From Candidatus Coproplasma stercoravium (GTDB lineage: Bacteria > Bacillota > Clostridia > Christensenellales > Borkfalkiaceae): DNA of 59,956 nucleotides. A program made the position numbers and the translations under genes. The stretch covers positions 1 to 59,956 of the forward strand of contig DVFR01000030.1 in the NCBI GenBank assembly GCA_018713165.1. The letters are read 5' to 3'. This document shows positions 1 to 59,956 of the stretch, in pieces. Numbering within the stretch: the first letter of the stretch is position 1; each line of letters starts with the position of its first letter. The notes beneath the pieces were generated by a model. It was not told the origin of the DNA and searched no databases. It was given only the letters and a program-made list of their open reading frames with translations.

Positions 1-870
1 AAGGGCTTCGGTCTTACAATAGGCAACTGCCTTAGAAGAATACTCCTGTCCGCGCTCCCCGGTGCGGCGGCGCAGGGAATAAGGTTTTTGGACGGCAGCG
101 TAAAGCACGAGTTTTCGGCTGTGCCCGGCGTTAAAGAGGACGTTACGGAGATTATCCTCAACCTCAAAACGCTGGCTATCAAAACCAAAGTTACCGATAA
201 AGATTACGTTAAAGTAGTTCACCTCTATAAAGAGGGCCCCGCCGACGTAAAGGCGAGCGATATCGAGCAGGACGCCGAGATAGAGATTATAAACGGCGAC
301 CAGCACATATGCACCGTCGACGCGGGCGCTAAGATAGACATGGAGATAACCATAGGCAGGGGCAGGGGCTATAAGGGCGCCGACCACACGAGAAGCGACC
401 TTATCGACTACATCCCCATCGACTCCATCTATACCCCTGTTAAAAAGGTCAACTACAACGTTGAAAACACGCGCGTGGGACAGAATACCGACTACGACAA
501 GCTCGTTCTTGAGGTATGGACGAACGGCGCGTTCAGCGCGAAGGAAATCGTCTCCCTCGCCGCTAAAATAATGCAGGACCACATAAGCCTTTTCGTAAAT
601 CTTTCCGATACGATAAAGGGAATGGATATACTCGTTAAAAACGAGGACGACAAGCAGCAGCAGGTGCTCGCCATGGCCATCGAGGACATGGACCTCTCGG
701 TGCGCTCCTACAACTGCTTAAAGCGTGCAAACATACACACAGTCGAAGATTTGACGAGAAAGACGGAAGACGAAATGCTCAAGGTGAGAAACCTCGGACG
801 CAAATCGCTTGACGAAGTTATTTTAAAGCTGCAGTCTTACGGACTTTCGCTCGCTAACAAGGAGGACTAA
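1..870 (+). CDS. rpoA: RNA polymerase alpha subunit (5' end outside window)
   Basis: The reading frame is open from base 1, so the N-terminus lies outside the window; 289 residues are present. The first visible residues (KGFGLTIGNCLRRILLSALP) are the conserved alpha dimerisation segment. The N-terminal assembly domain runs to about residue 225, followed by a linker rich in D/K/Q and a C-terminal helix-hairpin-helix domain (LSVRSYNCLKRANIHTVEDL) that contacts UP-element DNA and activators. It is followed after 4 nt by rplQ, the standard end of the bacterial S10/spc/alpha ribosomal operon. The rplQ ribosome binding site lies within the last codons of rpoA, so the two are probably translationally coupled. 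Confidence 0.97.
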   Translation, partial: KGFGLTIGNCLRRILLSALPGAAAQGIRFLDGSVKHEFSAVPGVKEDVTEIILNLKTLAIKTKVTDKDYVKVVHLYKEGPADVKASDIEQDAEIEIINGDQHICTVDAGAKIDMEITIGRGRGYKGADHTRSDLIDYIPIDSIYTPVKKVNYNVENTRVGQNTDYDKLVLEVWTNGAFSAKEIVSLAAKIMQDHISLFVNLSDTIKGMDILVKNEDDKQQQVLAMAIEDMDLSVRSYNCLKRANIHTVEDLTRKTEDEMLKVRNLGRKSLDEVILKLQSYGLSLANKED

Positions 871-874
871 AAAA

Positions 875-1381
875 ATGCCCGGTAAATTAGGAAGAACTAC
901 CAAGCAGAGAATGGCGATACTCAGGAATCAGGCATCCGAGCTCCTGTGGTACGGCAAAATAAAGACGACTGCGGCAAGGGCCAAAGAGCTTCAGCCGTAC
1001 GTTGAAAAGATAATAACCAAGGCTGTCAATGTTTACGACCTCAACGAAGAGATTGACGTCGTAACCAAAGACAAGAAGGGCAAGGAAGTTACCGTTAAAT
1101 CCATAAAGGATACGCCCAAGAAGCTCGCGGCGCGCCGCGCGATAATGGCAAAGCTGCGCGACCTTCAGGAAGTTAAAGGCTTCTCCGAAAAGAAGTCGGA
1201 GTATAAGGCTCGCACCCAGGACGTTCAGCATCCCCTTATGGAAAAGCTCTTCAACGAGATTGCTCCCAAATACGCACAGCGCAAGGAAGAACTCGGCCAG
1301 GGCGGCGGCTACACCCGCATCTACCTTTTGGGCGAGCGTCGCGGCGACGCTGCCGAAGAGGCAATTATTGAATTAGTATAA
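875..1381 (+). CDS. rplQ: 50S ribosomal protein bL17
   Basis: 168 residues. The start MPGKLGRTTKQRMAILRNQA and the end GGGYTRIYLLGERRGDAAEEA are diagnostic of bL17, which lines the peptide exit tunnel. It is longer than the usual 115-130 residues because of a lysine-rich insertion around residues 50-110 (between the helix ending NVYDL and the segment EIAPKYAQR), a form seen in several Clostridia. The AAGGAGG ribosome binding site at 859-865 overlaps the end of rpoA. It is the last gene of the ribosomal operon; a structured repeat with a terminator-like first hairpin starts 15 nt after the stop codon. Confidence 0.97.
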   Translation: MPGKLGRTTKQRMAILRNQASELLWYGKIKTTAARAKELQPYVEKIITKAVNVYDLNEEIDVVTKDKKGKEVTVKSIKDTPKKLAARRAIMAKLRDLQEVKGFSEKKSEYKARTQDVQHPLMEKLFNEIAPKYAQRKEELGQGGGYTRIYLLGERRGDAAEEAIIELV

Positions 1382-1395
1382 GTGTTCACAAAATA

Positions 1396-1568
1396 GTTCA
1401 CAAAAATGCCGCGCAGGCCGTGCGCGGCATTTTTCGTGAGTTTGAGGAACTAAGTTCCTCTGTCGGCGATTATTAAGTGCCCACGATTATATAATCGCCG
1501 ACATTCACTTCCAGTGAGCCTGCTGCCGCAGCAAATTGAGTCTTGCGGCGCAAGGGAACCTTGCTTGC
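1396..1568 (+). ncRNA. Candidate structured RNA element, copy A
   Basis: A chain of hairpins directly downstream of rplQ. (1) GTTCAC-AAAAAT, a 7-bp GC stem, then ATTTTT-C-GTGAG (1396-1440), terminator-like. (2) GAGGAAC/GTTCCTC (1444-1460). (3) A perfect 12-bp stem, 1462-1473 with 1491-1502, whose loop carries TTAAGTGCCCAC. (4) TCACT/AGTGA (1505-1517). (5) CTGC/GCAG (1520-1531). (6) CTTGC/GCAAG (1542-1554). Then AGGGAACCTTGCTTGC. Copy B at 35884-36057 has nearly the same length, the same loops and linkers (CGTGAGTTTGAG, CAAATTGRGTC, TGCTTGC) and different but still complementary stems. I see no open reading frame in it. It could be a 3'-UTR RNA, a small RNA or a non-autonomous mobile element; I do not recognise the family. 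Confidence 0.55.
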
Positions 1569-1589
1569 AAACGTGATTATATTAAACAA

Positions 1590-1640
1590 TTCACAAAAAT
1601 TCCGTGCAAGCCGTTGCACGGAATTTTTCGTGAGTTTGAG
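1590..1640 (+). repeat. Partial copy C of the structured element (first hairpin only)
   Basis: TTCAC-AAAAAT, then the stem TCCGTGCAA/TTGCACGGA around a GCCG loop, then TTTTTC-GTGAG-TTTGAG. The outer boxes and the GCCG loop match copies A and B, while the GC-rich stem has a third, unrelated but still complementary sequence. After TTTGAG the similarity stops, so hairpins 2-6 are missing here. Confidence 0.5.
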
Positions 1641-1652
1641 TAACGTCACCCG

Positions 1653-1797
1653 TCTCCTTATCCTCCTTTGATTAAGGGGGAATAGGCGAGCGCGGCGGGC
1701 GAAAGGGGATAGATACGCGCCGCCTTTTCTGCGGAACCGGGCTTTCCGACCAGTCCCCCTTTTTAAAGGGGGAACAAAAGGAGGATTCAAGGGGAGA
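1653..1797. repeat. Imperfect inverted-repeat element
   Basis: The left arm holds TCTCC...TCCTCCTTT (1653-1669) and the right arm AAAGGAGGA...GGGGAGA (1777-1797); inside lies a second purine/pyrimidine pair, AAGGGGGA near 1674-1681 with TCCCCCTTT near 1754-1762. The centre is GC-rich and self-complementary. No protein-coding signal is visible. The layout resembles a miniature inverted-repeat element, but I see no second copy in this window to support mobility. Confidence 0.4.
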
Positions 1798-1805
1798 ATT
1801 AAAGA

Positions 1806-2110
1806 GGGGATTGCAGGCGCGCGTCGAAGCCGCGCTCATCACGTTGCCGCAGGCAACTCATCGCTTATATTTACGCGGCGCAATCCCTCAGGCTTGTTTC
1901 GTTCACTACGTCATTTCACAAGCCAGCGTCTCGCCAACGGTGCGGAAATGCCGTTGGCTCGGTCACCGCAAACGCTACTCACTATGCGTTTGCTCATCTC
2001 GCTGCGGCACACACGACGGGTGTCCGTCGTGTTATGAAGTGCCTTACTCGTCCTTCCACAAAGGAGCCTATAATGCGGTATTAATCGCCCCTTTGTCACC
2101 CTTAGCGTAG
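1806..2110. repeat. Dense run of perfect hairpins, no gene
   Basis: At least six stems follow one another: GGGGATTGC (1806-1814) with GCAATCCCT (1880-1888) enclosing GTTGCC-GCA-GGCAAC; GCTTGT/ACAAGC; GCCAACGG/CCGTTGGC; GCAAACGC/GCGTTTGC; CACGACGG-GTGT-CCGTCGTG; CACCCT/AGGGTG. A 99-codon open frame crosses it, but its composition follows the hairpins and it has no ribosome binding site, so I do not call it a gene. Confidence 0.4.
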
Positions 2111-2134
2111 GGTGAAGCCTGTCTTTGCCCCTTT

Positions 2135-2227
2135 GTCATTTCGACTAAGTGAGCGAAAGCGAACGCATGGAGAAATCTCTTAGCCGCAAGGCTGCGGACA
2201 AAGGGCGGGAGTGAGATTTCTCCGTGC
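2135..2227. repeat. GTCATTTCGAC dispersed repeat with inverted arm
   Basis: The core GTCATTTCGACTAAG followed by GGAGAAATCTC (2135-2179) recurs, diverged, at 38657-38696. In this copy GCATGGAGAAATCTC (2165-2179) is mirrored by GAGATTTCTCCGTGC (2213-2227), giving a 15-bp stem (with one G-T pair) around a smaller GC hairpin. Similar GTCATTTCGA...GAGAAATCTC sequences are common intergenic repeats in several gut bacteria; their function is not established. Confidence 0.5.
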
Positions 2228-2267
2228 AAAATTAAGCAAAACAATAGACGATTATATAGAGGTATAA

Positions 2268-2774
2268 ATGTTTTCTCGGCGCAAATTAAAAAAGAGTAAG
2301 GCTGGCTTTACGCTCGTTGAGCTCATAATAGTTATCGCGCTGGTTGCGCTGATAGGCGGCATGGTTTCGGGCTTTATCGTGTTTATGACCAACTATGCCG
2401 GCAACAACGAGCGCCTCGCCGACCGCAACAGCGAGGTTCTTTTGCTGCGCGAAAACATTGATATATGGTTCTCCTATGCCGACAGCGAGAATGCCGGGTT
2501 TACTTTTTCAACAAATTCAGTAGAAGTGACAGGCGGCGACGGCAATGGCATGAGCATATTCCGTGACGAAAGCGGCGACTATGTGTTCAATTACGGCACC
2601 ACATATCCCCAAAGGACGACCACCGTCGACATGACAAACAACGTATCTCTGTACTTTTACCGCGACGGGGACAGCGGTTTTAATAATGCAAACAGCGGCG
2701 CGCTTGTGCGCTTTACCATAAATCTGCCCGCAAGCGGCAACACGTTCGTGTGCGAGGTGGTCTATGAAGATTAA
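2268..2774 (+). CDS. Type IV prepilin / pseudopilin with N-terminal methylation motif
   Basis: 168 residues. A short basic leader (MFSRRKLKKSKA) precedes the class III signal GFTLVELIIVIALVALIGG: the peptidase cuts after G and the new N-terminal F is methylated, with the conserved Glu at mature position 5. One hydrophobic helix (about residues 13-40) is followed by a small polar C-terminal domain with a YFYRDGDSG-type beta region. First gene of the pilus operon; it overlaps the next gene by 11 nt. The weak AGAGGT site precedes the ATG. Because it is single-copy and short it could be a minor pilin or the main (pseudo)pilin; the sequence does not decide. Confidence 0.85.
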   Translation: MFSRRKLKKSKAGFTLVELIIVIALVALIGGMVSGFIVFMTNYAGNNERLADRNSEVLLLRENIDIWFSYADSENAGFTFSTNSVEVTGGDGNGMSIFRDESGDYVFNYGTTYPQRTTTVDMTNNVSLYFYRDGDSGFNNANSGALVRFTINLPASGNTFVCEVVYED

Positions 2775-3255
2775 ACGCCTTTTAAAAGACCGCCGCGGAT
2801 TCACGATAATGGAGGCAGTAATTGCCATTGCGCTCCTTTTAATAGTCACGGGCGCGTTTTTAACCACCTGCATAGTCGCCTCCAACCTGCAACGCCGCAG
2901 TTCGGATACGCTCGCGGCGGGAAATATCGCCTCCGAATTCGTTTCGGCATACAATAATGCCCAGACGGACGGAGCGGACGGGGAAGAGACTCACGACTTT
3001 TTGTATTACCTTTCAGTTTCGCTCGGCTTTGACGTGAGCGGCATTGACGACGGCCCCGACCACACGGTGGAGTATGGCGGTTCAACGCTCACGCTGACGA
3101 TGGAAGAGAACACCCGAACATATGAATACAACACGGGGAATATCCGCATTGAGGCGGTAATATCCTCAAACGAATCGTCCGAAGGGATAGTTGTAAACGG
3201 GTATGTGAACGGCTTTTCGTCCGCCGTGTTCACGTACGAAGGAGGCGCGCAATGA
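2764..3255 (+). CDS. Type IV prepilin / pseudopilin
   Basis: 163 residues. Basic leader MKIKRLLKDRR, then the prepilin motif GFTIMEAVIAIALLLIVTGA with Glu at mature position 5, one N-terminal hydrophobic helix, and a soluble domain of about 120 residues rich in D, T and S. It overlaps the preceding prepilin by 11 nt and the following gene by 4 nt (ATGA), so translation is probably coupled. The substrate of the prepilin peptidase encoded at 4998. The MEAVIAIALL type with a short C-domain resembles PilV/GspI-like minor pilins, but this is inference. Confidence 0.83.
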   Translation: MKIKRLLKDRRGFTIMEAVIAIALLLIVTGAFLTTCIVASNLQRRSSDTLAAGNIASEFVSAYNNAQTDGADGEETHDFLYYLSVSLGFDVSGIDDGPDHTVEYGGSTLTLTMEENTRTYEYNTGNIRIEAVISSNESSEGIVVNGYVNGFSSAVFTYEGGAQ

Positions 3256-3644
3256 AGAGGTTTAAACGCGGCGCGGCTCTCGGGTACGTAATCGCGCTCA
3301 TGCTCGTGATAGCCGCCTTCACCGCACTCATTTTAACGGTCGCAACGCTCGGCGTAAACATGGCGGGCACGCACAGCGACTATCTCGAACGCAAACAGTA
3401 TCTTGACGAAATCGGCAAATTGAGTTATGATATATATGTTACGGGCGACGGCACGGAGCTTACCATTCCCGTAGATAACGAATACGGCTTTACGGTTAAT
3501 ACGGCGGAAGCAGACGGCACTGTTACCATTACCGTGAATACGGCAAGCGGCGGCACGGCACTTACAATAATCTACACACAGCAAAGCGATGGCACTGCAT
3601 ATGAACTTGAAAGATATGTTTACGGGGCTCTCGGCTCCCAATAA
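3252..3644 (+). CDS. Small PilX-like membrane-anchored pilus operon protein
   Basis: 130 residues. Basic start MKRFKRGAALGYVIALMLVIAAFTALILTVATLG: one hydrophobic helix with the GAAL..V..ML pattern of PilX-type N-terminal domains instead of the canonical GFTLxE prepilin motif, and no Glu at position 5. The rest is a short beta-rich region (TVTITVNTASGGTALTIIY). A GGAGG site lies 9 nt upstream of the ATG, within the end of the previous gene. Likely a minor pilus component or assembly factor; cleavage by the prepilin peptidase is uncertain because the site is atypical. Confidence 0.6.
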   Translation: MKRFKRGAALGYVIALMLVIAAFTALILTVATLGVNMAGTHSDYLERKQYLDEIGKLSYDIYVTGDGTELTIPVDNEYGFTVNTAEADGTVTITVNTASGGTALTIIYTQQSDGTAYELERYVYGALGSQ

Positions 3645-4995
3645 AAAACTTCTGATAGGCATAGATATGCGCGCGGGCGCAATCCGGGTCATGCGTTCCG
3701 AAAGGGGGCGCGCCCCTGCGGGCGCCGACAGGCTCGATTTTACCTCGCGCGTTTTTACCGATGAATTTTATGAGGAGTTCAAAAAACTTCTCTCGGACTA
3801 CGTTTCGGAGCACCCCGATTCAAGAGGTATGGCGGCATACGTCGTTCTGCCTGACGACTGCGTCGGGTTCGAAACGTTCAACCTGCCTGCAATGTCGCAG
3901 TTCAAGCTCGGCGCGGCAATCGACGCGGAGCTGAATAACCTCTACGTAAATATGCAAAAAACGCACAAGGTGAACAAGTGCGTGCTTAAAAAGGGCAGGG
4001 ACTACAACGTTTACGGCGCATATTACTTCGATAAAAACATAGTTTCCGAGCTAAACAAAGCCATTGCGGCGGCAAGGCTCTTTCCCCGCGTTACAACCTA
4101 TTCGGGCAACGCGCTCTGCGACGGAGTTTTCGGCATTATGCCCCGTGCGCGCGGCAAGAGCTTTTTGATTGCCGACGTCCGCCGCGACTGCACGAATATC
4201 GCGGTATCGGTGCACGGCAAAACGCTGGGCACGGCGACCATTCCGCACGGGTCTGACTTGTTGCGCGAGGACGAAGTGCAGTCGGAGTATATGATAACCG
4301 ACCACGAGGTCGGCGAAATCGCCGTAATCAACGCGCGCGAGATTGCGCGCGCAAAGTCGCTCACCGTGGCGATTGACGACGATGAGGTGGAGCGCGAACT
4401 CTCCGGCATGGAAACCGCCGAAGAGGAGAGCGGCGAAATTAATGAAGGCGCGGAAGGCGCCGGAAATAATACGGCGGAGGAGCGCGCGCAGGGCGACGAA
4501 CTCACTATAACCGACGACGAGGGTTGGAGCGAAGAGGAGCTCACGCCCGAAGAGGTGGCCGTCGCCGACGACGGCGAAGAGGACGATGACGACGGCTGGA
4601 CGGAGGAGGAAGTTTCCCCCGAAGAGCTTGAAGGAGCGTCCTCGGCGAAGGTCTATAAAAAAACTCCCCGCCGCTATCCCAAATATATGCAGCGCCCCGT
4701 TCCCGACACGGAGGAGGGCATAATTTACGAAAATTTCAGAATAATTTTAAAGTGGCTGCTTTTATATGCCCGCAACGTCGGCTTCACGGAATACGCCCAC
4801 GCGCCCGACTATATCCTCGTGAATATCCCGCGCGTGTTCTATCCGCTTATAACGAAGGCGAACGCCGAAGAGGGCAACAGGGTGCGCCTCGTGCCGCTTA
4901 CAGCCGCCGACAAGGCGTCGGCTGCCGTTAAGGACGATTTGTGGCTTGCGGGCGCGGCTTTTGCCGATAAATACAACAGGGACGGGAACTACTGA
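3589..4995 (+). CDS. pilM: PilM-like actin-fold pilus assembly protein with acidic insert
   Basis: 468 residues from the first ATG. The N-terminus (KKLLIGIDMRAGAIRVM) has the phosphate-1 loop of actin/FtsA/PilM ATPases, and about residues 75-240 contain the PilM-type pattern (VVLPDDCVGFETFNLPAMSQ; FLIADVRRDCTNIAVS as phosphate-2 region). Residues of roughly 260-365 are a very acidic, low-complexity stretch with repeats of GW(S/T)EEE and D/E runs, after which the fold resumes (about 380-460). PilM normally docks PilN and PilB on the cytoplasmic side. The start is uncertain: ATGs at 3589, 3601 and 3616 all overlap the preceding gene and none has a clear ribosome binding site. Confidence 0.7.
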   Translation: MALHMNLKDMFTGLSAPNKKLLIGIDMRAGAIRVMRSERGRAPAGADRLDFTSRVFTDEFYEEFKKLLSDYVSEHPDSRGMAAYVVLPDDCVGFETFNLPAMSQFKLGAAIDAELNNLYVNMQKTHKVNKCVLKKGRDYNVYGAYYFDKNIVSELNKAIAAARLFPRVTTYSGNALCDGVFGIMPRARGKSFLIADVRRDCTNIAVSVHGKTLGTATIPHGSDLLREDEVQSEYMITDHEVGEIAVINAREIARAKSLTVAIDDDEVERELSGMETAEEESGEINEGAEGAGNNTAEERAQGDELTITDDEGWSEEELTPEEVAVADDGEEDDDDGWTEEEVSPEELEGASSAKVYKKTPRRYPKYMQRPVPDTEEGIIYENFRIILKWLLLYARNVGFTEYAHAPDYILVNIPRVFYPLITKANAEEGNRVRLVPLTAADKASAAVKDDLWLAGAAFADKYNRDGNY

Positions 4996-4997
4996 GC

Positions 4998-5867
4998 ATG
5001 GACCCTTATATTCTAGTATGGGTGTATATCCTTGCGGGCGTGTTCGGGCTGTGCGTGGGCAGTTTTTTAAACGTTTTAATATACCGCCTGCCCCGCGGAA
5101 TGAACATTGTGTTCCCCGCCTCGCACTGCACAAACTGCAACTACAAACTAAAATGGTACGATAATATCCCCGTTTTATCATACATAATACTGCGCGGAAA
5201 GTGCCGCAACTGCGGCGCACGCATCTCCCCGCGCTACACCATAGTCGAAATTTTAAACTGCCTCATCTGGCTCGCCTGCGTATGGGCGTTCAACAGTTAC
5301 GGCATAGGCTATATCGTGTGTTCGGCGCTTGCGCTGTCGGCGCTTATCGTCGTGTTTTTCTCCGATTTGGAGACCATGCTCATTCCCGACAGCATGACGA
5401 TAGGCGTTGCGCTGTGCGCGATAGCCGAACTCATTCTCGAAATCTTCGGGCTCGGCATAGGCATAAGCTGGCCCGACAGGTTAATCGGCGGCGTTGCGGC
5501 TTTCGCCGTATTTGCGCTGATATATTTTATCTTCCTCCGCATAAAAAAGCGGGAGGGGCTGGGCTTCGGCGACGTAAAGCTTGTCGGCGCGATAGGGCTT
5601 CTCCTCGGCTGGCAGAGCCTCATTCTCTGCATAATACTTGCGTGCGTGGGCGCGCTCGTAACGGTGCTCATAGTAAACGCGGTGTCATCATTCAAAGCAA
5701 AAAAATCGCCGCCCGATAATGCGGGCGCAGAAGAGAGCGGAGAGGAGAATGAAGAAACTTCGCAGGGCGGAGAATTTCCGTTCGGCCCCTTCCTTGCCGC
5801 CGCGGCGGCGGTGTGCGTATTCTTCGGGCAGACAGTAATACAGTGGTACACGGGTCTCTTTATGTGA
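4998..5867 (+). CDS. pilD: Prepilin peptidase / N-methyltransferase
   Basis: 289 residues, membrane aspartyl protease that cleaves and methylates the prepilins encoded upstream. Seen: N-terminal helix ending GSFLNVLIYRLPRG, zinc-type cysteine pairs C44/C47 and C69/C72 (CTNC, CRNC), then a chain of hydrophobic helices with the two catalytic aspartates: D123 (FSDLETMLIPD) and D192 in GFGDVK. The cytoplasmic loop near residues 232-258 is acidic. The gene begins 3 nt after the pilM-like stop, and pilC follows 8 nt after its stop. All key residues are present, so both activities should be intact. Confidence 0.95.
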   Translation: MDPYILVWVYILAGVFGLCVGSFLNVLIYRLPRGMNIVFPASHCTNCNYKLKWYDNIPVLSYIILRGKCRNCGARISPRYTIVEILNCLIWLACVWAFNSYGIGYIVCSALALSALIVVFFSDLETMLIPDSMTIGVALCAIAELILEIFGLGIGISWPDRLIGGVAAFAVFALIYFIFLRIKKREGLGFGDVKLVGAIGLLLGWQSLILCIILACVGALVTVLIVNAVSSFKAKKSPPDNAGAEESGEENEETSQGGEFPFGPFLAAAAAVCVFFGQTVIQWYTGLFM

Positions 5868-5875
5868 GGTGAACC

Positions 5876-7090
5876 TTGAGAAAGTACAAATACAAGGCAG
5901 TCAACTTAAACGGCAAAAAAATTCAGGGCACTTTCCTCGCCGAAAACGAAAAAGACCTGCGCGAAAAGCTTGCATTGCAGGGGGTATATCTCGTTTCGTC
6001 GAAGGTTACGACCGATAAATCGCCCAACGCCTTTTTCAGCATGACGGGCAAGACGTCCGCGCGCGAGCTTGCCAACTTTGCGCGCCAGTTTTCAATCATG
6101 ATAACTTCGGGCACGTCAATCGTCGATTCGCTCGCCGTGCTCAAAGAGCAGTCGTACACAGGCTATTTCAAAAAGGTGCTCGAACTTGTGTTCGAGGCGG
6201 TGAAATCGGGTCAGCTTCTGTCGGAGGCGATGGGCAAACACAAGAGCGCCTTCCCCAACTTCTTCGTAAGCATGGTGAAGATAGGCGAACTTTCGGGTCA
6301 GCTCGATGCCGTGCTCGTCTCCGTAGCCGACTATCTGGAGTCGGACGAAAAGCTCAAAAGAAAGACGAAGAGCGCGCTCGCCTATCCCATACTTCTTATA
6401 ATTATGGCGATTGCCATAATCGTGCTCGTCGTTGCGTTCGTAATACCCACGTTCCAGCGCTCGCTCGCCTCGCTCGACGTAGAGATGCCGCCGCTCACGC
6501 TCGCGGTTATCGATATAAGCAATTTCTTTACGCAGAACTGGATGTATATCTTCCTCGCGGTGGTGGGCATCGCGCTTCTGTTCATAATTTTCATCCGCAC
6601 CAAACAGGGCAGGCAGCTGTGGGATAAATTCAAATTCCACTGCCCGCTCGTGCGCGGGGTAGTGCGCGGCAACGTCGCTGCACGCTTTTGCAGGGCGTTT
6701 TCCCTGCTTATTGCCGGCGGTATGGACATAGTAGATGCGATGGACGAGGTGCTCGTCGTGTTCGGCAACAAATACGTGGAACAGCAGTTCCGCCGCGCCA
6801 CCGACGACGTCCGCCAGGGCATGAACCTCACCGCCGCGCTCGAAAAGTATAAAATATTCCCGCTCATGCTCACGCAGATGGTCTCCGTCGGCGAAAAGAC
6901 GGGCAAGGTCGACGAAGTTCTCGCCCGTTCCGCCCCGTACTTCGAGAGCCAGGTCGAGCAGGCGCTCACGACCGCCACGAGTTTAATTCAGCCCGTAATT
7001 CTCATAATAATCGGCGCGTGCGTCGGGCTGCTCTTCTACTCGGTATATGCTCCCATCACGGCCGCGCTCGATACCTCGTACGGCAACTAA
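5876..7090 (+). CDS. pilC: Type IV pilus inner-membrane platform protein PilC
   Basis: 404 residues, normal GspF/PilC length. It begins with a YKYKAVNLNGKKIQGTF beta strand followed by two T2SSF domains (about 65-190 and 268-395), each ending in hydrophobic segments; the signatures FARQFSIMITSGTSIVDSL and FCRAFSLLIAGGMDIVDAM are the tandem repeats of this family. TTG start supported by GAGGTG just upstream; no ATG fits. It bridges the PilB ATPase and the pilin assembly site. Confidence 0.95.
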   Translation: MRKYKYKAVNLNGKKIQGTFLAENEKDLREKLALQGVYLVSSKVTTDKSPNAFFSMTGKTSARELANFARQFSIMITSGTSIVDSLAVLKEQSYTGYFKKVLELVFEAVKSGQLLSEAMGKHKSAFPNFFVSMVKIGELSGQLDAVLVSVADYLESDEKLKRKTKSALAYPILLIIMAIAIIVLVVAFVIPTFQRSLASLDVEMPPLTLAVIDISNFFTQNWMYIFLAVVGIALLFIIFIRTKQGRQLWDKFKFHCPLVRGVVRGNVAARFCRAFSLLIAGGMDIVDAMDEVLVVFGNKYVEQQFRRATDDVRQGMNLTAALEKYKIFPLMLTQMVSVGEKTGKVDEVLARSAPYFESQVEQALTTATSLIQPVILIIIGACVGLLFYSVYAPITAALDTSYGN

Positions 7091-7099
7091 GGAGGCGTT

Positions 7100-8794
7100 A
7101 TGGAGCTCAATTACGAAATTTTACAGTTTTACGCCTACAAAAAAATAATCAAGCGCAAGCAGATTAAAGGCATTTACGACGACTGCATGCGCCTCAATAT
7201 GCCCATCGAAAGCTACATGATAGCAAAGGGCTACTGCACGCAGGTAACGGCGCTCGCCGCGCTCGGCGAATTTTTCTGCATGCCCTACTGCGAAATGGAC
7301 ATGCTCGAACCCGACACCGACCTTATCAAGGACGTAACGCTCGCTTTTTTGCGCAAGCACAAGGTCGTGCCCGTATCGTTCGATAAAAAGAAGGGTGTAA
7401 TGCTCTTCGCCGTCGCGCGTCCGCTCGATTTGTCGGCGATGTCCCTTCTGAGCCAGATTTATATCGGGCCGAAAGACTTTATCCTGGTGCCTGCGGTGCA
7501 GGTGGACATCTTCGTCGATTCGATTGTCGCCGTGCGCTCCACCGCGAGCGCGCTCAAAGATTTGCAGGAGAACAGGGATAAGGAACTCATAAGTTCCGCC
7601 GCCGACATGCCCGTAAATCTCATCGACAAGGACGACGACGTTTTAAACAATCCCGCTGTCCGCCTCGTCGATTCGATTATAAAGGAGGCTATACCCTTCC
7701 GCGCGAGCGACATTCACATAGAGCCGTTTGAAAAGGCGGTTAAGGTGCGCTACCGTATCGACGGCGACCTTCAGCTCCGCGCAGAATTCCCGATTGAAAA
7801 CTACCCCGCAATCTGCGCAAGGCTCAAAATTCTCTCGGGCATATCCATAGCCGAACGCCGCGTCCCGCAGGACGGGCGCATAAGCATGACGATAAACGGC
7901 ACCGACTACGACTTCCGCGTATCCACGCTTCCCACGGTGTACGGCGAAAAGTTCGTCGTGCGTATTCTCGATAAAACGTCCTTCAACTGGACGCGCTCCG
8001 AACTCGGCTTCACCGACGAGGAGAACGAAACGATAAATAAAATTCTCGCCCATTCCTACGGCATAGTTCTGCTTACCGGCCCCACGGGCTGCGGCAAATC
8101 GACCACGCTCTATTCCTTCTTAAAGGAGATAAACAAGCCCGAAGTAAACGTGATAACGGTAGAGGACCCCGTCGAATATACGCTCCACGGCGTAAACCAG
8201 GTTCAGGTCAATTTAAAGGCGAACTTAACCTTTGCAAGCGCGCTGAGGAGCATTCTCCGCCAGGACCCCGATATCATAATGGTCGGCGAAATCCGCGACG
8301 AAGAGACCGCCGAAATAGCTGTCCGTGCGGCAATCACGGGTCATCTCGTGTTCTCCACGCTGCATACCAACGACGCGCCGGGCGCCGTTATAAGGCTTGA
8401 GGACATGAAGGTGAACGACTATCTCGTTGCCGACGCGGTGGTGGGCGTAATAGCCCAAAGGCTTGTAAAGAGGCTTTGCCCCATGTGCCGCAAGCGCGGC
8501 AGGTCAAACGAATCTGAAATGCGCATTCTCGGCGTAACCGAGCCCGTTTCGGTATTCCGTCCGCAGGGTTGCCAGTTCTGCGACAACACCGGCTATAAAG
8601 GGCGAATCGCCGTTCACGAGATTATGTATATGACCGATAAGCTCCGCGCCGCGATAATTGCGGGCACGCCCGCAGAGCGCCTGCGCGAAATAGCGCAGGA
8701 GGAGGGTATGGTCAATCTTTGGGACAGTTGCAAACAGCTCGTGTATAAGGGCGTCACCGACGTCACCGAACTCATGACTCTCTTCGACGATTGA
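7100..8794 (+). CDS. pilB: Type IV pilus assembly ATPase PilB
   Basis: 564 residues. N-terminal MshEN/GSPII_E-like domain (about 1-150), then the GspE ATPase: Walker A GPTGCGKST near residue 327, Asp box, Walker B IIMVGEIRDEETAEIAVRAA near 392, His box GHLVFSTLHTND, and the zinc-binding cysteines CPMC...CQFC (about 460-494) typical of PilB/GspE extension motors rather than PilT. AAGGAGG precedes the ATG. Last gene of the operon; a terminator follows. No PilT retraction motor is encoded nearby, so the fibre may be a non-retracting pseudopilus, or pilT lies elsewhere. Confidence 0.96.
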   Translation: MELNYEILQFYAYKKIIKRKQIKGIYDDCMRLNMPIESYMIAKGYCTQVTALAALGEFFCMPYCEMDMLEPDTDLIKDVTLAFLRKHKVVPVSFDKKKGVMLFAVARPLDLSAMSLLSQIYIGPKDFILVPAVQVDIFVDSIVAVRSTASALKDLQENRDKELISSAADMPVNLIDKDDDVLNNPAVRLVDSIIKEAIPFRASDIHIEPFEKAVKVRYRIDGDLQLRAEFPIENYPAICARLKILSGISIAERRVPQDGRISMTINGTDYDFRVSTLPTVYGEKFVVRILDKTSFNWTRSELGFTDEENETINKILAHSYGIVLLTGPTGCGKSTTLYSFLKEINKPEVNVITVEDPVEYTLHGVNQVQVNLKANLTFASALRSILRQDPDIIMVGEIRDEETAEIAVRAAITGHLVFSTLHTNDAPGAVIRLEDMKVNDYLVADAVVGVIAQRLVKRLCPMCRKRGRSNESEMRILGVTEPVSVFRPQGCQFCDNTGYKGRIAVHEIMYMTDKLRAAIIAGTPAERLREIAQEEGMVNLWDSCKQLVYKGVTDVTELMTLFDD

Positions 8795-8863
8795 GCTGCA
8801 TAGTTGAACGTCAAGTGTATTTAAAATAGTGCAAAATGGAATAATGTTAAGGATATAATGCTG

Positions 8864-8892
8864 AAAAAGCGGCGCAACAGCGCCGCTTTTTT
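8864..8892 (+). terminator. Rho-independent terminator of the pilus operon
   Basis: AAAAAGCGGCGC-AACA-GCGCCGC followed by TTTTTT, 70 nt after the pilB stop. Confidence 0.9.
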
Positions 8893-8988
8893 GTATAGCG
8901 AAATTTTGATTAGCTTAAAATGAAGTTTATTTTGCTATATAGCTCTGATTATATAACAAAAATATATTCTTCTTTACCGTTACTATTT

Positions 8989-9579
8989 TTATTGAGAGAT
9001 AATTGCCTTTTTCATTGCAAACTTGCGCAAAAACAATTTTTCTTCGATAAGCGATACGGCTAAATGTACGACCATGCCAAAGCCGAACATCATAATAATT
9101 ACGTCCATAGTGAATGTTATAGCATTTGTTAAATACAATATGTAAAACGTTCCGTAGTATACAACGTTTATAATTAATGAATTTATTGCGTTGTAACCTG
9201 TATTTCCCAAACCTATAAAAATATTATCTATCACTGCACAGCATGCATAGCCGTCCGATACGATATAGTCTATCTCGTTCATGTGGTGCAGGTCTTTGAT
9301 TAAACCGATATACAGTTTGTCCGCGACTTTCATATCGAATTTCTTTACGGTACGGAGCGCCTGCAAAGCGATCATCTCGCCCATGAGTTTGACGTTTTCG
9401 GCGGAGATTACCTCTTTGAATAATTCGCCTTCGTTGCGATACTTTCCGTTTGAGAACTTTGTTACCAACATTTCCATCTTTACGCCTCTGAATTTGTATT
9501 TGCCTTTTTCGGGCAAAAGGCGAAGGTGCATAGGACGGTGAAAGTGCGTTGCAATGGAAATATAGTCTGCGGAAGTCAA
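8989..9579 (-). CDS. Orphan protein with C-terminal membrane segments
   Basis: Family not recognised. 196 residues from a TTG; there is no ATG near the start and the frame stays open only about 17 codons further upstream, so the gene may be a truncated remnant. Residues 1-110 look soluble with a helical part (KLMGEMIALQALRTVKKFDMKVADKLYIG); residues 110-180 contain two or three hydrophobic stretches (SLIINVVYYGTFYILYL; FTMDVIIMMFGFGMVVHL), and the end is basic. The DNA is visibly AT-richer than its neighbours and it lies just downstream of a tRNA gene, the usual place for integrated elements. A hairpin with T-tract on its own strand lies directly upstream. Confidence 0.4.
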   Translation of the reverse strand: MTSADYISIATHFHRPMHLRLLPEKGKYKFRGVKMEMLVTKFSNGKYRNEGELFKEVISAENVKLMGEMIALQALRTVKKFDMKVADKLYIGLIKDLHHMNEIDYIVSDGYACCAVIDNIFIGLGNTGYNAINSLIINVVYYGTFYILYLTNAITFTMDVIIMMFGFGMVVHLAVSLIEEKLFLRKFAMKKAIISQ

Positions 9580-9632
9580 CGGGACAAAGCCAAAATCGTT
9601 GCGTACAGGTCGGAAATTGCCTCATAGACAGC

Positions 9633-9671
9633 AAAAAGAGCCGAGCAAGGGAAAATTCCTTACTCGGCTCT
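9633..9671 (-). terminator. Terminator-type hairpin upstream of the orphan gene
   Basis: AGAGCCGAG/CTCGGCTCT with an inner AAGG/CCTT; on the minus strand it ends in CTCTTTTTG. It would end transcription coming from the tRNA side before the orphan gene. Confidence 0.65.
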
Positions 9672-9812
9672 GAAAGTCCTTTATAGGTGTTTTCGGCGAC
9701 GATTTTGCGACCGTTGACGTCCGCGAGGAACTATGCTACCATAGCCGACCGAAAAAGCAAATTCGGGGGGATACGGAATACAGCAAGCAAAACGGCTGTT
9801 ATTTCAAATCAG

Positions 9813-9869
9813 AAAAGAAAATACCCAGCCAAAACTCTTTGTCTGTGACAAATAAGTTCGACTGGGTAT
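9813..9869 (-). terminator. Terminator of tRNA-Ala
   Basis: On the minus strand ATACCCAG pairs with CTGGGTAT (9862-9869 with 9821-9828), with an inner TTTGTC/GACAAA hairpin, followed by TTTCTTTTCT. It starts 4 nt after the tRNA 3' end. Confidence 0.75.
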
Positions 9870-9873
9870 CGTG

Positions 9874-9949
9874 TGGTGGAGCATAGCAGGTTCGAACTGC
9901 TGACCTCTACACTGCCAGTGTAGCGCTCTACCAACTGAGCTAATACCCC
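9874..9949 (-). tRNA. tRNA-Ala (anticodon GGC)
   Basis: 76 nt including an encoded CCA end. Acceptor stem GGGGTAT/ATGCTCC, D-arm TAGCTCAGTTGGTAGAGC, anticodon stem CTACA/TGTAG around the loop CTGGCAG (anticodon GGC, reads GCC/GCU), T-arm with GTTCGAAC. All arms fold in the standard cloverleaf. Confidence 0.96.
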
Positions 9950-10166
9950 ATGCCCATATATTATATCAAAAACATACGCCTTTGCACAAGCATTTTTATG
10001 CTCCGTTTCCCGATTTTTTGTTTTTCGTCGTATATTTTCTCTCCGTTTTATTTGTCTGTCATCAAATATCAAAATGATAATATAAAACAAAAAAGTGGTA
10101 GCATATATCTATTTATGATAGTTTAAATATATTTTCACTTATTTTTTGCGAATATTTTCCGAAACA

Positions 10167-10194
10167 TTGACATATCGACAAAATGCTATATAAT
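10167..10194 (+). promoter_or_regulatory. Sigma-A type promoter of the AEC transporter
   Basis: TTGACA at 10167-10172, 16-nt spacer, TATAAT at 10189-10194; the only gene downstream starts at 10240. Confidence 0.75.
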
Positions 10195-10239
10195 AAAAAT
10201 GTACTAAACAAACAACGTATTTTTTGGAGGTTTCCTGAG

Positions 10240-11322
10240 TTGTTCGAAATTTTTATGACCGCCGTAAACGCGATTGTGCCGATTGTGCTCCTGATTGTGC
10301 TCGGCTACGTGTTAAAGCGCATCAAGTTCCTTACGGGCGAGTTTCTCAAAATCGGCAACAAGCTCGTGTTCAACGTCTGCCTGCCGTGCATGCTGTTCAT
10401 CAATATTTACAATATTGAAGATTTGTCGTCGGTAGATTGGGGACTCGTCATCTATTCGGTGATTGCCGTATTCGTAATTTTCGGCATAGGTCTTGTAGTA
10501 AGTATCCTTACGACCAAAGACAACCGCCGCAGGGGCGTAATTTTGCAGTGCTGCTACCGCAGTAACTTTGCAATAATCGGCATTTCGCTCGCCGCCGCCC
10601 TCGCAGGTTCCGCCGTAGGCGCGGAGGAGACGGTAAACGGCGTCGTTGCAATAATTCAGGCCTTCACCATTCCAATCTTCAACATTCTTGCCGTAATTTC
10701 GCTGTCTATCTTCGTCGGCAGGCCCGAAGCCCAGCTCGATGAAAACGGCATGCTCGTAAAATCGGCAAGCCACCATACCGACGTTAAAAAGATTCTCTTA
10801 AACATAGTAAAGAATCCCCTCATAATCGGCATAGTAATCGGGCTCGTATTCCTCGGGTTGCGCTATGCAGAGATTGCAATCTGGGGCAGCCCCGCTCCTT
10901 TCACGATAAAGGACGACCTTACATTCATTTACGATACCCTCGACGACCTCAAATCCATCGCAACGCCGCTCGCGCTCATCGTGCTCGGCGGCCAGTTCGA
11001 GTTCTCAGCCGTAAAGGGTATGTCGAAGGAGATAATCGTCGGCACCGTGTTCAGAATTGTAATCGCGCCCCTTCTCGGCGTTGGCTGTGCGGTGCTTTTA
11101 AGCGAATTCACTCCGCTTCTCAACTTCGGTCAGACGGAATACCCCGCGCTCATCGCACTCTTCGGCACGCCCGTTGCGGTATCCAGCGCGATAATGGCGG
11201 GGGAGATGGGCAACGACGAACAGCTCGCCGGTCAGCTCGTCGTATGGACGAGCATCTGCTCAATCGTAACCCTGTTTGCCACGGTATTCCTGTTGATGTC
11301 GTTTGGACTTCTGGCGGTGTAA
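10240..11322 (+). CDS. AEC family (auxin efflux carrier-like) transporter
   Basis: 360 residues with about ten hydrophobic helices in two five-helix halves, split by a polar loop near residues 175-195. The opening AIVPIVLLIVLGYVLKRIKFL and the KLVFNVCLPCMLFINIYN segment with paired prolines/cysteines are typical of AEC carriers (PF03547), which export or exchange small carboxylates such as malate. I chose the TTG at 10240 because GGAGG lies 9 nt upstream; a longer frame from 10183 would start inside the promoter. The next gene (a pectin-type hydrolase) starts 1 nt after the stop, so a role in organic acids from sugar-acid use is possible but inferred. Confidence 0.85.
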   Translation: MFEIFMTAVNAIVPIVLLIVLGYVLKRIKFLTGEFLKIGNKLVFNVCLPCMLFINIYNIEDLSSVDWGLVIYSVIAVFVIFGIGLVVSILTTKDNRRRGVILQCCYRSNFAIIGISLAAALAGSAVGAEETVNGVVAIIQAFTIPIFNILAVISLSIFVGRPEAQLDENGMLVKSASHHTDVKKILLNIVKNPLIIGIVIGLVFLGLRYAEIAIWGSPAPFTIKDDLTFIYDTLDDLKSIATPLALIVLGGQFEFSAVKGMSKEIIVGTVFRIVIAPLLGVGCAVLLSEFTPLLNFGQTEYPALIALFGTPVAVSSAIMAGEMGNDEQLAGQLVVWTSICSIVTLFATVFLLMSFGLLAV

Positions 11323-11323
11323 T

Positions 11324-12859
11324 ATGAAAGTGCTTTCGATAACGGCGCGCAGCGCCTCTTTTACGACTGAATGTAACAGTGCATACTATGCTCCCGCGCC
11401 CTTCGACGTCCTTTTAAACGGCGAAACGGCAGTTAAGGGCGAGGAGAAGAATGTTTTCTCGCTCTTCAATCTCACTCCCGACACGGAGTACATACTCGAA
11501 GCGCGCGGCGAAAAACTCTCCTTTAAAACGGCGTGCGAAACTTCGTTTCTTAGCGTAAAGGACTTCGGCGCGGCGGGCGACGGTCTGCGCGACGATACTC
11601 CCTCTTTTTCAGCCGCTGTTGCATGCGCCGAAGAGGGCAGCACGATATACGTTCCCGCCGGCGATTATCGCATAAAGCCCGTGTTTTTAAAGAGCGGAAT
11701 AACTCTTTGGCTCGATAAAGGCGCGCGCCTCGTCGGCGAAACCGACCGCACGAAATATCCCGTTCTTCCCGCCGTCGCGGGCGAGGGGAAATCGCGCCGC
11801 AACTTCGGCACGTGGCAGGGGGAGGAGGCAAACTGCTTTGCCTCCATGCTCACCGCAATCGGCTGCCGCGACGTAGCGGTGATAGGCGAAGGCGTGATAG
11901 ACGGCAACGCGCAGAACTCCGACTGGTACGTAAACCACAGGGTAATGCGCATAGCGTGGCGCCCCCGCGGCGTGTTCTTCAACCGTTGCGAGAACGTGCT
12001 CATGCAGGGCGTAACCGTGCGCGACACGCCCTCGTGGAACGTGCATCCCTATTTCTGCAAAAACGTAAAGCTGTATAATCTCAGCCTGTACAATATACCG
12101 TCCATGCCCACGACGGACGGCATCGACCCCGACTGTTGCGAGGGGGTCGACATTGCGGGCGTAAATATCTCCGTCGGCGACGACTGTATAGCGATAAAGT
12201 CGGGCACGCTCGAGCTTGCCCGCCGCTATAAAACGCCCTGCAGGGACATAAAAATAACCGATTGCCTCATGGAATGCGGCCACGGCGGCGTAGTGTTCGG
12301 CAGCGAAAGCTCGGGCGGAATCGAAAACGTTCACGTGGAGCGCTGTATCTTCCGCGGCACCGAGCGCGGCTTCCGCATAAAGACGAGGCGCGGCAGGGGC
12401 AGAGTTGGCGAGATAAGCGGCGTCGTATTCAAAAATATTATAATGCAGGACGTAATCACGCCGTTCGTCATAAACATGTACTACAACATGGGCGACCAGA
12501 CGGGGCACACCGAGTACGTCTGGACGACGGAGAAACTGCCCGTCGACGAGCTCACCCCGATTGTCGGCGACTTCGAGTTTTCCGACATGAAGTGTACGGG
12601 CGTGTGCTGCTGCGCGGGCGCGTTCTACGGTCTGCCGGAGGAGCCCATAAAGCGCATAAAGCTTAAAAACGTTAGCTTTGAATTCAACCGCGACTGCCAG
12701 CCCTCTTTCCCCGACATGAAGGAGAAAAACGAGGCTGTAAAGTGCGGCGGACTTTACTTTTTGTTCACCGACAAAGTTGAGCTTGAAAATGTAACCTTTT
12801 CGGGCGTGGAGGGAGAGGAAGTCGTTTGCGAAGGCGTCGGCTCCGTTCACAGAAAGTAA
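11324..12859 (+). CDS. Glycoside hydrolase family 28 (exo-polygalacturonase-like)
   Basis: 511 residues. A fibronectin-III-like N-terminal domain (about 1-75) precedes a right-handed beta-helix that begins VKDFGAAGDGLRDDTPSF. GH28 catalytic motifs are in order: TTDGIDPD (about 262), GDDCIAIKSG (about 285), CGHGG (about 319) and RIKT (about 351); the aspartates and His expected for galacturonan hydrolysis are present. No signal peptide, so it should act in the cytoplasm on imported oligogalacturonides or related rhamnogalacturonan pieces. The start ATG follows the transporter stop by 1 nt. Exact substrate cannot be read from sequence. Confidence 0.9.
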   Translation: MKVLSITARSASFTTECNSAYYAPAPFDVLLNGETAVKGEEKNVFSLFNLTPDTEYILEARGEKLSFKTACETSFLSVKDFGAAGDGLRDDTPSFSAAVACAEEGSTIYVPAGDYRIKPVFLKSGITLWLDKGARLVGETDRTKYPVLPAVAGEGKSRRNFGTWQGEEANCFASMLTAIGCRDVAVIGEGVIDGNAQNSDWYVNHRVMRIAWRPRGVFFNRCENVLMQGVTVRDTPSWNVHPYFCKNVKLYNLSLYNIPSMPTTDGIDPDCCEGVDIAGVNISVGDDCIAIKSGTLELARRYKTPCRDIKITDCLMECGHGGVVFGSESSGGIENVHVERCIFRGTERGFRIKTRRGRGRVGEISGVVFKNIIMQDVITPFVINMYYNMGDQTGHTEYVWTTEKLPVDELTPIVGDFEFSDMKCTGVCCCAGAFYGLPEEPIKRIKLKNVSFEFNRDCQPSFPDMKEKNEAVKCGGLYFLFTDKVELENVTFSGVEGEEVVCEGVGSVHRK

Positions 12860-12870
12860 AAAAATATTTT

Positions 12871-12895
12871 GCGCCGCTTTTTCCGCGGCGCTTTT
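12871..12895 (+). terminator. Terminator after the GH28 gene
   Basis: GCGCCGC-TTTTTCC-GCGGCGC followed by TTTTC. Confidence 0.85.
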
Positions 12896-12941
12896 CTTTT
12901 GTTATAAATGCCTTTCGTTTCGGTATATTATGGGGTCAATT

Positions 12942-12973
12942 AAAAAACGGGAGTAATTGTTGCTCCCGTTTTT
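12942..12973 (-). terminator. Terminator of sigG
   Basis: AAAAAACGGGAG...CTCCCGTTTTT, 23 nt beyond the sigG stop; symmetrical A and T tracts let it work in both directions between the convergent genes. Confidence 0.85.
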
Positions 12974-12995
12974 GCCGTTTATTTCAGTTATTTTT

Positions 12996-13766
12996 TCAGC
13001 CGATTTCTGCCTTAATTCGTTTGAGCGCGTTCTTTTCCAGCCTCGAAACCTGCGCCTGCGAAATTCCCACCTGACCCGAAATTTCCGTCTGGGTCTTGCC
13101 CTCGAAGTAACGCAGGTATAAAATGTGTTTTTCGCGCTCGTCGAGCTTCTGCATGGCCTCATACAGCGCCGCTTTCTCCGTCCACGCCTCGTCGTTGTTC
13201 TTTTCGTCGAAAATCTGGTCCATCAAAAGCAGTGTGTCGCCCGCTTTATTGTAAACGGGGTCGTAGAGCGAAACGGGGTCGGATATCGCGTCGAGCGCGT
13301 ACGCGACTTCCGAAACGGCTATGTGCATCTGTTCGGCAATTCTGTCGTAGGTTACGGCGTCCTCTTTTTCTTCGAGCTTTTCGCGCACCTTTAATATGCG
13401 GTAGGCCGTGTCGCGTATCGAGCGCGAAACGCGCAGCGAGTTTCCGTCGCGTATAAAGCGCTTGATTTCGCCGAGAATCATCGGCACTGCGTAGGTGGAG
13501 AACTTCACGCCGACGGACAGGTCGAAGTTGTCAATCGCCTTTATAAGCCCCACGCAACCCGCCTGAAATACGTCGTCGGCGTTTGCGTTTTTCGACCAGA
13601 ACCTCTTCACGAGCGATAAAACCAGCCGCATGTTGCCTATAATAAACTTGTCGCGCGCGGCGTCGTCGCCCGCTTTCAGCTTTATCATAAGTTCTGTCTG
13701 CTCCTTCGCCGAAAGGAGCGGAAGCCCGGAGGTGTTAACTCCGCAAATATTAACTTTCTGCAACAT
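12996..13766 (-). CDS. sigG: Forespore sigma factor SigG
   Basis: 256 residues, about the length of Bacillus SigG. The N-terminal KVNICGVNTSGLPLLS box is specific for SigG. Region 2 follows (GNMRLVLSLVKRF, DVFQAGCVGLIKAIDNFDLSVGVKFSTYAVPMILGEIKRFIRD), then region 3 and region 4 with the helix-turn-helix EISGQVGISQAQVSRLEKNALK. It directs late forespore transcription, so the organism should be able to sporulate. AGGAGG lies just before the ATG. It stands alone here, not beside spoIIGA-sigE. Confidence 0.96.
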   Translation of the reverse strand: MLQKVNICGVNTSGLPLLSAKEQTELMIKLKAGDDAARDKFIIGNMRLVLSLVKRFWSKNANADDVFQAGCVGLIKAIDNFDLSVGVKFSTYAVPMILGEIKRFIRDGNSLRVSRSIRDTAYRILKVREKLEEKEDAVTYDRIAEQMHIAVSEVAYALDAISDPVSLYDPVYNKAGDTLLLMDQIFDEKNNDEAWTEKAALYEAMQKLDEREKHILYLRYFEGKTQTEISGQVGISQAQVSRLEKNALKRIKAEIG

Positions 13767-13855
13767 TTCTGCCTCCTGTATGTAGCACTCGGATAACCGT
13801 AAGCGCCGTTAAATCGCGCATATGTGCGGGGTAATTGCATTTATCCGCTCTGGTA

Positions 13856-13885
13856 TAGTATGCCTTTGAAATTCTGTTTTTATTC
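13856..13885 (-). promoter_or_regulatory. Possible forespore-type promoter of sigG
   Basis: On the minus strand GAATA (13885-13881) is separated by 16 nt from GGCATACTA (13864-13856). CATACTA fits the SigG-type -10 (CATnnTA) and GAATA its -35, but the spacing between them is longer than usual for SigG, and the SigF -10 fit is only partial. The rest of the 331-nt divergent gap 13767-14097 holds the degV promoter and nothing else I can identify. Confidence 0.3.
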
Positions 13886-13970
13886 GCCGCCGCTATAAAT
13901 TTTTTTGCGCGCGGCGGCGCGCTCTTTTCGTTTAAATTTTAAGCGTGCTATGTAATTTTATGCATATGGA

Positions 13971-14000
13971 TTGACAAAGTAAGAGCGCAGGCGTTATAAT
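13971..14000 (+). promoter_or_regulatory. Sigma-A type promoter of degV
   Basis: TTGACA at 13971-13976, 18-nt spacer, TATAAT at 13995-14000; the gene starts about 100 nt downstream. Confidence 0.75.
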
Positions 14001-14097
14001 TATGCAGAGTTTTTGCGGCGCCGTTATTTTTGCCGTACGCCGTTTGCGTGCGCGGCTGCCGCGGGAGAATTTAAATTAATTAATTTACGGAGAAAAG

Positions 14098-14922
14098 ATG
14101 GTCAGAATAGTAACCGACTCCTCGTCGGAGATTTCGCAGGAAGAGGCAAAGAGGCTGAATATAGAGGTGCTTCCCCTAACAATCATATTCGGCAACGAAC
14201 AATACCGCGACGGGATAGACATTACGTCGGACGAGTTTTACGAAAAACTTGTAACATCTTCTGAATTTCCCACCACGTCGCAGCTCAGCTTCGACGCTTT
14301 AAGCTCGCTGTTTGCCGATGCGAAAGACAAGGGCGACGAGGTGCTCGTCATTTCCATCGCCTCGGCGCTTTCGGGCTCGTGCGAGTGGGCCGTCCGCGCC
14401 GCAAAGGAGAGCGGATACGATAAAATTACCGTGTACGACAGCAAGTGCACGACTTTCATGCTCGAAATTCTGGTGAGAGAGGCTGTGCGCCTGCGCGATA
14501 AAACTGTCGGAGAGATTGTTTCCGCGCTCGATGAACTCCGCCCGAGGATAACGCTGCTCGCCGCGCTCGACACGCTCGAATATCTCAAAAAGGGCGGCAG
14601 AATAAATAAAACGGTGGCGGCGGTGGGCGGCATGCTTAAAATCAAGCCCGTTATAACGGTGTCGGATGAGGGCAAGGTTGAGCTCATTCACAAGAGCATC
14701 GGCATGAACGCTGCGCTCAGATACATATCCGAATGTTATCTCTCGGACAAAAAAGACGAAAATTTTGCCGTGCGCACTATATATTGCATGGACGAGGGCA
14801 ACTGCTCCAAGCTCCGTTCGCTGATAAACGTCAGCGATGCCCCTTACGAAAATATCTGTCCCGCGGTAGGCACGCATATCGGCCCCAAAGCGGCGGGTAT
14901 AGTTTACGTGCGCAAGGCTTAA
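14098..14922 (+). CDS. DegV family fatty-acid-binding protein
   Basis: 274 residues, full DegV (FakB-type) length. Seen: IVTDSSSEIS at the N-terminus, TTSQLSF (the T-S-Q phosphate/carboxylate-binding segment), SGSCEWAVRAA, VYDSKCTTFMLEI, LDTLEYLKKGGRINK and a GTHIGPKAAGIVY end, all family signatures. FakB proteins hold a fatty acid while the kinase FakA phosphorylates it for phospholipid synthesis; no FakA partner is encoded here. GGAG lies 9 nt upstream of the ATG. A second, diverged DegV is at 24913. Confidence 0.92.
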   Translation: MVRIVTDSSSEISQEEAKRLNIEVLPLTIIFGNEQYRDGIDITSDEFYEKLVTSSEFPTTSQLSFDALSSLFADAKDKGDEVLVISIASALSGSCEWAVRAAKESGYDKITVYDSKCTTFMLEILVREAVRLRDKTVGEIVSALDELRPRITLLAALDTLEYLKKGGRINKTVAAVGGMLKIKPVITVSDEGKVELIHKSIGMNAALRYISECYLSDKKDENFAVRTIYCMDEGNCSKLRSLINVSDAPYENICPAVGTHIGPKAAGIVYVRKA

Positions 14923-15119
14923 AAAGTGCGCACGGCGTGGAACTGCGCATAAAACTGCGGTTTCCGGGCTATAAATACCTGTCGGCCGTCGGCTTACGCC
15001 CATAAACCACATTTAACGCAAATTCTCTTTCGGGCGTCGATTCATCGGCGCATTTAACGCGCGCCCGCGCGCAGGTGCGGCGCAGGTACAAATTTACATA
15101 TAAATTTAGTAAAATACCT

Positions 15120-15197
15120 TTGCAATGCGCGCCGAATAATGTTATAATGTATTCATACATAAAATGTATCAAGTATACCCGTGCATAAAATGTATCA
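15120..15197 (+). promoter_or_regulatory. Promoter with two direct repeats (possible operator)
   Basis: TTGCAA at 15120-15125, 17-nt spacer, TATAAT at 15143-15148. Just downstream the 14-mer CATAAAATGTATCA occurs twice (15158-15171 and 15184-15197, 26 nt apart), the position expected for a repressor site on the transcript start. The remaining part of the 311-nt gap 14923-15233 shows no other feature. Confidence 0.5.
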
Positions 15198-15233
15198 GGG
15201 AAAAAGTAATAAAGTGGAGGTCATAAAGCAAAC

Positions 15234-15782
15234 ATGATAACTGCGGACTATATCGTCCTCGGCGTGCTCGTCGTGTTCGTGCTGATAGGCGCCCTCGTCG
15301 GCTTCGGCAAGGGTCTCAAATTTTTCACGAGCGGCATTTTCGGGGTAATAATTTCCGTGTTCGTCTGCTATCTCATCTTCGGTCTCGTATTGAGCTGGGA
15401 CTTCGTCGCCGAGCTTCTGGGCAAATTCAGCGACTGGCTGCGTGAGCAGGGCAGCGTCGGAACGTTCTTCGCCGACATTTATATCGACAGGGTTGTGCTT
15501 GCGGTAATTCTCTTTATAATCGTTCAGATTGTAAGAATAATCATCGTAAAGATTTTAAAGAGCGTGTTCGAAATAAACAACATTCTCGTCAAGGTGATAA
15601 ACCGCATACTCGGCGCCGTATTCTTTGCGGCGGTGTTTGCGGCGGGACTGCTTATAGTATTCCAGATTTTTGCGTGGATTGGCGGCGACACGGCTGCAAA
15701 TTTCCTCTCGAATCTCGACGGCAGCGCGCTCCTTCTCGACCAGCTCTTCTTAAAAAATCCCCTCAACTCAATCTTCTCGTAA
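15234..15782 (+). CDS. CvpA-like integral membrane protein
   Basis: 182 residues with four hydrophobic helices (about 5-30, 36-55, 84-105, 122-145). The pattern DYIVLGVLVVFVLIGALVGFGKGLKFF followed later by IVKILKSVFEINNILVKVINRILGAVFFA fits the CvpA/YshB topology. The family was first linked to colicin V export and is now associated with envelope homeostasis; the function is not established. GGAGG lies 16 nt before the ATG, rather far, but no better start is in frame. Confidence 0.6.
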   Translation: MITADYIVLGVLVVFVLIGALVGFGKGLKFFTSGIFGVIISVFVCYLIFGLVLSWDFVAELLGKFSDWLREQGSVGTFFADIYIDRVVLAVILFIIVQIVRIIIVKILKSVFEINNILVKVINRILGAVFFAAVFAAGLLIVFQIFAWIGGDTAANFLSNLDGSALLLDQLFLKNPLNSIFS

Positions 15783-15787
15783 ACAAA

Positions 15788-15822
15788 GCGGGCGGTGCAT
15801 TTCGTTGCGCCGCCCGTTTTTT
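15788..15822 (+). terminator. Terminator after the CvpA-like gene
   Basis: GCGGGCGG...CCGCCCG followed by TTTTTT. Confidence 0.88.
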
Positions 15823-15827
15823 GCCCG

Positions 15828-15857
15828 TTAACAAATTTTGCCGCCCGCGCATATAAT
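15828..15857 (+). promoter_or_regulatory. Promoter of the ylmC-like gene
   Basis: TTAACA at 15828-15833, 18-nt spacer, TATAAT at 15852-15857. Confidence 0.6.
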
Positions 15858-15917
15858 ATAAGTGCCGCAAAGTCCGTGCCCGCCCGCGCGGGGAGCTTTC
15901 GCGGCGGGAGGTAATTT

Positions 15918-16268
15918 TTGGAATTTTCATATACGCAGATAAGGCAGATGGACGTTATAAGCGTCGTCGACGGCAAACACCTCGGAAAGGTATGCGACCT
16001 TGTTTTTGAATTTCCCGAAGGGAAGGTGCGCGGCTTTTACGTAACCGGCGGCAAGGGGTTCAGACTCACGCGGCCCGATTTGTTCATTCCCCTCAAAAAC
16101 ATTGTGCGGATAGGGGAGGACGTGATACTCACCGACGCAGACTGCGTTCCGCCGCCCAAAGAAAAGCCCTGCCGCAAGCCGCCCCGCCGTCCGCCCGCGG
16201 ACTGCTGCGGCGAATTCCGCGAAGGCGGCGCGCCCAAAGACAGGCGCAGTTACGACGAATACGAATAA
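15918..16268 (+). CDS. YlmC/YmxH family PRC-barrel sporulation protein
   Basis: 116 residues. Residues 1-78 form a PRC-barrel domain (QIRQMDVISVVDGKHLGKVCDLVFEF...IPLKNIVRIGEDVIL), the YlmC/YmxH pattern of endospore formers; the remaining 40 residues are a proline/cysteine-rich basic tail, an extension not typical of the family. TTG start with GGGAGG 6 nt upstream. In Bacillus ylmC lies near sigG, as here (2 kb away). A role in sporulation is inferred from the family only. Confidence 0.82.
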   Translation: MEFSYTQIRQMDVISVVDGKHLGKVCDLVFEFPEGKVRGFYVTGGKGFRLTRPDLFIPLKNIVRIGEDVILTDADCVPPPKEKPCRKPPRRPPADCCGEFREGGAPKDRRSYDEYE

Positions 16269-16287
16269 AATAATATAGGGACTATAA

Positions 16288-16315
16288 GGCGGCGCGCAAT
16301 GTTCTGCGCGCCGCC
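16288..16315. terminator. Strong hairpin between convergent genes
   Basis: GGCGGCGCGCA-ATGTTC-TGCGCGCCGCC, an 11-bp perfect stem without a T-tract; it sits between the convergent ylmC-like and DUF4363 genes and may shield both 3' ends. Confidence 0.5.
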
Positions 16316-16360
16316 GCTTACTTTGCACACCGACGGCATTCAGCGCGCCGCCGCCTGTAT

Positions 16361-16738
16361 TTATAAAATATTTTCAAGTTTTAGCCGGTAATTGTCGGGC
16401 AGGTTTTCTGCCATCTTTTTAACTATTTCAAGGTTGGCGAGCGCAAGGGGGTAGTCATGCGTGTAGATGTACGAAAACGCCTCGTTCAGCCTGTAATCCA
16501 CGTAAGAAATGTCGTTGTGCGGTATAAACATATGCAGTTTGCTTTTTTTTGCCGACCACATCGTGCGCACCGCGTCGGCGTCGCCGCTGTTGGCGTTTTC
16601 TTCCTCGACCTTTTCATACAGCGTATCCACCGCGCCGCGGAATTCTTCGAACTCGTTTGCAAGATACAGGTCGACGAATATAAAAAATCCCGCGCACACG
16701 GCAATCGCCGCCAGCGTAAGGCAGATTGACCTCACCAT
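16361..16738 (-). CDS. DUF4363 family membrane-anchored protein
   Basis: 125 residues: one N-terminal membrane helix (about 5-25), then a helical extracytoplasmic domain ending in EAFSYIYTHDYPLALANLEIVKKMAENLP, the DUF4363 signature. Its start overlaps the end of the upstream DUF421 gene by 7 nt. DUF421-DUF4363 pairs are common in Clostridia, often with spore expression, but no biochemical role is known. Confidence 0.8.
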   Translation of the reverse strand: MVRSICLTLAAIAVCAGFFIFVDLYLANEFEEFRGAVDTLYEKVEEENANSGDADAVRTMWSAKKSKLHMFIPHNDISYVDYRLNEAFSYIYTHDYPLALANLEIVKKMAENLPDNYRLKLENIL

Positions 16739-17403
16739 TGTCCGTTCACCGCCATCTGTAAAATTTTATAACTTTCGCCCCTCTTCTGAAAGTAAACTCT
16801 GCCGTTTCCGTCCACCGTCATAACGAGCACTTTGTTTATTCTGGCTTTCTGTTCCTTTAAAAATTTATCGAGCGCCGCCCGCTCTATTCCGCACGTCGAA
16901 AGGTTGTGCGCGTTCAGCTTACCGCTGTCGATTAGGGTGACTGCGAGCGAGCTTGTCTTTTCCTCTTTTTCGAGCGCCGAAAAACTCCCGTTCGCCTCAT
17001 AGAGTCCGTAGTAAACGTCGTCGAGGTTAAAATATCCGGCCGCGCGCATGCTCTCTATCAGGTCGCTCACGTCGAGGTTGTTCTTTTTGAGCTGGTATTC
17101 GTCTATGCCCTCTTTGGTAATCACGAGCGACGGCCTGCCGCATATCAGCGCCTTCATCGGCTTGAACCACAGGTCTAAAAGCCACACAATCTGGTGCAGA
17201 ATAAACATCGCCACTATCGAAACGACCCCGTATAAGAGCGGAATGGAGGAGTCCGCCATGGGTATGCACGCAAGTTCGGCAATCAGGAGGGTTATAATAA
17301 ATTCAAACGGCTGCATTTCGCCTATCTGGCTCTTGCCCATCAGCCTCATCACGACGAGCAGGGTTAAAAAAATTATAGCCGTCCTCACAAAAATAAGCGC
17401 CAT
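16732..17403 (-). CDS. DUF421 (YetF/YrbG-like) membrane protein
   Basis: 223 residues: three N-terminal membrane helices (about 4-22, 33-52, 57-78), then the YetF domain with KPMKALICGRPSLVITKEGIDEYQLKKNNLDVSDLIESMRAAGYFNLDDVYYGLYEANG, the strongly conserved family core. Family members are linked to spore resistance or membrane functions without defined chemistry. It is transcribed divergently from the folate operon and overlaps the DUF4363 partner. Confidence 0.88.
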   Translation of the reverse strand: MALIFVRTAIIFLTLLVVMRLMGKSQIGEMQPFEFIITLLIAELACIPMADSSIPLLYGVVSIVAMFILHQIVWLLDLWFKPMKALICGRPSLVITKEGIDEYQLKKNNLDVSDLIESMRAAGYFNLDDVYYGLYEANGSFSALEKEEKTSSLAVTLIDSGKLNAHNLSTCGIERAALDKFLKEQKARINKVLVMTVDGNGRVYFQKRGESYKILQMAVNGQW

Positions 17404-17438
17404 ACAATAAGTATCTCACAAAACTCCCGCAATATTCC

Positions 17439-17467
17439 TTGCCAAATGGCGGCTGTTGTGCTATACT
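17439..17467 (+). promoter_or_regulatory. Promoter of the folate operon
   Basis: TTGCCA at 17439-17444, 17-nt spacer, TATACT at 17462-17467; transcription would start about 10 nt before the riboswitch. Confidence 0.75.
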
Positions 17468-17482
17468 CTTATAAAAGTTTTT

Positions 17483-17551
17483 GCGCAGTCGCGTTAAGTG
17501 GTGCCGGTAGGACAGCCGGCGCACGAAAGGTAAAACCTGCGGTGGCTGCGC
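17483..17551 (+). ncRNA. Tetrahydrofolate (THF) riboswitch aptamer
   Basis: Stem P1 GCGCAG/CTGCGC (17483-17488 with 17546-17551) encloses GCGTTAAGTG, the highly conserved THF aptamer box, then the hairpin GTGCCGG/CCGGCGCAC with loop TAGGACAG, then CGAA, a short AGGT-AAAA-CCT hairpin, and GCGGTGG. Order, spacing and conserved boxes match the class I THF riboswitch of Firmicutes. It precedes folC-folE-folP-folB/K and is followed by a terminator, as expected for feedback control of folate synthesis. Confidence 0.85.
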
Positions 17552-17572
17552 GCGTCCCCCATTATGTTTTGT

Positions 17573-17600
17573 GCGGGCGCCGTCGCGCCCGTATTTTTTT
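17573..17600 (+). terminator. Riboswitch-controlled terminator before folC
   Basis: GCGGGCGC-CGTC-GCGCCCGT followed by ATTTTTTT, between the THF aptamer and the folC start: an expression platform acting by premature termination. Confidence 0.82.
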
Positions 17601-17637
17601 AAGGACGCGCAATTTTTTGCCGTCTTTTTTATTTTTT

Positions 17638-18849
17638 ATGAATGATTGCGTTACAAAACAAATAGTCGGCATGCGCAGCGGCGGCATGAAATTCGGCACG
17701 GAGCGCACCCGCGCCCTGCTCGACGCCCTCGGCTCGCCCGACGATAAGCTTAAAATTATTCACGTCGCCGGTTCAAACGGCAAGGGTTCGGCGTGCGCCT
17801 ATCTCACGCACATACTCCTTGCCTGCGGCAAAACGGTGGGCACTTACACCACGCCCGAGGTGTTCTCGTTCGAAGAGCAGTATCTCGTTAATGGCAAAGC
17901 TTCGGCTGAGCTGTGCGAAAAGTATCTCTCCGCCGTGCAGCGCGCGGCTGATAATATGGACGACAAGCCCACCGCGTACGAGCGGCAGACGGCGGCGGCA
18001 TACCTCATGTTCGCGGAGGAGGGGTGCGAATACGCAGTCATCGAATGCTGCATGGGCGGGCTCCTCGATACGACCAACGCCGCAAACAAAAAGGCGGTGG
18101 CGGTAATAACCTCCGTGTCGCTCGAACACACTGCATGGCTGGGCGGCACGCTCGAAGAGATAGCCCGCCACAAGGCGGGCATAATAAAAGATTGCCCCGC
18201 CGTAATTTCGCGGTGCGTGCCCGAAGAGGTGCGCGGCATATTTTATTCGCTCGGCGCCGTCCTCTCCGACGGACCGACCGATATCGAAGAGGGTGAAAAC
18301 GGCACGTTTTTTACCTGCGGCGGCGTGCGCTGTTTTACCCGCATGAAGGGGTGCAGGCAGCCTTTCAACGCGGCGGCGGCGATAACGGCGGCAAAGCTTC
18401 TGGGCTTTGGCGGCGAAGAGGTAAAACGGGGCGTCGCCTCGGCGGAACTTGCGGGCAGATTGCAGGAAATACGCGCCCGCGGCAGGCTGTATATTCTCGA
18501 CGGCGCGCACAATCCCGAAAGTTTTATTCCGCTCACCGCCCTTTTAAAGGGAAAATACGGCGCCATGCGCCGTACGGTGATATACGGCTGTCTGAACGAT
18601 AAAGACATAAAAACCGTGCTCGGCGAACTTGAAGGCTGCGCGGAGAGCGTCGTTGCGGTACAGCCCGAAAGTTACAGGGCGATGGACGGGCAGAAAATAC
18701 TCTCCGAATGCCGCGCCGTGTTCGGTAAGGCGCGGCTTGCACCGTCGGTCGGCGACGCGCTCAAAGGTGCGGATGGCGACGTCGTGGTCGTCTGCGGAAC
18801 GTTTACAATTTTAAAGGAGGCATACGAGTGGATAGAGAAAAGGCAATAA
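17638..18849 (+). CDS. folC: Folylpolyglutamate synthase / dihydrofolate synthase
   Basis: 403 residues from the ATG at 17638; a longer in-frame start would lie inside the riboswitch, so it is rejected. P-loop [15 protein letters not shown] (about 40-54), [16 protein letters not shown] (folate-binding omega loop area), [34 protein letters not shown] and the C-terminal [11 protein letters not shown] motif are all FolC hallmarks. It adds glutamate to folates to retain them and may also act on dihydropteroate. There is no clear ribosome binding site before the ATG. The end overlaps folE by 22 nt. Confidence 0.93.
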
Positions 18850-19373
18850 AGGCGGTGGAAGATTTCCTCACCGCCGTGGGAGAAGATATAACGAGGGAGG
18901 GGCTGAAGGATACGCCCGCCCGCGTTGCGGACATGTTCGCCGAGCTTTTAAGCGGCAACTCAGACGACGCTTCGCGCCATCTTTCAAAGACTTTCCGCGT
19001 TCAGTCCGGCGAAATCGTGATTGAAAAGGACATAGCGTTCTCCTCAACGTGCGAACACCACCTCATGCCCTTCTTCGGCAAGATGACCATAGCATACATT
19101 CCCGATAAAAAGGTTGCGGGGCTCTCGAAGCTCGCGCGCACGGTGGAGGTGTACGCAAAACGCCTGCAACTTCAGGAACAGCTCACAAGCCAGGTTGCTG
19201 AGGCGGTGTATAAATATCTCGGCGCGCGCGGCGTGTTCGTGCTCTGCGAGGCGGAGCATACATGCATGACGTGCAGGGGCGTAAAAAAATTCGGCTCCAA
19301 AACTGTGACTTACAGCGTTGCGGGCAGGTTCCCCGCCGAAAAGATTGCCGAGGTAATGGCGGTTGCAAGGTAA
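18828..19373 (+). CDS. folE: GTP cyclohydrolase I
   Basis: 181 residues, typical FolE length. It opens the pterin branch by turning GTP into dihydroneopterin triphosphate. Zinc ligands are present: C and H in [13 protein letters not shown] (about 75) and C in [12 protein letters not shown]; also the [21 protein letters not shown] helix and [10 protein letters not shown] end. GTG start with AAAGGAGG 8 nt upstream; the start overlaps the end of folC by 22 nt, indicating coupling. Confidence 0.96.
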
Positions 19374-19394
19374 TCGTGCCGCACGGGCAATTTT

Positions 19395-20180
19395 ATGATA
19401 ATAGGAAATAAAAATTTTGAGTGCGGAACGCACGTAATGGCGATTATCAACTTAACTCCCGACAGTTTCTGGCAGGGCAGCAGGCAGACCGACAAAACCT
19501 ATCTCTCCGCCGTCGAAAAGGCAATCCGCGACGGTGCGGAGATAATAGATATCGGCGCGCAGTCCACCCGCCCCGGATATACCGAGGTGAGCGCCGAAGA
19601 GGAAATATCCCGCTTTCTCGTCCCCCTTAAAGAGATAAAAAAGCGCTTTCCCGTGCTCGTCTCTGTCGATACTTATTTTTCCGCCGCGGCGCGCGCCGCG
19701 CTCGATTGCGGGGCCGACATGATAAACGACGTGTGGGGACTTACGCATGATTCGGATATGGCGGAAGTCATCGCAAAATACAATGCCGCCGTATGTATAA
19801 TGCACAACGCCCATGCGCAGTTGTCGGGGGATATATGGGGGGCAATCGAAGAATTTTTAAAAAATTCCCTGTCGCTCGCGCTCGCCGCGGGAATCGATAA
19901 AAACAAAATCTGCCTCGACGGCGGCATAGGTTTCGCAAAATCGCGCGAACAGAATTTCGAGCTTTTAAACGGCTACGAAAAGCTCTCCTCTTTCGGCTAT
20001 CCGCTGCTGCTGGGCGTAAGCCGCAAGTCGATGTTCGGCGGCGACGTAAAGGACAGGCTTGCGCCCACGGTAGAAGCCACCCGCCTCGCCGTAAAAAAGG
20101 GCGTGATGTTCGTGCGTGTGCACGACGTGAAGGAGAACGCCGAGGCAATCCGCGAGGCCTCTGTGTTAAACGGAGATTAA
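19395..20180 (+). CDS. folP: Dihydropteroate synthase
   Basis: 261 residues. The TIM-barrel signatures of the sulfonamide target are present: AIINLTPDSFWQGS near the start, EIIDIGAQSTRPGY, VSVDTYFSAAARAAL, DMINDVWGLTHD, ICLDGGIGFAKSREQNFELL, LLLGVSRKSMFG and the closing VRVHDVKENAEAIR. Some positions depart from the commonest form (AQSTRPG instead of GESTRPG). It condenses 4-aminobenzoate with the pterin made by the neighbouring FolB/FolK protein. A 21-nt gap separates it from folE, with no strong ribosome binding site. Confidence 0.95.
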   Translation: MIIGNKNFECGTHVMAIINLTPDSFWQGSRQTDKTYLSAVEKAIRDGAEIIDIGAQSTRPGYTEVSAEEEISRFLVPLKEIKKRFPVLVSVDTYFSAAARAALDCGADMINDVWGLTHDSDMAEVIAKYNAAVCIMHNAHAQLSGDIWGAIEEFLKNSLSLALAAGIDKNKICLDGGIGFAKSREQNFELLNGYEKLSSFGYPLLLGVSRKSMFGGDVKDRLAPTVEATRLAVKKGVMFVRVHDVKENAEAIREASVLNGD

Positions 20181-20184
20181 AAAA

Positions 20185-21000
20185 ATGGGAAAAGTGATAG
20201 TAAAAAAACTTAAAATTAAAACGTGCCACGGAGTAAACGACTTCGAAAAGAGGCAGCCCCAGCGCTTTGAATTTTCGGCGGAGGTGGAGTGTGACTTTTA
20301 CGAGGCGGCAAAGAACGACGAAGTCGCCCAAACGGTCAACTATTCCACCGTGTGCAAGCTCATAAGGGCTGTCGCCACTCAGAACGTGTTCAACCTGATT
20401 GAAACGCTCGCCTGCCGCTGCGCCGAGGCCATACTCGATAAGTTCCCGGGCGCAAAGTCGGCCTGCGTGCGCGTGGAAAAGCCGCAGGCGCCCGTAAAGG
20501 CGAAGTTCAAAACTATGGCGGCCGAGGTCACGCTCAAACGCACCACCGCATACCTCGCGCTCGGTTCGAGCATGGGCGACAAAAAAGCTTACCTCGATTT
20601 TGCCGTAAAGGAACTTTCGGCAACGCGCGGAATAACCGTAAAAAAAGTTTCTTCGTATATCGAAAGCGAGCCCTACGGCGGCGTGGCGCACAACACCTTT
20701 TTAAACGCCTGCGTCGAGGTCGAAACCTATCTTCCGCCCCGCGCGCTGCTCTTTGAAATTCACAGGATAGAGGCGGCGGGGGAGCGCAGCCGCACACTCC
20801 GCTGGGACGACAGAACGCTCGACATCGACATTATTTTCTACGGCAGGGAAGTGCTCTGCGAAGAGGGGCTCACCATTCCCCACGCCGACTATATGAACAG
20901 GGATTTCGTCATAGCTCCGCTCAAAGAGATAGCCCCCGATTTTCTGTGCCCCGTAACCGGCGTCCGCGTAAAAAATCTGTCGGTTCCCGCGCAGAAATAA
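20185..21000 (+). CDS. folK: Bifunctional dihydroneopterin aldolase / HPPK
   Basis: 271 residues, a natural FolB-FolK fusion. Residues 1-118 are the aldolase (KLKIKTCHGVNDFEKRQPQRFEF, VNYSTVCKLI, ETLACRCAEAIL, VRVEKPQAPVKA). From about residue 120 the pyrophosphokinase starts with AYLALGSSMGDKKAYLD and contains SSYIESEPYGG, FLNACVEVET, GERSRTLRWDDRTLDIDII with the two Mg-binding aspartates, and IPHADYMNRDFVIAPL. The two steps are consecutive, giving the diphosphorylated pterin used by FolP. It starts 4 nt after folP. Last gene of the operon; no dihydrofolate reductase or pab genes here. Confidence 0.95.
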   Translation: MGKVIVKKLKIKTCHGVNDFEKRQPQRFEFSAEVECDFYEAAKNDEVAQTVNYSTVCKLIRAVATQNVFNLIETLACRCAEAILDKFPGAKSACVRVEKPQAPVKAKFKTMAAEVTLKRTTAYLALGSSMGDKKAYLDFAVKELSATRGITVKKVSSYIESEPYGGVAHNTFLNACVEVETYLPPRALLFEIHRIEAAGERSRTLRWDDRTLDIDIIFYGREVLCEEGLTIPHADYMNRDFVIAPLKEIAPDFLCPVTGVRVKNLSVPAQK

Positions 21001-21103
21001 CCGCAGCGGCGGCGCGAATTTTTATTCCGCTGCAAATACGGCGGCCGCCCGCGCTTTAAAATCGGCAATATATTATTTTACGGCCGTATTTTTTGCCAAA
21101 AAT

Positions 21104-21124
21104 GGCGCAAAACGCGCCTTTTTT
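21104..21124 (+). terminator. Terminator of the folate operon
   Basis: GGCGC-AAAAC-GCGCC followed by TTTTTT. Confidence 0.75.
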
Positions 21125-21337
21125 CGGCGTTTTGCATGTGTTTTTTTGCCCGCCGCGGTATATATCGGCGGCGGGCGTGCAATAATTAAAAGGAAATTAT
21201 TTATCATTTTTTGAAAAAATTATTCAATCGATAAATAATGCACGGTTTACCGGGCGTTGAACCGCGCGATTTTCAACATTTTTCTTATGTGCAATGTGCA
21301 CAAAGTTTTTCAAAAAATATATACAAAAATAAATGAT

Positions 21338-21448
21338 TATGGTATAATCCCATTAGCTTGGGGTGGTTTTATAAAAATGCAGAAATAGTAAATTTTCTGC
21401 CGTCCGCTTTATCTACGGGCGCCGTAAATTCACTGTGCGGCGTTTTTT
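21338..21448 (+). promoter_or_regulatory. Extended -10 promoter and leader with terminator-like hairpin
   Basis: TGGTATAAT (-10 at 21343-21348, extended by TG) is followed by a hairpin GCAGAAA/TTTTCTGC (21379-21400) and by CGCCG...CGGCG with TTTTTT (21420-21448). The ppx gene starts 122 nt further on. This could be a leader with attenuation or a separate small RNA. In the rest of the 570-nt gap 21001-21570 I see only the folate terminator, a GCCCGCCGC/GCGGCGGGC hairpin near 21149-21176 and AT-rich sequence. Confidence 0.45.
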
Positions 21449-21570
21449 GTTTGCCATACGGGCTATGAACTTTACACTATATTTAAATTACCGGTACTCA
21501 TGGCAATGAGAAAACAATGATACTCGTCTGGCAATGCGTGCGGTTAATCGAGTTTTAGGAGTGATTTGTT

Positions 21571-23085
21571 TTGGAAAAGATTGGCATTATCGATTTAGGT
21601 TCTAATTCGGCGAGGCTCGTCATCGTAAACCTCTTTCAGGATGGTTATTTCATGGTTGTGGACGAGCTTAAAGAGAGCGTGCGTTTAGGTCAGGACATGG
21701 AGCGCGACGGCTTTTTAAAGCCCCAGCGCGTAGCCGAAACCATAAAAACGCTTAAAATGTTCCGCAAACTCTGCGACGCCAGCGGCGTAAGCAGAATTAT
21801 AACCGTGGCCACCGAGGCTGTGCGCAAGGCCAAAAACCAGCGCAGCTTCCTCGATGAAATTCAGGCCAACTGCGGATTGAAAATCAAGGTGCTCACCGCC
21901 GAGGAGGAGGCAACGCTCGTCTACCGCGGCGTTATAAACACCATGGATATCCCCAAGGGTATCATTCTTGAAATAGGCGGCGGCTCCACCAAGATTGTTT
22001 ACTACAACAGGCGCAACATGCTCAACTACGCAACCCTGCCCTTCGGCTCGGTTACGCTCACCGATATGTTCTTCGGCGAGGGCGTAAAGCCCGAAGAACA
22101 GGCGGCGAGGATTGAGGAGTTCTTCACCGAACAGTTAAAAGGCGTAAGCTGGCTTACGGAGGTAGACCCCGACGCGCAGATGATAGGCGTGGGCGGCTCG
22201 TTCAGAAACCTCTTCAAGATTAACAAAATGGTGCACAAGTATCCCCTCGATACCGTGCACAACTACAATATGCTCACCGAGGACTTCATTCCCCTTTACG
22301 ATATGATAAAGGTGCTCGACCTCGACAAAAAGAAGAAGATAAAGGGGCTTTCCGCCCAGCGTGCCGACATACTTCCCGCCGCGCTCGCCGTTATCAAATC
22401 TTTCGTGAGCTACATGAACGTCGAAAACTTCACGATATCGGGCGCGGGGCTCAGGGAAGGCATCATGTTCAACCAGGCGCTTCCCTCCACGATTGAAAAG
22501 CCCGTCTCCGACGTTTTAACCTATTCGCTCACTACGCTTGTAAAGTGGTACGACTGCGACGAGCATCACGTGGAGCACGTCGTAAATTTAAGCATACAGC
22601 TCTTCAAGCAGCTCCGCGTTCTGCACAAGTTCCCCCGCCAGTACCTCAAAGTTTTAAAGGTGGCTGCAACGCTGCACGACTGCGGCATGAGGATAAAGTA
22701 CTACAACCATCAGCGCCACAGCTGGTACATGATTTTAAACGCCAACTTATACGGCGTTTCCCACAGGGAAATCGTGCTCGCGGCATTCACCGCGTGCTGC
22801 CACAAAAAGGAGGACATCAACCCTCTCGACTGGGCGCGCTTTAAAGACATTCTCCACGAGGACGACATCGAAATCGTAAAGCGCCTCGGGGTAATGCTCC
22901 GCATAGCCGAGAGCCTCGACAGGAGCATGTCGGGCTGCATAAAGGGCATAAATTGCGACATTCTCGGCGATTCCGTTATAATGAAAACGGAAGTGGAGGG
23001 CGACGCCAGCCTGGAAATACGCGACGCTATGGCGGCAGGCGCGGAATTCAAGAAGTCTTTCCACAAAAATCTCGAAATTCTGTAA
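21571..23085 (+). CDS. Ppx/GppA exopolyphosphatase-like protein with HD domain
   Basis: 504 residues. The N-terminal ASKHA half starts IGIIDLGSNSARLVIV (phosphate loop) and contains TVATEAVRKAKNQ, EEEATLVYRGVI and ILEIGGGSTKIVYY (second phosphate loop). From about residue 310 an HD-type domain follows (HVEHVVNLSIQLF...TLHDCGMRI...SHREIVLAAFTACCH). Homologues hydrolyse polyphosphate or pppGpp. TTG start with TAGGAGTG upstream. No ppk neighbour, so which of the two substrates is used cannot be decided. Confidence 0.92.
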   Translation: MEKIGIIDLGSNSARLVIVNLFQDGYFMVVDELKESVRLGQDMERDGFLKPQRVAETIKTLKMFRKLCDASGVSRIITVATEAVRKAKNQRSFLDEIQANCGLKIKVLTAEEEATLVYRGVINTMDIPKGIILEIGGGSTKIVYYNRRNMLNYATLPFGSVTLTDMFFGEGVKPEEQAARIEEFFTEQLKGVSWLTEVDPDAQMIGVGGSFRNLFKINKMVHKYPLDTVHNYNMLTEDFIPLYDMIKVLDLDKKKKIKGLSAQRADILPAALAVIKSFVSYMNVENFTISGAGLREGIMFNQALPSTIEKPVSDVLTYSLTTLVKWYDCDEHHVEHVVNLSIQLFKQLRVLHKFPRQYLKVLKVAATLHDCGMRIKYYNHQRHSWYMILNANLYGVSHREIVLAAFTACCHKKEDINPLDWARFKDILHEDDIEIVKRLGVMLRIAESLDRSMSGCIKGINCDILGDSVIMKTEVEGDASLEIRDAMAAGAEFKKSFHKNLEIL

Positions 23086-23087
23086 GG

Positions 23088-23117
23088 AATAATGCCGCTT
23101 GCAAGCGGCATTATTTG
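23088..23117 (+). terminator. Terminator-type hairpin after ppx
   Basis: AATAATGCCGCTT-GC-AAGCGGCATTATT followed by TG; very long perfect stem, short T-tract. It precedes the maf start by 10 nt. Confidence 0.65.
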
Positions 23118-23127
23118 TTGAACGCAT

Positions 23128-23685
23128 ATGCAGTATGTTCTCGCAAGTGCCTCCCCGCGCCGCAGGGAGCTTCTGTCACAGATACTTGACGAATTCATCG
23201 TCGACCCCGCGAGGGGCGGTGAGGAGGTGAACCTCTCTCTCTTCCCCGAGGACATGGCGTGCGCCCTCGCCGAAAAGAAGTGCGACGAGGTGTTTCACCG
23301 TCATTCCGGCAGCACGGTGATTGGGTGCGACACCATTGTCGTGTTCGAAGGCGAAGTTTTGGGCAAGCCCAAAGACAGGGCCGACGCAACCGCAACCTTA
23401 AAGCGGCTGTCGGGCAAAACGCACTATGTGATAACGGGCGTCTGCGTGCGCAACAAATACAAAAAACTTGTAAAGTACGATAAAACAGAGGTAAAATTCA
23501 ACCGGCTCTCCGACGCGTTCATACAGATTTATGTCGACAGCGGCTCCCCCTTAGACAAGGCGGGCAGCTACGGTATACAGGACGGCGGACTCGTAAGGGA
23601 ATACTACGGCAGTTACAGCAACGTGGTCGGGCTTCCCGTCGGGCTGGTGAGCAACATGCTTAAAGAAGTACGTGAAGATTTATGA
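23128..23685 (+). CDS. maf: Maf family nucleoside triphosphate pyrophosphatase
   Basis: 185 residues. Starts YVLASASPRRRELLSQIL (the S-x-S/T-P-R-R-x-E-L-L nucleotide-binding signature), then IGCDTIVVFEGEVLGKPKDRADA with the catalytic acid, GKTHYVITGV, and DKAGSYGIQDGG near the end: complete Maf/YhdE fold. It removes non-canonical nucleotides (dTTP/UTP-type activity in YhdE relatives). The stop overlaps the next gene (ATGA). Confidence 0.94.
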   Translation: MQYVLASASPRRRELLSQILDEFIVDPARGGEEVNLSLFPEDMACALAEKKCDEVFHRHSGSTVIGCDTIVVFEGEVLGKPKDRADATATLKRLSGKTHYVITGVCVRNKYKKLVKYDKTEVKFNRLSDAFIQIYVDSGSPLDKAGSYGIQDGGLVREYYGSYSNVVGLPVGLVSNMLKEVREDL

Positions 23686-24692
23686 TAAAACTTGCAATAG
23701 ATTTAGGCTCGTGGGTAACAAAAATATATAAGTCGGGCTGCGGAGTGGTGCTCTCCGAGGCCACCTGCGCGGCGGTGGAACAGCTCCCCGGCGCAGGCAG
23801 ATACAACATAAAGTTCCTCGGCGAAAAGGCGCGCGCCCTCTCGGGCAAATCGGCGCAGAACACGCACATCGTCAATCCCGTCGTCGACGGCGACATAATC
23901 CACCCCGATATCGTGGCGGACTTGCTTGGTTATTTCCTCGAAAAGATTGAAATAACTCCCCGCCGCGCCCGCAAAACGGAGGTGATTTTCGTCCTTCCCT
24001 GCGGCGCCAAACCCGAACTCAAAAAGAAGTATTTCCGCCTTGCCGACGACTGCAACATAGGCAAAGTGTATTTCACTCAGGTTCCGTTTGCCGCCGTGCT
24101 CGGGCATAACGTGCCTCTCAGCGACTCCACGCCCGTTTTCAGCGTGGACATAGGCTACGGGCTCACAAACATTGCCGCGTTCTCGCTCGACGGGGTGATT
24201 GCCGGCATGAGCCTCAACCTCGGCGGCGGCAACATCGACGTGCACCTTATGGACTACATGGCAGAAAATTATAATCTGAGGATAGGCGCGCTCACTGCCG
24301 AGCGGCTTAAAAATACCGTCGGCAGTTTCCTGCCCGACGACGACAAACTGATGGTGGTGGACGGCAGGGACGCCTCGACGGGCGCTCCCGCGTCGGTAGC
24401 CGTGCGCACTTCGCAGATATTCGAGGTGCTCGCCCTTTACGTCGATAAGATAATCGAATATATCGTGCTCATGATTTCCCAGCTTCCCGCGGAGGTGGCT
24501 TCGGCGGTAATGCACAGCGGCGTATTTTTATCGGGCGGACTGTGCAAGGCCGACGGCATCGCCGAATATTTCTCCTCTAAGCTGCGCATAACGGCGAACA
24601 CGTTCGACGAACCCCAGCTTGCCGCAGTCATCGGCGCAGGCACGATAATCTCTTCCGAAAGTCTGACCGAAAAGGTCGCCACGCAGGATTAA
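23682..24692 (+). CDS. MreB-like actin-family protein
   Basis: 336 residues. Phosphate-1 (LAIDLGSWVTKIY), connect region, phosphate-2 (FSVDIGYGLTNIAAFSLDGVI, then LNLGGGNIDVHLMDYM) and adenosine motif (VFLSGGLCKADGIAEYF) of the MreB/Mbl branch are in order. Sequence is divergent: DLGSWVTKIY replaces the usual DLGTANTLVY, and mreC/mreD do not follow. It overlaps maf by 4 nt; maf-mreB pairing is common in Bacillota. It may be an accessory cytoskeletal filament rather than the main rod-shape protein. Confidence 0.78.
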   Translation: MIKLAIDLGSWVTKIYKSGCGVVLSEATCAAVEQLPGAGRYNIKFLGEKARALSGKSAQNTHIVNPVVDGDIIHPDIVADLLGYFLEKIEITPRRARKTEVIFVLPCGAKPELKKKYFRLADDCNIGKVYFTQVPFAAVLGHNVPLSDSTPVFSVDIGYGLTNIAAFSLDGVIAGMSLNLGGGNIDVHLMDYMAENYNLRIGALTAERLKNTVGSFLPDDDKLMVVDGRDASTGAPASVAVRTSQIFEVLALYVDKIIEYIVLMISQLPAEVASAVMHSGVFLSGGLCKADGIAEYFSSKLRITANTFDEPQLAAVIGAGTIISSESLTEKVATQD

Positions 24693-24731
24693 AATCCCGC
24701 TTTGCTCGTTTTTATAAACAGTTAATCATAC

Positions 24732-24766
24732 GCGGTGCCCGTCTGCGGTACCGCGGTTAGTTTTTT
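24732..24766 (+). terminator. Terminator after the maf-mreB-like operon
   Basis: GCGGTGCC/GGTACCGC (one G-T pair) followed by GGTTAGTTTTTT. Confidence 0.65.
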
Positions 24767-24809
24767 GCGTCGGGGAGACATATTGTAATACAAATATATG
24801 ACAATTAAA

Positions 24810-24839
24810 TTGACAAATCAAAAATATTAATGTTAAAAT
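24810..24839 (+). promoter_or_regulatory. Promoter of the second degV gene
   Basis: TTGACA at 24810-24815, 18-nt spacer, TAAAAT at 24834-24839. Confidence 0.6.
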
Positions 24840-24912
24840 AACGTTGTGGAAGTCGAAGCGGTTGGCTCTTCTCCGCTTTAACGAATTAGTTTATAAAAGA
24901 GCAATAAGGTTT

Positions 24913-25794
24913 ATGAGTGTTTTATTATGTGATTCCAACTGCGAACTGTGGTACACCACGGTGAAAGAGCTGGGCATAGACTATATCCCTATGCCGTATC
25001 TCTACAACGACAGGGAATATTTTTATGACCTCGGAGAAAACACCGATTTTGCGGCGTTCTATTCCGCGGTGCGCGCAGGAGCCGTGCCCAAAACGCAGGC
25101 CCTCAACCCCGAAAATTATAAAGATGTTCTCGAACCCTATTTCGCGGCAGGGGAGGACGTTTTATACATAAGTTTCTCCCACGCCATGAGCGGCACGTTC
25201 GCCCAGCTCGACGCGGCTCTTTCGGAGCTTAAACAAAAGTATCCGAACCGCAAATGCACCGTGTTCGATACCAAGTCAATCTCCCTCGGCACGGGAATAC
25301 AGGTGAAGGCCGCCGCCGAACTCAAAAACAAGGGCGCGTCCGATGAGGAGATTATCTCCTTTTTAAACGATTTCACAAACCGCGTGGCGGTATATTTCGT
25401 GGTGGACGACCTGATGCATTTAAAGCGCGGCGGCAGGCTGTCGGCGACGTCCGCGGTGGTGGGAACTCTGCTTTCGATAAAACCCATGCTCACCATAAAC
25501 GCCGGCGGCGGGCTGAGCGTGTACGAAAAGGTTTCGGGCAGAAAGAAGGCCGTCCGTTCGCTCTGCGAAAAGGTTGCGCGCACCATTACCGACTATAATT
25601 ATCCCGTATACGTCCTCGACGCCGACTGCAAAGAGGAAGGCGACGAGCTTGCGGCGATGATAAAGACGCGCCGTCCCGAAGCGGAGATAGTAAGGCAGAC
25701 CGTCGGCCCCGTGATAGGTTCGCACTGCGGGCCCGGCACCCTCGGGGTAATTTTTATTGCGGACGAACGTCCGGTTAAATTGGAGAATAAATAA
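24913..25794 (+). CDS. DegV family fatty-acid-binding protein (second paralogue)
   Basis: 293 residues from the ATG at 24913; an upstream in-frame GTG would lie next to the -10 box. DegV signatures: VLLCDSNCELWYTTVKELGID, KTQALNPENYKDVLEPY, YISFSHAMSGTFAQLDAAL, VFDTKSISLGTGIQV, DDLMHLKRGGRLSATSAVVGTLLSIKP and GSHCGPGTLGVIF. Compared with the protein at 14098 the N-terminal TDSS box reads CDSN, and it is more distant from the usual family. The next gene starts immediately after its stop. Confidence 0.9.
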   Translation: MSVLLCDSNCELWYTTVKELGIDYIPMPYLYNDREYFYDLGENTDFAAFYSAVRAGAVPKTQALNPENYKDVLEPYFAAGEDVLYISFSHAMSGTFAQLDAALSELKQKYPNRKCTVFDTKSISLGTGIQVKAAAELKNKGASDEEIISFLNDFTNRVAVYFVVDDLMHLKRGGRLSATSAVVGTLLSIKPMLTINAGGGLSVYEKVSGRKKAVRSLCEKVARTITDYNYPVYVLDADCKEEGDELAAMIKTRRPEAEIVRQTVGPVIGSHCGPGTLGVIFIADERPVKLENK

Positions 25795-26937
25795 ATGATA
25801 GAAGTTAAAGAGATAAGTTTAAGCGATAAAAGAGGCAAAAAAAAGTTTTTCAAGTTTCTGATAGACCTGTACAAGGGCAACAAATACGCCGCCCCCAATT
25901 TTTATTTCGACGAATTTGCAGAATTCGACCCTGCGGTGAACGACGCGTTCAGGTTTGCCGATTGCAGAATGTTCCTTGCATATAAAGACGGCAAAATTGC
26001 GGGCAGGATAGCGGGCATATGGCACCGCGGCGCCAACGAGAAGTTCGGCAAAAACGAACTACGCTTCACCCGTTTCGACGTGATTGACGATTTCGAAGTT
26101 ACCAAGGCGCTCTTTGCAAAGCTCTTCGACTGGGCAAAACAGCTCGGCATGAGCGAGATAATAGGCCCGATGAGCTTCTCCGACCTCAACGAGGAGGGAA
26201 TGCTCGTAGACGGGTTCGACAAGGAGGCTTCGTACATAGAACTGTATAACTTCCCGTACTACGTAGAGCATATGGAAAAGCTCGGCGCGTACAAGGTGGT
26301 AGACTGGACGAGTTACGAGATAAAAGTGCCGAAGGAGCGCGACCCCCGCGCGCAGAGAATTTCGGAGATGCTCAAAAAGAAATACAATTTCAAAACGCTC
26401 GACATGGGGTATCTCTTCAAGCATAACAAAAAGGAGTTCGACAGGTACGGAATGAAGTGCCTCGACGTTTTGGACGAAGCGTTTGCGCCTCTGTTCGGCA
26501 CCAGTCCTTTAAACGAAAAACAGAAGCGCAGGGAGCTTGAAACGATAAAACAGATTTTCGTGCCCGAGCTTGCCAGCGTCGTGGTTGATGAGAACGACGA
26601 CGTGGTCGTTTACGGCTTTATGATGCCCCGCATAAGCGAGGCTATGCGCAAGGGCAGGGGACACATAATCCCGTTCGGACTTCCCGCGTTTTTAAAGGGT
26701 ATGAAAAATATCGAGCGCGCCGACATGATGAGCGTCGGCGTTATCGGCAAATACGCAAACACGGGCGCCGTTGCGATGATAATCGATAACTGCCTCGAAG
26801 GGCTCATACGCAAGGGCGTAAAATACCTCGAAACGGGGCCCGAGCTCGAGGAGAACAGGCACATCCAGCAGCTCTGGAAAACTTATAATCCCGAACTTAT
26901 CAAAAGGCGCCGCTGCTGGGGGCTTAAAGTAGAATAA
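25795..26937 (+). CDS. YghO-like GNAT acyltransferase
   Basis: 380 residues. N-terminal part KKFFKFLIDLYKGNKYAAPNF...FLAYKDGKIAGRIAGI is the beta-alpha core of a GNAT domain, then GPMSFSDLNEEGMLVDGF, as in the YghO family; the C-terminal half has MMSVGVIGKYANTGAVAMIIDNCLEGLIRKGVKYLETGPELEENRHIQQLWKTYN, a second GNAT-like core. Substrate unknown. It directly abuts the degV gene, so lipid-linked acyl transfer is possible but only inferred. Confidence 0.75.
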   Translation: MIEVKEISLSDKRGKKKFFKFLIDLYKGNKYAAPNFYFDEFAEFDPAVNDAFRFADCRMFLAYKDGKIAGRIAGIWHRGANEKFGKNELRFTRFDVIDDFEVTKALFAKLFDWAKQLGMSEIIGPMSFSDLNEEGMLVDGFDKEASYIELYNFPYYVEHMEKLGAYKVVDWTSYEIKVPKERDPRAQRISEMLKKKYNFKTLDMGYLFKHNKKEFDRYGMKCLDVLDEAFAPLFGTSPLNEKQKRRELETIKQIFVPELASVVVDENDDVVVYGFMMPRISEAMRKGRGHIIPFGLPAFLKGMKNIERADMMSVGVIGKYANTGAVAMIIDNCLEGLIRKGVKYLETGPELEENRHIQQLWKTYNPELIKRRRCWGLKVE

Positions 26938-26964
26938 AAGCAAACAGCCGTAAAAATATTCAAT

Positions 26965-26998
26965 GCGCGGGCGGCCATATCTTTAAGGCCGCCCGCGC
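26965..26998 (+). terminator. GC-rich hairpin after the acyltransferase gene
   Basis: GCGCGGGCGGCC/GGCCGCCCGCGC, 12-bp perfect stem, no T-tract; a conventional terminator (AACGCG...CGCGTTTTTT, 27020-27047) follows 22 nt later. Confidence 0.6.
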
Positions 26999-27019
26999 AA
27001 AATTATACCCGAAAATAAA

Positions 27020-27047
27020 AACGCGCTTTCAACAAGCCGCGTTTTTT
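27020..27047 (+). terminator. Terminator upstream of lepA
   Basis: AACGCG-CTTTCAACAAGC-CGCGTT, T-tract TTTTTT. Confidence 0.7.
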
Positions 27048-27048
27048 C

Positions 27049-27077
27049 TTGCTAAAAGACGCGCAATTTTATATAAT
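27049..27077 (+). promoter_or_regulatory. Promoter of the lepA operon
   Basis: TTGCTA at 27049-27054, 17-nt spacer, TATAAT at 27072-27077, directly after the preceding terminator. Confidence 0.65.
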
Positions 27078-27123
27078 TGTATAGAAAAATCTTTTATTCC
27101 AAAGGCAAATTTTATTACAAGGC

Positions 27124-28932
27124 ATGAAAAAACCAAACCAGTACATACGCAATTTCTGCATAATTGCGCACATAGACCACGGCAAGAGCACCCTCGCCGA
27201 CAGAATCATGGAGCTCACGGGTCAGGTATCCGAGAGGGAAATGGAGGACCAGCTCCTCGACTCCATGGACATAGAGCGCGAGCGCGGAATTACCATAAAG
27301 CTCACGCCCGTGCGCATGTTCTATTCGGCTGACGACGGCAACGAATATGTTTTCAACCTGATTGATACCCCGGGCCACGTCGATTTCACTTACGAAGTTT
27401 CGCGTTCGCTCGCCGCTTGCGAGGGCGCGATTCTCGTCGTCGACGCCTCGCAGGGCATAGAGGCGCAGACTCTCGCAAACGTCTATCTCGCCTTGGAGAA
27501 CGACCTCGAAATTCTGCCCGTCATAAACAAGATTGACCTGCCCTCCGCCCGCCCCGACGAGGCGAAAAAGGAGATAGAGGACGTAATAGGGCTCGACGCG
27601 TCGTACGCGCCCCTCGTCTCCGCCAAGGAGGGCACCAACATAAAGGAGATACTCGAAGATATCGTAAAGTATTTCCCAGCCCCCGACGGCGACTGCGACG
27701 CACCTTTAAAGGCGCTGATATTCGACAGTTACTACGATAACTACAAGGGCGTAATACTCTTTGTGCGCGTAAAGGACGGTTCCGTCAAAAAGGGCGACAA
27801 AATAAAAACTTTCCGCTCGGATAAGGTGTATGAGGTCACCGAAGTCGGCGTGTTTGCGCCGGGACTCTATGAAAAGAACGGGCTTGCCGCGGGCGAAGTC
27901 GGCTATATCGCCGCCTCTATCAAGAGCATACAGGACGTCGCCGTTGGCGACACCGTGATAAACGCCGAAAATCCCGCTGCCGAGCCGCTCCCCGGCTACA
28001 AAAAAGTACAGCCCGTCGTGTTCTGCGGAATTTACCCGCTCGACGGCAGCAAGTTCGGCGATTTGAAGGACGCGCTCATAAAGCTCCAGCTCAACGACGC
28101 CTCGCTCGTTTTCGAGCCCGACAACTCCGTCGCGCTCGGCTTCGGCTTCCGCTGCGGCTTTTTGGGACTTTTGCACATGGAGATTATCCAGGAGCGCATA
28201 GAGCGCGAATTTTCGCTCGACATTATAACCACCGCGCCCTCGGTAAGCTACAAGGTCGTAAAAACCGACGGCACTGAGATATTCGTCGACAATCCTTCGC
28301 ATCTTCCCCCGCAGTCGGAGATTGACCACATGGAGGAGCCCATCGTCAAGGTGGACATCTATTCCCCGCCCGACTATCTCGGCCCCATAATGGATTTGTG
28401 CCGCGAAAAGCGCGGCGTGTTCAAGGAGATGAACTATCTCGACGCCAACCGCGTACAGCTCGTGTACGAAATGCCGCTCAACGAGATTATATTCGAGTTC
28501 TTCGATTCGGTAAAGTCGCGCACGCGCGGTTACGCGAGCTTCGACTACGAGCTGATAGGCTATTCGTCCTCCAAACTCGTCAAGCTCGACATTCTCTTAA
28601 ACGGCGAGGCGTGCGACGCGCTCTCCATGATAGTGCACGAAGATTCGGCATACACGCGCGGCAGAACGCTGTGCGAAAATCTCAAAGAGGCAATTCCCCG
28701 CCAGCTGTTCGAAATTCCCGTGCAGGCGGCAATCGGCGGCAAGATAATCGCGCGCGAAACGGTTAAGGCGATGCGCAAAGACGTGCTTGCAAAGTGCTAC
28801 GGCGGCGACATTACGCGCAAGAAAAAACTTCTCGAAAAGCAGAAAGAGGGCAAAAAGCGCATGCGCACGATAGGCAGCGTGGAAGTTCCTTCCGAAGTTT
28901 TCATGCAGATTTTAAAGACGAATAAGGACTGA
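27124..28932 (+). CDS. lepA: Elongation factor 4
   Basis: 602 residues, standard EF-4 length. GTPase motifs: AHIDHGKST (about 15-22), [25 protein letters not shown]. Domain II, domains III and V follow, and the LepA-specific C-terminal region ([35 protein letters not shown]) is intact. It back-translocates ribosomes under stress. In many Bacillota lepA is followed by hemW, and here hemW follows after one small gene. Confidence 0.97.
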
Positions 28933-28933
28933 A

Positions 28934-29266
28934 ATGAAAAATAAGGCGCCAAGCGCAAACGAAGGTTTTTTTAATAAGGTGTACGAAGCGGTAAAGCGCG
29001 TTCCGCGCGGAAAAGTTACCACATACGGCGACGTGGCACGCCTTTGCGGCAACCCGCGCATGGCGCGCCAGGTGGGCTGGGCGCTGCACACAAACCCTCA
29101 GCCGGGCATAATACCCTGCCACAGGGTGGTCTTTTCAAACGGCTCCGTGTGCACGGGCTTCGCCTTCGGCGGGAAAGACGTACAAAAGGCAATGCTCGAA
29201 GACGAGGGCGTGGAAGTTTCGCCCGACTATAAAATCGACCTTAAAAAATACCGCTGGGAGATATAA
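28934..29266 (+). CDS. MGMT-type single-domain DNA alkyltransferase
   Basis: 110 residues, the C-terminal DNA-binding/active-site domain only: FFNKVYEAVKRVPRGKVTTYGDVARLCGNPRMARQVGWAL, then IIPCHRVV with the alkyl-accepting cysteine retained, then GVEVSPDYKIDLKKYRW. Alkyltransferase-like proteins usually replace this Cys with Trp or Ala, so this one could still be catalytic; full Ogt proteins have an extra N-terminal domain missing here. It starts 1 nt after lepA and overlaps hemW by 1 nt. Confidence 0.88.
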   Translation: MKNKAPSANEGFFNKVYEAVKRVPRGKVTTYGDVARLCGNPRMARQVGWALHTNPQPGIIPCHRVVFSNGSVCTGFAFGGKDVQKAMLEDEGVEVSPDYKIDLKKYRWEI

Positions 29267-30378
29267 TGGCAGGAATTTACGTTCACATACCTTTTTGCAA
29301 AAGCAAATGCTCGTACTGCGACTTCACGTCCTTCCCCGATAAGCTGTGCTATGCAGAGAGCTACATGGCCTGCGTTTACAGGGAGATGAGCTTCAGAAGG
29401 AAGGAGCTCAAAGATTATTCCTTCGATACGCTCTATATAGGCGGCGGCACGCCGTCGGTGATTGACGAGAGCTATATCGGCATGCTCGTAGCTTCTGCGC
29501 GCAAAAACTTCAATCTTGCAAAAAATGCCGAAATAACAATCGAGCTCAACCCGGGCACGGTGACGGCGGACAAGATTGAGTTTTATAAAAAGTGCGGCAT
29601 AAACAGGTTTTCGGTAGGGCTTCAGTCGGCGATAGACAGCCAGCTCGAGGATATCGGCAGAATTCACACCGCGCAGGACTTTAAAGATTGCGCCGCGCTT
29701 TTAAAAGGCGAAAATTTCAACGCCGACGTGCTCATAGGCTTAAAGGGGCAGACCGCCGACGACGTTGTTTACACCATAAATTTTGCCGCGGAGGCGGGCG
29801 CAAGCCACATTTCCATGTACGCGCTCACGCCCGAGGACGGCACGCCCATTTATACCGACTACTTAAACGGCGAACTGCCCGACGGCGACGAGGTCGCCGC
29901 CCTCTACGACGCTGGTTATAAGCGCCTCAAAGAGCTCGGGTTTTACCGCTACGAAGTTTCCAATTTCTGCAAGCGCGGAAAGGAGAGCAGGCACAACTTA
30001 AACTACTGGCACAGGGGCGAATACATAGGCTTCGGCGTTTCGGCGTCGTCGTGCATAAAAAACGTCCGCTTTACCAACACTTTCGATTTGGACGAATACT
30101 TCAAATGCATCTTTTCCGAACATCTGCCCGTCATAAACTCCGAAGAGATTGACGAGGAGGGACAGAAGTTCGAGTTCATTATGCTCGCTCTCCGCACGGC
30201 AGAGGGGCTCGACGCCTGCGGGTATAAAAAGCTGTTCAAAACCGATTTTTTTGAGGAGCACAAAAAGGCGCTCGAAAAGGTTGCGCGCTATCTCGACATC
30301 GATGGCGACAGCGTGCGCATAAAGGACGAATATCTCTTCGTTCAGAACAGCATTATAATAGAATTTTTAGAGAGCTGA
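29266..30378 (+). CDS. hemW: Radical SAM haem chaperone HemW
   Basis: 370 residues. The iron-sulfur motif FCKSKCSYCDF (about 9-19) and YIGGGTPSVI, ITIELNPGT, RFSVGLQSAID, NADVLIGLKGQT, SMYALTPEDGTP and the C-terminal HemN-type winged domain (HNLNYWHRGEYIGFGVSASS) identify the HemN/HemW branch; the lack of the HemN N-terminal extension favours HemW, a haem-trafficking protein rather than the oxygen-independent coproporphyrinogen oxidase. The start overlaps the MGMT stop. Confidence 0.92.
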   Translation: MAGIYVHIPFCKSKCSYCDFTSFPDKLCYAESYMACVYREMSFRRKELKDYSFDTLYIGGGTPSVIDESYIGMLVASARKNFNLAKNAEITIELNPGTVTADKIEFYKKCGINRFSVGLQSAIDSQLEDIGRIHTAQDFKDCAALLKGENFNADVLIGLKGQTADDVVYTINFAAEAGASHISMYALTPEDGTPIYTDYLNGELPDGDEVAALYDAGYKRLKELGFYRYEVSNFCKRGKESRHNLNYWHRGEYIGFGVSASSCIKNVRFTNTFDLDEYFKCIFSEHLPVINSEEIDEEGQKFEFIMLALRTAEGLDACGYKKLFKTDFFEEHKKALEKVARYLDIDGDSVRIKDEYLFVQNSIIIEFLES

Positions 30379-30384
30379 ATTTAT

Positions 30385-30945
30385 ATGACGCAAAAAAATT
30401 ATTCCGTACGCACCGCAGACGGGCGCGATACGGAGGAGATAAAAAATATTTTCCGTTCCGCCCGCGCATTTATGGCGGCTCACGGCAACCCGCAGTGGCA
30501 GGACGGCTACCCGTACGACGACGTGATTGAAGACTTTGTGCGCGGCGGCAATTTCCGCCTTATTGTTTGCGGCGGGGATATCGCCGCTGTGTACTCTGTG
30601 TTAGAAGGCGATGAGGAGTACGGCGAAATAGACGGCGAATGGCTCACGGGCAGCGGAGTTTGCGCCTTAGAAAACGGAGATGAAAAATTTTCCTATCTCG
30701 CGGCGCACACGCTCGCCGTTTCTCCCGACTTCCGCGGCCGAGGGCTTGCCCGCGCCGCTATACGGGAGGCGGAAGAGGAGGCTGAACGCAGAGGTTTTTC
30801 TTCCGTCCGCTTAGACACGCACGAGTGCAACAAGCCCATGCAGGCGCTTCTCTCGTCGGAGGGATTCACGCTGTGCGGCAGACTTTCTTCGCGCGGACGA
30901 GGCTCGTTTATCTGCTTCGAAAAGCTGATAAAATCAAATAAATAA
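30385..30945 (+). CDS. GNAT family N-acetyltransferase
   Basis: 186 residues. Acetyl-CoA binding motif A is clear: AAHTLAVSPDFRGRGLARAAIREAEEEAERRGFSSVRLDTHECNKPMQALLSSEGFTLCG. N-terminal half MTQKNYSVRTADGRDTEEI and NPQWQDGYPYDDVIEDF fits small-molecule or peptide acetylating GNATs. Starts 6 nt after hemW, last of the operon. Substrate unknown. Confidence 0.85.
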   Translation: MTQKNYSVRTADGRDTEEIKNIFRSARAFMAAHGNPQWQDGYPYDDVIEDFVRGGNFRLIVCGGDIAAVYSVLEGDEEYGEIDGEWLTGSGVCALENGDEKFSYLAAHTLAVSPDFRGRGLARAAIREAEEEAERRGFSSVRLDTHECNKPMQALLSSEGFTLCGRLSSRGRGSFICFEKLIKSNK

Positions 30946-31033
30946 TTTAATTTAAATTTATTTTATCAATAATTTACGCGGTTGTGCGGTCTGCCTTTTT
31001 TAAACGGTGGAATTGCATTATAAAAGAAGATAA

Positions 31034-31070
31034 AAGCGCCGTCCGAAAATTCCGGTCGGCGCTTCATTTT
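31034..31070 (+). terminator. Terminator of the lepA-hemW operon
   Basis: AAGCGCCG...CGGCGCTT with an inner CCG/CGG, followed by CATTTT. Confidence 0.7.
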
Positions 31071-31167
31071 ACTTAAAATTACTCTGTTTTAAGCAAATTC
31101 ATAGTACTATGTGTGATATAAACGGCTTAAAATGAGGCTTTTGTAGCGTTTTCAGGCGTTTTCGTGC

Positions 31168-31821
31168 TTACGCTTTATATTCCCGCTCTGCGATTATTCT
31201 GCCCGATACCGCGTCGACCAGATAGGCGTGAATGTCGCCCTCGTTATCGCACACGCCCACGTAATAATAGCAATTTTCGTCGTATAAAAGCCTTATAAAA
31301 ATTTCGCCGTTGAATATTCCGTTCTGCGTAAGGCTCTCGAACAATTTGCCGTCGTGTTCCCTCACGCAGCCCAGCGCCTTTTCCGCCGGCATTACGTTTT
31401 CGCCGGCAACCGAAACCAGCGTGTAATCCGCGGCGGTGCCGTCGGCATCGAGCGTTATGCTTATTTCGCTGCCCGAAATTTCCCCGCCGTAACTTAAATA
31501 CCAGCAGTCTTTAACGCTCATGTAACTCATCTCGCCGCCCGTCACGCTTTCGCCGGAAACGTTGACCGTTTCATAGCTTTCGCCGAGCGTGGCGTAAATC
31601 TCCACAAGCGCGCTCACGTCGCCCTTTACGCCGTCGGCGATGAAGGGGGATTCCTTGTTCGAGCAGTAAATTTTTATCTGAATGTCGTCGTCCTCATACA
31701 TATAAATTGCAAACCGCTCTTCCGATATGTAGTCCGAATAGTCGGTCTCCCTCGTGCAGGCGGAGACCGTTGCAACCGCTGCCGCCGCAACCGCCGCAAA
31801 AATTAACGCAAATTTTCTCAT
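31168..31821 (-). CDS. Predicted lipoprotein with PepSY-like C-terminus
   Basis: 217 residues from the ATG at 31821. The signal peptide MRKFALIFAAVAAAAVATVSAC ends in a lipobox-like VSAC, so the mature protein would be lipidated at Cys22 and face outward. The mature part is acidic, with no recognised catalytic motif; the end YYYVGVCDNEGDIHAYLVDAVSGRIIAE resembles PepSY-type domains. No clear ribosome binding site. Transcribed away from the next gene at 31956. Confidence 0.6.
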   Translation of the reverse strand: MRKFALIFAAVAAAAVATVSACTRETDYSDYISEERFAIYMYEDDDIQIKIYCSNKESPFIADGVKGDVSALVEIYATLGESYETVNVSGESVTGGEMSYMSVKDCWYLSYGGEISGSEISITLDADGTAADYTLVSVAGENVMPAEKALGCVREHDGKLFESLTQNGIFNGEIFIRLLYDENCYYYVGVCDNEGDIHAYLVDAVSGRIIAEREYKA

Positions 31822-31870
31822 ACTATAAAATATATCCCGCCCCGCGCGTTTATGAATGTTTTTCAAACAC

Positions 31871-31899
31871 TTGCTTTTTATTTTGCGCTGTGATAAAAT
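31871..31899 (+). promoter_or_regulatory. Promoter of the gene at 31956
   Basis: TTGCTT at 31871-31876, 17-nt spacer, TAAAAT at 31894-31899. Confidence 0.5.
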
Positions 31900-31955
31900 A
31901 AATAAAATATCTGACGGAACTAAAAGTTCCGTTTTATAAACAGCGGTACACACTC

Positions 31956-32633
31956 TTGAAAAAGATTATCATAAAGTCCGCACTCACCACGCTCGGCGTG
32001 GTGGCGGGATGCGCCGTTTTCGTGTTCGCCGTGCTCAGCCTCGGTTTCCCGGGGACGCTTTGCGGCTGGTGTGAACAGCTCGGCAACTACGGCTTTGCCG
32101 TAAAGTACGCTTCGCTGTATTATTCGTACACGGGCGACGTTGCCGACCTTGCAAGGTGCGCCGACGACAGCATCCTCGCCGAAAACGACGGCTATATAAT
32201 TGAATATTGCACGCAGCTCGTCGACGACGAAGGTTTCGCGCAGTATTGCACCGTGCGCGACAAGGAGATTAACGACGGCATCTCCGGCGACGAAAATTTC
32301 GGGGGCATAACTTTCAGTTACAGGCACTATATATACGGCGCCGTCTCTGCCGCCGAGTACCGCGCGGGGGAGAGCGACCTTGCCATAGGCTACGCCATCT
32401 CGTCTTTAAACGCGGGGTTCGACAGGACGAGCTTTTCCGCCCAGACATACTCGGAAAAAATAGAGGGATTTCCCGTGAACAACGCGCTCGGCTCGCTCTC
32501 TTTAAGGGTTATTGAAAATAAAGACAAAACCACGGGCGGCAAAATTTTAAAGGTGCTCGAAGGGGTAAGCCCCGACGGCGACGACGAGGGAATGTATCTT
32601 GCAACGCTCATGGTCGCCCTCGGCGGACTGTAA
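31956..32633 (+). CDS. Membrane-anchored protein of unknown function
   Basis: Family not recognised. 225 residues from a TTG; one N-terminal membrane helix (about 10-32), then a helical, cysteine-containing domain (GYIIEYCTQLVDDEGFAQYCTVRDKEIND; AVSAAEYRAGESDLAIGYAISSL) with a loose repeat-like, TPR-like rhythm. Divergent from the lipoprotein at 31168 across 134 nt. Function unknown. Confidence 0.6.
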   Translation: MKKIIIKSALTTLGVVAGCAVFVFAVLSLGFPGTLCGWCEQLGNYGFAVKYASLYYSYTGDVADLARCADDSILAENDGYIIEYCTQLVDDEGFAQYCTVRDKEINDGISGDENFGGITFSYRHYIYGAVSAAEYRAGESDLAIGYAISSLNAGFDRTSFSAQTYSEKIEGFPVNNALGSLSLRVIENKDKTTGGKILKVLEGVSPDGDDEGMYLATLMVALGGL

Positions 32634-32662
32634 GCAAAGATAAGGCATAAACGCATTTTTAA

Positions 32663-34228
<1,566 letters not shown>

Positions 34229-34247
34229 AACTTTTGAATAATTTACG

Positions 34248-34272
34248 GGCGGAAGCTTGATTTGCTTCCGCC
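34248..34272 (+). terminator. Hairpin after guaB
   Basis: GGCGGAAGC-TTGATTT-GCTTCCGCC, followed by GTAAAATATTTT; weak T-tract, so perhaps partial termination before guaA. Confidence 0.5.
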
Positions 34273-34346
34273 GTAAAATATTTTGGCGGCGTTTTTGCCT
34301 GGCCGCGCGTAATTTCAAGGCAAAAATTTAAACAAAGGATTTATTT

Positions 34347-35879
34347 ATGCAGCGCGAAAGAGTTCTGGTACTCGACTTCGGCGGTCAGTACAATCAGCTT
34401 ATTGCAAGGCGCGTGCGCGAGCAGAACGTTTACTGCGACCTCGTGCCGTGCGACATGACTATACAAAAAATAAAGGAATACGCCCCCATAGGCATTATTT
34501 TCACGGGCGGGCCCAACAGCGTTTACGATAAAGACAGTCCCAAGGTCGATAAAGAAATTTTCGACCTCGGCATACCCGTCCTCGGCATCTGCTACGGCTG
34601 CCAGCTCACGGCATATACGCTGGGCGGCGTGGTGGAGCGCGCGTCGACTTCTGAATACGGCAAGGCGGAGGTCTACACAAAAACAAGCCCTTTAACCGAG
34701 GGCGTGCCCGAAACTTCCGTATGCTGGATGAGCCATACCGACAGAATAACAAAGCTCCCCGCGGGCTTTAATATGATTGCCCATTCCGATAACTGCCCCT
34801 ATGCGGCTTTCGGAAGCGAAGAGCGCAAAATCTACGGCGTTCAGTTCCACCCCGAAGTGCAGCACACCGAATACGGCACTCAGATGCTCCGCAACTTCTT
34901 ATACAACGTATGCGGCGCGCACGGTGATTGGACTATGTCGGGCTTCGTTGCCGAAAAGGTTAAGGAGCTCAAAGAAAAGATAGGCGATAAAAAGGTGCTC
35001 TGCGCCATGTCGGGCGGCGTTGATTCCGCCGTTGCGGCAACGCTCATTCATAAGGCGGTGGGGGATAAGCTCACCTGCGTTTTCGTCGACCACGGGCTTT
35101 TAAGAAAGTACGAGGCCGACGAGGTTATGAGCGTGTTCAAAGACGGCCTCGGCATGAACCTGATAAAGGTTGACGACGGCAAGATATTCCTCGAAAAATT
35201 GAAGGGCGTTTCCGACCCCGAAACAAAGCGCAAGATAATAGGCGAGCAGTTCATCCGCTCGTTTGAGAAGATATCCAAAGAGATTGGCGCGGTCGACTAT
35301 CTCGTCCAGGGTACAATTTATCCCGACGTTATAGAGAGCGGCAAGGGCAAATCTGCCGTTATAAAGAGCCACCACAACGTCGGAGGCCTTCCTTCGGTTG
35401 TCGACTTCAAGGAAATTATCGAGCCTCTCCGCGACCTCTTTAAAGACGAGGTCAGAAAGGTGGGCTTCGAGCTCGGACTTCCCAAAAACGTGGTAATGCG
35501 CCAGCCCTTCCCCGGCCCCGGACTTGCCATAAGAATCATGGGCGAGGTGACGGAAGAAAAGCTCGAAACTCTGCGCGATTCCGACTATATTCTGCGCGAA
35601 GAGATAGCAAAGGCGGGACTTGACGATAAAATCTGGCAATATTTCACCGTAATCACCAACAGCAAAACGGTTGGCGTGCAGGGTGACTTCCGCACGTACG
35701 AAAACGTAATCGCCATCCGCGCCGTGACCTCCGTCGATGCAATGACGGCAGACTGGGCGCGCATCCCTTATGACGTGCTGGAGATAATCTCCAACCGTAT
35801 AGTAAACGAAGTCCGCCACGCCAACAGGATAGTTTATGATATAACCTCCAAACCTCCTGCAACGATAGAGTGGGAGTAA
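34347..35879 (+). CDS. guaA: GMP synthase (glutamine-hydrolysing)
   Basis: 510 residues. Class I glutamine amidotransferase domain with GICYGCQL (Cys near 82) and [13 protein letters not shown] pyrophosphatase P-loop [12 protein letters not shown] near residue 221; C-terminal dimerisation domain with [14 protein letters not shown] and the [17 protein letters not shown] end. Turns XMP into GMP. Its stop is followed after 4 nt by copy B of the structured repeat. Confidence 0.98.
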
Positions 35880-35883
35880 AGTA

Positions 35884-36057
35884 GTTCACAAAAATTTTAG
35901 CTCTGGCCGAGAGCTAAATTTTTCGTGAGTTTGAGGGGCCAGCCCCTCTTTGCGCAATCTTAAGTGCCCACAAAGAGTATGATTGCGCAAATTCACCCTT
36001 GGTGAGCCCGCTTTCGCGGCAAATTGGGTCGCGCTGGCGCAGGGAAACCCTGCTTGC
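35884..36057 (+). ncRNA. Candidate structured RNA element, copy B
   Basis: Same architecture as copy A at 1396-1568. Hairpin 1: GTTCAC-AAAAAT outer strand, GC stem TAGCTC/GAGCTA around TGGCCGA, then ATTTTTCGTGAG. Hairpin 2: GAGGGGC/GCCCCTC. Hairpin 3: 11-bp stem 35949-35959 with 35981-35991, loop starting TTAAGTGCCCAC. Hairpin 4: TCACC-CTT-GGTGA. Hairpin 5: CCGC-TTTC-GCGG. Hairpin 6: GCGC-TG-GCGC. Then AGGGAAACCCTGCTTGC. Compared with copy A the stems differ by paired substitutions (e.g. T-A to C-G in hairpins 4 and 5) while loops and linkers are kept. It starts 4 nt after the guaA stop and may also be its terminator. Confidence 0.55.
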
Positions 36058-36142
36058 GCAATATTATTATGTAGAATTCTGCGTCGCAATACTGTGTTGC
36101 GACCCGTGTCGGTCTTGTGCGTGTCAACTATTTAAACTTACT

Positions 36143-36601
36143 ATGTGTTTTATTTGCGATAGGATAAAAAAAATTAAAGACGGAACTAATCCTTATTTCG
36201 TTAAAGAGTTGACGACTGGCTACGTCGTTATAGGCGACAATCAACATTTTAGGGGTTATACGCTGTTTCTTTGCAAAGTTCATAAGACCGAAGTGTTTTA
36301 TTTGGACTATTCTACGAAAATGAAATTTTTGGAGGAAATGTCGGTCGTAGCCGAAGCAGTTTCTAATGCCTTCGGCGCAAATAAAATGAATTATGAACTG
36401 TTAGGCAACGGCGATACGCATCTTCACTGGCATTTGTTTCCGAGGAAAGACGGCGATATGGGAAACTACGGAAATAACGGTAAAGGGCCCGTCTGGTGGT
36501 ACCCGAAGGATCAAATGTATAGCGACGATAACCGCCCTTCTCAGGAAGAGTTATCTGTAATGAAGAGCAAATTACTGTGTGAATTGGAAAAATTGTTGTG
36601 A
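36143..36601 (+). CDS. HIT family nucleotide-binding protein
   Basis: 152 residues from the ATG at 36143; upstream in-frame starts would run through the structured repeat and are rejected. MCFICDRIKKI at the N-terminus and the histidine triad HLHWHLFPR near residue 95 identify the HIT (nucleotidyl hydrolase/transferase) fold; WWYPKDQMYSDD follows. The DNA is visibly AT-richer than guaA and uses other codons, which suggests a different origin. It overlaps the next gene by 4 nt (GTGA). Confidence 0.85.
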   Translation: MCFICDRIKKIKDGTNPYFVKELTTGYVVIGDNQHFRGYTLFLCKVHKTEVFYLDYSTKMKFLEEMSVVAEAVSNAFGANKMNYELLGNGDTHLHWHLFPRKDGDMGNYGNNGKGPVWWYPKDQMYSDDNRPSQEELSVMKSKLLCELEKLL

Positions 36602-37044
36602 AAATGACAGCCAAACAGATGTGGGAGGGGTACCTCTCGGAAAGTAAAATTGCAGATTGCGGGTACGAGGCGTGGGAGTTCGGCGCCTCACCTGACGAGC
36701 TTGCCGCTCTCGTAAAGAGCGGTATAAAGACGGCAACTTCCTCGGCATATGACTTGTATGCAAAGGATAGCGAACCTTTGCCGAAGGTCGGCGAATACAG
36801 CGTGATACTATCTTCAAGTGGCGAGGCAGTCTGTATTATTAAGACAATCAAAGTCGAAGTTTTGAAATACTGCGACGTCACCGAAGATTTTGCCTTTAAA
36901 GAGGGCGAGGGCGACAGAACGCTCGCCTATTGGAGGCATGTGCACGAAGATTTCTTTAAAAAAGAACTCCGTGCCGAAGGGCTTGAATTTTCGCCTGAAA
37001 TGAAGGTGGTCTGCGAGCAGTTTGAACTTGTCTTTCCAAAATAA
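36598..37044 (+). CDS. ASCH domain protein
   Basis: 148 residues. ASCH (PUA-like) signature: FGASPDELAALVKSGIKTATSSAYDLYAKDSEPLPKVGEYSVIL then CIIKTIKVEVLKYCDVTEDFAFKEGEGDRTLAYWRHVHEDFF. These domains bind RNA or act as small amidohydrolases (YqfB type). The GTG at 36598 overlaps the HIT gene stop; an ATG two codons later is equally possible. Confidence 0.85.
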   Translation: MKMTAKQMWEGYLSESKIADCGYEAWEFGASPDELAALVKSGIKTATSSAYDLYAKDSEPLPKVGEYSVILSSSGEAVCIIKTIKVEVLKYCDVTEDFAFKEGEGDRTLAYWRHVHEDFFKKELRAEGLEFSPEMKVVCEQFELVFPK

Positions 37045-37065
37045 TAAAATAATGTAAAAATGCAG

Positions 37066-37090
37066 AGCGCCGCCCGTGCGGGCGGCGCTT
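37066..37090 (+). terminator. Hairpin after the ASCH gene
   Basis: AGCGCCGCCCG-TG-CGGGCGGCGCT followed by TAAAAT; very strong stem but no proper T-tract. Confidence 0.55.
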
Positions 37091-37109
37091 AAAATAAACA
37101 GGTAATAAC

Positions 37110-37664
37110 ATGATAACAGAGGAAATTAATTTTACTTTAAAAGACGGCCGCCGGGCGGTACTCCGCAATCCCAAAGAGGAAGAGGCCGAAGAACTGCTCG
37201 ACTATTTCCGCACAGCAGTCGGCGAAACAGATTTTTTATTAATGTGCCCGCAGGACTGTGAAAATTACACAGCGGAGAGCGAAAGGGCGTTTATCCGCGG
37301 AATGAATTGTTCCGATAACGTAATCATGTTAACGTGTTTTGTCGGTAAAGAGGTTGCGGGCAACTGTCAGCTCACTTTTAAAACCAACGTAAAGGAGCGC
37401 CACAGGGCAACGATAGACCTTGCCATTTTACGCAAATTCTGGAACCTCGGCATCGGCTCTGCCATGTTTGAAAATTTAATCTCGCTTGCCCTCCGCAACG
37501 AAGATATTTTACAGTTAGAACTTGACTTTCTCGAAGGTAACGTGCGCGCCCGTGCGCTCTACGAAAAATTCGGTTTCAGAATTACGGGAGTAAAGCCTAA
37601 TGCGATACGGCTGAATGACGGGAAATTATATAATATCTATTCGATGGTTAAAAAATTAAGGTAA
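37110..37664 (+). CDS. GNAT family N-acetyltransferase, tandem copy 1
   Basis: 184 residues. Acetyl-CoA motif: RHRATIDLAILRKFWNLGIGSAMFENLISLALRNEDI, then LDFLEGNVRARALYEKFGFRITG, as in RimJ/RimL-like enzymes. The next gene is a clear paralogue: IN FTLKDGR, ALLCKFWNNGIGSKMF, IEGNSRARALYEKFGFR and the VKKL end align without large gaps, so a tandem duplication made the pair. Confidence 0.85.
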   Translation: MITEEINFTLKDGRRAVLRNPKEEEAEELLDYFRTAVGETDFLLMCPQDCENYTAESERAFIRGMNCSDNVIMLTCFVGKEVAGNCQLTFKTNVKERHRATIDLAILRKFWNLGIGSAMFENLISLALRNEDILQLELDFLEGNVRARALYEKFGFRITGVKPNAIRLNDGKLYNIYSMVKKLR

Positions 37665-37668
37665 GCAA

Positions 37669-38220
37669 GTGATTGTAGATGATATAAATTTTACTTTAAA
37701 AGACGGCAGAGCGGCAACCTTGCGCAGTCCGCGCGAAGAGGATATTGACAATATTATTGATTTTTTGATAAAATCGGCAGGCGAAACTGACTACCTTTTA
37801 CGCTATCCTGAAGAATATGAAAATATAACTCATGATGCGGAAAAGAATTTTTTAGACCGTATAAATTCGTCTGAAAATGATGCAATGATAGTATGTTCAG
37901 TAGAAGGTCAAATAGCAGGAAGTTGTCAGATAACATTTTTTCAGGGTAAAAAAAGCCTTCATAGGACTAGAGTTGCAATTGCGCTTTTATGTAAATTCTG
38001 GAACAACGGCATAGGCTCAAAAATGTTCTCCGAGCTCATCCGCATAGCGGAAAGCAGAGCGGGAGTGGAACAGATAGAGCTTGAGTATATCGAGGGCAAT
38101 TCCCGCGCAAGGGCGCTCTACGAAAAGTTTGGGTTCCGCATTGTCGGCGTTCATCCAGACGCAATAAAGCTCAAAGATGGCACTCATCTGAATGAATATC
38201 TGATGATTAAAAAATTATGA
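37669..38220 (+). CDS. GNAT family N-acetyltransferase, tandem copy 2
   Basis: 183 residues, GTG start 4 nt after copy 1. Motifs VAIALLCKFWNNGIGSKMFSELIRIAES and YIEGNSRARALYEKFGFRIVGVHPDAIKLKDG. Base composition changes inside the gene: bases up to about 37990 are clearly AT-rich, the remainder is as GC-rich as the genome, which fits a mosaic made by recombination between paralogues. Substrate unknown. Confidence 0.84.
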   Translation: MIVDDINFTLKDGRAATLRSPREEDIDNIIDFLIKSAGETDYLLRYPEEYENITHDAEKNFLDRINSSENDAMIVCSVEGQIAGSCQITFFQGKKSLHRTRVAIALLCKFWNNGIGSKMFSELIRIAESRAGVEQIELEYIEGNSRARALYEKFGFRIVGVHPDAIKLKDGTHLNEYLMIKKL

Positions 38221-38230
38221 GGAAAGATAA

Positions 38231-38650
38231 ATGGAATACAGAGTATTTTTTGATAAAATAATCGCCCGCATTGACAGGGGCGAGGAAATCTGCGAACAGC
38301 TCAAAGTCATCTGCGAAAAGGAGGGCGTGACGCTTGCCTCCGTTTCGGCGATAGGCGCGGTGGGCGACTTCACCGTCGGCGTGTTCAACCCGCACACAAA
38401 GGAGTATAAGGCCAACACCTTTACGGGCGACTACGAAATTGTCTCTCTCCTCGGCAACGTAACCGAGCTGAATGGTAAATTTTATTCGCACCTGCACATG
38501 AGTGCAGGCGACGAAGAGGGTAAAGTTTTCGGCGGTCATTTAAACAGAGCCGTCGTTTCCGCCACCTGCGAAATGGTGATAGAGGTTATGGACGGCAGGG
38601 TAGACAGAAAGTTCTCCGACGAGATAGGACTCAACCTTCTTGAATTTTAA
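38231..38650 (+). CDS. PPC (DUF296) domain protein
   Basis: 139 residues, one whole PPC/DUF296 domain: YRVFFDKIIARIDRGEEICEQLKVICEKEGVTLASVSAIGAVGDFTVGVFNP, then YSHLHMSAGDEEGKVFGGHLNRAVVSATCEMVI with the metal-binding HLHM..GD...GGHL pattern. Bacterial members form trimers and are often called DNA-binding by analogy with plant AT-hook proteins; the true role is unknown. It follows the GNAT pair by 10 nt. Confidence 0.88.
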   Translation: MEYRVFFDKIIARIDRGEEICEQLKVICEKEGVTLASVSAIGAVGDFTVGVFNPHTKEYKANTFTGDYEIVSLLGNVTELNGKFYSHLHMSAGDEEGKVFGGHLNRAVVSATCEMVIEVMDGRVDRKFSDEIGLNLLEF

Positions 38651-38656
38651 TTTGGT

Positions 38657-38696
38657 GTCATTTCGACCAAGGGCGTAGCCAGCGCGGAGAAATCTC
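38657..38696. repeat. GTCATTTCGAC dispersed repeat, second copy
   Basis: GTCATTTCGACCAAGGGCG...GCGCGGAGAAATCTC; matches the repeat at 2135-2179 in its two conserved boxes, with an altered middle. Confidence 0.5.
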
Positions 38697-38711
38697 ATAA
38701 AAAACCGCGCC

Positions 38712-39587
38712 TTGATAACTTTAAATAATATGGTAGATATCGAACAGCTTTTAAACAGCCTTAATTTCCGCCCGATAGGCGAACAGAACGGAATAATCAA
38801 ACGCGTAAAGGGCGTCATTTCAAACACAAAGCCCAATCCGCAAAAACTCTTTGTGGCGGAGGGGATATGGCTCGCTTCCATGTGCCTCAGATTCGGCACG
38901 CATATCGAGTGCCTCATCGTCTGCCCCGAGCACGTGCGCACGCCCGAGGTTGCCGAACTTATAAAAAATCTCTCCGCAAAAACGCCCGACAGGTTTTCGG
39001 TTTCGGCCAAAACATACGAAAAGATTTCCGAAAAAGGTCAGCCCGACGGGATTATGGCGCTGGCCGCACTGCCGCAGTGGGACATAGCAAAATTCAACCC
39101 GCCCGAAAAATCGGTGATACTTGTGATAGACGGCGTTGAAATCCCGGGCAATGCGGGGACGATGCTGCGCATGGCCGACGGGGCAGGTGCCGACGCGGTA
39201 TTTTTCTGCAACCGCAAGGTGCGCATGACTCACCCCAAGCTTATAAAGGCGAGCCAGGGCGCAATACTCACCGTGCCGACTTTTGAATTTTCCTCGGTAG
39301 ACGAGTGCTACGGCTGGCTGTCATCGCACGGCTTTACCGTATATCTTGCCGATACCCGCGCGCCGCATTTTCACTACGACGAGCCTTTCGGCAAAAACAC
39401 CGCAATAGTCGTCGGCAGCGAGCGCTACGGAATCGCGCGGGAGTGGTACGAAAAGGAGTACAGCATGATAGCCATTCCCATGCTCGGCAAATGCGACAGC
39501 TTAAACGTTGGCGTGGCAGCGACGGTGCTCACATACGAAGCGTGCATTAAGAATAAACTCAAGGGCAGACATAAGGATAATACATAG
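38712..39587 (+). CDS. TrmH/SpoU family RNA 2'-O-methyltransferase
   Basis: 291 residues from a TTG (an ATG six codons later at 38730 is an alternative). An N-terminal substrate-binding domain (about 40-110) precedes the SPOUT fold with its three motifs: DGVEIPGNAGTMLRMADGAGAD, TAIVVGSERYGIAREW and IPMLGKCDSLNVGVAATVLTYEA, the knot that binds S-adenosylmethionine. Target (tRNA or 23S rRNA ribose) cannot be read. No ribosome binding site before either start. Confidence 0.9.
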   Translation: MITLNNMVDIEQLLNSLNFRPIGEQNGIIKRVKGVISNTKPNPQKLFVAEGIWLASMCLRFGTHIECLIVCPEHVRTPEVAELIKNLSAKTPDRFSVSAKTYEKISEKGQPDGIMALAALPQWDIAKFNPPEKSVILVIDGVEIPGNAGTMLRMADGAGADAVFFCNRKVRMTHPKLIKASQGAILTVPTFEFSSVDECYGWLSSHGFTVYLADTRAPHFHYDEPFGKNTAIVVGSERYGIAREWYEKEYSMIAIPMLGKCDSLNVGVAATVLTYEACIKNKLKGRHKDNT

Positions 39588-39684
39588 TTTTATGTGCTGT
39601 ATAATTCCACGATATTTCAATATTGCTTAATTTTATTTGCATAATTTATTAATATTGCAAAGTTATATTTATGTTTTTACTTTT

Positions 39685-39730
39685 AGCGGCGGAGCGCCCT
39701 CTTCACATTCGGGCGCTCCGCCGCTTTTTT
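39685..39730 (+). terminator. Terminator after the SpoU methylase
   Basis: GCGGCGGAGCGCCC/GGGCGCTCCGCCGC, 14-bp perfect stem, then TTTTTT. Confidence 0.92.
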
Positions 39731-39786
39731 CTGCGCATAAAGCTTATGCGTATATTTTTGTCCGCCGTAGTAAATAAAATCGGGTA

Positions 39787-39815
39787 TTGATTTTTTTTAA
39801 AAGGCGTGTTATAAT
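39787..39815 (+). promoter_or_regulatory. Promoter of the HelD-like gene
   Basis: TTGATT at 39787-39792, 17-nt spacer, TATAAT at 39810-39815. Confidence 0.7.
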
Positions 39816-39859
39816 AAAATATCGAAACTTTGCGCGGCGCGCAAACAAACGGGACAGGC

Positions 39860-42232
39860 ATGATTGACATTAAAAAAATAAAAAGGATAATAGACCCGCA
39901 TAAAGAACCCGACAAGCAATTTTTTCTGGACTTGCTCGACGCCGATAAGCAGGAAAATTATGAGCGCGAACACATAAACGCGGTCATGGTCATGCTGCGC
40001 CTTATTTACATCAATAAGTTAAAATCGGCAATTCAGGACGCCCGCGACGAAATTGCGCGCATTTCCGCCGACCCCGACTACAACGCCGAGAGCTACAAAA
40101 AAGTTATGTCGCTCAAAGCGGAGATTTCAAAGCGCAGGGCAGAGATTGAAACTTACAAACCCTTTTTCGACGAGCCTTACTTTGCCCGCATGGACGTTGT
40201 GGACGACAAGGACGGCTACAACAGCTACTATATCGGCAAGCACGGCGACGAGGGGCTTGAAATCGTCGACTGGCGCGCGCCGCTTGCAAGGCGGTATTAC
40301 CAGAAGAGCCGCGTATCCTTTACCATAAACGAATACAACTATAAGCTCATTCTCCGCCGCGCCCTCCGCACGAAGAGCGGCAAAGTCGTCGATATGCAGA
40401 ACGAATATCTCTCCGTAAAGGACTACCTTTCCAGGGAGGAGATAGGCGGCAGGGACGAGGAGATTATTTTCGACCCGTTCCTGCGCGAGATTATAAAGAG
40501 CCGCAAGGAAAAGAGCGGCATAACCGACATAATCGATACCATTCAGGAGCGGCAGTACGAAATTATCACCCTGCCCGAGGACAGCAGGTTCGTCGTTCAG
40601 GGCATAGCGGGCAGCGGCAAAACGATGATAATGCTGCACAGGCTCTCCTATATAATGTACAACAACGAGGGCGTAAAGCCGCGCGACGTGCTCGTGCTCA
40701 CGCCGTCCGATTCCTTCAATTCGTTCATCGACGAACTTTCGACGGTGCTCGAACTCGAAAAAGTAAAAACGTGCACGGTTGAAAAGTATTTTTTAACCCT
40801 CCTTGCGGGGCAGGGCATAAACGTCGAAAGCAAAATCGACCGCACCGAGCGCCCGCCCGAAAGTTACCTTGCCTATATCTATTCGAAGAACTTTATCGCC
40901 GACGTAGATAAAAAGCTGGCAAAGATATACGACGGCGTGCACGGAATGTTCTCCTCGCCCGAGTGTGCAGAGATGGCGGGGGAGGTGCTCTCGCGCTGCA
41001 TAAGGCAGACGGAGCTGTACGAAAAGATAAAAAACGCGGGGCTGCGCGTCCGCCGCTGCGTGCTCGGCGAAATAAAGGAAAAGGCGGAGGGCGGCTTATA
41101 CTACACCAAGCCCTTCCGCAAACTCTTCAACGGCGTCGCCGACGTTTCAGACTTTTTAAGTTTAAGCAAAACCGACGCGCGCATGGACGGGTACGACTTC
41201 TTCTACCGCCAGTTGCTCTCGTTCTATAAGGCGCTCAGGCACATACGCCGCCACAGCGAAAAAATCTGCGCCGACGCCGTCTCCGACCTTACCAATCTCG
41301 ATTCTGTGGTCGACAGGGAGATAGCCGACCTCATGCGGTACAGAATGAACGTCGGCGGCAGCGAAGTTTTAACGTACGCCGAGCGCATCGAAAAGCGCAG
41401 GGCGCTTAAAAGGGAGATAGAGGCGAACATCGGCTACGTGCGCGAGATAGGCGACCTCTTTTCCTCGGCCTGCGATTTTGCCGACGTCCTGCACGGCGAG
41501 AGCAACCTCGTCGCGATAGGCAAGTGCGAAAACGGGGTAGACGTTGCCCGCTTCTTCTTCGGCGAAACTGTAAAAAAATCGCGCCGCAAATTCGGCGTGC
41601 ACGCAGGCAAAATGTACCCCTCCGACATCTACGCCCTGTGCCTTCTTTTATGCAGGCTGGGCTACGACCTCACGCCCAAACATTCCTTTATCTTCATCGA
41701 CGAGGGGCAGGACATTTCCGAAGGGGAGTACTACGTTTTAAATTACGTTAACAGCCGTGCGCGCTTCAACGTGTTCGGCGACCTCAAACAGAACATAACC
41801 CCCTACCGCGGCGTATCCGACTGGGCGGCGGTAGAGCCCGATATATACACTCTCAACCAGAACTACCGCAACACCAACCAGATAGTCGACTTCGTGTCGA
41901 AGGAGCTTAAAATAGACATGCAGTCGATAGGTTGCGACGGGTCGGAAATAGTAACTTTGCAGCCGCGCAAGGTCACGGGCTGGCTTACGCAGTTCAAGGG
42001 ACTCAAAGCGGTGATAACCTCGGAGGCGCGCCTTTCGGAGTTTTCGCGCAAGAATTATAATATAATCCGCGAAACGGGAAATATTTCAAAAACGCGCATA
42101 AATCTCATGACCGTTTACGAGAGCAAGGGGCTTGAATTTACCGCAGTCGCCGTCGCCGACGCCGATATGTCCGACAACGAAAAATATATCGCCTACACCA
42201 GGGCGCTGAAGGAACTCGCGGTGGTGCGCTGA
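39860..42232 (+). CDS. HelD-like superfamily 1 helicase (RNA polymerase recycling type)
   Basis: 790 residues from the ATG at 39860. N-terminal helical arm (about 1-110) and the HelD-type YIGKHGDEGLEIVDWRAPLARRYY segment, then helicase domain 1A with GIAGSGKTMIML near 248. Later motifs: FIFIDEGQDISEGEYYVL, VFGDLKQNITPYRGV, LNQNYRNTNQIVDFV and YESKGLEFTAVAV. Length, arm and motif layout match HelD, which pulls stalled RNA polymerase off DNA. The end (VADADMSDNEKYIAYTRALKELAVV) contains motif VI. Next gene is another SF1 helicase. Confidence 0.85.
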   Translation: MIDIKKIKRIIDPHKEPDKQFFLDLLDADKQENYEREHINAVMVMLRLIYINKLKSAIQDARDEIARISADPDYNAESYKKVMSLKAEISKRRAEIETYKPFFDEPYFARMDVVDDKDGYNSYYIGKHGDEGLEIVDWRAPLARRYYQKSRVSFTINEYNYKLILRRALRTKSGKVVDMQNEYLSVKDYLSREEIGGRDEEIIFDPFLREIIKSRKEKSGITDIIDTIQERQYEIITLPEDSRFVVQGIAGSGKTMIMLHRLSYIMYNNEGVKPRDVLVLTPSDSFNSFIDELSTVLELEKVKTCTVEKYFLTLLAGQGINVESKIDRTERPPESYLAYIYSKNFIADVDKKLAKIYDGVHGMFSSPECAEMAGEVLSRCIRQTELYEKIKNAGLRVRRCVLGEIKEKAEGGLYYTKPFRKLFNGVADVSDFLSLSKTDARMDGYDFFYRQLLSFYKALRHIRRHSEKICADAVSDLTNLDSVVDREIADLMRYRMNVGGSEVLTYAERIEKRRALKREIEANIGYVREIGDLFSSACDFADVLHGESNLVAIGKCENGVDVARFFFGETVKKSRRKFGVHAGKMYPSDIYALCLLLCRLGYDLTPKHSFIFIDEGQDISEGEYYVLNYVNSRARFNVFGDLKQNITPYRGVSDWAAVEPDIYTLNQNYRNTNQIVDFVSKELKIDMQSIGCDGSEIVTLQPRKVTGWLTQFKGLKAVITSEARLSEFSRKNYNIIRETGNISKTRINLMTVYESKGLEFTAVAVADADMSDNEKYIAYTRALKELAVVR

Positions 42233-42296
42233 GCTCATTCGTTGCGGCATATGTGCCGTCCGACGCATTTAAAGAACTTTTTCAAGCAGAACCGTA

Positions 42297-42330
42297 AAAT
42301 AAAGCGCCGCCTTTGCGGCGCTTTATTTTA
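42297..42330. terminator. Bidirectional terminator between the helicase genes
   Basis: AAATAAAGCGCCGC-CTTT-GCGGCGCTTTATTTT, a long perfect stem. The rest of the 338-nt gap 42233-42570 is AT-rich and holds only the next promoter. Confidence 0.85.
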
Positions 42331-42509
42331 TATTTAAAAAATACTGTCAATAAATAATAAAAAATTGAATTTTTTATGCGGCAAAAAAATATTTATATTT
42401 TCATCGGTTTTGCCGCAAAGCGTGCAAACGCGGCAAAATCGCCGAAAAAACAATTTTTTGCGCTGAATAAATTATTTTTTGCATGGCGCGAATTTTTTGG
42501 CGCATACCC

Positions 42510-42538
42510 TTGCCCGCAGCCTTTAAATGTAGTATAAT
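42510..42538 (+). promoter_or_regulatory. Promoter of the large helicase gene
   Basis: TTGCCC at 42510-42515, 17-nt spacer, TATAAT at 42533-42538; AAGGAAAT-type sites precede the ATG at 42571. Confidence 0.65.
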
Positions 42539-42570
42539 AAAGAGGAAATAAAAGGAAATGAAGGAAGTTT

Positions 42571-45500
42571 ATGGCAACGAATAAAAAGGCAAAACAGCTT
42601 GCCGACGAGATTGAACTCGAAGGCGAACTTCTGAATACCGTCAGCTATGCGACGTACTATTGCCGTATGCCGCTCTTTACGTCGTTCAGGCTTTTCAACC
42701 GCGGCGAAAGCGCCGCCGAAAATCTCACCGTGACGGTGAGCGGTAACACCGACCTCATTCTGCCGCGCGTGGCGGATGTGGCGGAAATTCCGCCCGAGAG
42801 CAGCGTCGAAATTTCCGTCGACAAGATTCTCAACCCCAAATATCTCTCCGAGCTCGAATCACCCGAAGTCTGCACCGTAAACATAACGGTGTCGAGCGGC
42901 AAGAACAAGGTGTGCGACCTCTCCGCAGACGTGGAGTGCCTGCCCATAGACTATTGGGGCGGGCTTTCCGGCAACGTCGAAATGCTTTCGTCGCTCGTCC
43001 GCCCGAGGATTGCCGACTGCCAGAAAATTCTCGCCGAGGCGGGGCTTCAGCTCAAAACGTGGGGCTATTCCTCCGAGTGGAGCGGCTATCCGGGCAACGA
43101 CAGAAACGCAGTCCGCAGCGCGGCTGCGGCCATTTTCTCCGCCCTCCGCCGCCAGAACGTTGAAATGCAGGAGCAGCCACCGCTCGATACCGCTGTAAGT
43201 GCCGGCGCGATTACAAAAGTCATCTCTTCCAAATCGGCTACCCCGCTCGAGATGGCGCTTTTATACGCCTCCTGCCTCGAAGCGGCAAAGCTCAACCCCG
43301 TGCTCGTCCTCGGCAAAAACAAGGTCGCCGTCGGCGTGTGGCTGTACGAAAGCTGTTTCACCGCGACCACGCAGGACGATATGTCGGTGATTGAAAAGTA
43401 TATCCTCGACGGCGTAAACAACCTCGCCGTATTCGACGCGGACGACCTTTTCTCCCACAAAAACGCCAGCTTCACCACGAGCGAATCGCATTTTTCATCC
43501 CGGCTCAAACACGGCGAATACGAAATCTGCGTCGACGTAAAGCGCTGCCGCATAGGCGGGGTTTATCCCATTCCCATAAAGGTTTTAAGCGGCGGCAAAT
43601 ACGAACTTCTGGGCGAAGCCGAATTTTCGTACGACCAGAAGCCCGGCGAGCTGATAGATACCGATAAATACGCGCTCGAAAAGGGCGCATCGAAGGAGAG
43701 GACGTGGCAGCGCCGCCTGCTCGATTTGTCGCTCAAAAACAACCTCCTCAATTTCAGGTACAGGCACGACTGCCTGCACCTCGTCACCGCCGATTTGGGT
43801 TCGTTTTTAAACGACCTCGACGGGGGCGACAAGTTCACGCTCCTTCCGAGCGCGGAGCCTATAAAGGACGCCGTATATTTCGGCATAAGCGCGGGCGTGC
43901 GCGCCCTCAGGGAGCTTATCGACATAGAGATGAGCTCGGGCATCGTGCGCACCTACGAGGGCAGTTCGGCCCTCAACGAAAATTCCTCTTCGCTGATACG
44001 CAAATCGCGCGCGGCGGAGGAGGAAGTGGGAGCAAACACCCTCTGCCTTGCATTCGGCTTTTTAAAGTGGAAGCACGACGACGAAAAGGACTTCAAATAC
44101 GCGCCCATAGCGCTCCAGCCGGTAACGCTCAAAAAGAGCAAACAGCAGGGCGTTATAATGACCAAGGGCGAGGACATCACGGTAAACACCACCCTGCTCG
44201 AATTTTTAAAGCAGGAGTTCGGCATAGATATCCGCGGAATGGAGGACAGCAATCTTTCGGTAAACGAGATGATTGCGCTATTCCGCGCCAAAACCGCCAA
44301 TTTAAAGGGCTGGGAGGTTGTGGACGACGTGTATATCGCGCAGTTTACCTTTGCGCGGTACGCGATGTGGAGCGACGTAAAAAACAACATCTCTAAATAC
44401 AAAAACAACCCGCTCATCGCCAGCCTTCTCTCCAATTCCAACAAACTTCCGGGCAACAAGCTTGCGGGCGTCGACGAAGATTCCGCCGACCCCTGCGACA
44501 TTCTCGTGCCGCTGCCCTGCGACAGCTCCCAGTTCGAAGCCGTCGCCGAATCTGCGAAGGGCACGACGTTCGTTCTGCACGGCCCTCCCGGCACGGGCAA
44601 GAGCCAGACGATAACCAACATGATAGCCAACGCCCTCGACGCGGGCAAGCGCGTGCTGTTCGTCGCCGAAAAGCAGGCGGCGCTCTCCGTCGTTAAAAAA
44701 CGCCTCACCGAAATAGGCCTGGGCGACTTCTGCATGGAGCTTTCGGGCGGCAAGGCGGCAGATAAGTCGGAGATTGTGCGCGGCATAGAGGCTACCCTCG
44801 CCTTAAAGGACGAGACCAACGACGAAAAGTTCAAAGAGGAGGGCGAAGAAATCGTCGAAACGCGCGCGTCGCTCTCCAAACCGTATAACGCGCTGCACAA
44901 AAAACGCAGGCTGGGCGTATCCGTCTACGAAGGCATTTTATATTATCTTCAGAATAAAAACGCGCCCGAGCTCGTGAATATAGAGAGCACCTTCTACGAC
45001 AGTCTCACAAAGGAAAAGCTCGAAGCATGCGAAAAGATGCTTATAAGGGCGCAGATTGCCGCAAAGGAGTGCGGCGGCGTTTACCGTTCGCCTTTTGAAA
45101 ACGTAAATTTAACCGTTTGCGACGACGCGGTCAAAAACGGCGTTCTGTGCGCGGCGGAGGTGGTGCTTGCCGAGCTAAAACACCTCAAAAATTATCTCGG
45201 GCTCTTCCTCGATACCTTCAACCAGAAGATAAGCACGTTCACGGGGCGCAAGCTCGAAAGCTTCATAAAGATTGCATCCACCCTGCGCGACGGAACATTG
45301 AACCAGTTCTTTGCGAGCGACGAAGAGGAGTTCTACAAATTCTACAACGCCAACGTCCTCTACGACAACGTTTCAAAGCTTTGGTTCACGCGCTTCAATT
45401 CCCTGCCCGATATCGATAAATACGCGCCCTCGCTCGAAGCCGAGCTCGACAACTGGGGCGAAAACTACCGTTCTTCGCGCACCGTGCTCGCCGTAATAAA

Positions 45501-48201
45501 GCGGCTGAACAAGTGCGCCAAATCGCGCATACCCGAAAGCGAGGAGCTCGAATGGGTAAAGCGCGCGTACGAGCTGTGGCAGGCGGAGGGCAGAATACTC
45601 AGAAATACCAATCTCTCGCAGAACTTCACGGCGCTCGGCGGCGGCATAAACGATAAAAAGAGGGAACTCTTCTTAAAGCCCCTGTACGAGCTTCATTCGC
45701 TGTGCGCGCAGGTGTTCATGGACTACAACGCCGACGCGTTCAACAGCGTGTGCAACCACATAATGTCGGGCTACGCAAAGCCGCTGATTGCCGGCGTAAT
45801 CTCGGCCGCGCGCGCATTCGTCGCCGCGAAGGATTACTTCGTAAAGGTTACGAACGCCGATAAAACTTTCTTCTCCGACGAGGATATATTCGACTACTAC
45901 ACCTCCAAGTGCGGCGCATTGATAGACAATATCGATATGCTCCCCAGTTGGTGCGAGTATAAAAACATTGCAAAGGAGCTCAACGACAAGGGGCTCACCT
46001 TCATCACCGACGCGATGGAGAGCGGCAGGATAAGCGGGGAGCAGATTCTCTCGTCCTTCCGTAAAAACGTTTACCGCAACTTCGTGCAGACAAACATTCC
46101 CGCCGACGAAGAGCTCTCGCACTTCTCCGCGAGCATGCTCGACGAGAGCGCGGCTAAGTTTGCCATGCTCACCGAGGAGTTTGCGGCGGCGACGAGGGAA
46201 AAGATTCGCCGCGACCTCATTTCCCGCCTGCCCTCGCAGGAGACGGAGGGGCCGCTCGCGCTCGAGCTCATGACTTTCAGGCGCCAGACGAGCGGAAACG
46301 TAAAGCGCATAAACCTGCGCCAGCTCTTCTCTGAAATTCCCCAGCTTTTAAAGGCGGTCGCGCCCTGCATGATGATGAGCCCGTTCACCGTTTCGCAGTA
46401 TCTGCAGCCCGACCCCGATTATTTCGACATGGTAATCTTCGACGAGGCGTCGCAGATGCCCACGTGCGAGGCTGTGCCTTCGCTGGCAAGGGCAAAGAGC
46501 GCGATAATAGTCGGCGACCCCAAACAGCTCTCCCCCACGACGTTCTTCATGGCGCTCGGCCAGGACGAGGAGGAGATGGAGGCGGAGGATTTGGACAGCG
46601 TTCTCGACGACTGCCTCACCCTCGGCATACCGCAGAAGCACCTCAACTGGCACTACCGCAGCAAGCACGAGAGCCTGATTGCATTCTCGAATATAATGTA
46701 CTATTCCTCCAAGCTCTGCACGTTCCCCTCGCCCGACGCGCTCGACAGCAAGGTCAGGCTCGTGTACATTCCCGACGGCGTGTACGACAGGGGCTTTACA
46801 AAGTGCAACAAGCAGGAGGCGGAGGCGCTCGTTTCCGAAGTTATAAGAAGGCTCAAAGACGAAAAGCTCCGCCGCTCGAGCATAGGCATCGTAACTTTCT
46901 CAACGCCCCAGCAGGCGTATATCGAAAGAATGCTCTCCAAGGCGATAATCGAAAAGGGGCTCGAGGAGGCGGCGTACGAGAGGGAGGAACCGCTCTTTGT
47001 AAAGAACCTCGAAAGCGTTCAGGGCGACGAGAGGGACGTCATAATGTTCTCCGTATGCTACGGCCCCGACCGCATGGGCAAAATTTCGCTCAACTTCGGC
47101 CCTCTCAACCAGTACGGCGGCTGGCGCAGGCTCAATGTAGCCGTGTCCCGCGCAAGGGAAGAGATGGTCATCTATTCCTCCCTGCGCTACTCCATGATTG
47201 ACCTTTCGCGCACCAACTCGCGCGGCGTTGCCGGACTCAAAGCCTTCCTCGAATTTGCCGAAAAGGGGCGTACGAGCATCGCCGTAAAGAGCGACGAGAT
47301 GATAATCAACAAGTCGGGCATAGGCAGATACGTCGCCGCCGAACTTTCAAACTACGGCTACGACTGCCGCTGCGACGTCGGCGTATCCGACTTCAAGATA
47401 GACGTCGCCGTTGTCGACCCCAAAAACAAGCACAACTTTATCCTCGCTATACTTTGCGACGGCGAGAGCCGCTTCTCCGTAAAAGACCGCACGGTAATGC
47501 AGGTTCAGACCTTAAAGCGCAACAACTGGAACGTTATAAGGCTGTATTCCATCAACTTCTTCAACAACCCCAAGAGGGAGATAAAAAAGATAAAGGAATA
47601 CCTCGACAAGCTCTGCACAGACGGCAAAACGGTGTCGAGCGGCTATAAAAAGCCCTACCGTGCGGCGAAGCTCGAAGAGCGCACGGCAGACGCGCAGTAT
47701 ATTCTCTCAGGCGAGCACGACGCGGAGATTATAAAAGCGATAAAGGCCGTGGTCGCTGCGGAGGAACCTGTTTCGGCGCAGTTTATAATAAAGCGCGTGC
47801 TCTCCTCGTACGGCATATTCAAGCACGGCGTAAAGCTCGACGCAAAGCTGAACTCTCTCATAGAGGGCTGCGCATATCCCTATACCGAAATTCTCGGCGT
47901 AAAATACTACTACCGTTCCGATAAGTACTCGGCGTTCGACCGTTACCGCGTGGAGGAGGGCACTCAGCTGCGCACCTCCGAAGCAGATTACAGCCCGTAC
48001 GATATCATCTCCCTCGTAAAGAGCATACTCTTCAACAAGGTGAGCATGTATTCCGACGAGCTCGTGGTCGCAGTCCAGCGCGAATTCAGGGTGCCCAGGC
48101 TTTCGGATAAGTTTGCCGCATATATAAACTCGTGTATAGACTACGGCGCCTCCAAGGGCATCTTCGTCCGTTCTATATCCGATAAAATTTCTTTGACTTA
48201 A
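42571..48201 (+). CDS. DUF4011 superfamily 1 helicase-nuclease, candidate defence protein
   Basis: 1876 residues. N-terminal beta-rich region with CARDB-like strands (about 1-370), the DUF4011 start WQRRLLDLSLKNNLLNFRYRHD (about 378), Walker A LHGPPGTGKSQTITNMI (about 668), the UPF1-like insertion, Walker B VIFDEASQMPTCEA (about 1289), GDPKQLSPTTFF (about 1314), HYRSKHESLIAFSN, SVQGDERDVI and NVAVSRAREEM (about 1524). It ends in a PD-(D/E)XK/Vsr-type nuclease region (VAAELSNYGYDCRCDVGVSDFKIDVAVVDP...ILCDGE, about 1587-1632) and a C-terminal DUF3320-like domain. Such helicase-nuclease fusions occur in defence islands; its antiviral role here is inferred. Single gene with its own promoter. Confidence 0.88.
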   Translation: MATNKKAKQLADEIELEGELLNTVSYATYYCRMPLFTSFRLFNRGESAAENLTVTVSGNTDLILPRVADVAEIPPESSVEISVDKILNPKYLSELESPEVCTVNITVSSGKNKVCDLSADVECLPIDYWGGLSGNVEMLSSLVRPRIADCQKILAEAGLQLKTWGYSSEWSGYPGNDRNAVRSAAAAIFSALRRQNVEMQEQPPLDTAVSAGAITKVISSKSATPLEMALLYASCLEAAKLNPVLVLGKNKVAVGVWLYESCFTATTQDDMSVIEKYILDGVNNLAVFDADDLFSHKNASFTTSESHFSSRLKHGEYEICVDVKRCRIGGVYPIPIKVLSGGKYELLGEAEFSYDQKPGELIDTDKYALEKGASKERTWQRRLLDLSLKNNLLNFRYRHDCLHLVTADLGSFLNDLDGGDKFTLLPSAEPIKDAVYFGISAGVRALRELIDIEMSSGIVRTYEGSSALNENSSSLIRKSRAAEEEVGANTLCLAFGFLKWKHDDEKDFKYAPIALQPVTLKKSKQQGVIMTKGEDITVNTTLLEFLKQEFGIDIRGMEDSNLSVNEMIALFRAKTANLKGWEVVDDVYIAQFTFARYAMWSDVKNNISKYKNNPLIASLLSNSNKLPGNKLAGVDEDSADPCDILVPLPCDSSQFEAVAESAKGTTFVLHGPPGTGKSQTITNMIANALDAGKRVLFVAEKQAALSVVKKRLTEIGLGDFCMELSGGKAADKSEIVRGIEATLALKDETNDEKFKEEGEEIVETRASLSKPYNALHKKRRLGVSVYEGILYYLQNKNAPELVNIESTFYDSLTKEKLEACEKMLIRAQIAAKECGGVYRSPFENVNLTVCDDAVKNGVLCAAEVVLAELKHLKNYLGLFLDTFNQKISTFTGRKLESFIKIASTLRDGTLNQFFASDEEEFYKFYNANVLYDNVSKLWFTRFNSLPDIDKYAPSLEAELDNWGENYRSSRTVLAVIKRLNKCAKSRIPESEELEWVKRAYELWQAEGRILRNTNLSQNFTALGGGINDKKRELFLKPLYELHSLCAQVFMDYNADAFNSVCNHIMSGYAKPLIAGVISAARAFVAAKDYFVKVTNADKTFFSDEDIFDYYTSKCGALIDNIDMLPSWCEYKNIAKELNDKGLTFITDAMESGRISGEQILSSFRKNVYRNFVQTNIPADEELSHFSASMLDESAAKFAMLTEEFAAATREKIRRDLISRLPSQETEGPLALELMTFRRQTSGNVKRINLRQLFSEIPQLLKAVAPCMMMSPFTVSQYLQPDPDYFDMVIFDEASQMPTCEAVPSLARAKSAIIVGDPKQLSPTTFFMALGQDEEEMEAEDLDSVLDDCLTLGIPQKHLNWHYRSKHESLIAFSNIMYYSSKLCTFPSPDALDSKVRLVYIPDGVYDRGFTKCNKQEAEALVSEVIRRLKDEKLRRSSIGIVTFSTPQQAYIERMLSKAIIEKGLEEAAYEREEPLFVKNLESVQGDERDVIMFSVCYGPDRMGKISLNFGPLNQYGGWRRLNVAVSRAREEMVIYSSLRYSMIDLSRTNSRGVAGLKAFLEFAEKGRTSIAVKSDEMIINKSGIGRYVAAELSNYGYDCRCDVGVSDFKIDVAVVDPKNKHNFILAILCDGESRFSVKDRTVMQVQTLKRNNWNVIRLYSINFFNNPKREIKKIKEYLDKLCTDGKTVSSGYKKPYRAAKLEERTADAQYILSGEHDAEIIKAIKAVVAAEEPVSAQFIIKRVLSSYGIFKHGVKLDAKLNSLIEGCAYPYTEILGVKYYYRSDKYSAFDRYRVEEGTQLRTSEADYSPYDIISLVKSILFNKVSMYSDELVVAVQREFRVPRLSDKFAAYINSCIDYGASKGIFVRSISDKISLT

Positions 48202-48214
48202 TATTTTTTCACGG

Positions 48215-48250
48215 GCGGCGGGGTGCTGAAAGTTATCGGCACCCCGCCGC
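48215..48250 (+). terminator. Strong hairpin after the large helicase gene
   Basis: GCGGCGGGGTGC/GCACCCCGCCGC, 12 bp, followed by GC-rich sequence instead of a T-tract. Confidence 0.5.
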
Positions 48251-48293
48251 GGAACCGGGGCGCTTTAAAGCGTCTCGGTTCTTCGCGGTATTT

Positions 48294-50429
48294 ATGCCGT
48301 TCCCGCCGTATTTTTTACCGATGAAAAAGATTGTCAATTTCAGATGCGCCGTCGCGTTTGCCTGCGCGGTCGGCATCGGCGCCGGGCTTTCGTACCTCTC
48401 TGCGTATTACAGTTTTCCTTACTGGTGGCTCATCGCGCTCGTGCCGCTCACGGCAATATCGCTTATAATTTCAATACTCCGCGGAAGCAAAAAGGGCATA
48501 ATCGTAACGGTTATATGCGCCCTCTTGTTTTTGTACGGCGCGGGCGGCGTTTATTTTAAACTTGCGGCCTTTTCGTCGTCGGAGCTTTCCGACGGCGCGG
48601 CGTACGGACTTTCGGGCATCGTGTGGGAAAAAGGATACAGCCAAAGCGGCGAATACATAAAGATAGGAAATATAATCGCGGACGGCAGCTCTGTCGAAGG
48701 GAACATGATTGTCTATCTCGACGAAGTTTACGGCGAGTTCTGCGACGTCGGCTATACCGTCACCTTTTACGGCACAGTGTATCTGAGCAAGCCTTTCGCT
48801 TACGGCGGCCAGAGCGCCTCGCGCATACTCGAAGATATCCGCTGTTCGGCCTATCCGATAGACTTGCTCTCTTCCGAATACGGCTTTTCGCTGTTCGGCT
48901 CTATAAATTCTGCCGTGAGGGAACTTTTCTTTGAAAATCTGAGCGGCGACACGGCGGCGATAGCCTACGGAATGTTTACGGGCAACACCGAATACGTGGA
49001 AACTTCCACTATGGACAGTTTCCGTTACGGCGGCATCGCGCACGTGTTTGCGGTATCGGGTCTGCATATTGCGCTGGTATACGGCTTCGTTGCTTATATT
49101 TTCGGCAAAACGCGCCTTCCCAAGGCGGCTTCGGCGGCGGTAAGCGTCGCGCTCGTCTTTTTCTATACGGGCATATGCGGCTTTACGCTCTCTGCGGTGC
49201 GCGCCTCGGTAATGTGCGCCGTCTCCGCGCTCGTTCGGCTCTGCCGCGGGAAGTACGACGGGCTCTCGTCGGTGGCTCTGTCGTTCGTGCTCATAACTCT
49301 CGTAAACCCGCTCAACGTAATTTCGGTCGGATTTCAGCTCTCCGTCGCGGCGGTGGCGGGAATTGCGGTGTTCGGCGGAGGGATATCCCGCGCGCTTGCG
49401 CGCATAAAAATTCCCCGCAAAATCGCCTCGTCCGTTTCGGTATCTCTCTCGGCGCAGATAGCAACTTTTCCCATTCTGCTCTCAACTTTCGGCTACGTCA
49501 GCTGGGCGTCGCTCGGGCTCAATATAATCTTCGTGCCCGTGCTTTCGGCAATCTTCACGCTGATGTTCCCGTGTACGCTGCTTGCGCTCATGATTGCGCC
49601 GCTTTCGCAGTTTCTGCTTTTAATTTCCTCCGTTCCGCTCGATTTGACTACTGCCGCGCTCGTCTCCATTCACGCGGAAGAGGCGCTTATAAGCGGGTTC
49701 GATTTCGGCGCGTTCGCGCCGCTGTATTTTATCGCCGTGTTCGCCCTCTCGGACATGGTCAACGCAAAATTCCGCTGGCGCGCGTTGTTTGCAGTCGCGC
49801 TCGCGCTCATAATTGCGGCGGGAGTGGTTCTCAAAAATTACGTGCCTGCGGGCGGCGTAAAAATTATCGCCTCCGCCTACTACGGCGAAAGCTATGCCGT
49901 GCTCATAAAAACGGAGGAGGGCAACGTGCTCGTTGTCTCCGAAACGCCTTCCTCATACGATATCGGCGACCTTCTTTCGGAGAACGCCGCCGAAGAACTC
50001 TCCGCCGTGATTGTCCTCGGCGGGGAGGATAGCGTGTTTGCCTATACCTCGCTCGGGGTTTCGTGCGATGAACTATACGCAAACTACACCAACATAAACA
50101 TTCAGCCCTACCGCGGCGTAACCGTGCACTACGAGCGCGCTTTTTCGGTTTGCGGCATAAACTTTGAATACGTCGGCGGATACGACCTTGTTGCAGATAT
50201 CGGCGGCGCGAGTCTGGGAATAAGCTGCGGCGATACGGTAAACATATCCTCGTGCGACCTTTTGATTGCCCCGCGGGACGGGCACGGCTGCGACTGCAAA
50301 GAGGCGGTGTACTTCGATATGGTAGAGTTTGCCGCAAACGTATATGACTGCGGCGACTTGCAATTTATCGCAAAAGATGGTACAATTTCTCCGTCGGGCG
50401 CCTTTATAAAGAGAGGCGCCGGGCTGTAA
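48294..50429 (+). CDS. comEC: ComEC/Rec2 family DNA-uptake channel
   Basis: 711 residues (an ATG at 48321 is an alternative start; neither has a ribosome binding site). N-terminal membrane helices and DUF4131-like OB domain, then the competence channel with GGIAHVFAVSGLHIALVYG, GFTLSAVRASVMCAV, FQLSVAAVAGIAVFG and ten or so hydrophobic segments. The C-terminal region (about 520-711) sits where the metallo-beta-lactamase domain belongs, but the metal-binding HxDxDH motif and the LDVGQGD box are missing, so it looks degenerate. Neighbour holA follows, as in many Bacillota. With the pilus operon it would import single-stranded DNA. Confidence 0.88.
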   Translation: MPFPPYFLPMKKIVNFRCAVAFACAVGIGAGLSYLSAYYSFPYWWLIALVPLTAISLIISILRGSKKGIIVTVICALLFLYGAGGVYFKLAAFSSSELSDGAAYGLSGIVWEKGYSQSGEYIKIGNIIADGSSVEGNMIVYLDEVYGEFCDVGYTVTFYGTVYLSKPFAYGGQSASRILEDIRCSAYPIDLLSSEYGFSLFGSINSAVRELFFENLSGDTAAIAYGMFTGNTEYVETSTMDSFRYGGIAHVFAVSGLHIALVYGFVAYIFGKTRLPKAASAAVSVALVFFYTGICGFTLSAVRASVMCAVSALVRLCRGKYDGLSSVALSFVLITLVNPLNVISVGFQLSVAAVAGIAVFGGGISRALARIKIPRKIASSVSVSLSAQIATFPILLSTFGYVSWASLGLNIIFVPVLSAIFTLMFPCTLLALMIAPLSQFLLLISSVPLDLTTAALVSIHAEEALISGFDFGAFAPLYFIAVFALSDMVNAKFRWRALFAVALALIIAAGVVLKNYVPAGGVKIIASAYYGESYAVLIKTEEGNVLVVSETPSSYDIGDLLSENAAEELSAVIVLGGEDSVFAYTSLGVSCDELYANYTNINIQPYRGVTVHYERAFSVCGINFEYVGGYDLVADIGGASLGISCGDTVNISSCDLLIAPRDGHGCDCKEAVYFDMVEFAANVYDCGDLQFIAKDGTISPSGAFIKRGAGL

Positions 50430-50522
50430 ACGGCATTGTCCTCATAAATTTTTGTTGCAATAAAATTGCGTTAGTTGCGGCATAGTACGGGGTCAATTTA
50501 TATTTATTTACGGTGAAATAAC

Positions 50523-51506
50523 ATGAAGTTTACCGAACTTAAAAAATTTTTATCCGAAGGCGGCAGCGGCGCTTTTTTGCTTGCGGGGGAAGACGCGTAC
50601 TTTCTGTCAAACGCCGAAGCAATCATAAAAAAGGCGTTTTTGCAGATGCCCGAACTCAACTTTGCCTCCTTCGACGGCGAAAATTTAAAGGGGCAGAATA
50701 TACAAAAGCTCACCGACGCGCTCTCGGCGTTTCCCTTCATGGCCGAAAAGCGCGTGGTAAAAGTTTCGGAATTCTATCCCTCCGAGAGCGATTACGAGCG
50801 CTATTTAAAGCCCTTCTTTGCAAAGTTTCCCGAAACCGCGGTGCTTATCATAGTCAACACGCAGGCGAAGAAGGGCGCCGCAGATTTAAAGCGCAAGGCG
50901 GGCATAAACTACGTCGACTGCGGCAAGGCTGACGAAGAGGAGGTCACCCGCTGGATATACCTCACTTTAAAGCGCGCAGGCATATCCGCCGACGTGGGCG
51001 TGTGCATGAATATCGCAAGATATTGCCTGTGCAATATGTCGCGCGTGTCGATTGAAACGCAGAAGATAATAATATATAAAGAGGGCAAGGGCACGCTCAC
51101 GGAGAGCGAGGCTGAGGAGCTCGTCTACAAGGACGCCGACTACCGCATATACGAGATGACGGGCGCCGTCGCGGCGAAAAACTATTCCCGTTTTTACGAG
51201 ATTGCCGACGAACTCACGGGCAAGGGCATGGACGGAATGGCCGTTTTAAACAGCCTTTTTTCATATCTGCGCAACCTCGTCACGGCGGCTTCGTCCGATA
51301 AGTCGGATTCCGAGCTTGCCAGAATTCTCGGCATGAAGGAATACGGCGTAAAGCGCAGCCGCGAGCAGGCGCGCTATCTCGGCGTCGCCCGCGCCGAAAA
51401 GCTTTGCTCACTCATATACGGCGCCATTTCGGGCGTAAAATGCGGCTCTCTCACGCAGGACAGCGCATTTAAGCTCGTATGTTCGCAAATATTTTTTACG
51501 GTTTAG
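50523..51506 (+). CDS. holA: DNA polymerase III subunit delta
   Basis: 327 residues, normal HolA length. FLLAGEDAYFLSNAEAIIKKAF at the start, FPFMAEKRVVKVSEF (beta-clamp interaction zone), VLIIVNTQAKKG, the AAA-like lid and the C-terminal collar helices (VLNSLFSYLRNLVTAASS, YGVKRSREQARYLG). It opens the sliding clamp in the clamp loader. Directly after comEC. Confidence 0.92.
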   Translation: MKFTELKKFLSEGGSGAFLLAGEDAYFLSNAEAIIKKAFLQMPELNFASFDGENLKGQNIQKLTDALSAFPFMAEKRVVKVSEFYPSESDYERYLKPFFAKFPETAVLIIVNTQAKKGAADLKRKAGINYVDCGKADEEEVTRWIYLTLKRAGISADVGVCMNIARYCLCNMSRVSIETQKIIIYKEGKGTLTESEAEELVYKDADYRIYEMTGAVAAKNYSRFYEIADELTGKGMDGMAVLNSLFSYLRNLVTAASSDKSDSELARILGMKEYGVKRSREQARYLGVARAEKLCSLIYGAISGVKCGSLTQDSAFKLVCSQIFFTV

Positions 51507-51507
51507 A

Positions 51508-51535
51508 AAATAAAGCGCGGAAACGCTTTATTTTT
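51508..51535 (+). terminator. Terminator of holA
   Basis: AAATAAAGCG-CGGAAA-CGCTTTATTTTT. Confidence 0.85.
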
Positions 51536-51620
51536 CGCCGTTTTGCCTTTATAATGTATTGTATACAGCTTTTTATAAATAAGCTTCGCGCGCAGTAAAG
51601 CGCGTACGGAGGTATGCCGA

Positions 51621-52442
51621 GTGAACTGGCAGGATTTCGTAAACAAAATAAGTACTTTTTTCAACGAATTCGGGTCAAACGCCGTTTCGTACGTAATGGA
51701 GTTTTTGTTCTTTGCCGTGCTCTTTTACTATGTGTTCAAAGTTCTGCAAACCAACAAAAACTATAAGTTCATAGTAATTTTTGTCGTCGCCGTGGCATGG
51801 TGCGGTCTGTCGTTCGCATTCTCCAAGAACATAGAATCGCAGTTCCTGCTTATAGTAATAGTAATGCTCGCCATTCTGATATTCACCATGTACAATACCG
51901 AGATAAAGCGCGTGCTTCTGGACAACATGGTAAAGGGCAAAAACGACCGCCCCAAGGTGAGCGCAAGCGGCGTCGACGTGATAATCGACGAAATGATTCG
52001 CGCGTTGCAGAACATGTCGAAGAACATGGTTGGCGCGCTCATAGTGCTTTCAAACGAAAATCTGCCCGAGGGGATAGTGGAGAGCGGCACGATAGTAAAC
52101 GCAGAAATTTCTTCGCAGATGATAGAGGCGGTGTTCTATCCCAAAGCTCCCCTGCACGACGGCGCAATGATTGTTGAGGGCAGCAAGATATATGCGGCGG
52201 GTTGCTTTCTGCCGCTCGCCCAAAGCGAAAATCTGCCCAAGGAGATGGGCAGCCGCCACCGCGCGGCGCTCGGCGTCACCTCGGTTGCGAGCGTTACGGC
52301 GCTCGTCGTATCCGAAGAGACGGGCATTATCTCCATTGTAAAGAACGGCGCGGTAAAGAAAAGGTATGCCGACGCCGCCGACCTCAAAAACGCGCTCAGC
52401 GACTACTACTGGTCCGACCTTACTGCGGAGGCGAAAGAATGA
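51621..52442 (+). CDS. cdaA: Diadenylate cyclase CdaA
   Basis: 273 residues. Two or three N-terminal membrane helices (about 23-45, 48-66, 73-90), then the DAC domain with the catalytic DGAMIV (Asp near 180) and GSRHRAALG (about 210) motifs intact, so c-di-AMP synthesis is expected. GTG start with GGAGG 8 nt upstream. The stop overlaps the ATG of a 36-codon gene placed where cdaR normally lies. Confidence 0.96.
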   Translation: MNWQDFVNKISTFFNEFGSNAVSYVMEFLFFAVLFYYVFKVLQTNKNYKFIVIFVVAVAWCGLSFAFSKNIESQFLLIVIVMLAILIFTMYNTEIKRVLLDNMVKGKNDRPKVSASGVDVIIDEMIRALQNMSKNMVGALIVLSNENLPEGIVESGTIVNAEISSQMIEAVFYPKAPLHDGAMIVEGSKIYAAGCFLPLAQSENLPKEMGSRHRAALGVTSVASVTALVVSEETGIISIVKNGAVKKRYADAADLKNALSDYYWSDLTAEAKE

Positions 52443-52549
52443 AAAAGATAGGCGAATTTTTCAAAGGTCTCTTCACAAAATATATCCCCATAAAGATACT
52501 CGCCATAGTGCTCGCAATGCTCACGGTGTTGCTCATAAATCTCAATTAA
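52439..52549 (+). CDS. 36-residue membrane peptide, CdaR/YbbR anchor remnant
   Basis: MKKIGEFFKGLFTKYIPIK then ILAIVLAMLTVLLINLN and stop. The ATG overlaps the cdaA stop (ATGA). A basic helix followed by one membrane helix ending in N is what starts CdaR (YbbR), the regulator encoded after cdaA in most Bacillota; the extracytoplasmic YbbR repeats are missing entirely. Either a cdaR gene cut down to its anchor, or a small membrane subunit. Too short to be certain, but position, coupling and hydrophobicity support translation. Confidence 0.6.
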   Translation: MKKIGEFFKGLFTKYIPIKILAIVLAMLTVLLINLN

Positions 52550-52559
52550 GCGGTGCCGT

Positions 52560-53765
52560 ATGCAGTTGACGAAAGATAACGCTATTCCCGAAAGCACCGT
52601 ATATATCCCCGAAATACTGCTGCCCGCCTCGGCTGATATGCATGTATGGGCGGTTAACGCGTGCGACCAGTTCACGGGCGATAAAACCTACTGGCGCGAG
52701 GTTGAAAACCTTGCCGCGGGCAAGATAAGCGCCTACCATATAATATTCCCCGAAATTTACCTCAAAGACCGCCCCGAAGAGCGCATCGCAGAAATTAACC
52801 GAACCATGCGCGAATATCTCTCCTCGGGCGTGTTCAGGGAAACTCCGGGCGGCTTCGTTCTCGTCGAACGCACGACGGAGAGCGGCACCCGCACGGGCAT
52901 AGTGATAGCCGTGGATTTGGAGGCATATTCCTTCAGGCCTGAGGACAGGGCGCTTATTCGCTCGACCGAGGCAACCGTTTTAGACAGGCTCCCGCCCAGG
53001 GTAAAAATCCGCAAAAACGCCTGCCTCGAACTTCCCCACGTTATGCTGCTTTACGACGACCCCGAAAACAGCGTTTTAAAAGCCTGCAAAAAGGGAGAGG
53101 TGCTCTACGACTTTAACCTGAATATGGGCGGCGGTCACGTTAAGGGCACTTTTATACCCAACGCGGAGGAGGTGCGCAGCGCGTTCTGTTCGCTCAAAAG
53201 CTGCGCAGGCTCCGACAGAATGCTCTTCGCCGTCGGCGACGGCAACCATTCTCTCGCGGCGGCAAAACTATGCTGGGAGGAGCTCAAAAAGACCCTTCCC
53301 GAAGAAAAGCAAAAAAACCACCCCGCGCGCTACGCGCTGTGCGAGGCGGTGAACATATACGATAAGGCGCTCTTTTTCCGCCCCATACACAGGTTTATAA
53401 AAACCGATGAACCGCAAAAGTTTGTAAACGGCTGGCCGCTTTCGGGCGGCGGCAGGGTCTGCGCGGTGATAAACGGCGGAAAAACAGAGCTTGCCTTTCC
53501 CGAAAACGTTCCCGAGGGAATTGCGCGGCTCGATGACTATATATCGGCGTTTATAGCCGAAAACGGCGGCGAGGTCGACTATATCCACGGCGATTCCGAC
53601 CTTATCTCCCTCACGCACGAGGGAGCAGGCGTACTTCTGCCCGCGATTGATAAGTCGCAGTTTTTCCCGCTCATACTCTCGGGCGGAAATCTCCCCAGAA
53701 AGACGTTTTCGATGGGCGAGGGAAATGAAAAGAGATATTACATAGAGGCAAAAAGGATTAAATAA
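52560..53765 (+). CDS. DUF1015 family protein
   Basis: 401 residues. DUF1015 (COG4198) signatures: WAVNACDQFTGDKTYWREVE near the start, HIIFPEIYLKD, VLVERTTESGTRTGIVIAVDLEAYSF, STEATVLDRLPPRVKIRKNA, FAVGDGNHSLAAAKLCWEEL and HPARYALCEAVNIYDKALFFRPIHR. Common in anaerobes, often near serine or phosphoglycerate metabolism genes; biochemical role not established. Starts 10 nt after the small CdaR-like peptide gene. Confidence 0.88.
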   Translation: MQLTKDNAIPESTVYIPEILLPASADMHVWAVNACDQFTGDKTYWREVENLAAGKISAYHIIFPEIYLKDRPEERIAEINRTMREYLSSGVFRETPGGFVLVERTTESGTRTGIVIAVDLEAYSFRPEDRALIRSTEATVLDRLPPRVKIRKNACLELPHVMLLYDDPENSVLKACKKGEVLYDFNLNMGGGHVKGTFIPNAEEVRSAFCSLKSCAGSDRMLFAVGDGNHSLAAAKLCWEELKKTLPEEKQKNHPARYALCEAVNIYDKALFFRPIHRFIKTDEPQKFVNGWPLSGGGRVCAVINGGKTELAFPENVPEGIARLDDYISAFIAENGGEVDYIHGDSDLISLTHEGAGVLLPAIDKSQFFPLILSGGNLPRKTFSMGEGNEKRYYIEAKRIK

Positions 53766-53779
53766 AAAAGGATTAAGTT

Positions 53780-55102
53780 ATGGCAATCAAGGTTTGCAAA
53801 TTCGGCGGCACGTCCATGGCAGACGGCAACGTGATGAACCGCGTCAAGAGAATAATCGAGAGCGATAAAGACAGGAAATACGTCGTTGTCTCCGCGCCCG
53901 GCAAGAGATATTCGGGCGACATAAAGATAACCGACGTTTTATACGAGTGCCACAAAGAGGTGGCAGAAACGGGCACCTGCGGCGCGGCGTTCGCGCTCAT
54001 ACGCAACAGGTTCACCAGCATTGTAAAAGAGCTCGGCATAGATTTCGATATTCAGTCCGTCCTCGACGAAACTGAGGAGAGGATAAACCGCGAAAACGAC
54101 GAGGATTTCACCGCTTCCCGCGGCGAATATCTCTCCGCGCGCGTAATGGCGGAGGTGCTCGGCGCAAAGTTTATCGACGCCGAGGACGTCATTTTCTTCG
54201 ATAAAAACGGCGTATACGACGCCGAAAAGTCCGACAAGGCTATAAACGAGGCGCTCCGCGGCGTTGAAAAGGCAGTTTTTCCCGGCTTCTACGGCAAGGG
54301 ATATAACGGCAGGGTAAAAACATTCTCCCGCGGCGGCTCTGATATCTCGGGCGCGATAGTCGCCCGTGCCGTCAACGCCTCGCTGTACGAAAACTGGACT
54401 GACGTAAGCGGTTTCCTCGCCTGCGACCCGAGAATTGTCGACAGTCCCAAACGCATAAAATCGCTCTCCTTCAAGGAGCTGCGCGAGCTTTCGTATATGG
54501 GCGCCAACGTGCTCCATTCCGAATCAATCTTCCCCGTGCGCAAGGCCAACATTCCCATACATATCCGCAACACCTTCCGCCCCGAGGATGACGGCACTTT
54601 AATTCTGCCCAGCGTTTATTATACGCCCAGCGGCAACATCGTAACGGGTATTGCGGGCAAAAAAGATTTCACCGTAATCTTTATCGAAAAGTCGCTCATG
54701 AACTCGCAGATAGGTTTCGTGCGCAAAGTACTCTCCGTGCTCGAAAATGCGGGCGTTCCCGTCGAGCATATCCCTTCGGGCATCGATACGATGTCGGTGG
54801 TGGTCGAAAGTTCGGCTCTCAAAAACGGCAAGCTCGAGCTTGTTTTGCAGGGCATAAAGGAGGCTGTCGCCCCCGATACGCTCAGGGTAACCGAAGATAT
54901 CGCGCTTATTGCCACGGTTGGTCACGGCATGTCGTCGTCGGTCGGCACTTCTGCAAGGCTCTTCAAGGCGATGGCAGAGGCGAAAATAAACGTTAAGATG
55001 ATTGACCAGGGCTCTTCCGAGCTCAACATTATCGTCGGCGTGCAGAACGACGAGTGCGAAAAGTGCATACGCGCCATATACCGCGAATTTTTCGGGAACT
55101 GA
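53780..55102 (+). CDS. lysC: Aspartate kinase
   Basis: 440 residues. KVCKFGGTSMADGNVMNRV at the N-terminus, VVVSAPGKRYSGDIKITDVLYE, ASRGEYLSARVMA, FSRGGSDISGAIVA, WTDVSGFLACDPRIV and MGANVLHSESIFPVRKANIPIHIRNTF, followed by two ACT domains (ITGIAGKKDFTVIFIEKSL; VGHGMSSSVGTSARLFKAMAEAKINVKMIDQGSSELNIIVGV). First step of lysine, methionine and threonine synthesis, feedback-regulated by the ACT pair. AAGGATTAAG precedes the ATG. Confidence 0.96.
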   Translation: MAIKVCKFGGTSMADGNVMNRVKRIIESDKDRKYVVVSAPGKRYSGDIKITDVLYECHKEVAETGTCGAAFALIRNRFTSIVKELGIDFDIQSVLDETEERINRENDEDFTASRGEYLSARVMAEVLGAKFIDAEDVIFFDKNGVYDAEKSDKAINEALRGVEKAVFPGFYGKGYNGRVKTFSRGGSDISGAIVARAVNASLYENWTDVSGFLACDPRIVDSPKRIKSLSFKELRELSYMGANVLHSESIFPVRKANIPIHIRNTFRPEDDGTLILPSVYYTPSGNIVTGIAGKKDFTVIFIEKSLMNSQIGFVRKVLSVLENAGVPVEHIPSGIDTMSVVVESSALKNGKLELVLQGIKEAVAPDTLRVTEDIALIATVGHGMSSSVGTSARLFKAMAEAKINVKMIDQGSSELNIIVGVQNDECEKCIRAIYREFFGN

Positions 55103-55137
55103 AAAAACTTGATTTATATAATTAATTATGGCATTGT

Positions 55138-55169
55138 AAAAAACGGCGGAAATTTTTCCGCCGTTTTTT
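55138..55169. terminator. Terminator of lysC
   Basis: AAAAACGGCGG-AAATTTTT-CCGCCGTTTTTT; symmetrical, so it can serve both strands. Confidence 0.9.
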
Positions 55170-55174
55170 GTATT

Positions 55175-55294
55175 TTATTCTTTGGTTGGTTCTGTATCGG
55201 TGACAGAAATTCCGCGCAAAATTTCGCCGTCTATCTCTTTTTCAATGGGTATGGCCTTTTTGCGCAAACCCTTATAAAGCGCGCTGTGCTCCTT
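55175..55294 (-). other. Open remnant after the flavin gene
   Basis: On the minus strand, after a TGA, a 40-codon stretch reads LYKGLRKKAIPIEKEID then GEILRGISVTDTEPTKE and stops. It looks like the end of a larger protein, but no good start codon is present (one TTG at 55267). Perhaps a leftover of a deleted gene. Confidence 0.25.
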
Positions 55295-55314
55295 TCATAT
55301 TCTCTCTGCTTATG

Positions 55315-55782
55315 TTATTCTGCAAATCTGCGCTTGCCCGTAATGCTTTCAACCGTTATTTTAACGACGGCGGTTATGTCCCTCGCCGCGCACTCGCGTG
55401 CAGAATATCCCTCAACGCGGCAGTGCTGCAATAGCAGTTCCAGCCCGCGCACGAGCTCTTCGCCGTAAACTCTCTCCGCTCTTCCGAAGGCTATCGCGCT
55501 CTTATAGTCGGCTGTAATTCCGTGCCCCGTGCTCCTGTAACCCGCCAGCGAATCGACTTCTACGCAGACATTGCTATTCTTTTCAATCAAATCGAGCTTT
55601 TTGCCCTCCTTCGCGCAGTGGAAGTATATAAAAATCTGCCCATCTTTCTCCTCCCAGCCGTAGGAGAGGGGGACGATATAGGGATAGGGCTCGTCGTGCA
55701 TGGCAAGCCTTATCGTCTGGCATTCGTCCAAAAGCTCTTTTATCTCTTCAAAGTCCTTAATTTCCCTGTCTGCCTTTCTCAT
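55315..55782 (-). CDS. Pyridoxamine 5'-phosphate oxidase-like flavin protein
   Basis: 155 residues. MRKADREIKDFEEIKELLDECQTIRLAMHDEPYPYIVPLSYGWEEKDGQIFIYFHCAKEGKKLDLIEKNSNVCVEVD is the split-barrel FMN-binding fold of the NimA / PNPOx-like family (nitroimidazole-resistance type); SAIAFGRAERVYG and the C-terminal HC...AARDITAVVKITVESITGKRR follow. Probably an FMN-dependent reductase, substrate unknown. GAGGTGA precedes the ATG and a good promoter lies upstream. Confidence 0.88.
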   Translation of the reverse strand: MRKADREIKDFEEIKELLDECQTIRLAMHDEPYPYIVPLSYGWEEKDGQIFIYFHCAKEGKKLDLIEKNSNVCVEVDSLAGYRSTGHGITADYKSAIAFGRAERVYGEELVRGLELLLQHCRVEGYSARECAARDITAVVKITVESITGKRRFAE

Positions 55783-55814
55783 TCGTCACCTCAAAAAATT
55801 TTTTATTTGTCTTT

Positions 55815-55844
55815 ATTATATAATCAATTTGTACCGCCTGTCAA
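55815..55844 (-). promoter_or_regulatory. Promoter of the flavin protein gene
   Basis: Minus strand: TTGACA (55844-55839), 18-nt spacer, TATAAT (55820-55815). Confidence 0.75.
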
Positions 55845-55863
55845 CCCGATAAAAATTCTTCTA

Positions 55864-55916
55864 GACAAACAACTGTATCTCTTGACAAACAACTGTATCT
55901 ATTGTATAATAACAGT
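55864..55916 (+). promoter_or_regulatory. Promoter overlapped by tandem 17-mers (likely GntR operator)
   Basis: The 17-mer GACAAACAACTGTATCT occurs twice, 55864-55880 and 55884-55900, with a 20-nt period. The second copy contains most of TTGACA (55882-55887); a 17-nt spacer leads to TATAAT (55905-55910). An ACTGT/ACAGT pair (55893-55897, 55912-55916) adds symmetry. The gene downstream is a GntR repressor, so autoregulation is likely. Confidence 0.6.
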
Positions 55917-55926
55917 AAGGTGCCTT

Positions 55927-56301
55927 ATGAAAATAATTTTAAGCGGCTCAGCCGACCTGCCGATTTACGAGCGGCTTAAAAACGGAATAAAGTCGCAGAT
56001 AGCGGCGGGGGAGCTTGCCCCCGGCAGTATGCTTCCTTCTATCCGCGTGGCGGCAAAGGAGCTGGGGATAGGCATCATCACCGTAAAGCGCGCGTACGAC
56101 GACCTGTGCAGAGAGGGATACCTCTTTGCCGAACAGGGTCGCGGCGTATTCGTTTCAAACGCGGGTTCTGCCGAACTTTCGCAAAAAAATCTCGCGGAGT
56201 TCGCCGATAAAATGCGCGCGCTAAAAGAGATTGCAACTGCGCTCAACATAACGCCCGAACAGGCGGAGCAAATTTTCAGAGAGATATGGAGGAAAGACTG
56301 A
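55927..56301 (+). CDS. GntR family transcriptional regulator (YtrA type)
   Basis: 124 residues from the ATG at 55927; the longer open frame upstream runs through the promoter and is rejected. A winged helix-turn-helix of GntR type: LPIYERLKNGIKSQIAAGELAPGSMLPSIRVAAKELGIGIITVKRAYDDLCREGYLFAEQGRGVFV, followed by a short dimer helix, as in the small YtrA subfamily that controls ABC transporter operons. AAGGTG precedes the ATG. The stop codon overlaps the start of the next (broken) gene. Confidence 0.9.
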   Translation: MKIILSGSADLPIYERLKNGIKSQIAAGELAPGSMLPSIRVAAKELGIGIITVKRAYDDLCREGYLFAEQGRGVFVSNAGSAELSQKNLAEFADKMRALKEIATALNITPEQAEQIFREIWRKD

Positions 56302-56824
56302 TGGAAGAGTTTTTATACGGGCTGGATATACAGGGGCTTGCCGTCGATTTCGGCAATTTTAAGCTCGACGATATAACTTTGCGCGTCCCGAAGGGCTGCA
56401 TAACTGGGCTCATCGGGCGCAACGGCGCGGGCAAAATTCGACAGGAATGCGGTGGTGGAGCTTATCCAGGAGTTCATGACGGACGAAAACCACACCGTGC
56501 TCTTCTCCACGCATATAACCGAAGATTTGGACAGAATTGCCAACTATATCGCCATGATAGAGGGCGGAAAACTCAAATTCATGGAGGAGAAGGAGGAACT
56601 TTTAAACTCCTACCGCCTCGTGCAGGTTTCAGAAGTCACCGACAGCATAAGGGCGGTGGCAATGGGGCTTAAAAGTACGCCCTTCGGCGCCACCTTCCTC
56701 TGCAAAACGGAAGCCGTCCCCCGCGGGCACAAGCACAAAAATTCCGTCGGTGGAGGAGTTGTTCGTCGCTCTCACCGAAGACGGGCTTACCGCAAAGCAC
56801 GTCGATAACCCGTTCGGAATGTAA
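56301..56824 (+). pseudogene. ABC transporter ATPase, broken by internal deletion and frameshift
   Basis: The N-terminus (MEEFLYGLDIQGLAVDFGNF ... LIGRNGAGK) is an intact ABC start up to Walker A, but at about 56433 the sequence jumps to FDRNAVVELIQEFMTDENHTV in a different frame; the Walker A Ser/Thr, Q-loop, LSGGQ signature and Walker B (more than 100 residues) are missing. The tail then reads FSTHITEDLDRIANYIAMIEGG normally up to about 56710, where a second 1-nt shift at a C-run leads to KIPSVEELFVALTEDGLTAKHVDNPFGM. Not functional as read. A local assembly or sequencing error cannot be excluded. Confidence 0.82.
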
Positions 56825-56836
56825 ACGGAGGGGAGT

Positions 56837-57556
56837 ATGAAAAACGGCAATTCATTTTTCAATAATTTTGCCGCCTACTACCGTACGGGCATGATGACAC
56901 TCGAGGGCAATGGGCAAAAACTCTCTTTCTTTCGCGGCGTGCTTGTGTTTATATGCTATTTTGCAATGGTGATATTCGGGAGCGTAGGTACGGGCGGCGA
57001 TATCTATCAGGATTTTGATATGCTCTTTGTAATGCCAATGTGCGTGCTCACCGTGTGCAAAATATACACGTTGTCCGTCCACGAAAGGCTGGTGCCAATG
57101 TCGCACAGGCGGCGCGTGCTGTGCTCGCTCTTGTTCTTTTTCATGTGGCTGATTATAGTTTCGTCGGTCTGGTGTTTTTTAGTAGTTTTATACAGTCTTT
57201 TAAACTGTCGGCTGCCCGATTTTTCCCTGCTCGGCGGCACGGGCAGCTTTCTGCTCGTTTCTGTATATTTATACAGCATCGGCTTTGCGCTCTTATATAC
57301 AAATCTCACGGCAAAGGTAGCAAAACTGCCGGTTATAATGGCAGCATTTGCCGTGTGGGCGGGGCTGTATGCCGCAATATATATCTTCGGCAACGTTTTA
57401 AACGGCATTGACTTTATATACGGCGGCATATTCGCTGCGGCGGGACGCACGCCGCTCGGCTGGGTATTTGCCGCACTGTTCGCGGCACTCGGCATAGCGC
57501 AGCTCGCCACGGGCGTCATATTGTGTGCAAAGCAGTTAAAACCTAAAAATTTTTAA
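56837..57556 (+). CDS. ABC-2-like membrane protein, copy 1
   Basis: 239 residues with about six hydrophobic helices and a long basic N-terminal segment. Its loop PMSHRRRVL and its end LKPKNF recur in the following gene (PMSHSRKAVYYIL; CKPKNF), so the two are paralogues and probable heterodimer partners of the GntR-linked ABC exporter. AACGGAGG precedes the ATG, 13 nt after the pseudogene. The frame is intact although the ATPase is broken. Confidence 0.65.
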   Translation: MKNGNSFFNNFAAYYRTGMMTLEGNGQKLSFFRGVLVFICYFAMVIFGSVGTGGDIYQDFDMLFVMPMCVLTVCKIYTLSVHERLVPMSHRRRVLCSLLFFFMWLIIVSSVWCFLVVLYSLLNCRLPDFSLLGGTGSFLLVSVYLYSIGFALLYTNLTAKVAKLPVIMAAFAVWAGLYAAIYIFGNVLNGIDFIYGGIFAAAGRTPLGWVFAALFAALGIAQLATGVILCAKQLKPKNF

Positions 57557-57569
57557 AGGGGAAGGGCAT

Positions 57570-58385
57570 ATGAATAAAATCAAGTACGAATTTTTCCGCT
57601 ATATAACCTTCTGCCGTTCATGCAGGTTTTTTAAAAACAATTCCGAAAACATTACACTTTCACATATAGGCACGGCAAAATATGCGCTCGCATACCTCCT
57701 GCTCATCGCAATGGCGTGCGTATCCATTTTTACAAGCAGAACGCAGCTCCCCGACGGCACGCAGGTTTCAATGTCTTTCGGCTACACAAACTGGGCGATG
57801 TGGGTGGCGGCTCTCATGCTGCTCGTTGCAATCTCCACGCGCGGTGTGCAGGGCAGCAGGCTCACGCCAATGTCGCACAGCCGAAAAGCGGTCTATTACA
57901 TACTGCGCCCCGTGCTCATATGCGCAATCGTGTGTGTTTGCCTTATCGCCGCATTTTGGCTGATTGCAATTTTTATTGCAATGGTGCAAAAACTTGCGGG
58001 CGCAATTCCGTCAGTCGATATTGAAATCACGCAAACATCGCTCTATCTATTAGTTCCATGCGCTTATCTCTGGCACTTTTCGGCGATAGTGTTCTCCTTC
58101 TCCGTGGTGCTCTTCATTCCCGCGCTAAAAAATTCGTGGTGCAAATTTGCCGTCTGTGCGGGCGCGCTCGCCTTCTACTATGTATTGAGCCTTATAATTA
58201 TAAACCTTTCGCCCTTCAGGCCGCAGCGTGGGCTGGAGTATTTTGCGAACCCGATAATTGCGCTGGAGTATCTTCCCGCATGGCAGGGGTGGCTGTTTGC
58301 CGGCATTATGGCGGCGGCAGCCGTAACAGTCTTTGTGCTCGCGGTCGTATTTACCTGCCGCGAATGCAAGCCCAAAAATTTTTAA
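57570..58385 (+). CDS. ABC-2-like membrane protein, copy 2
   Basis: 271 residues, about six hydrophobic helices; longer N-terminal cytoplasmic part (FRYITFCRSCRFFKNNSENITLSHIGTAKY). Shares PMSH(R/K) and the KPKNF end with copy 1. GGGGAAGG upstream of the ATG. Last gene of the GntR operon; a terminator follows 25 nt later. No defined substrate; bacitracin/peptide-type export is possible for GntR-YtrA operons but is only inferred. Confidence 0.65.
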   Translation: MNKIKYEFFRYITFCRSCRFFKNNSENITLSHIGTAKYALAYLLLIAMACVSIFTSRTQLPDGTQVSMSFGYTNWAMWVAALMLLVAISTRGVQGSRLTPMSHSRKAVYYILRPVLICAIVCVCLIAAFWLIAIFIAMVQKLAGAIPSVDIEITQTSLYLLVPCAYLWHFSAIVFSFSVVLFIPALKNSWCKFAVCAGALAFYYVLSLIIINLSPFRPQRGLEYFANPIIALEYLPAWQGWLFAGIMAAAAVTVFVLAVVFTCRECKPKNF

Positions 58386-58410
58386 GAGAGAATAGTTTAA
58401 TATATATCAT

Positions 58411-58446
58411 AAGCCGCCCGCATGCCAATGGCACGCGGGCGGCTTT
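58411..58446 (+). terminator. Terminator of the GntR-ABC operon
   Basis: AAGCCGCCCGC/GCGGGCGGCTT with inner TGCC/GGCA, then TTTGCATTT. Confidence 0.7.
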
Positions 58447-58465
58447 GCATTTCATAAAATATATT

Positions 58466-59530
58466 ATGATGACGCTGAGCGTTTGTATGATAGTAAAAGA
58501 CGAGGAGGAGGTGCTCGCCCGCTGTTTAAACTGCGTGCAGTCCTTCGCCGACGAGATAATAATAGCCGATACCGGCTCTTCCGATAGTACAATAAAAATT
58601 GCCCGCACCTTTACGGATAAGGTATATCCCTTTGAGTGGTGCGACGACTTCTCCGCCGCCCGCAACTTTTCCTTTTCAAAGGCGGGGTGCGAGCTTGTAA
58701 TGTGGCTCGATGCCGACGACGTTATATCCGACGCCGACGCGCAAAAAATCGCCGCCTTAAAGGAGGAGATGTGCGGCTACGACGTCGCTTTTCTGCTGTA
58801 TGCCTCCGCGTTCGACGGCGAACGCCCCACTTTCACCTATTACAGGGAGCGCATTTTCAGGCGCTCCCTCGGCTTAAAGTGGCAGGGCGCCGTGCACGAG
58901 GTGATTGAGCCGCGCGGAAGGCTTCTGTATTCCGATGCAACGGTTATGCACAAAAAAGTAAAGCCGTCGCCGCCCATGCGCAACCTGCATATATACCAGA
59001 AGCTGATATCGCAGGGCAAAAAACTGTGCGGCAGGGAAAAATTTTATTACGGAAGGGAGCTGTTTTATAACGGAATGTATGCCGAGTGCGCCGCCGTGCT
59101 CGAAAATTTTCTGTCCGGTGAGGGCTGGTCGGAGAATAAGGCGGAGGCATGCATAACGCTATATTACGCATATTCCGCCCTCGGCGAAGACGCACGCGCG
59201 GAAGCTTGCCTTTTAAGGAGCTTTTCGGTATGCAGTCCCAAAAGCCAGGCGTGCTGCATTCTCGGCGAACGCCTTTTAAAAAAGGGCGATTTGAATGCCG
59301 CAATCTACTGGTATAAAACGGCGGCGTCCCTCCCGCAGAATATAAAGAGCGGAGCGTTCGTAAACGCCGATTATTCGGGATATATCCCGTTTATCCAGCT
59401 ATGCGTTCTGTATGACAGGCTCGGCGATTATAAAAGGGCGTACCGCTATAACGAGCTTGCGGGAAGCATAAAGCCTGACGATAAGAGCTATCTTTACAAT
59501 AAGCGTTATCTGCTCACTAAACTCAAATGA
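58466..59530 (+). CDS. Family 2 glycosyltransferase with TPR-like C-terminus
   Basis: 354 residues from the ATG at 58466; a longer in-frame start would overlap the ABC operon and its terminator. GT2 motifs: [49 protein letters not shown] and [12 protein letters not shown] (DxD metal site), then [16 protein letters not shown]. The C-terminal half (about 200-354) is helical with TPR-like repeats ([44 protein letters not shown]). This SunS-like layout is often used to glycosylate proteins; the next gene encodes a threonine-rich collagen-like protein 10 nt after its stop, a plausible target. Confidence 0.85.
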
Positions 59531-59540
59531 CGAGGTTTTT

Positions 59541-59860
<320 letters not shown>

Positions 59861-59877
59861 CTATTCGGTAAAAAGGC

Positions 59878-59908
59878 AAAGCAGCGGCTTAAACAGCCGC
59901 TGCTTTTA
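59878..59908 (+). terminator. Terminator after the collagen-like gene
   Basis: AAAGCAGCGGCT-TAAAC-AGCCGCTGC followed by TTTTAATT. Confidence 0.85.
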
Positions 59909-59956
59909 ATTATGCAGTAAAAGCGTACTTAATTTGACCATAAATTTCTAACGAAT

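What the first reader, a model, noticed from the sequence alone, without database searches (positions are those of the whole stretch)
1396..1568. Multi-hairpin element with paired substitutions between two copies: candidate new structured RNA
Copies at 1396-1568 and 35884-36057 are 173 and 174 nt long and share loops and linkers (TTCAC-AAAAAT, GCCG loop, CGTGAGTTTGAG, TTAAGTGCCCAC, GTGAGCC, CAAATTG.GTC, TGCTTGC), while the intervening stems differ and yet remain complementary: hairpin 1 GCCGCGC/GCGCGGC vs TAGCTC/GAGCTA; hairpin 2 GAGGAAC/GTTCCTC vs GAGGGGC/GCCCCTC; hairpin 3 12-bp vs 11-bp stems of unrelated sequence; hairpins 4 and 5 with T-A to C-G exchanges. A third, partial copy (1590-1640) has yet another paired stem. 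Conservation of pairing without sequence is the hallmark of selection on RNA (or hairpin DNA) structure. I recognise no known family, and no protein is encoded inside. Both full copies sit 4-15 nt behind the stop codon of a housekeeping gene.
Basis: seen in the sequence. Interest (0 to 1): 0.82.

Follow-up and report, generated by a model that had tools for sequence, protein, structure and literature searches.

The report
Folded-DNA repeat with possible triple helix
Uncultured bacteria of the genus Coproplasma carry dozens of copies of a 190-base non-coding element whose hairpins keep their pairing while their sequence changes, and the pattern of change points to folded DNA, perhaps with a small triple helix, rather than to a new RNA gene.

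Summary
Pairing without sequence conservation is strongly supported: 41 of 47 pairs change on both sides and no shuffle reaches the observed values. The RNA reading is not supported: over all stems G-T and A-C are equally rare (134 and 134 of 7573 cells), the strands fold equally well (+ lower in 77 of 158), and between co-directional genes 46 copies are sense and 46 antisense. Helix P6 alone has a G-T excess. Hairpin modules are swapped between copies and orientation flips at orthologous sites. Beyond the finding, a short strand after hairpin 3 covaries in mirror register with the purine arm of hairpin 2; read on the complementary strand it fits the code of a purine-motif DNA triplex in 755 of 786 cells. 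No mobilising enzyme and no clean empty site were found. Best reading: a BOX-like mobile DNA element whose strand folds compactly.

The parts
1396..1587 (+). full copy 1 of the element (helices P1-P3 and P5-P7 plus AT-rich tail)
   Evidence: R1 match 1396-1588, E 1.6e-51
1398..1439 (+). P1: TCAC/GTGA base plus variable A/T- and G/C-rich stem
1444..1460 (+). P2: purine arm GAGGAAC, loop TAA, pyrimidine arm GTTCCTC
1462..1502 (+). P3: 9-bp stem (1462-1470 with 1494-1502) around the large conserved loop
1506..1510 (-). putative third strand of the triplex (purine-rich on the minus strand). In this copy one position breaks the rule (P2 of the GGAAC type, third strand of the AAAC type)
1520..1531 (+). 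P5, followed by the conserved CAAATTG-N-GTC linker (1532-1542)
1543..1570 (+). P6 (TTGC/GCAA) enclosing P7 (GCAAGG/CCTTGC)
1571..1587 (+). AT-rich tail, weakly conserved; tandem copies are about 22 nt apart because of it
1588..1640 (+). partial third copy: P1 and GTTTGAG only, then unrelated sequence
35884..36077 (+). full copy 2 of the element
35933..35948 (+). P2 of copy 2 (GAGGGGC/GCCCCTC)
35994..35998 (-). third strand of copy 2; obeys the triplex rule

Best explanation
The element is a non-autonomous dispersed DNA repeat of the Ca. Coproplasma group, built of exchangeable hairpin modules like the pneumococcal BOX repeats. What is conserved is the fold of DNA, most probably a single strand exposed during replication or mobilisation. 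Shown: many copies, modular make-up, covarying stems, presence or absence at orthologous gene ends, module differences and orientation changes at orthologous sites, no overall G-T bias, no strand bias in folding. Inferred: the six helices form on the minus strand, and the purine-rich stretch 5' of P3' lies antiparallel in the major groove of P2 as a triplex of about five triplets in the purine motif (G.G-C, A.A-T, T.A-T, with T at C-G or T-A interruptions). The P1 and P3 loops may touch. This compact object is what an unidentified mobilising or integrating enzyme recognises. Inserted copies then drift and recombine with one another and carry no general function for the neighbouring genes.
For: Family and copy number. 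Covariation: 158 copies; 40 sequences; 401 cells changed on both sides against 136 in shuffles; score 0.523 against 0.190 shuffled and at most 0.177 slid. DNA rather than RNA: over all stems 134 G-T and 134 A-C of 7573 cells; P3 (seven outer pairs), P5 and P7 hold 13 G-T and 23 A-C of 2671; common stem alleles 260 Watson-Crick, 4 G-T, 3 A-C, 3 other; mean MFE of the strands -73.728 and -73.725. Third strand: of parallel offsets -66 to +65 only 62 fits; rule noted, then met in 109 of 115 cells of 29 new copies; all 207 copies 755 of 786 (0.961) against at most 0.861 in 1000 shuffles within P3 alleles. Published code A(T).A-T and G.G-C: PMC4666352. Sister-genus short forms lack P2, P3 and the third strand together. 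Turnover.
Against: P6 shows more G-T than A-C (35 and 9 of 594 cells in its four pairs), as RNA would. In MFE folds the element's strands still have 5.8% and 5.4% G-U, against 11% in only 9 tRNAs, so that contrast is twofold and the control small. No transposase family tested tracks the family, and no empty site with clean ends or a target duplication was found. Five triplets are few and 41 nt of P3 intervene. On the 29 new copies alone the shuffle within P3 alleles reaches the observed value. Window copy 1 breaks the rule at one position; columns 54-60-116 do not follow it. The rule allows two letters at A-T and so is easier to meet than the pyrimidine code.
Confidence: 0.55

Rival explanations
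1. A structured RNA: the plus or minus strand is transcribed and the RNA fold is what selection sees, for example a mobile non-coding RNA or a 3'-UTR element. A plus-strand pyrimidine-motif triple (C+.G-C, U.A-U) would then join P2 and the third strand.
For: Loops and linkers are conserved while stems covary; 64 of 87 copies behind a same-direction gene begin within 15 nt of its stop; most third-strand cells also fit the pyrimidine code (573 of 786); P6 has a G-T excess.
Against: No G-T excess over all stems and equal folding of both strands; 46 to 46 sense and antisense between co-directional genes; the pyrimidine code fails at columns 50-64-112 (A.A-T in 122 of 158); no Rfam match.
Confidence: 0.22
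2. A repeat spread by copying, whose arms are kept complementary by template switching between the arms (quasi-palindrome correction, recalled), with no selected fold.
For: G-T and A-C are removed alike; discrete stem alleles and module swapping.
Against: Template switching equalises inverted repeats, not mirror repeats (established knowledge, recalled), so it would not make the coupling of P2 and third strand; it does not explain conserved loops or the P1-P3 loop coupling.
Confidence: 0.12
3. A transcription terminator or insulator spread and kept for the benefit of the upstream gene.
For: P1 often has an A-run before and a T-run after a G/C stem; 5' ends abut stop codons; relatives without the element often show a terminator-like hairpin after rplQ (my reading).
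Against: The T-run of P1 is not longer in copies just behind a stop than in all others (p = 0.59; p = 0.17 against copies on the start side); 45% of the 76 copies near a stop lack a run of 4 or more.
Confidence: 0.07

Closest known systems
BOX, RUP and SPRITE repeats of Streptococcus pneumoniae (PMC3049150; abstract and two sections read)
   Same: Short non-coding intergenic repeats (125 BOX, 110 RUP, 30 SPRITE in one genome), BOX modular with boxB optional, predicted stem-loops, restricted to a few related species, judged parasitic and now slow to move
   Different: Other sequence and modules; BOX and RUP have terminal inverted repeats and target duplications, which I did not find here; no triplex mentioned in what I read
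Intrastrand triplex repeats: BoxC/PIT/TM-ECO of E. coli and others (PMC4666352; abstract, section 16 and passages read)
   Same: Dispersed bacterial repeat; purine-motif triplex within one DNA strand
   Different: There 9-nt stems with short loops between the three strands and a set consensus; here about 5 triplets with a hairpin between duplex and third strand, and sequence that covaries
REP/BIME elements and RAYT (Y1) transposases (PMC2817692; search listing only)
   Same: High-copy intergenic palindromes
   Different: Of the eight genomes at the copy cap only G000 and G075 have a Y1_Tnp match; G002, G014, G016, G046, G054 and G069 have none
OMEGA/HEARO and IS110 bridge RNAs (recalled)
   Same: Roughly 200-nt multi-stem elements tied to mobile DNA
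   Different: None of the eight genomes at the copy cap has a match to the TnpB-type domain PF07282 or to IS110 PF01548; IscB itself was not searched

Membership tests
structured RNA class | covarying helices | tested here: met
structured RNA class | strand-specific fold with G-U pairs | tested here: not met
   (all stems); exception P6, 35 G-T against 9 A-C
structured RNA class | transcription of one strand | not testable with these tools
   no RNA-seq; orientation to genes balanced
BOX/MITE-like dispersed repeat | many short non-coding intergenic copies, modular | tested here: met
   crude ORF calls overlap 15 of 159 copies
BOX/MITE-like dispersed repeat | terminal inverted repeats and target duplication | tested here: inconclusive
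   none seen at the guaA and other sites, but flanks too diverged
BOX/MITE-like dispersed repeat | a transposase acting in trans | tested here: inconclusive
   four families tested, none tracks copies; others not tested
purine-motif intrastrand triplex | third strand antiparallel, code A(T).A-T and G.G-C | tested here: met
   code from PMC4666352; T at C-G and T-A is recalled
purine-motif intrastrand triplex | folds as a triplex in solution | not testable with these tools
   needs NMR, CD or footprinting
IS200/IS605 or REP-RAYT | Y1 transposase in the genomes that carry many copies | tested here: not met
   18 of 61 genomes have one; of the eight at the copy cap 2 do (G000, G075) and 6 do not

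The most novel reading that the evidence does not exclude
A natural single-stranded DNA with RNA-like architecture: six helices, a covariation-supported purine-motif triple helix and a loop-loop contact, kept by selection as the substrate of an unknown mobilising enzyme in an uncultured lineage. It would be the first DNA tertiary structure found by comparative sequence analysis alone (the priority is my recall, not searched).
Probability: 0.33. Interest if true: 0.88.

Novelty: new variant of a known kind. Interest (0 to 1): 0.62.

Why it matters
Small dispersed repeats are common, yet what their structure is for is open. Here the family is large and diverse enough that comparative analysis can set a DNA fold against an RNA fold, predicts a triplex with a precise base code, and marks which letters to change. 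That makes the question of whether cells use folded single-stranded DNA as a recognised object directly testable.

Tried and rejected
Coding sequence: crude ORF calls overlap 15 of 159 copies, but the insertions, deletions and freely varying hairpins do not look like coding sequence; I did not test this further. Rfam at gathering score and up to E 10: nothing credible. Mobiliser: of the eight genomes at the copy cap, 2 have Y1_Tnp, 3 a reverse transcriptase domain, 0 the TnpB zinc domain and 0 IS110. Autonomous versions with an ORF between the 5' and 3' halves: 33 of 36 pairs of halves lie 5-479 nt apart, with other repeats between in those that I read; the three longer ones (1111, 1512, 1675 nt) I did not examine. 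Recurrent protein neighbours: the 25 largest clusters look like ordinary genes of orthologous loci (my reading). Plasmids, phages, viral contigs: no match. Terminator hypothesis: no context effect. Hairpin 4 as a stem: not supported. P1-P3 loop coupling as Watson-Crick pairs: I saw no register that fits all classes (by eye). Literature: no paper holds Coproplasma, repeat and RNA together, none Christensenellales, repetitive element and hairpin; one, PMC4666352, holds five of six terms on triplex, hairpin and transposon.

Rows dropped: 103 of 107 copies used (length filter); 158 of 159; 140 of 158 in the permutation (gaps); 185 of 207 (no gene call or no GTGA found); 42 of 828 cells (P2 unpaired or gapped); columns 147-176, not a real pair, left out of the sum.

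Full report
What was checked. They fold far better than shuffled sequence. The genes just upstream are a 50S ribosomal protein L17 gene (TIGR00059) and a GMP synthase gene, 14 and 4 nt away.

What the family is. Copies recur through the genome and the genus. I took 76 stretches around matches in eight genomes and 82 stretches from a pattern scan of named genomes; of the 80 whose titles are listed, those that name a genus say Candidatus Coproplasma and the others say uncultured Clostridia bacterium. The scan of viral contigs gave nothing, nor did plasmids or phages. In 200 genomes of the order it matches 11: six of this genus (G000 included) and five of one sister genus. Among the sister-genus matches that I aligned, four distinct ones are short (110-114 nt): P1, P5, the CAAATTG linker, P6/P7 and tail, without P2, P3 and the third strand; others are 157-192 nt with a different middle part that I did not analyse. 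A short form with only P1 and P6/P7 also occurs after guaA in G046 and, downstream of a long copy, in G002 (my reading).

Structure. Mutual information on 158 copies gives P1, P2, P3, P5, P6 and P7. On alignment A1, 41 of 47 pairs have a change on both sides and 87.4% of cells are paired; neither 500 shuffles nor sliding the partners approaches this (P5 is misaligned in part of A1 and so underrated there). The stems come as discrete alleles found in several genomes.

DNA or RNA. Over all stems (without columns 147-176, not a real pair) 6901 cells are Watson-Crick, 134 G-T, 134 A-C and 404 other. In P3 (seven outer pairs), P5 and P7 the counts are 13 G-T and 23 A-C of 2671. Among common alleles 260 cells are Watson-Crick, 4 G-T, 3 A-C and 3 other. 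Mean folding energies of the two strands are equal, the plus strand being lower in 77 of 158. Between co-directional genes 46 copies are sense and 46 antisense (crude gene calls). An RNA gene should show a strand; this family as a whole does not. Against this: P6 has 35 G-T and 9 A-C of 594 cells, and in MFE folds the two strands have 5.8% and 5.4% G-U against 11% in nine tRNAs, a twofold contrast with a small control.

Third strand. Columns 112-115, after P3, covary with P2 columns 50-53 at one constant offset, parallel to the purine arm. I found no antiparallel pairing that explains this; mirror symmetry is what a triplex needs. On the plus strand it would be the pyrimidine motif, which fails where A faces A-T (122 of 158 at columns 50-64-112). 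On the minus strand it is the antiparallel purine motif, for which a published study gives A(T).A-T and G.G-C and says that it cannot form in RNA (PMC4666352). T at C-G and T-A interruptions is from recall. I wrote this rule down before looking at 29 further copies. They brought new combinations (AGCGGC with CACACC, GGGAAAC with CCCTTCC) that obey it; 109 of 115 cells fit, 0.948, against a free-shuffle mean of 0.601 and maximum of 0.739. Controlled for P3 allele the new copies alone are too few to tell, since one shuffle reaches the observed value; all 207 copies give 755 of 786 (0.961) against a mean of 0.821 and at most 0.861. The pyrimidine code fits 573 of 786. Window copy 1 breaks the rule at one position, its orthologue in G046 does not: between the two, P1 and P5-P7 are identical while P2, P3 and the third strand differ, as module exchange would do.

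Evolution. At orthologous sites modules differ as blocks, and at three sites (L191 against L043 and L212, L224 against L225, L201 against L039) the element has the opposite orientation. After guaA a full-length or near-full-length element is found in 4 of 30 genomes and a short form in one more (two of the 30 loci end within about 130 nt of the gene). After rplQ it is found in 5 of the 29 loci that could be read; the thirtieth, of G002, gave no full read. Both sets are the genomes with the most similar protein. Other repeats are inserted in loops of the element. Of 87 copies behind a same-direction gene, 64 start within 15 nt of the stop, while median distances at the 3' end exceed 200 nt. I have no proven reason for this. 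The P1 T-run does not depend on context.

Mechanism. I therefore think that the element spreads as DNA, that its folded strand is what an enzyme recognises, and that copies then decay and recombine. The enzyme is unknown: of the eight genomes at the copy cap, 2 have a Y1 transposase, 3 a reverse transcriptase domain, none TnpB or IS110. The closest known things are BOX-type repeats (PMC3049150) and intrastrand triplex repeats (PMC4666352). It works like a mixture of both; I found no sequence link to either.

Noticed in passing
1957-2000 of the window; also inside P2 loops of copies in L047, L054, L075, L085, L089, L092, L102: A second dispersed repeat family with its own varying hairpins (GCTCGGTCACCG, GCTCATCTC); in several copies it sits in the P2 loop of the element.
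   Followed up: partly
207 copies, P1 loop and P3 loop: The apical loops of P1 and P3 change together in about five classes, not as Watson-Crick pairs in any register I saw; perhaps a loop-loop contact.
   Followed up: partly
L291 (G049, after rplQ) against window 1590-1640: A plain terminator-like hairpin after rplQ in a relative shares its 10-bp stem with P1 of the partial copy here: remnant of P1 or captured terminator.
   Followed up: no
17474-17563: THF riboswitch (Rfam RF01831).
   Followed up: no
L036, L038, L074, L076, L082: Right ends of some copies are replaced by other palindromic repeats (GACGAATGAGCC..., GACGAGCGGCAC...).
   Followed up: no
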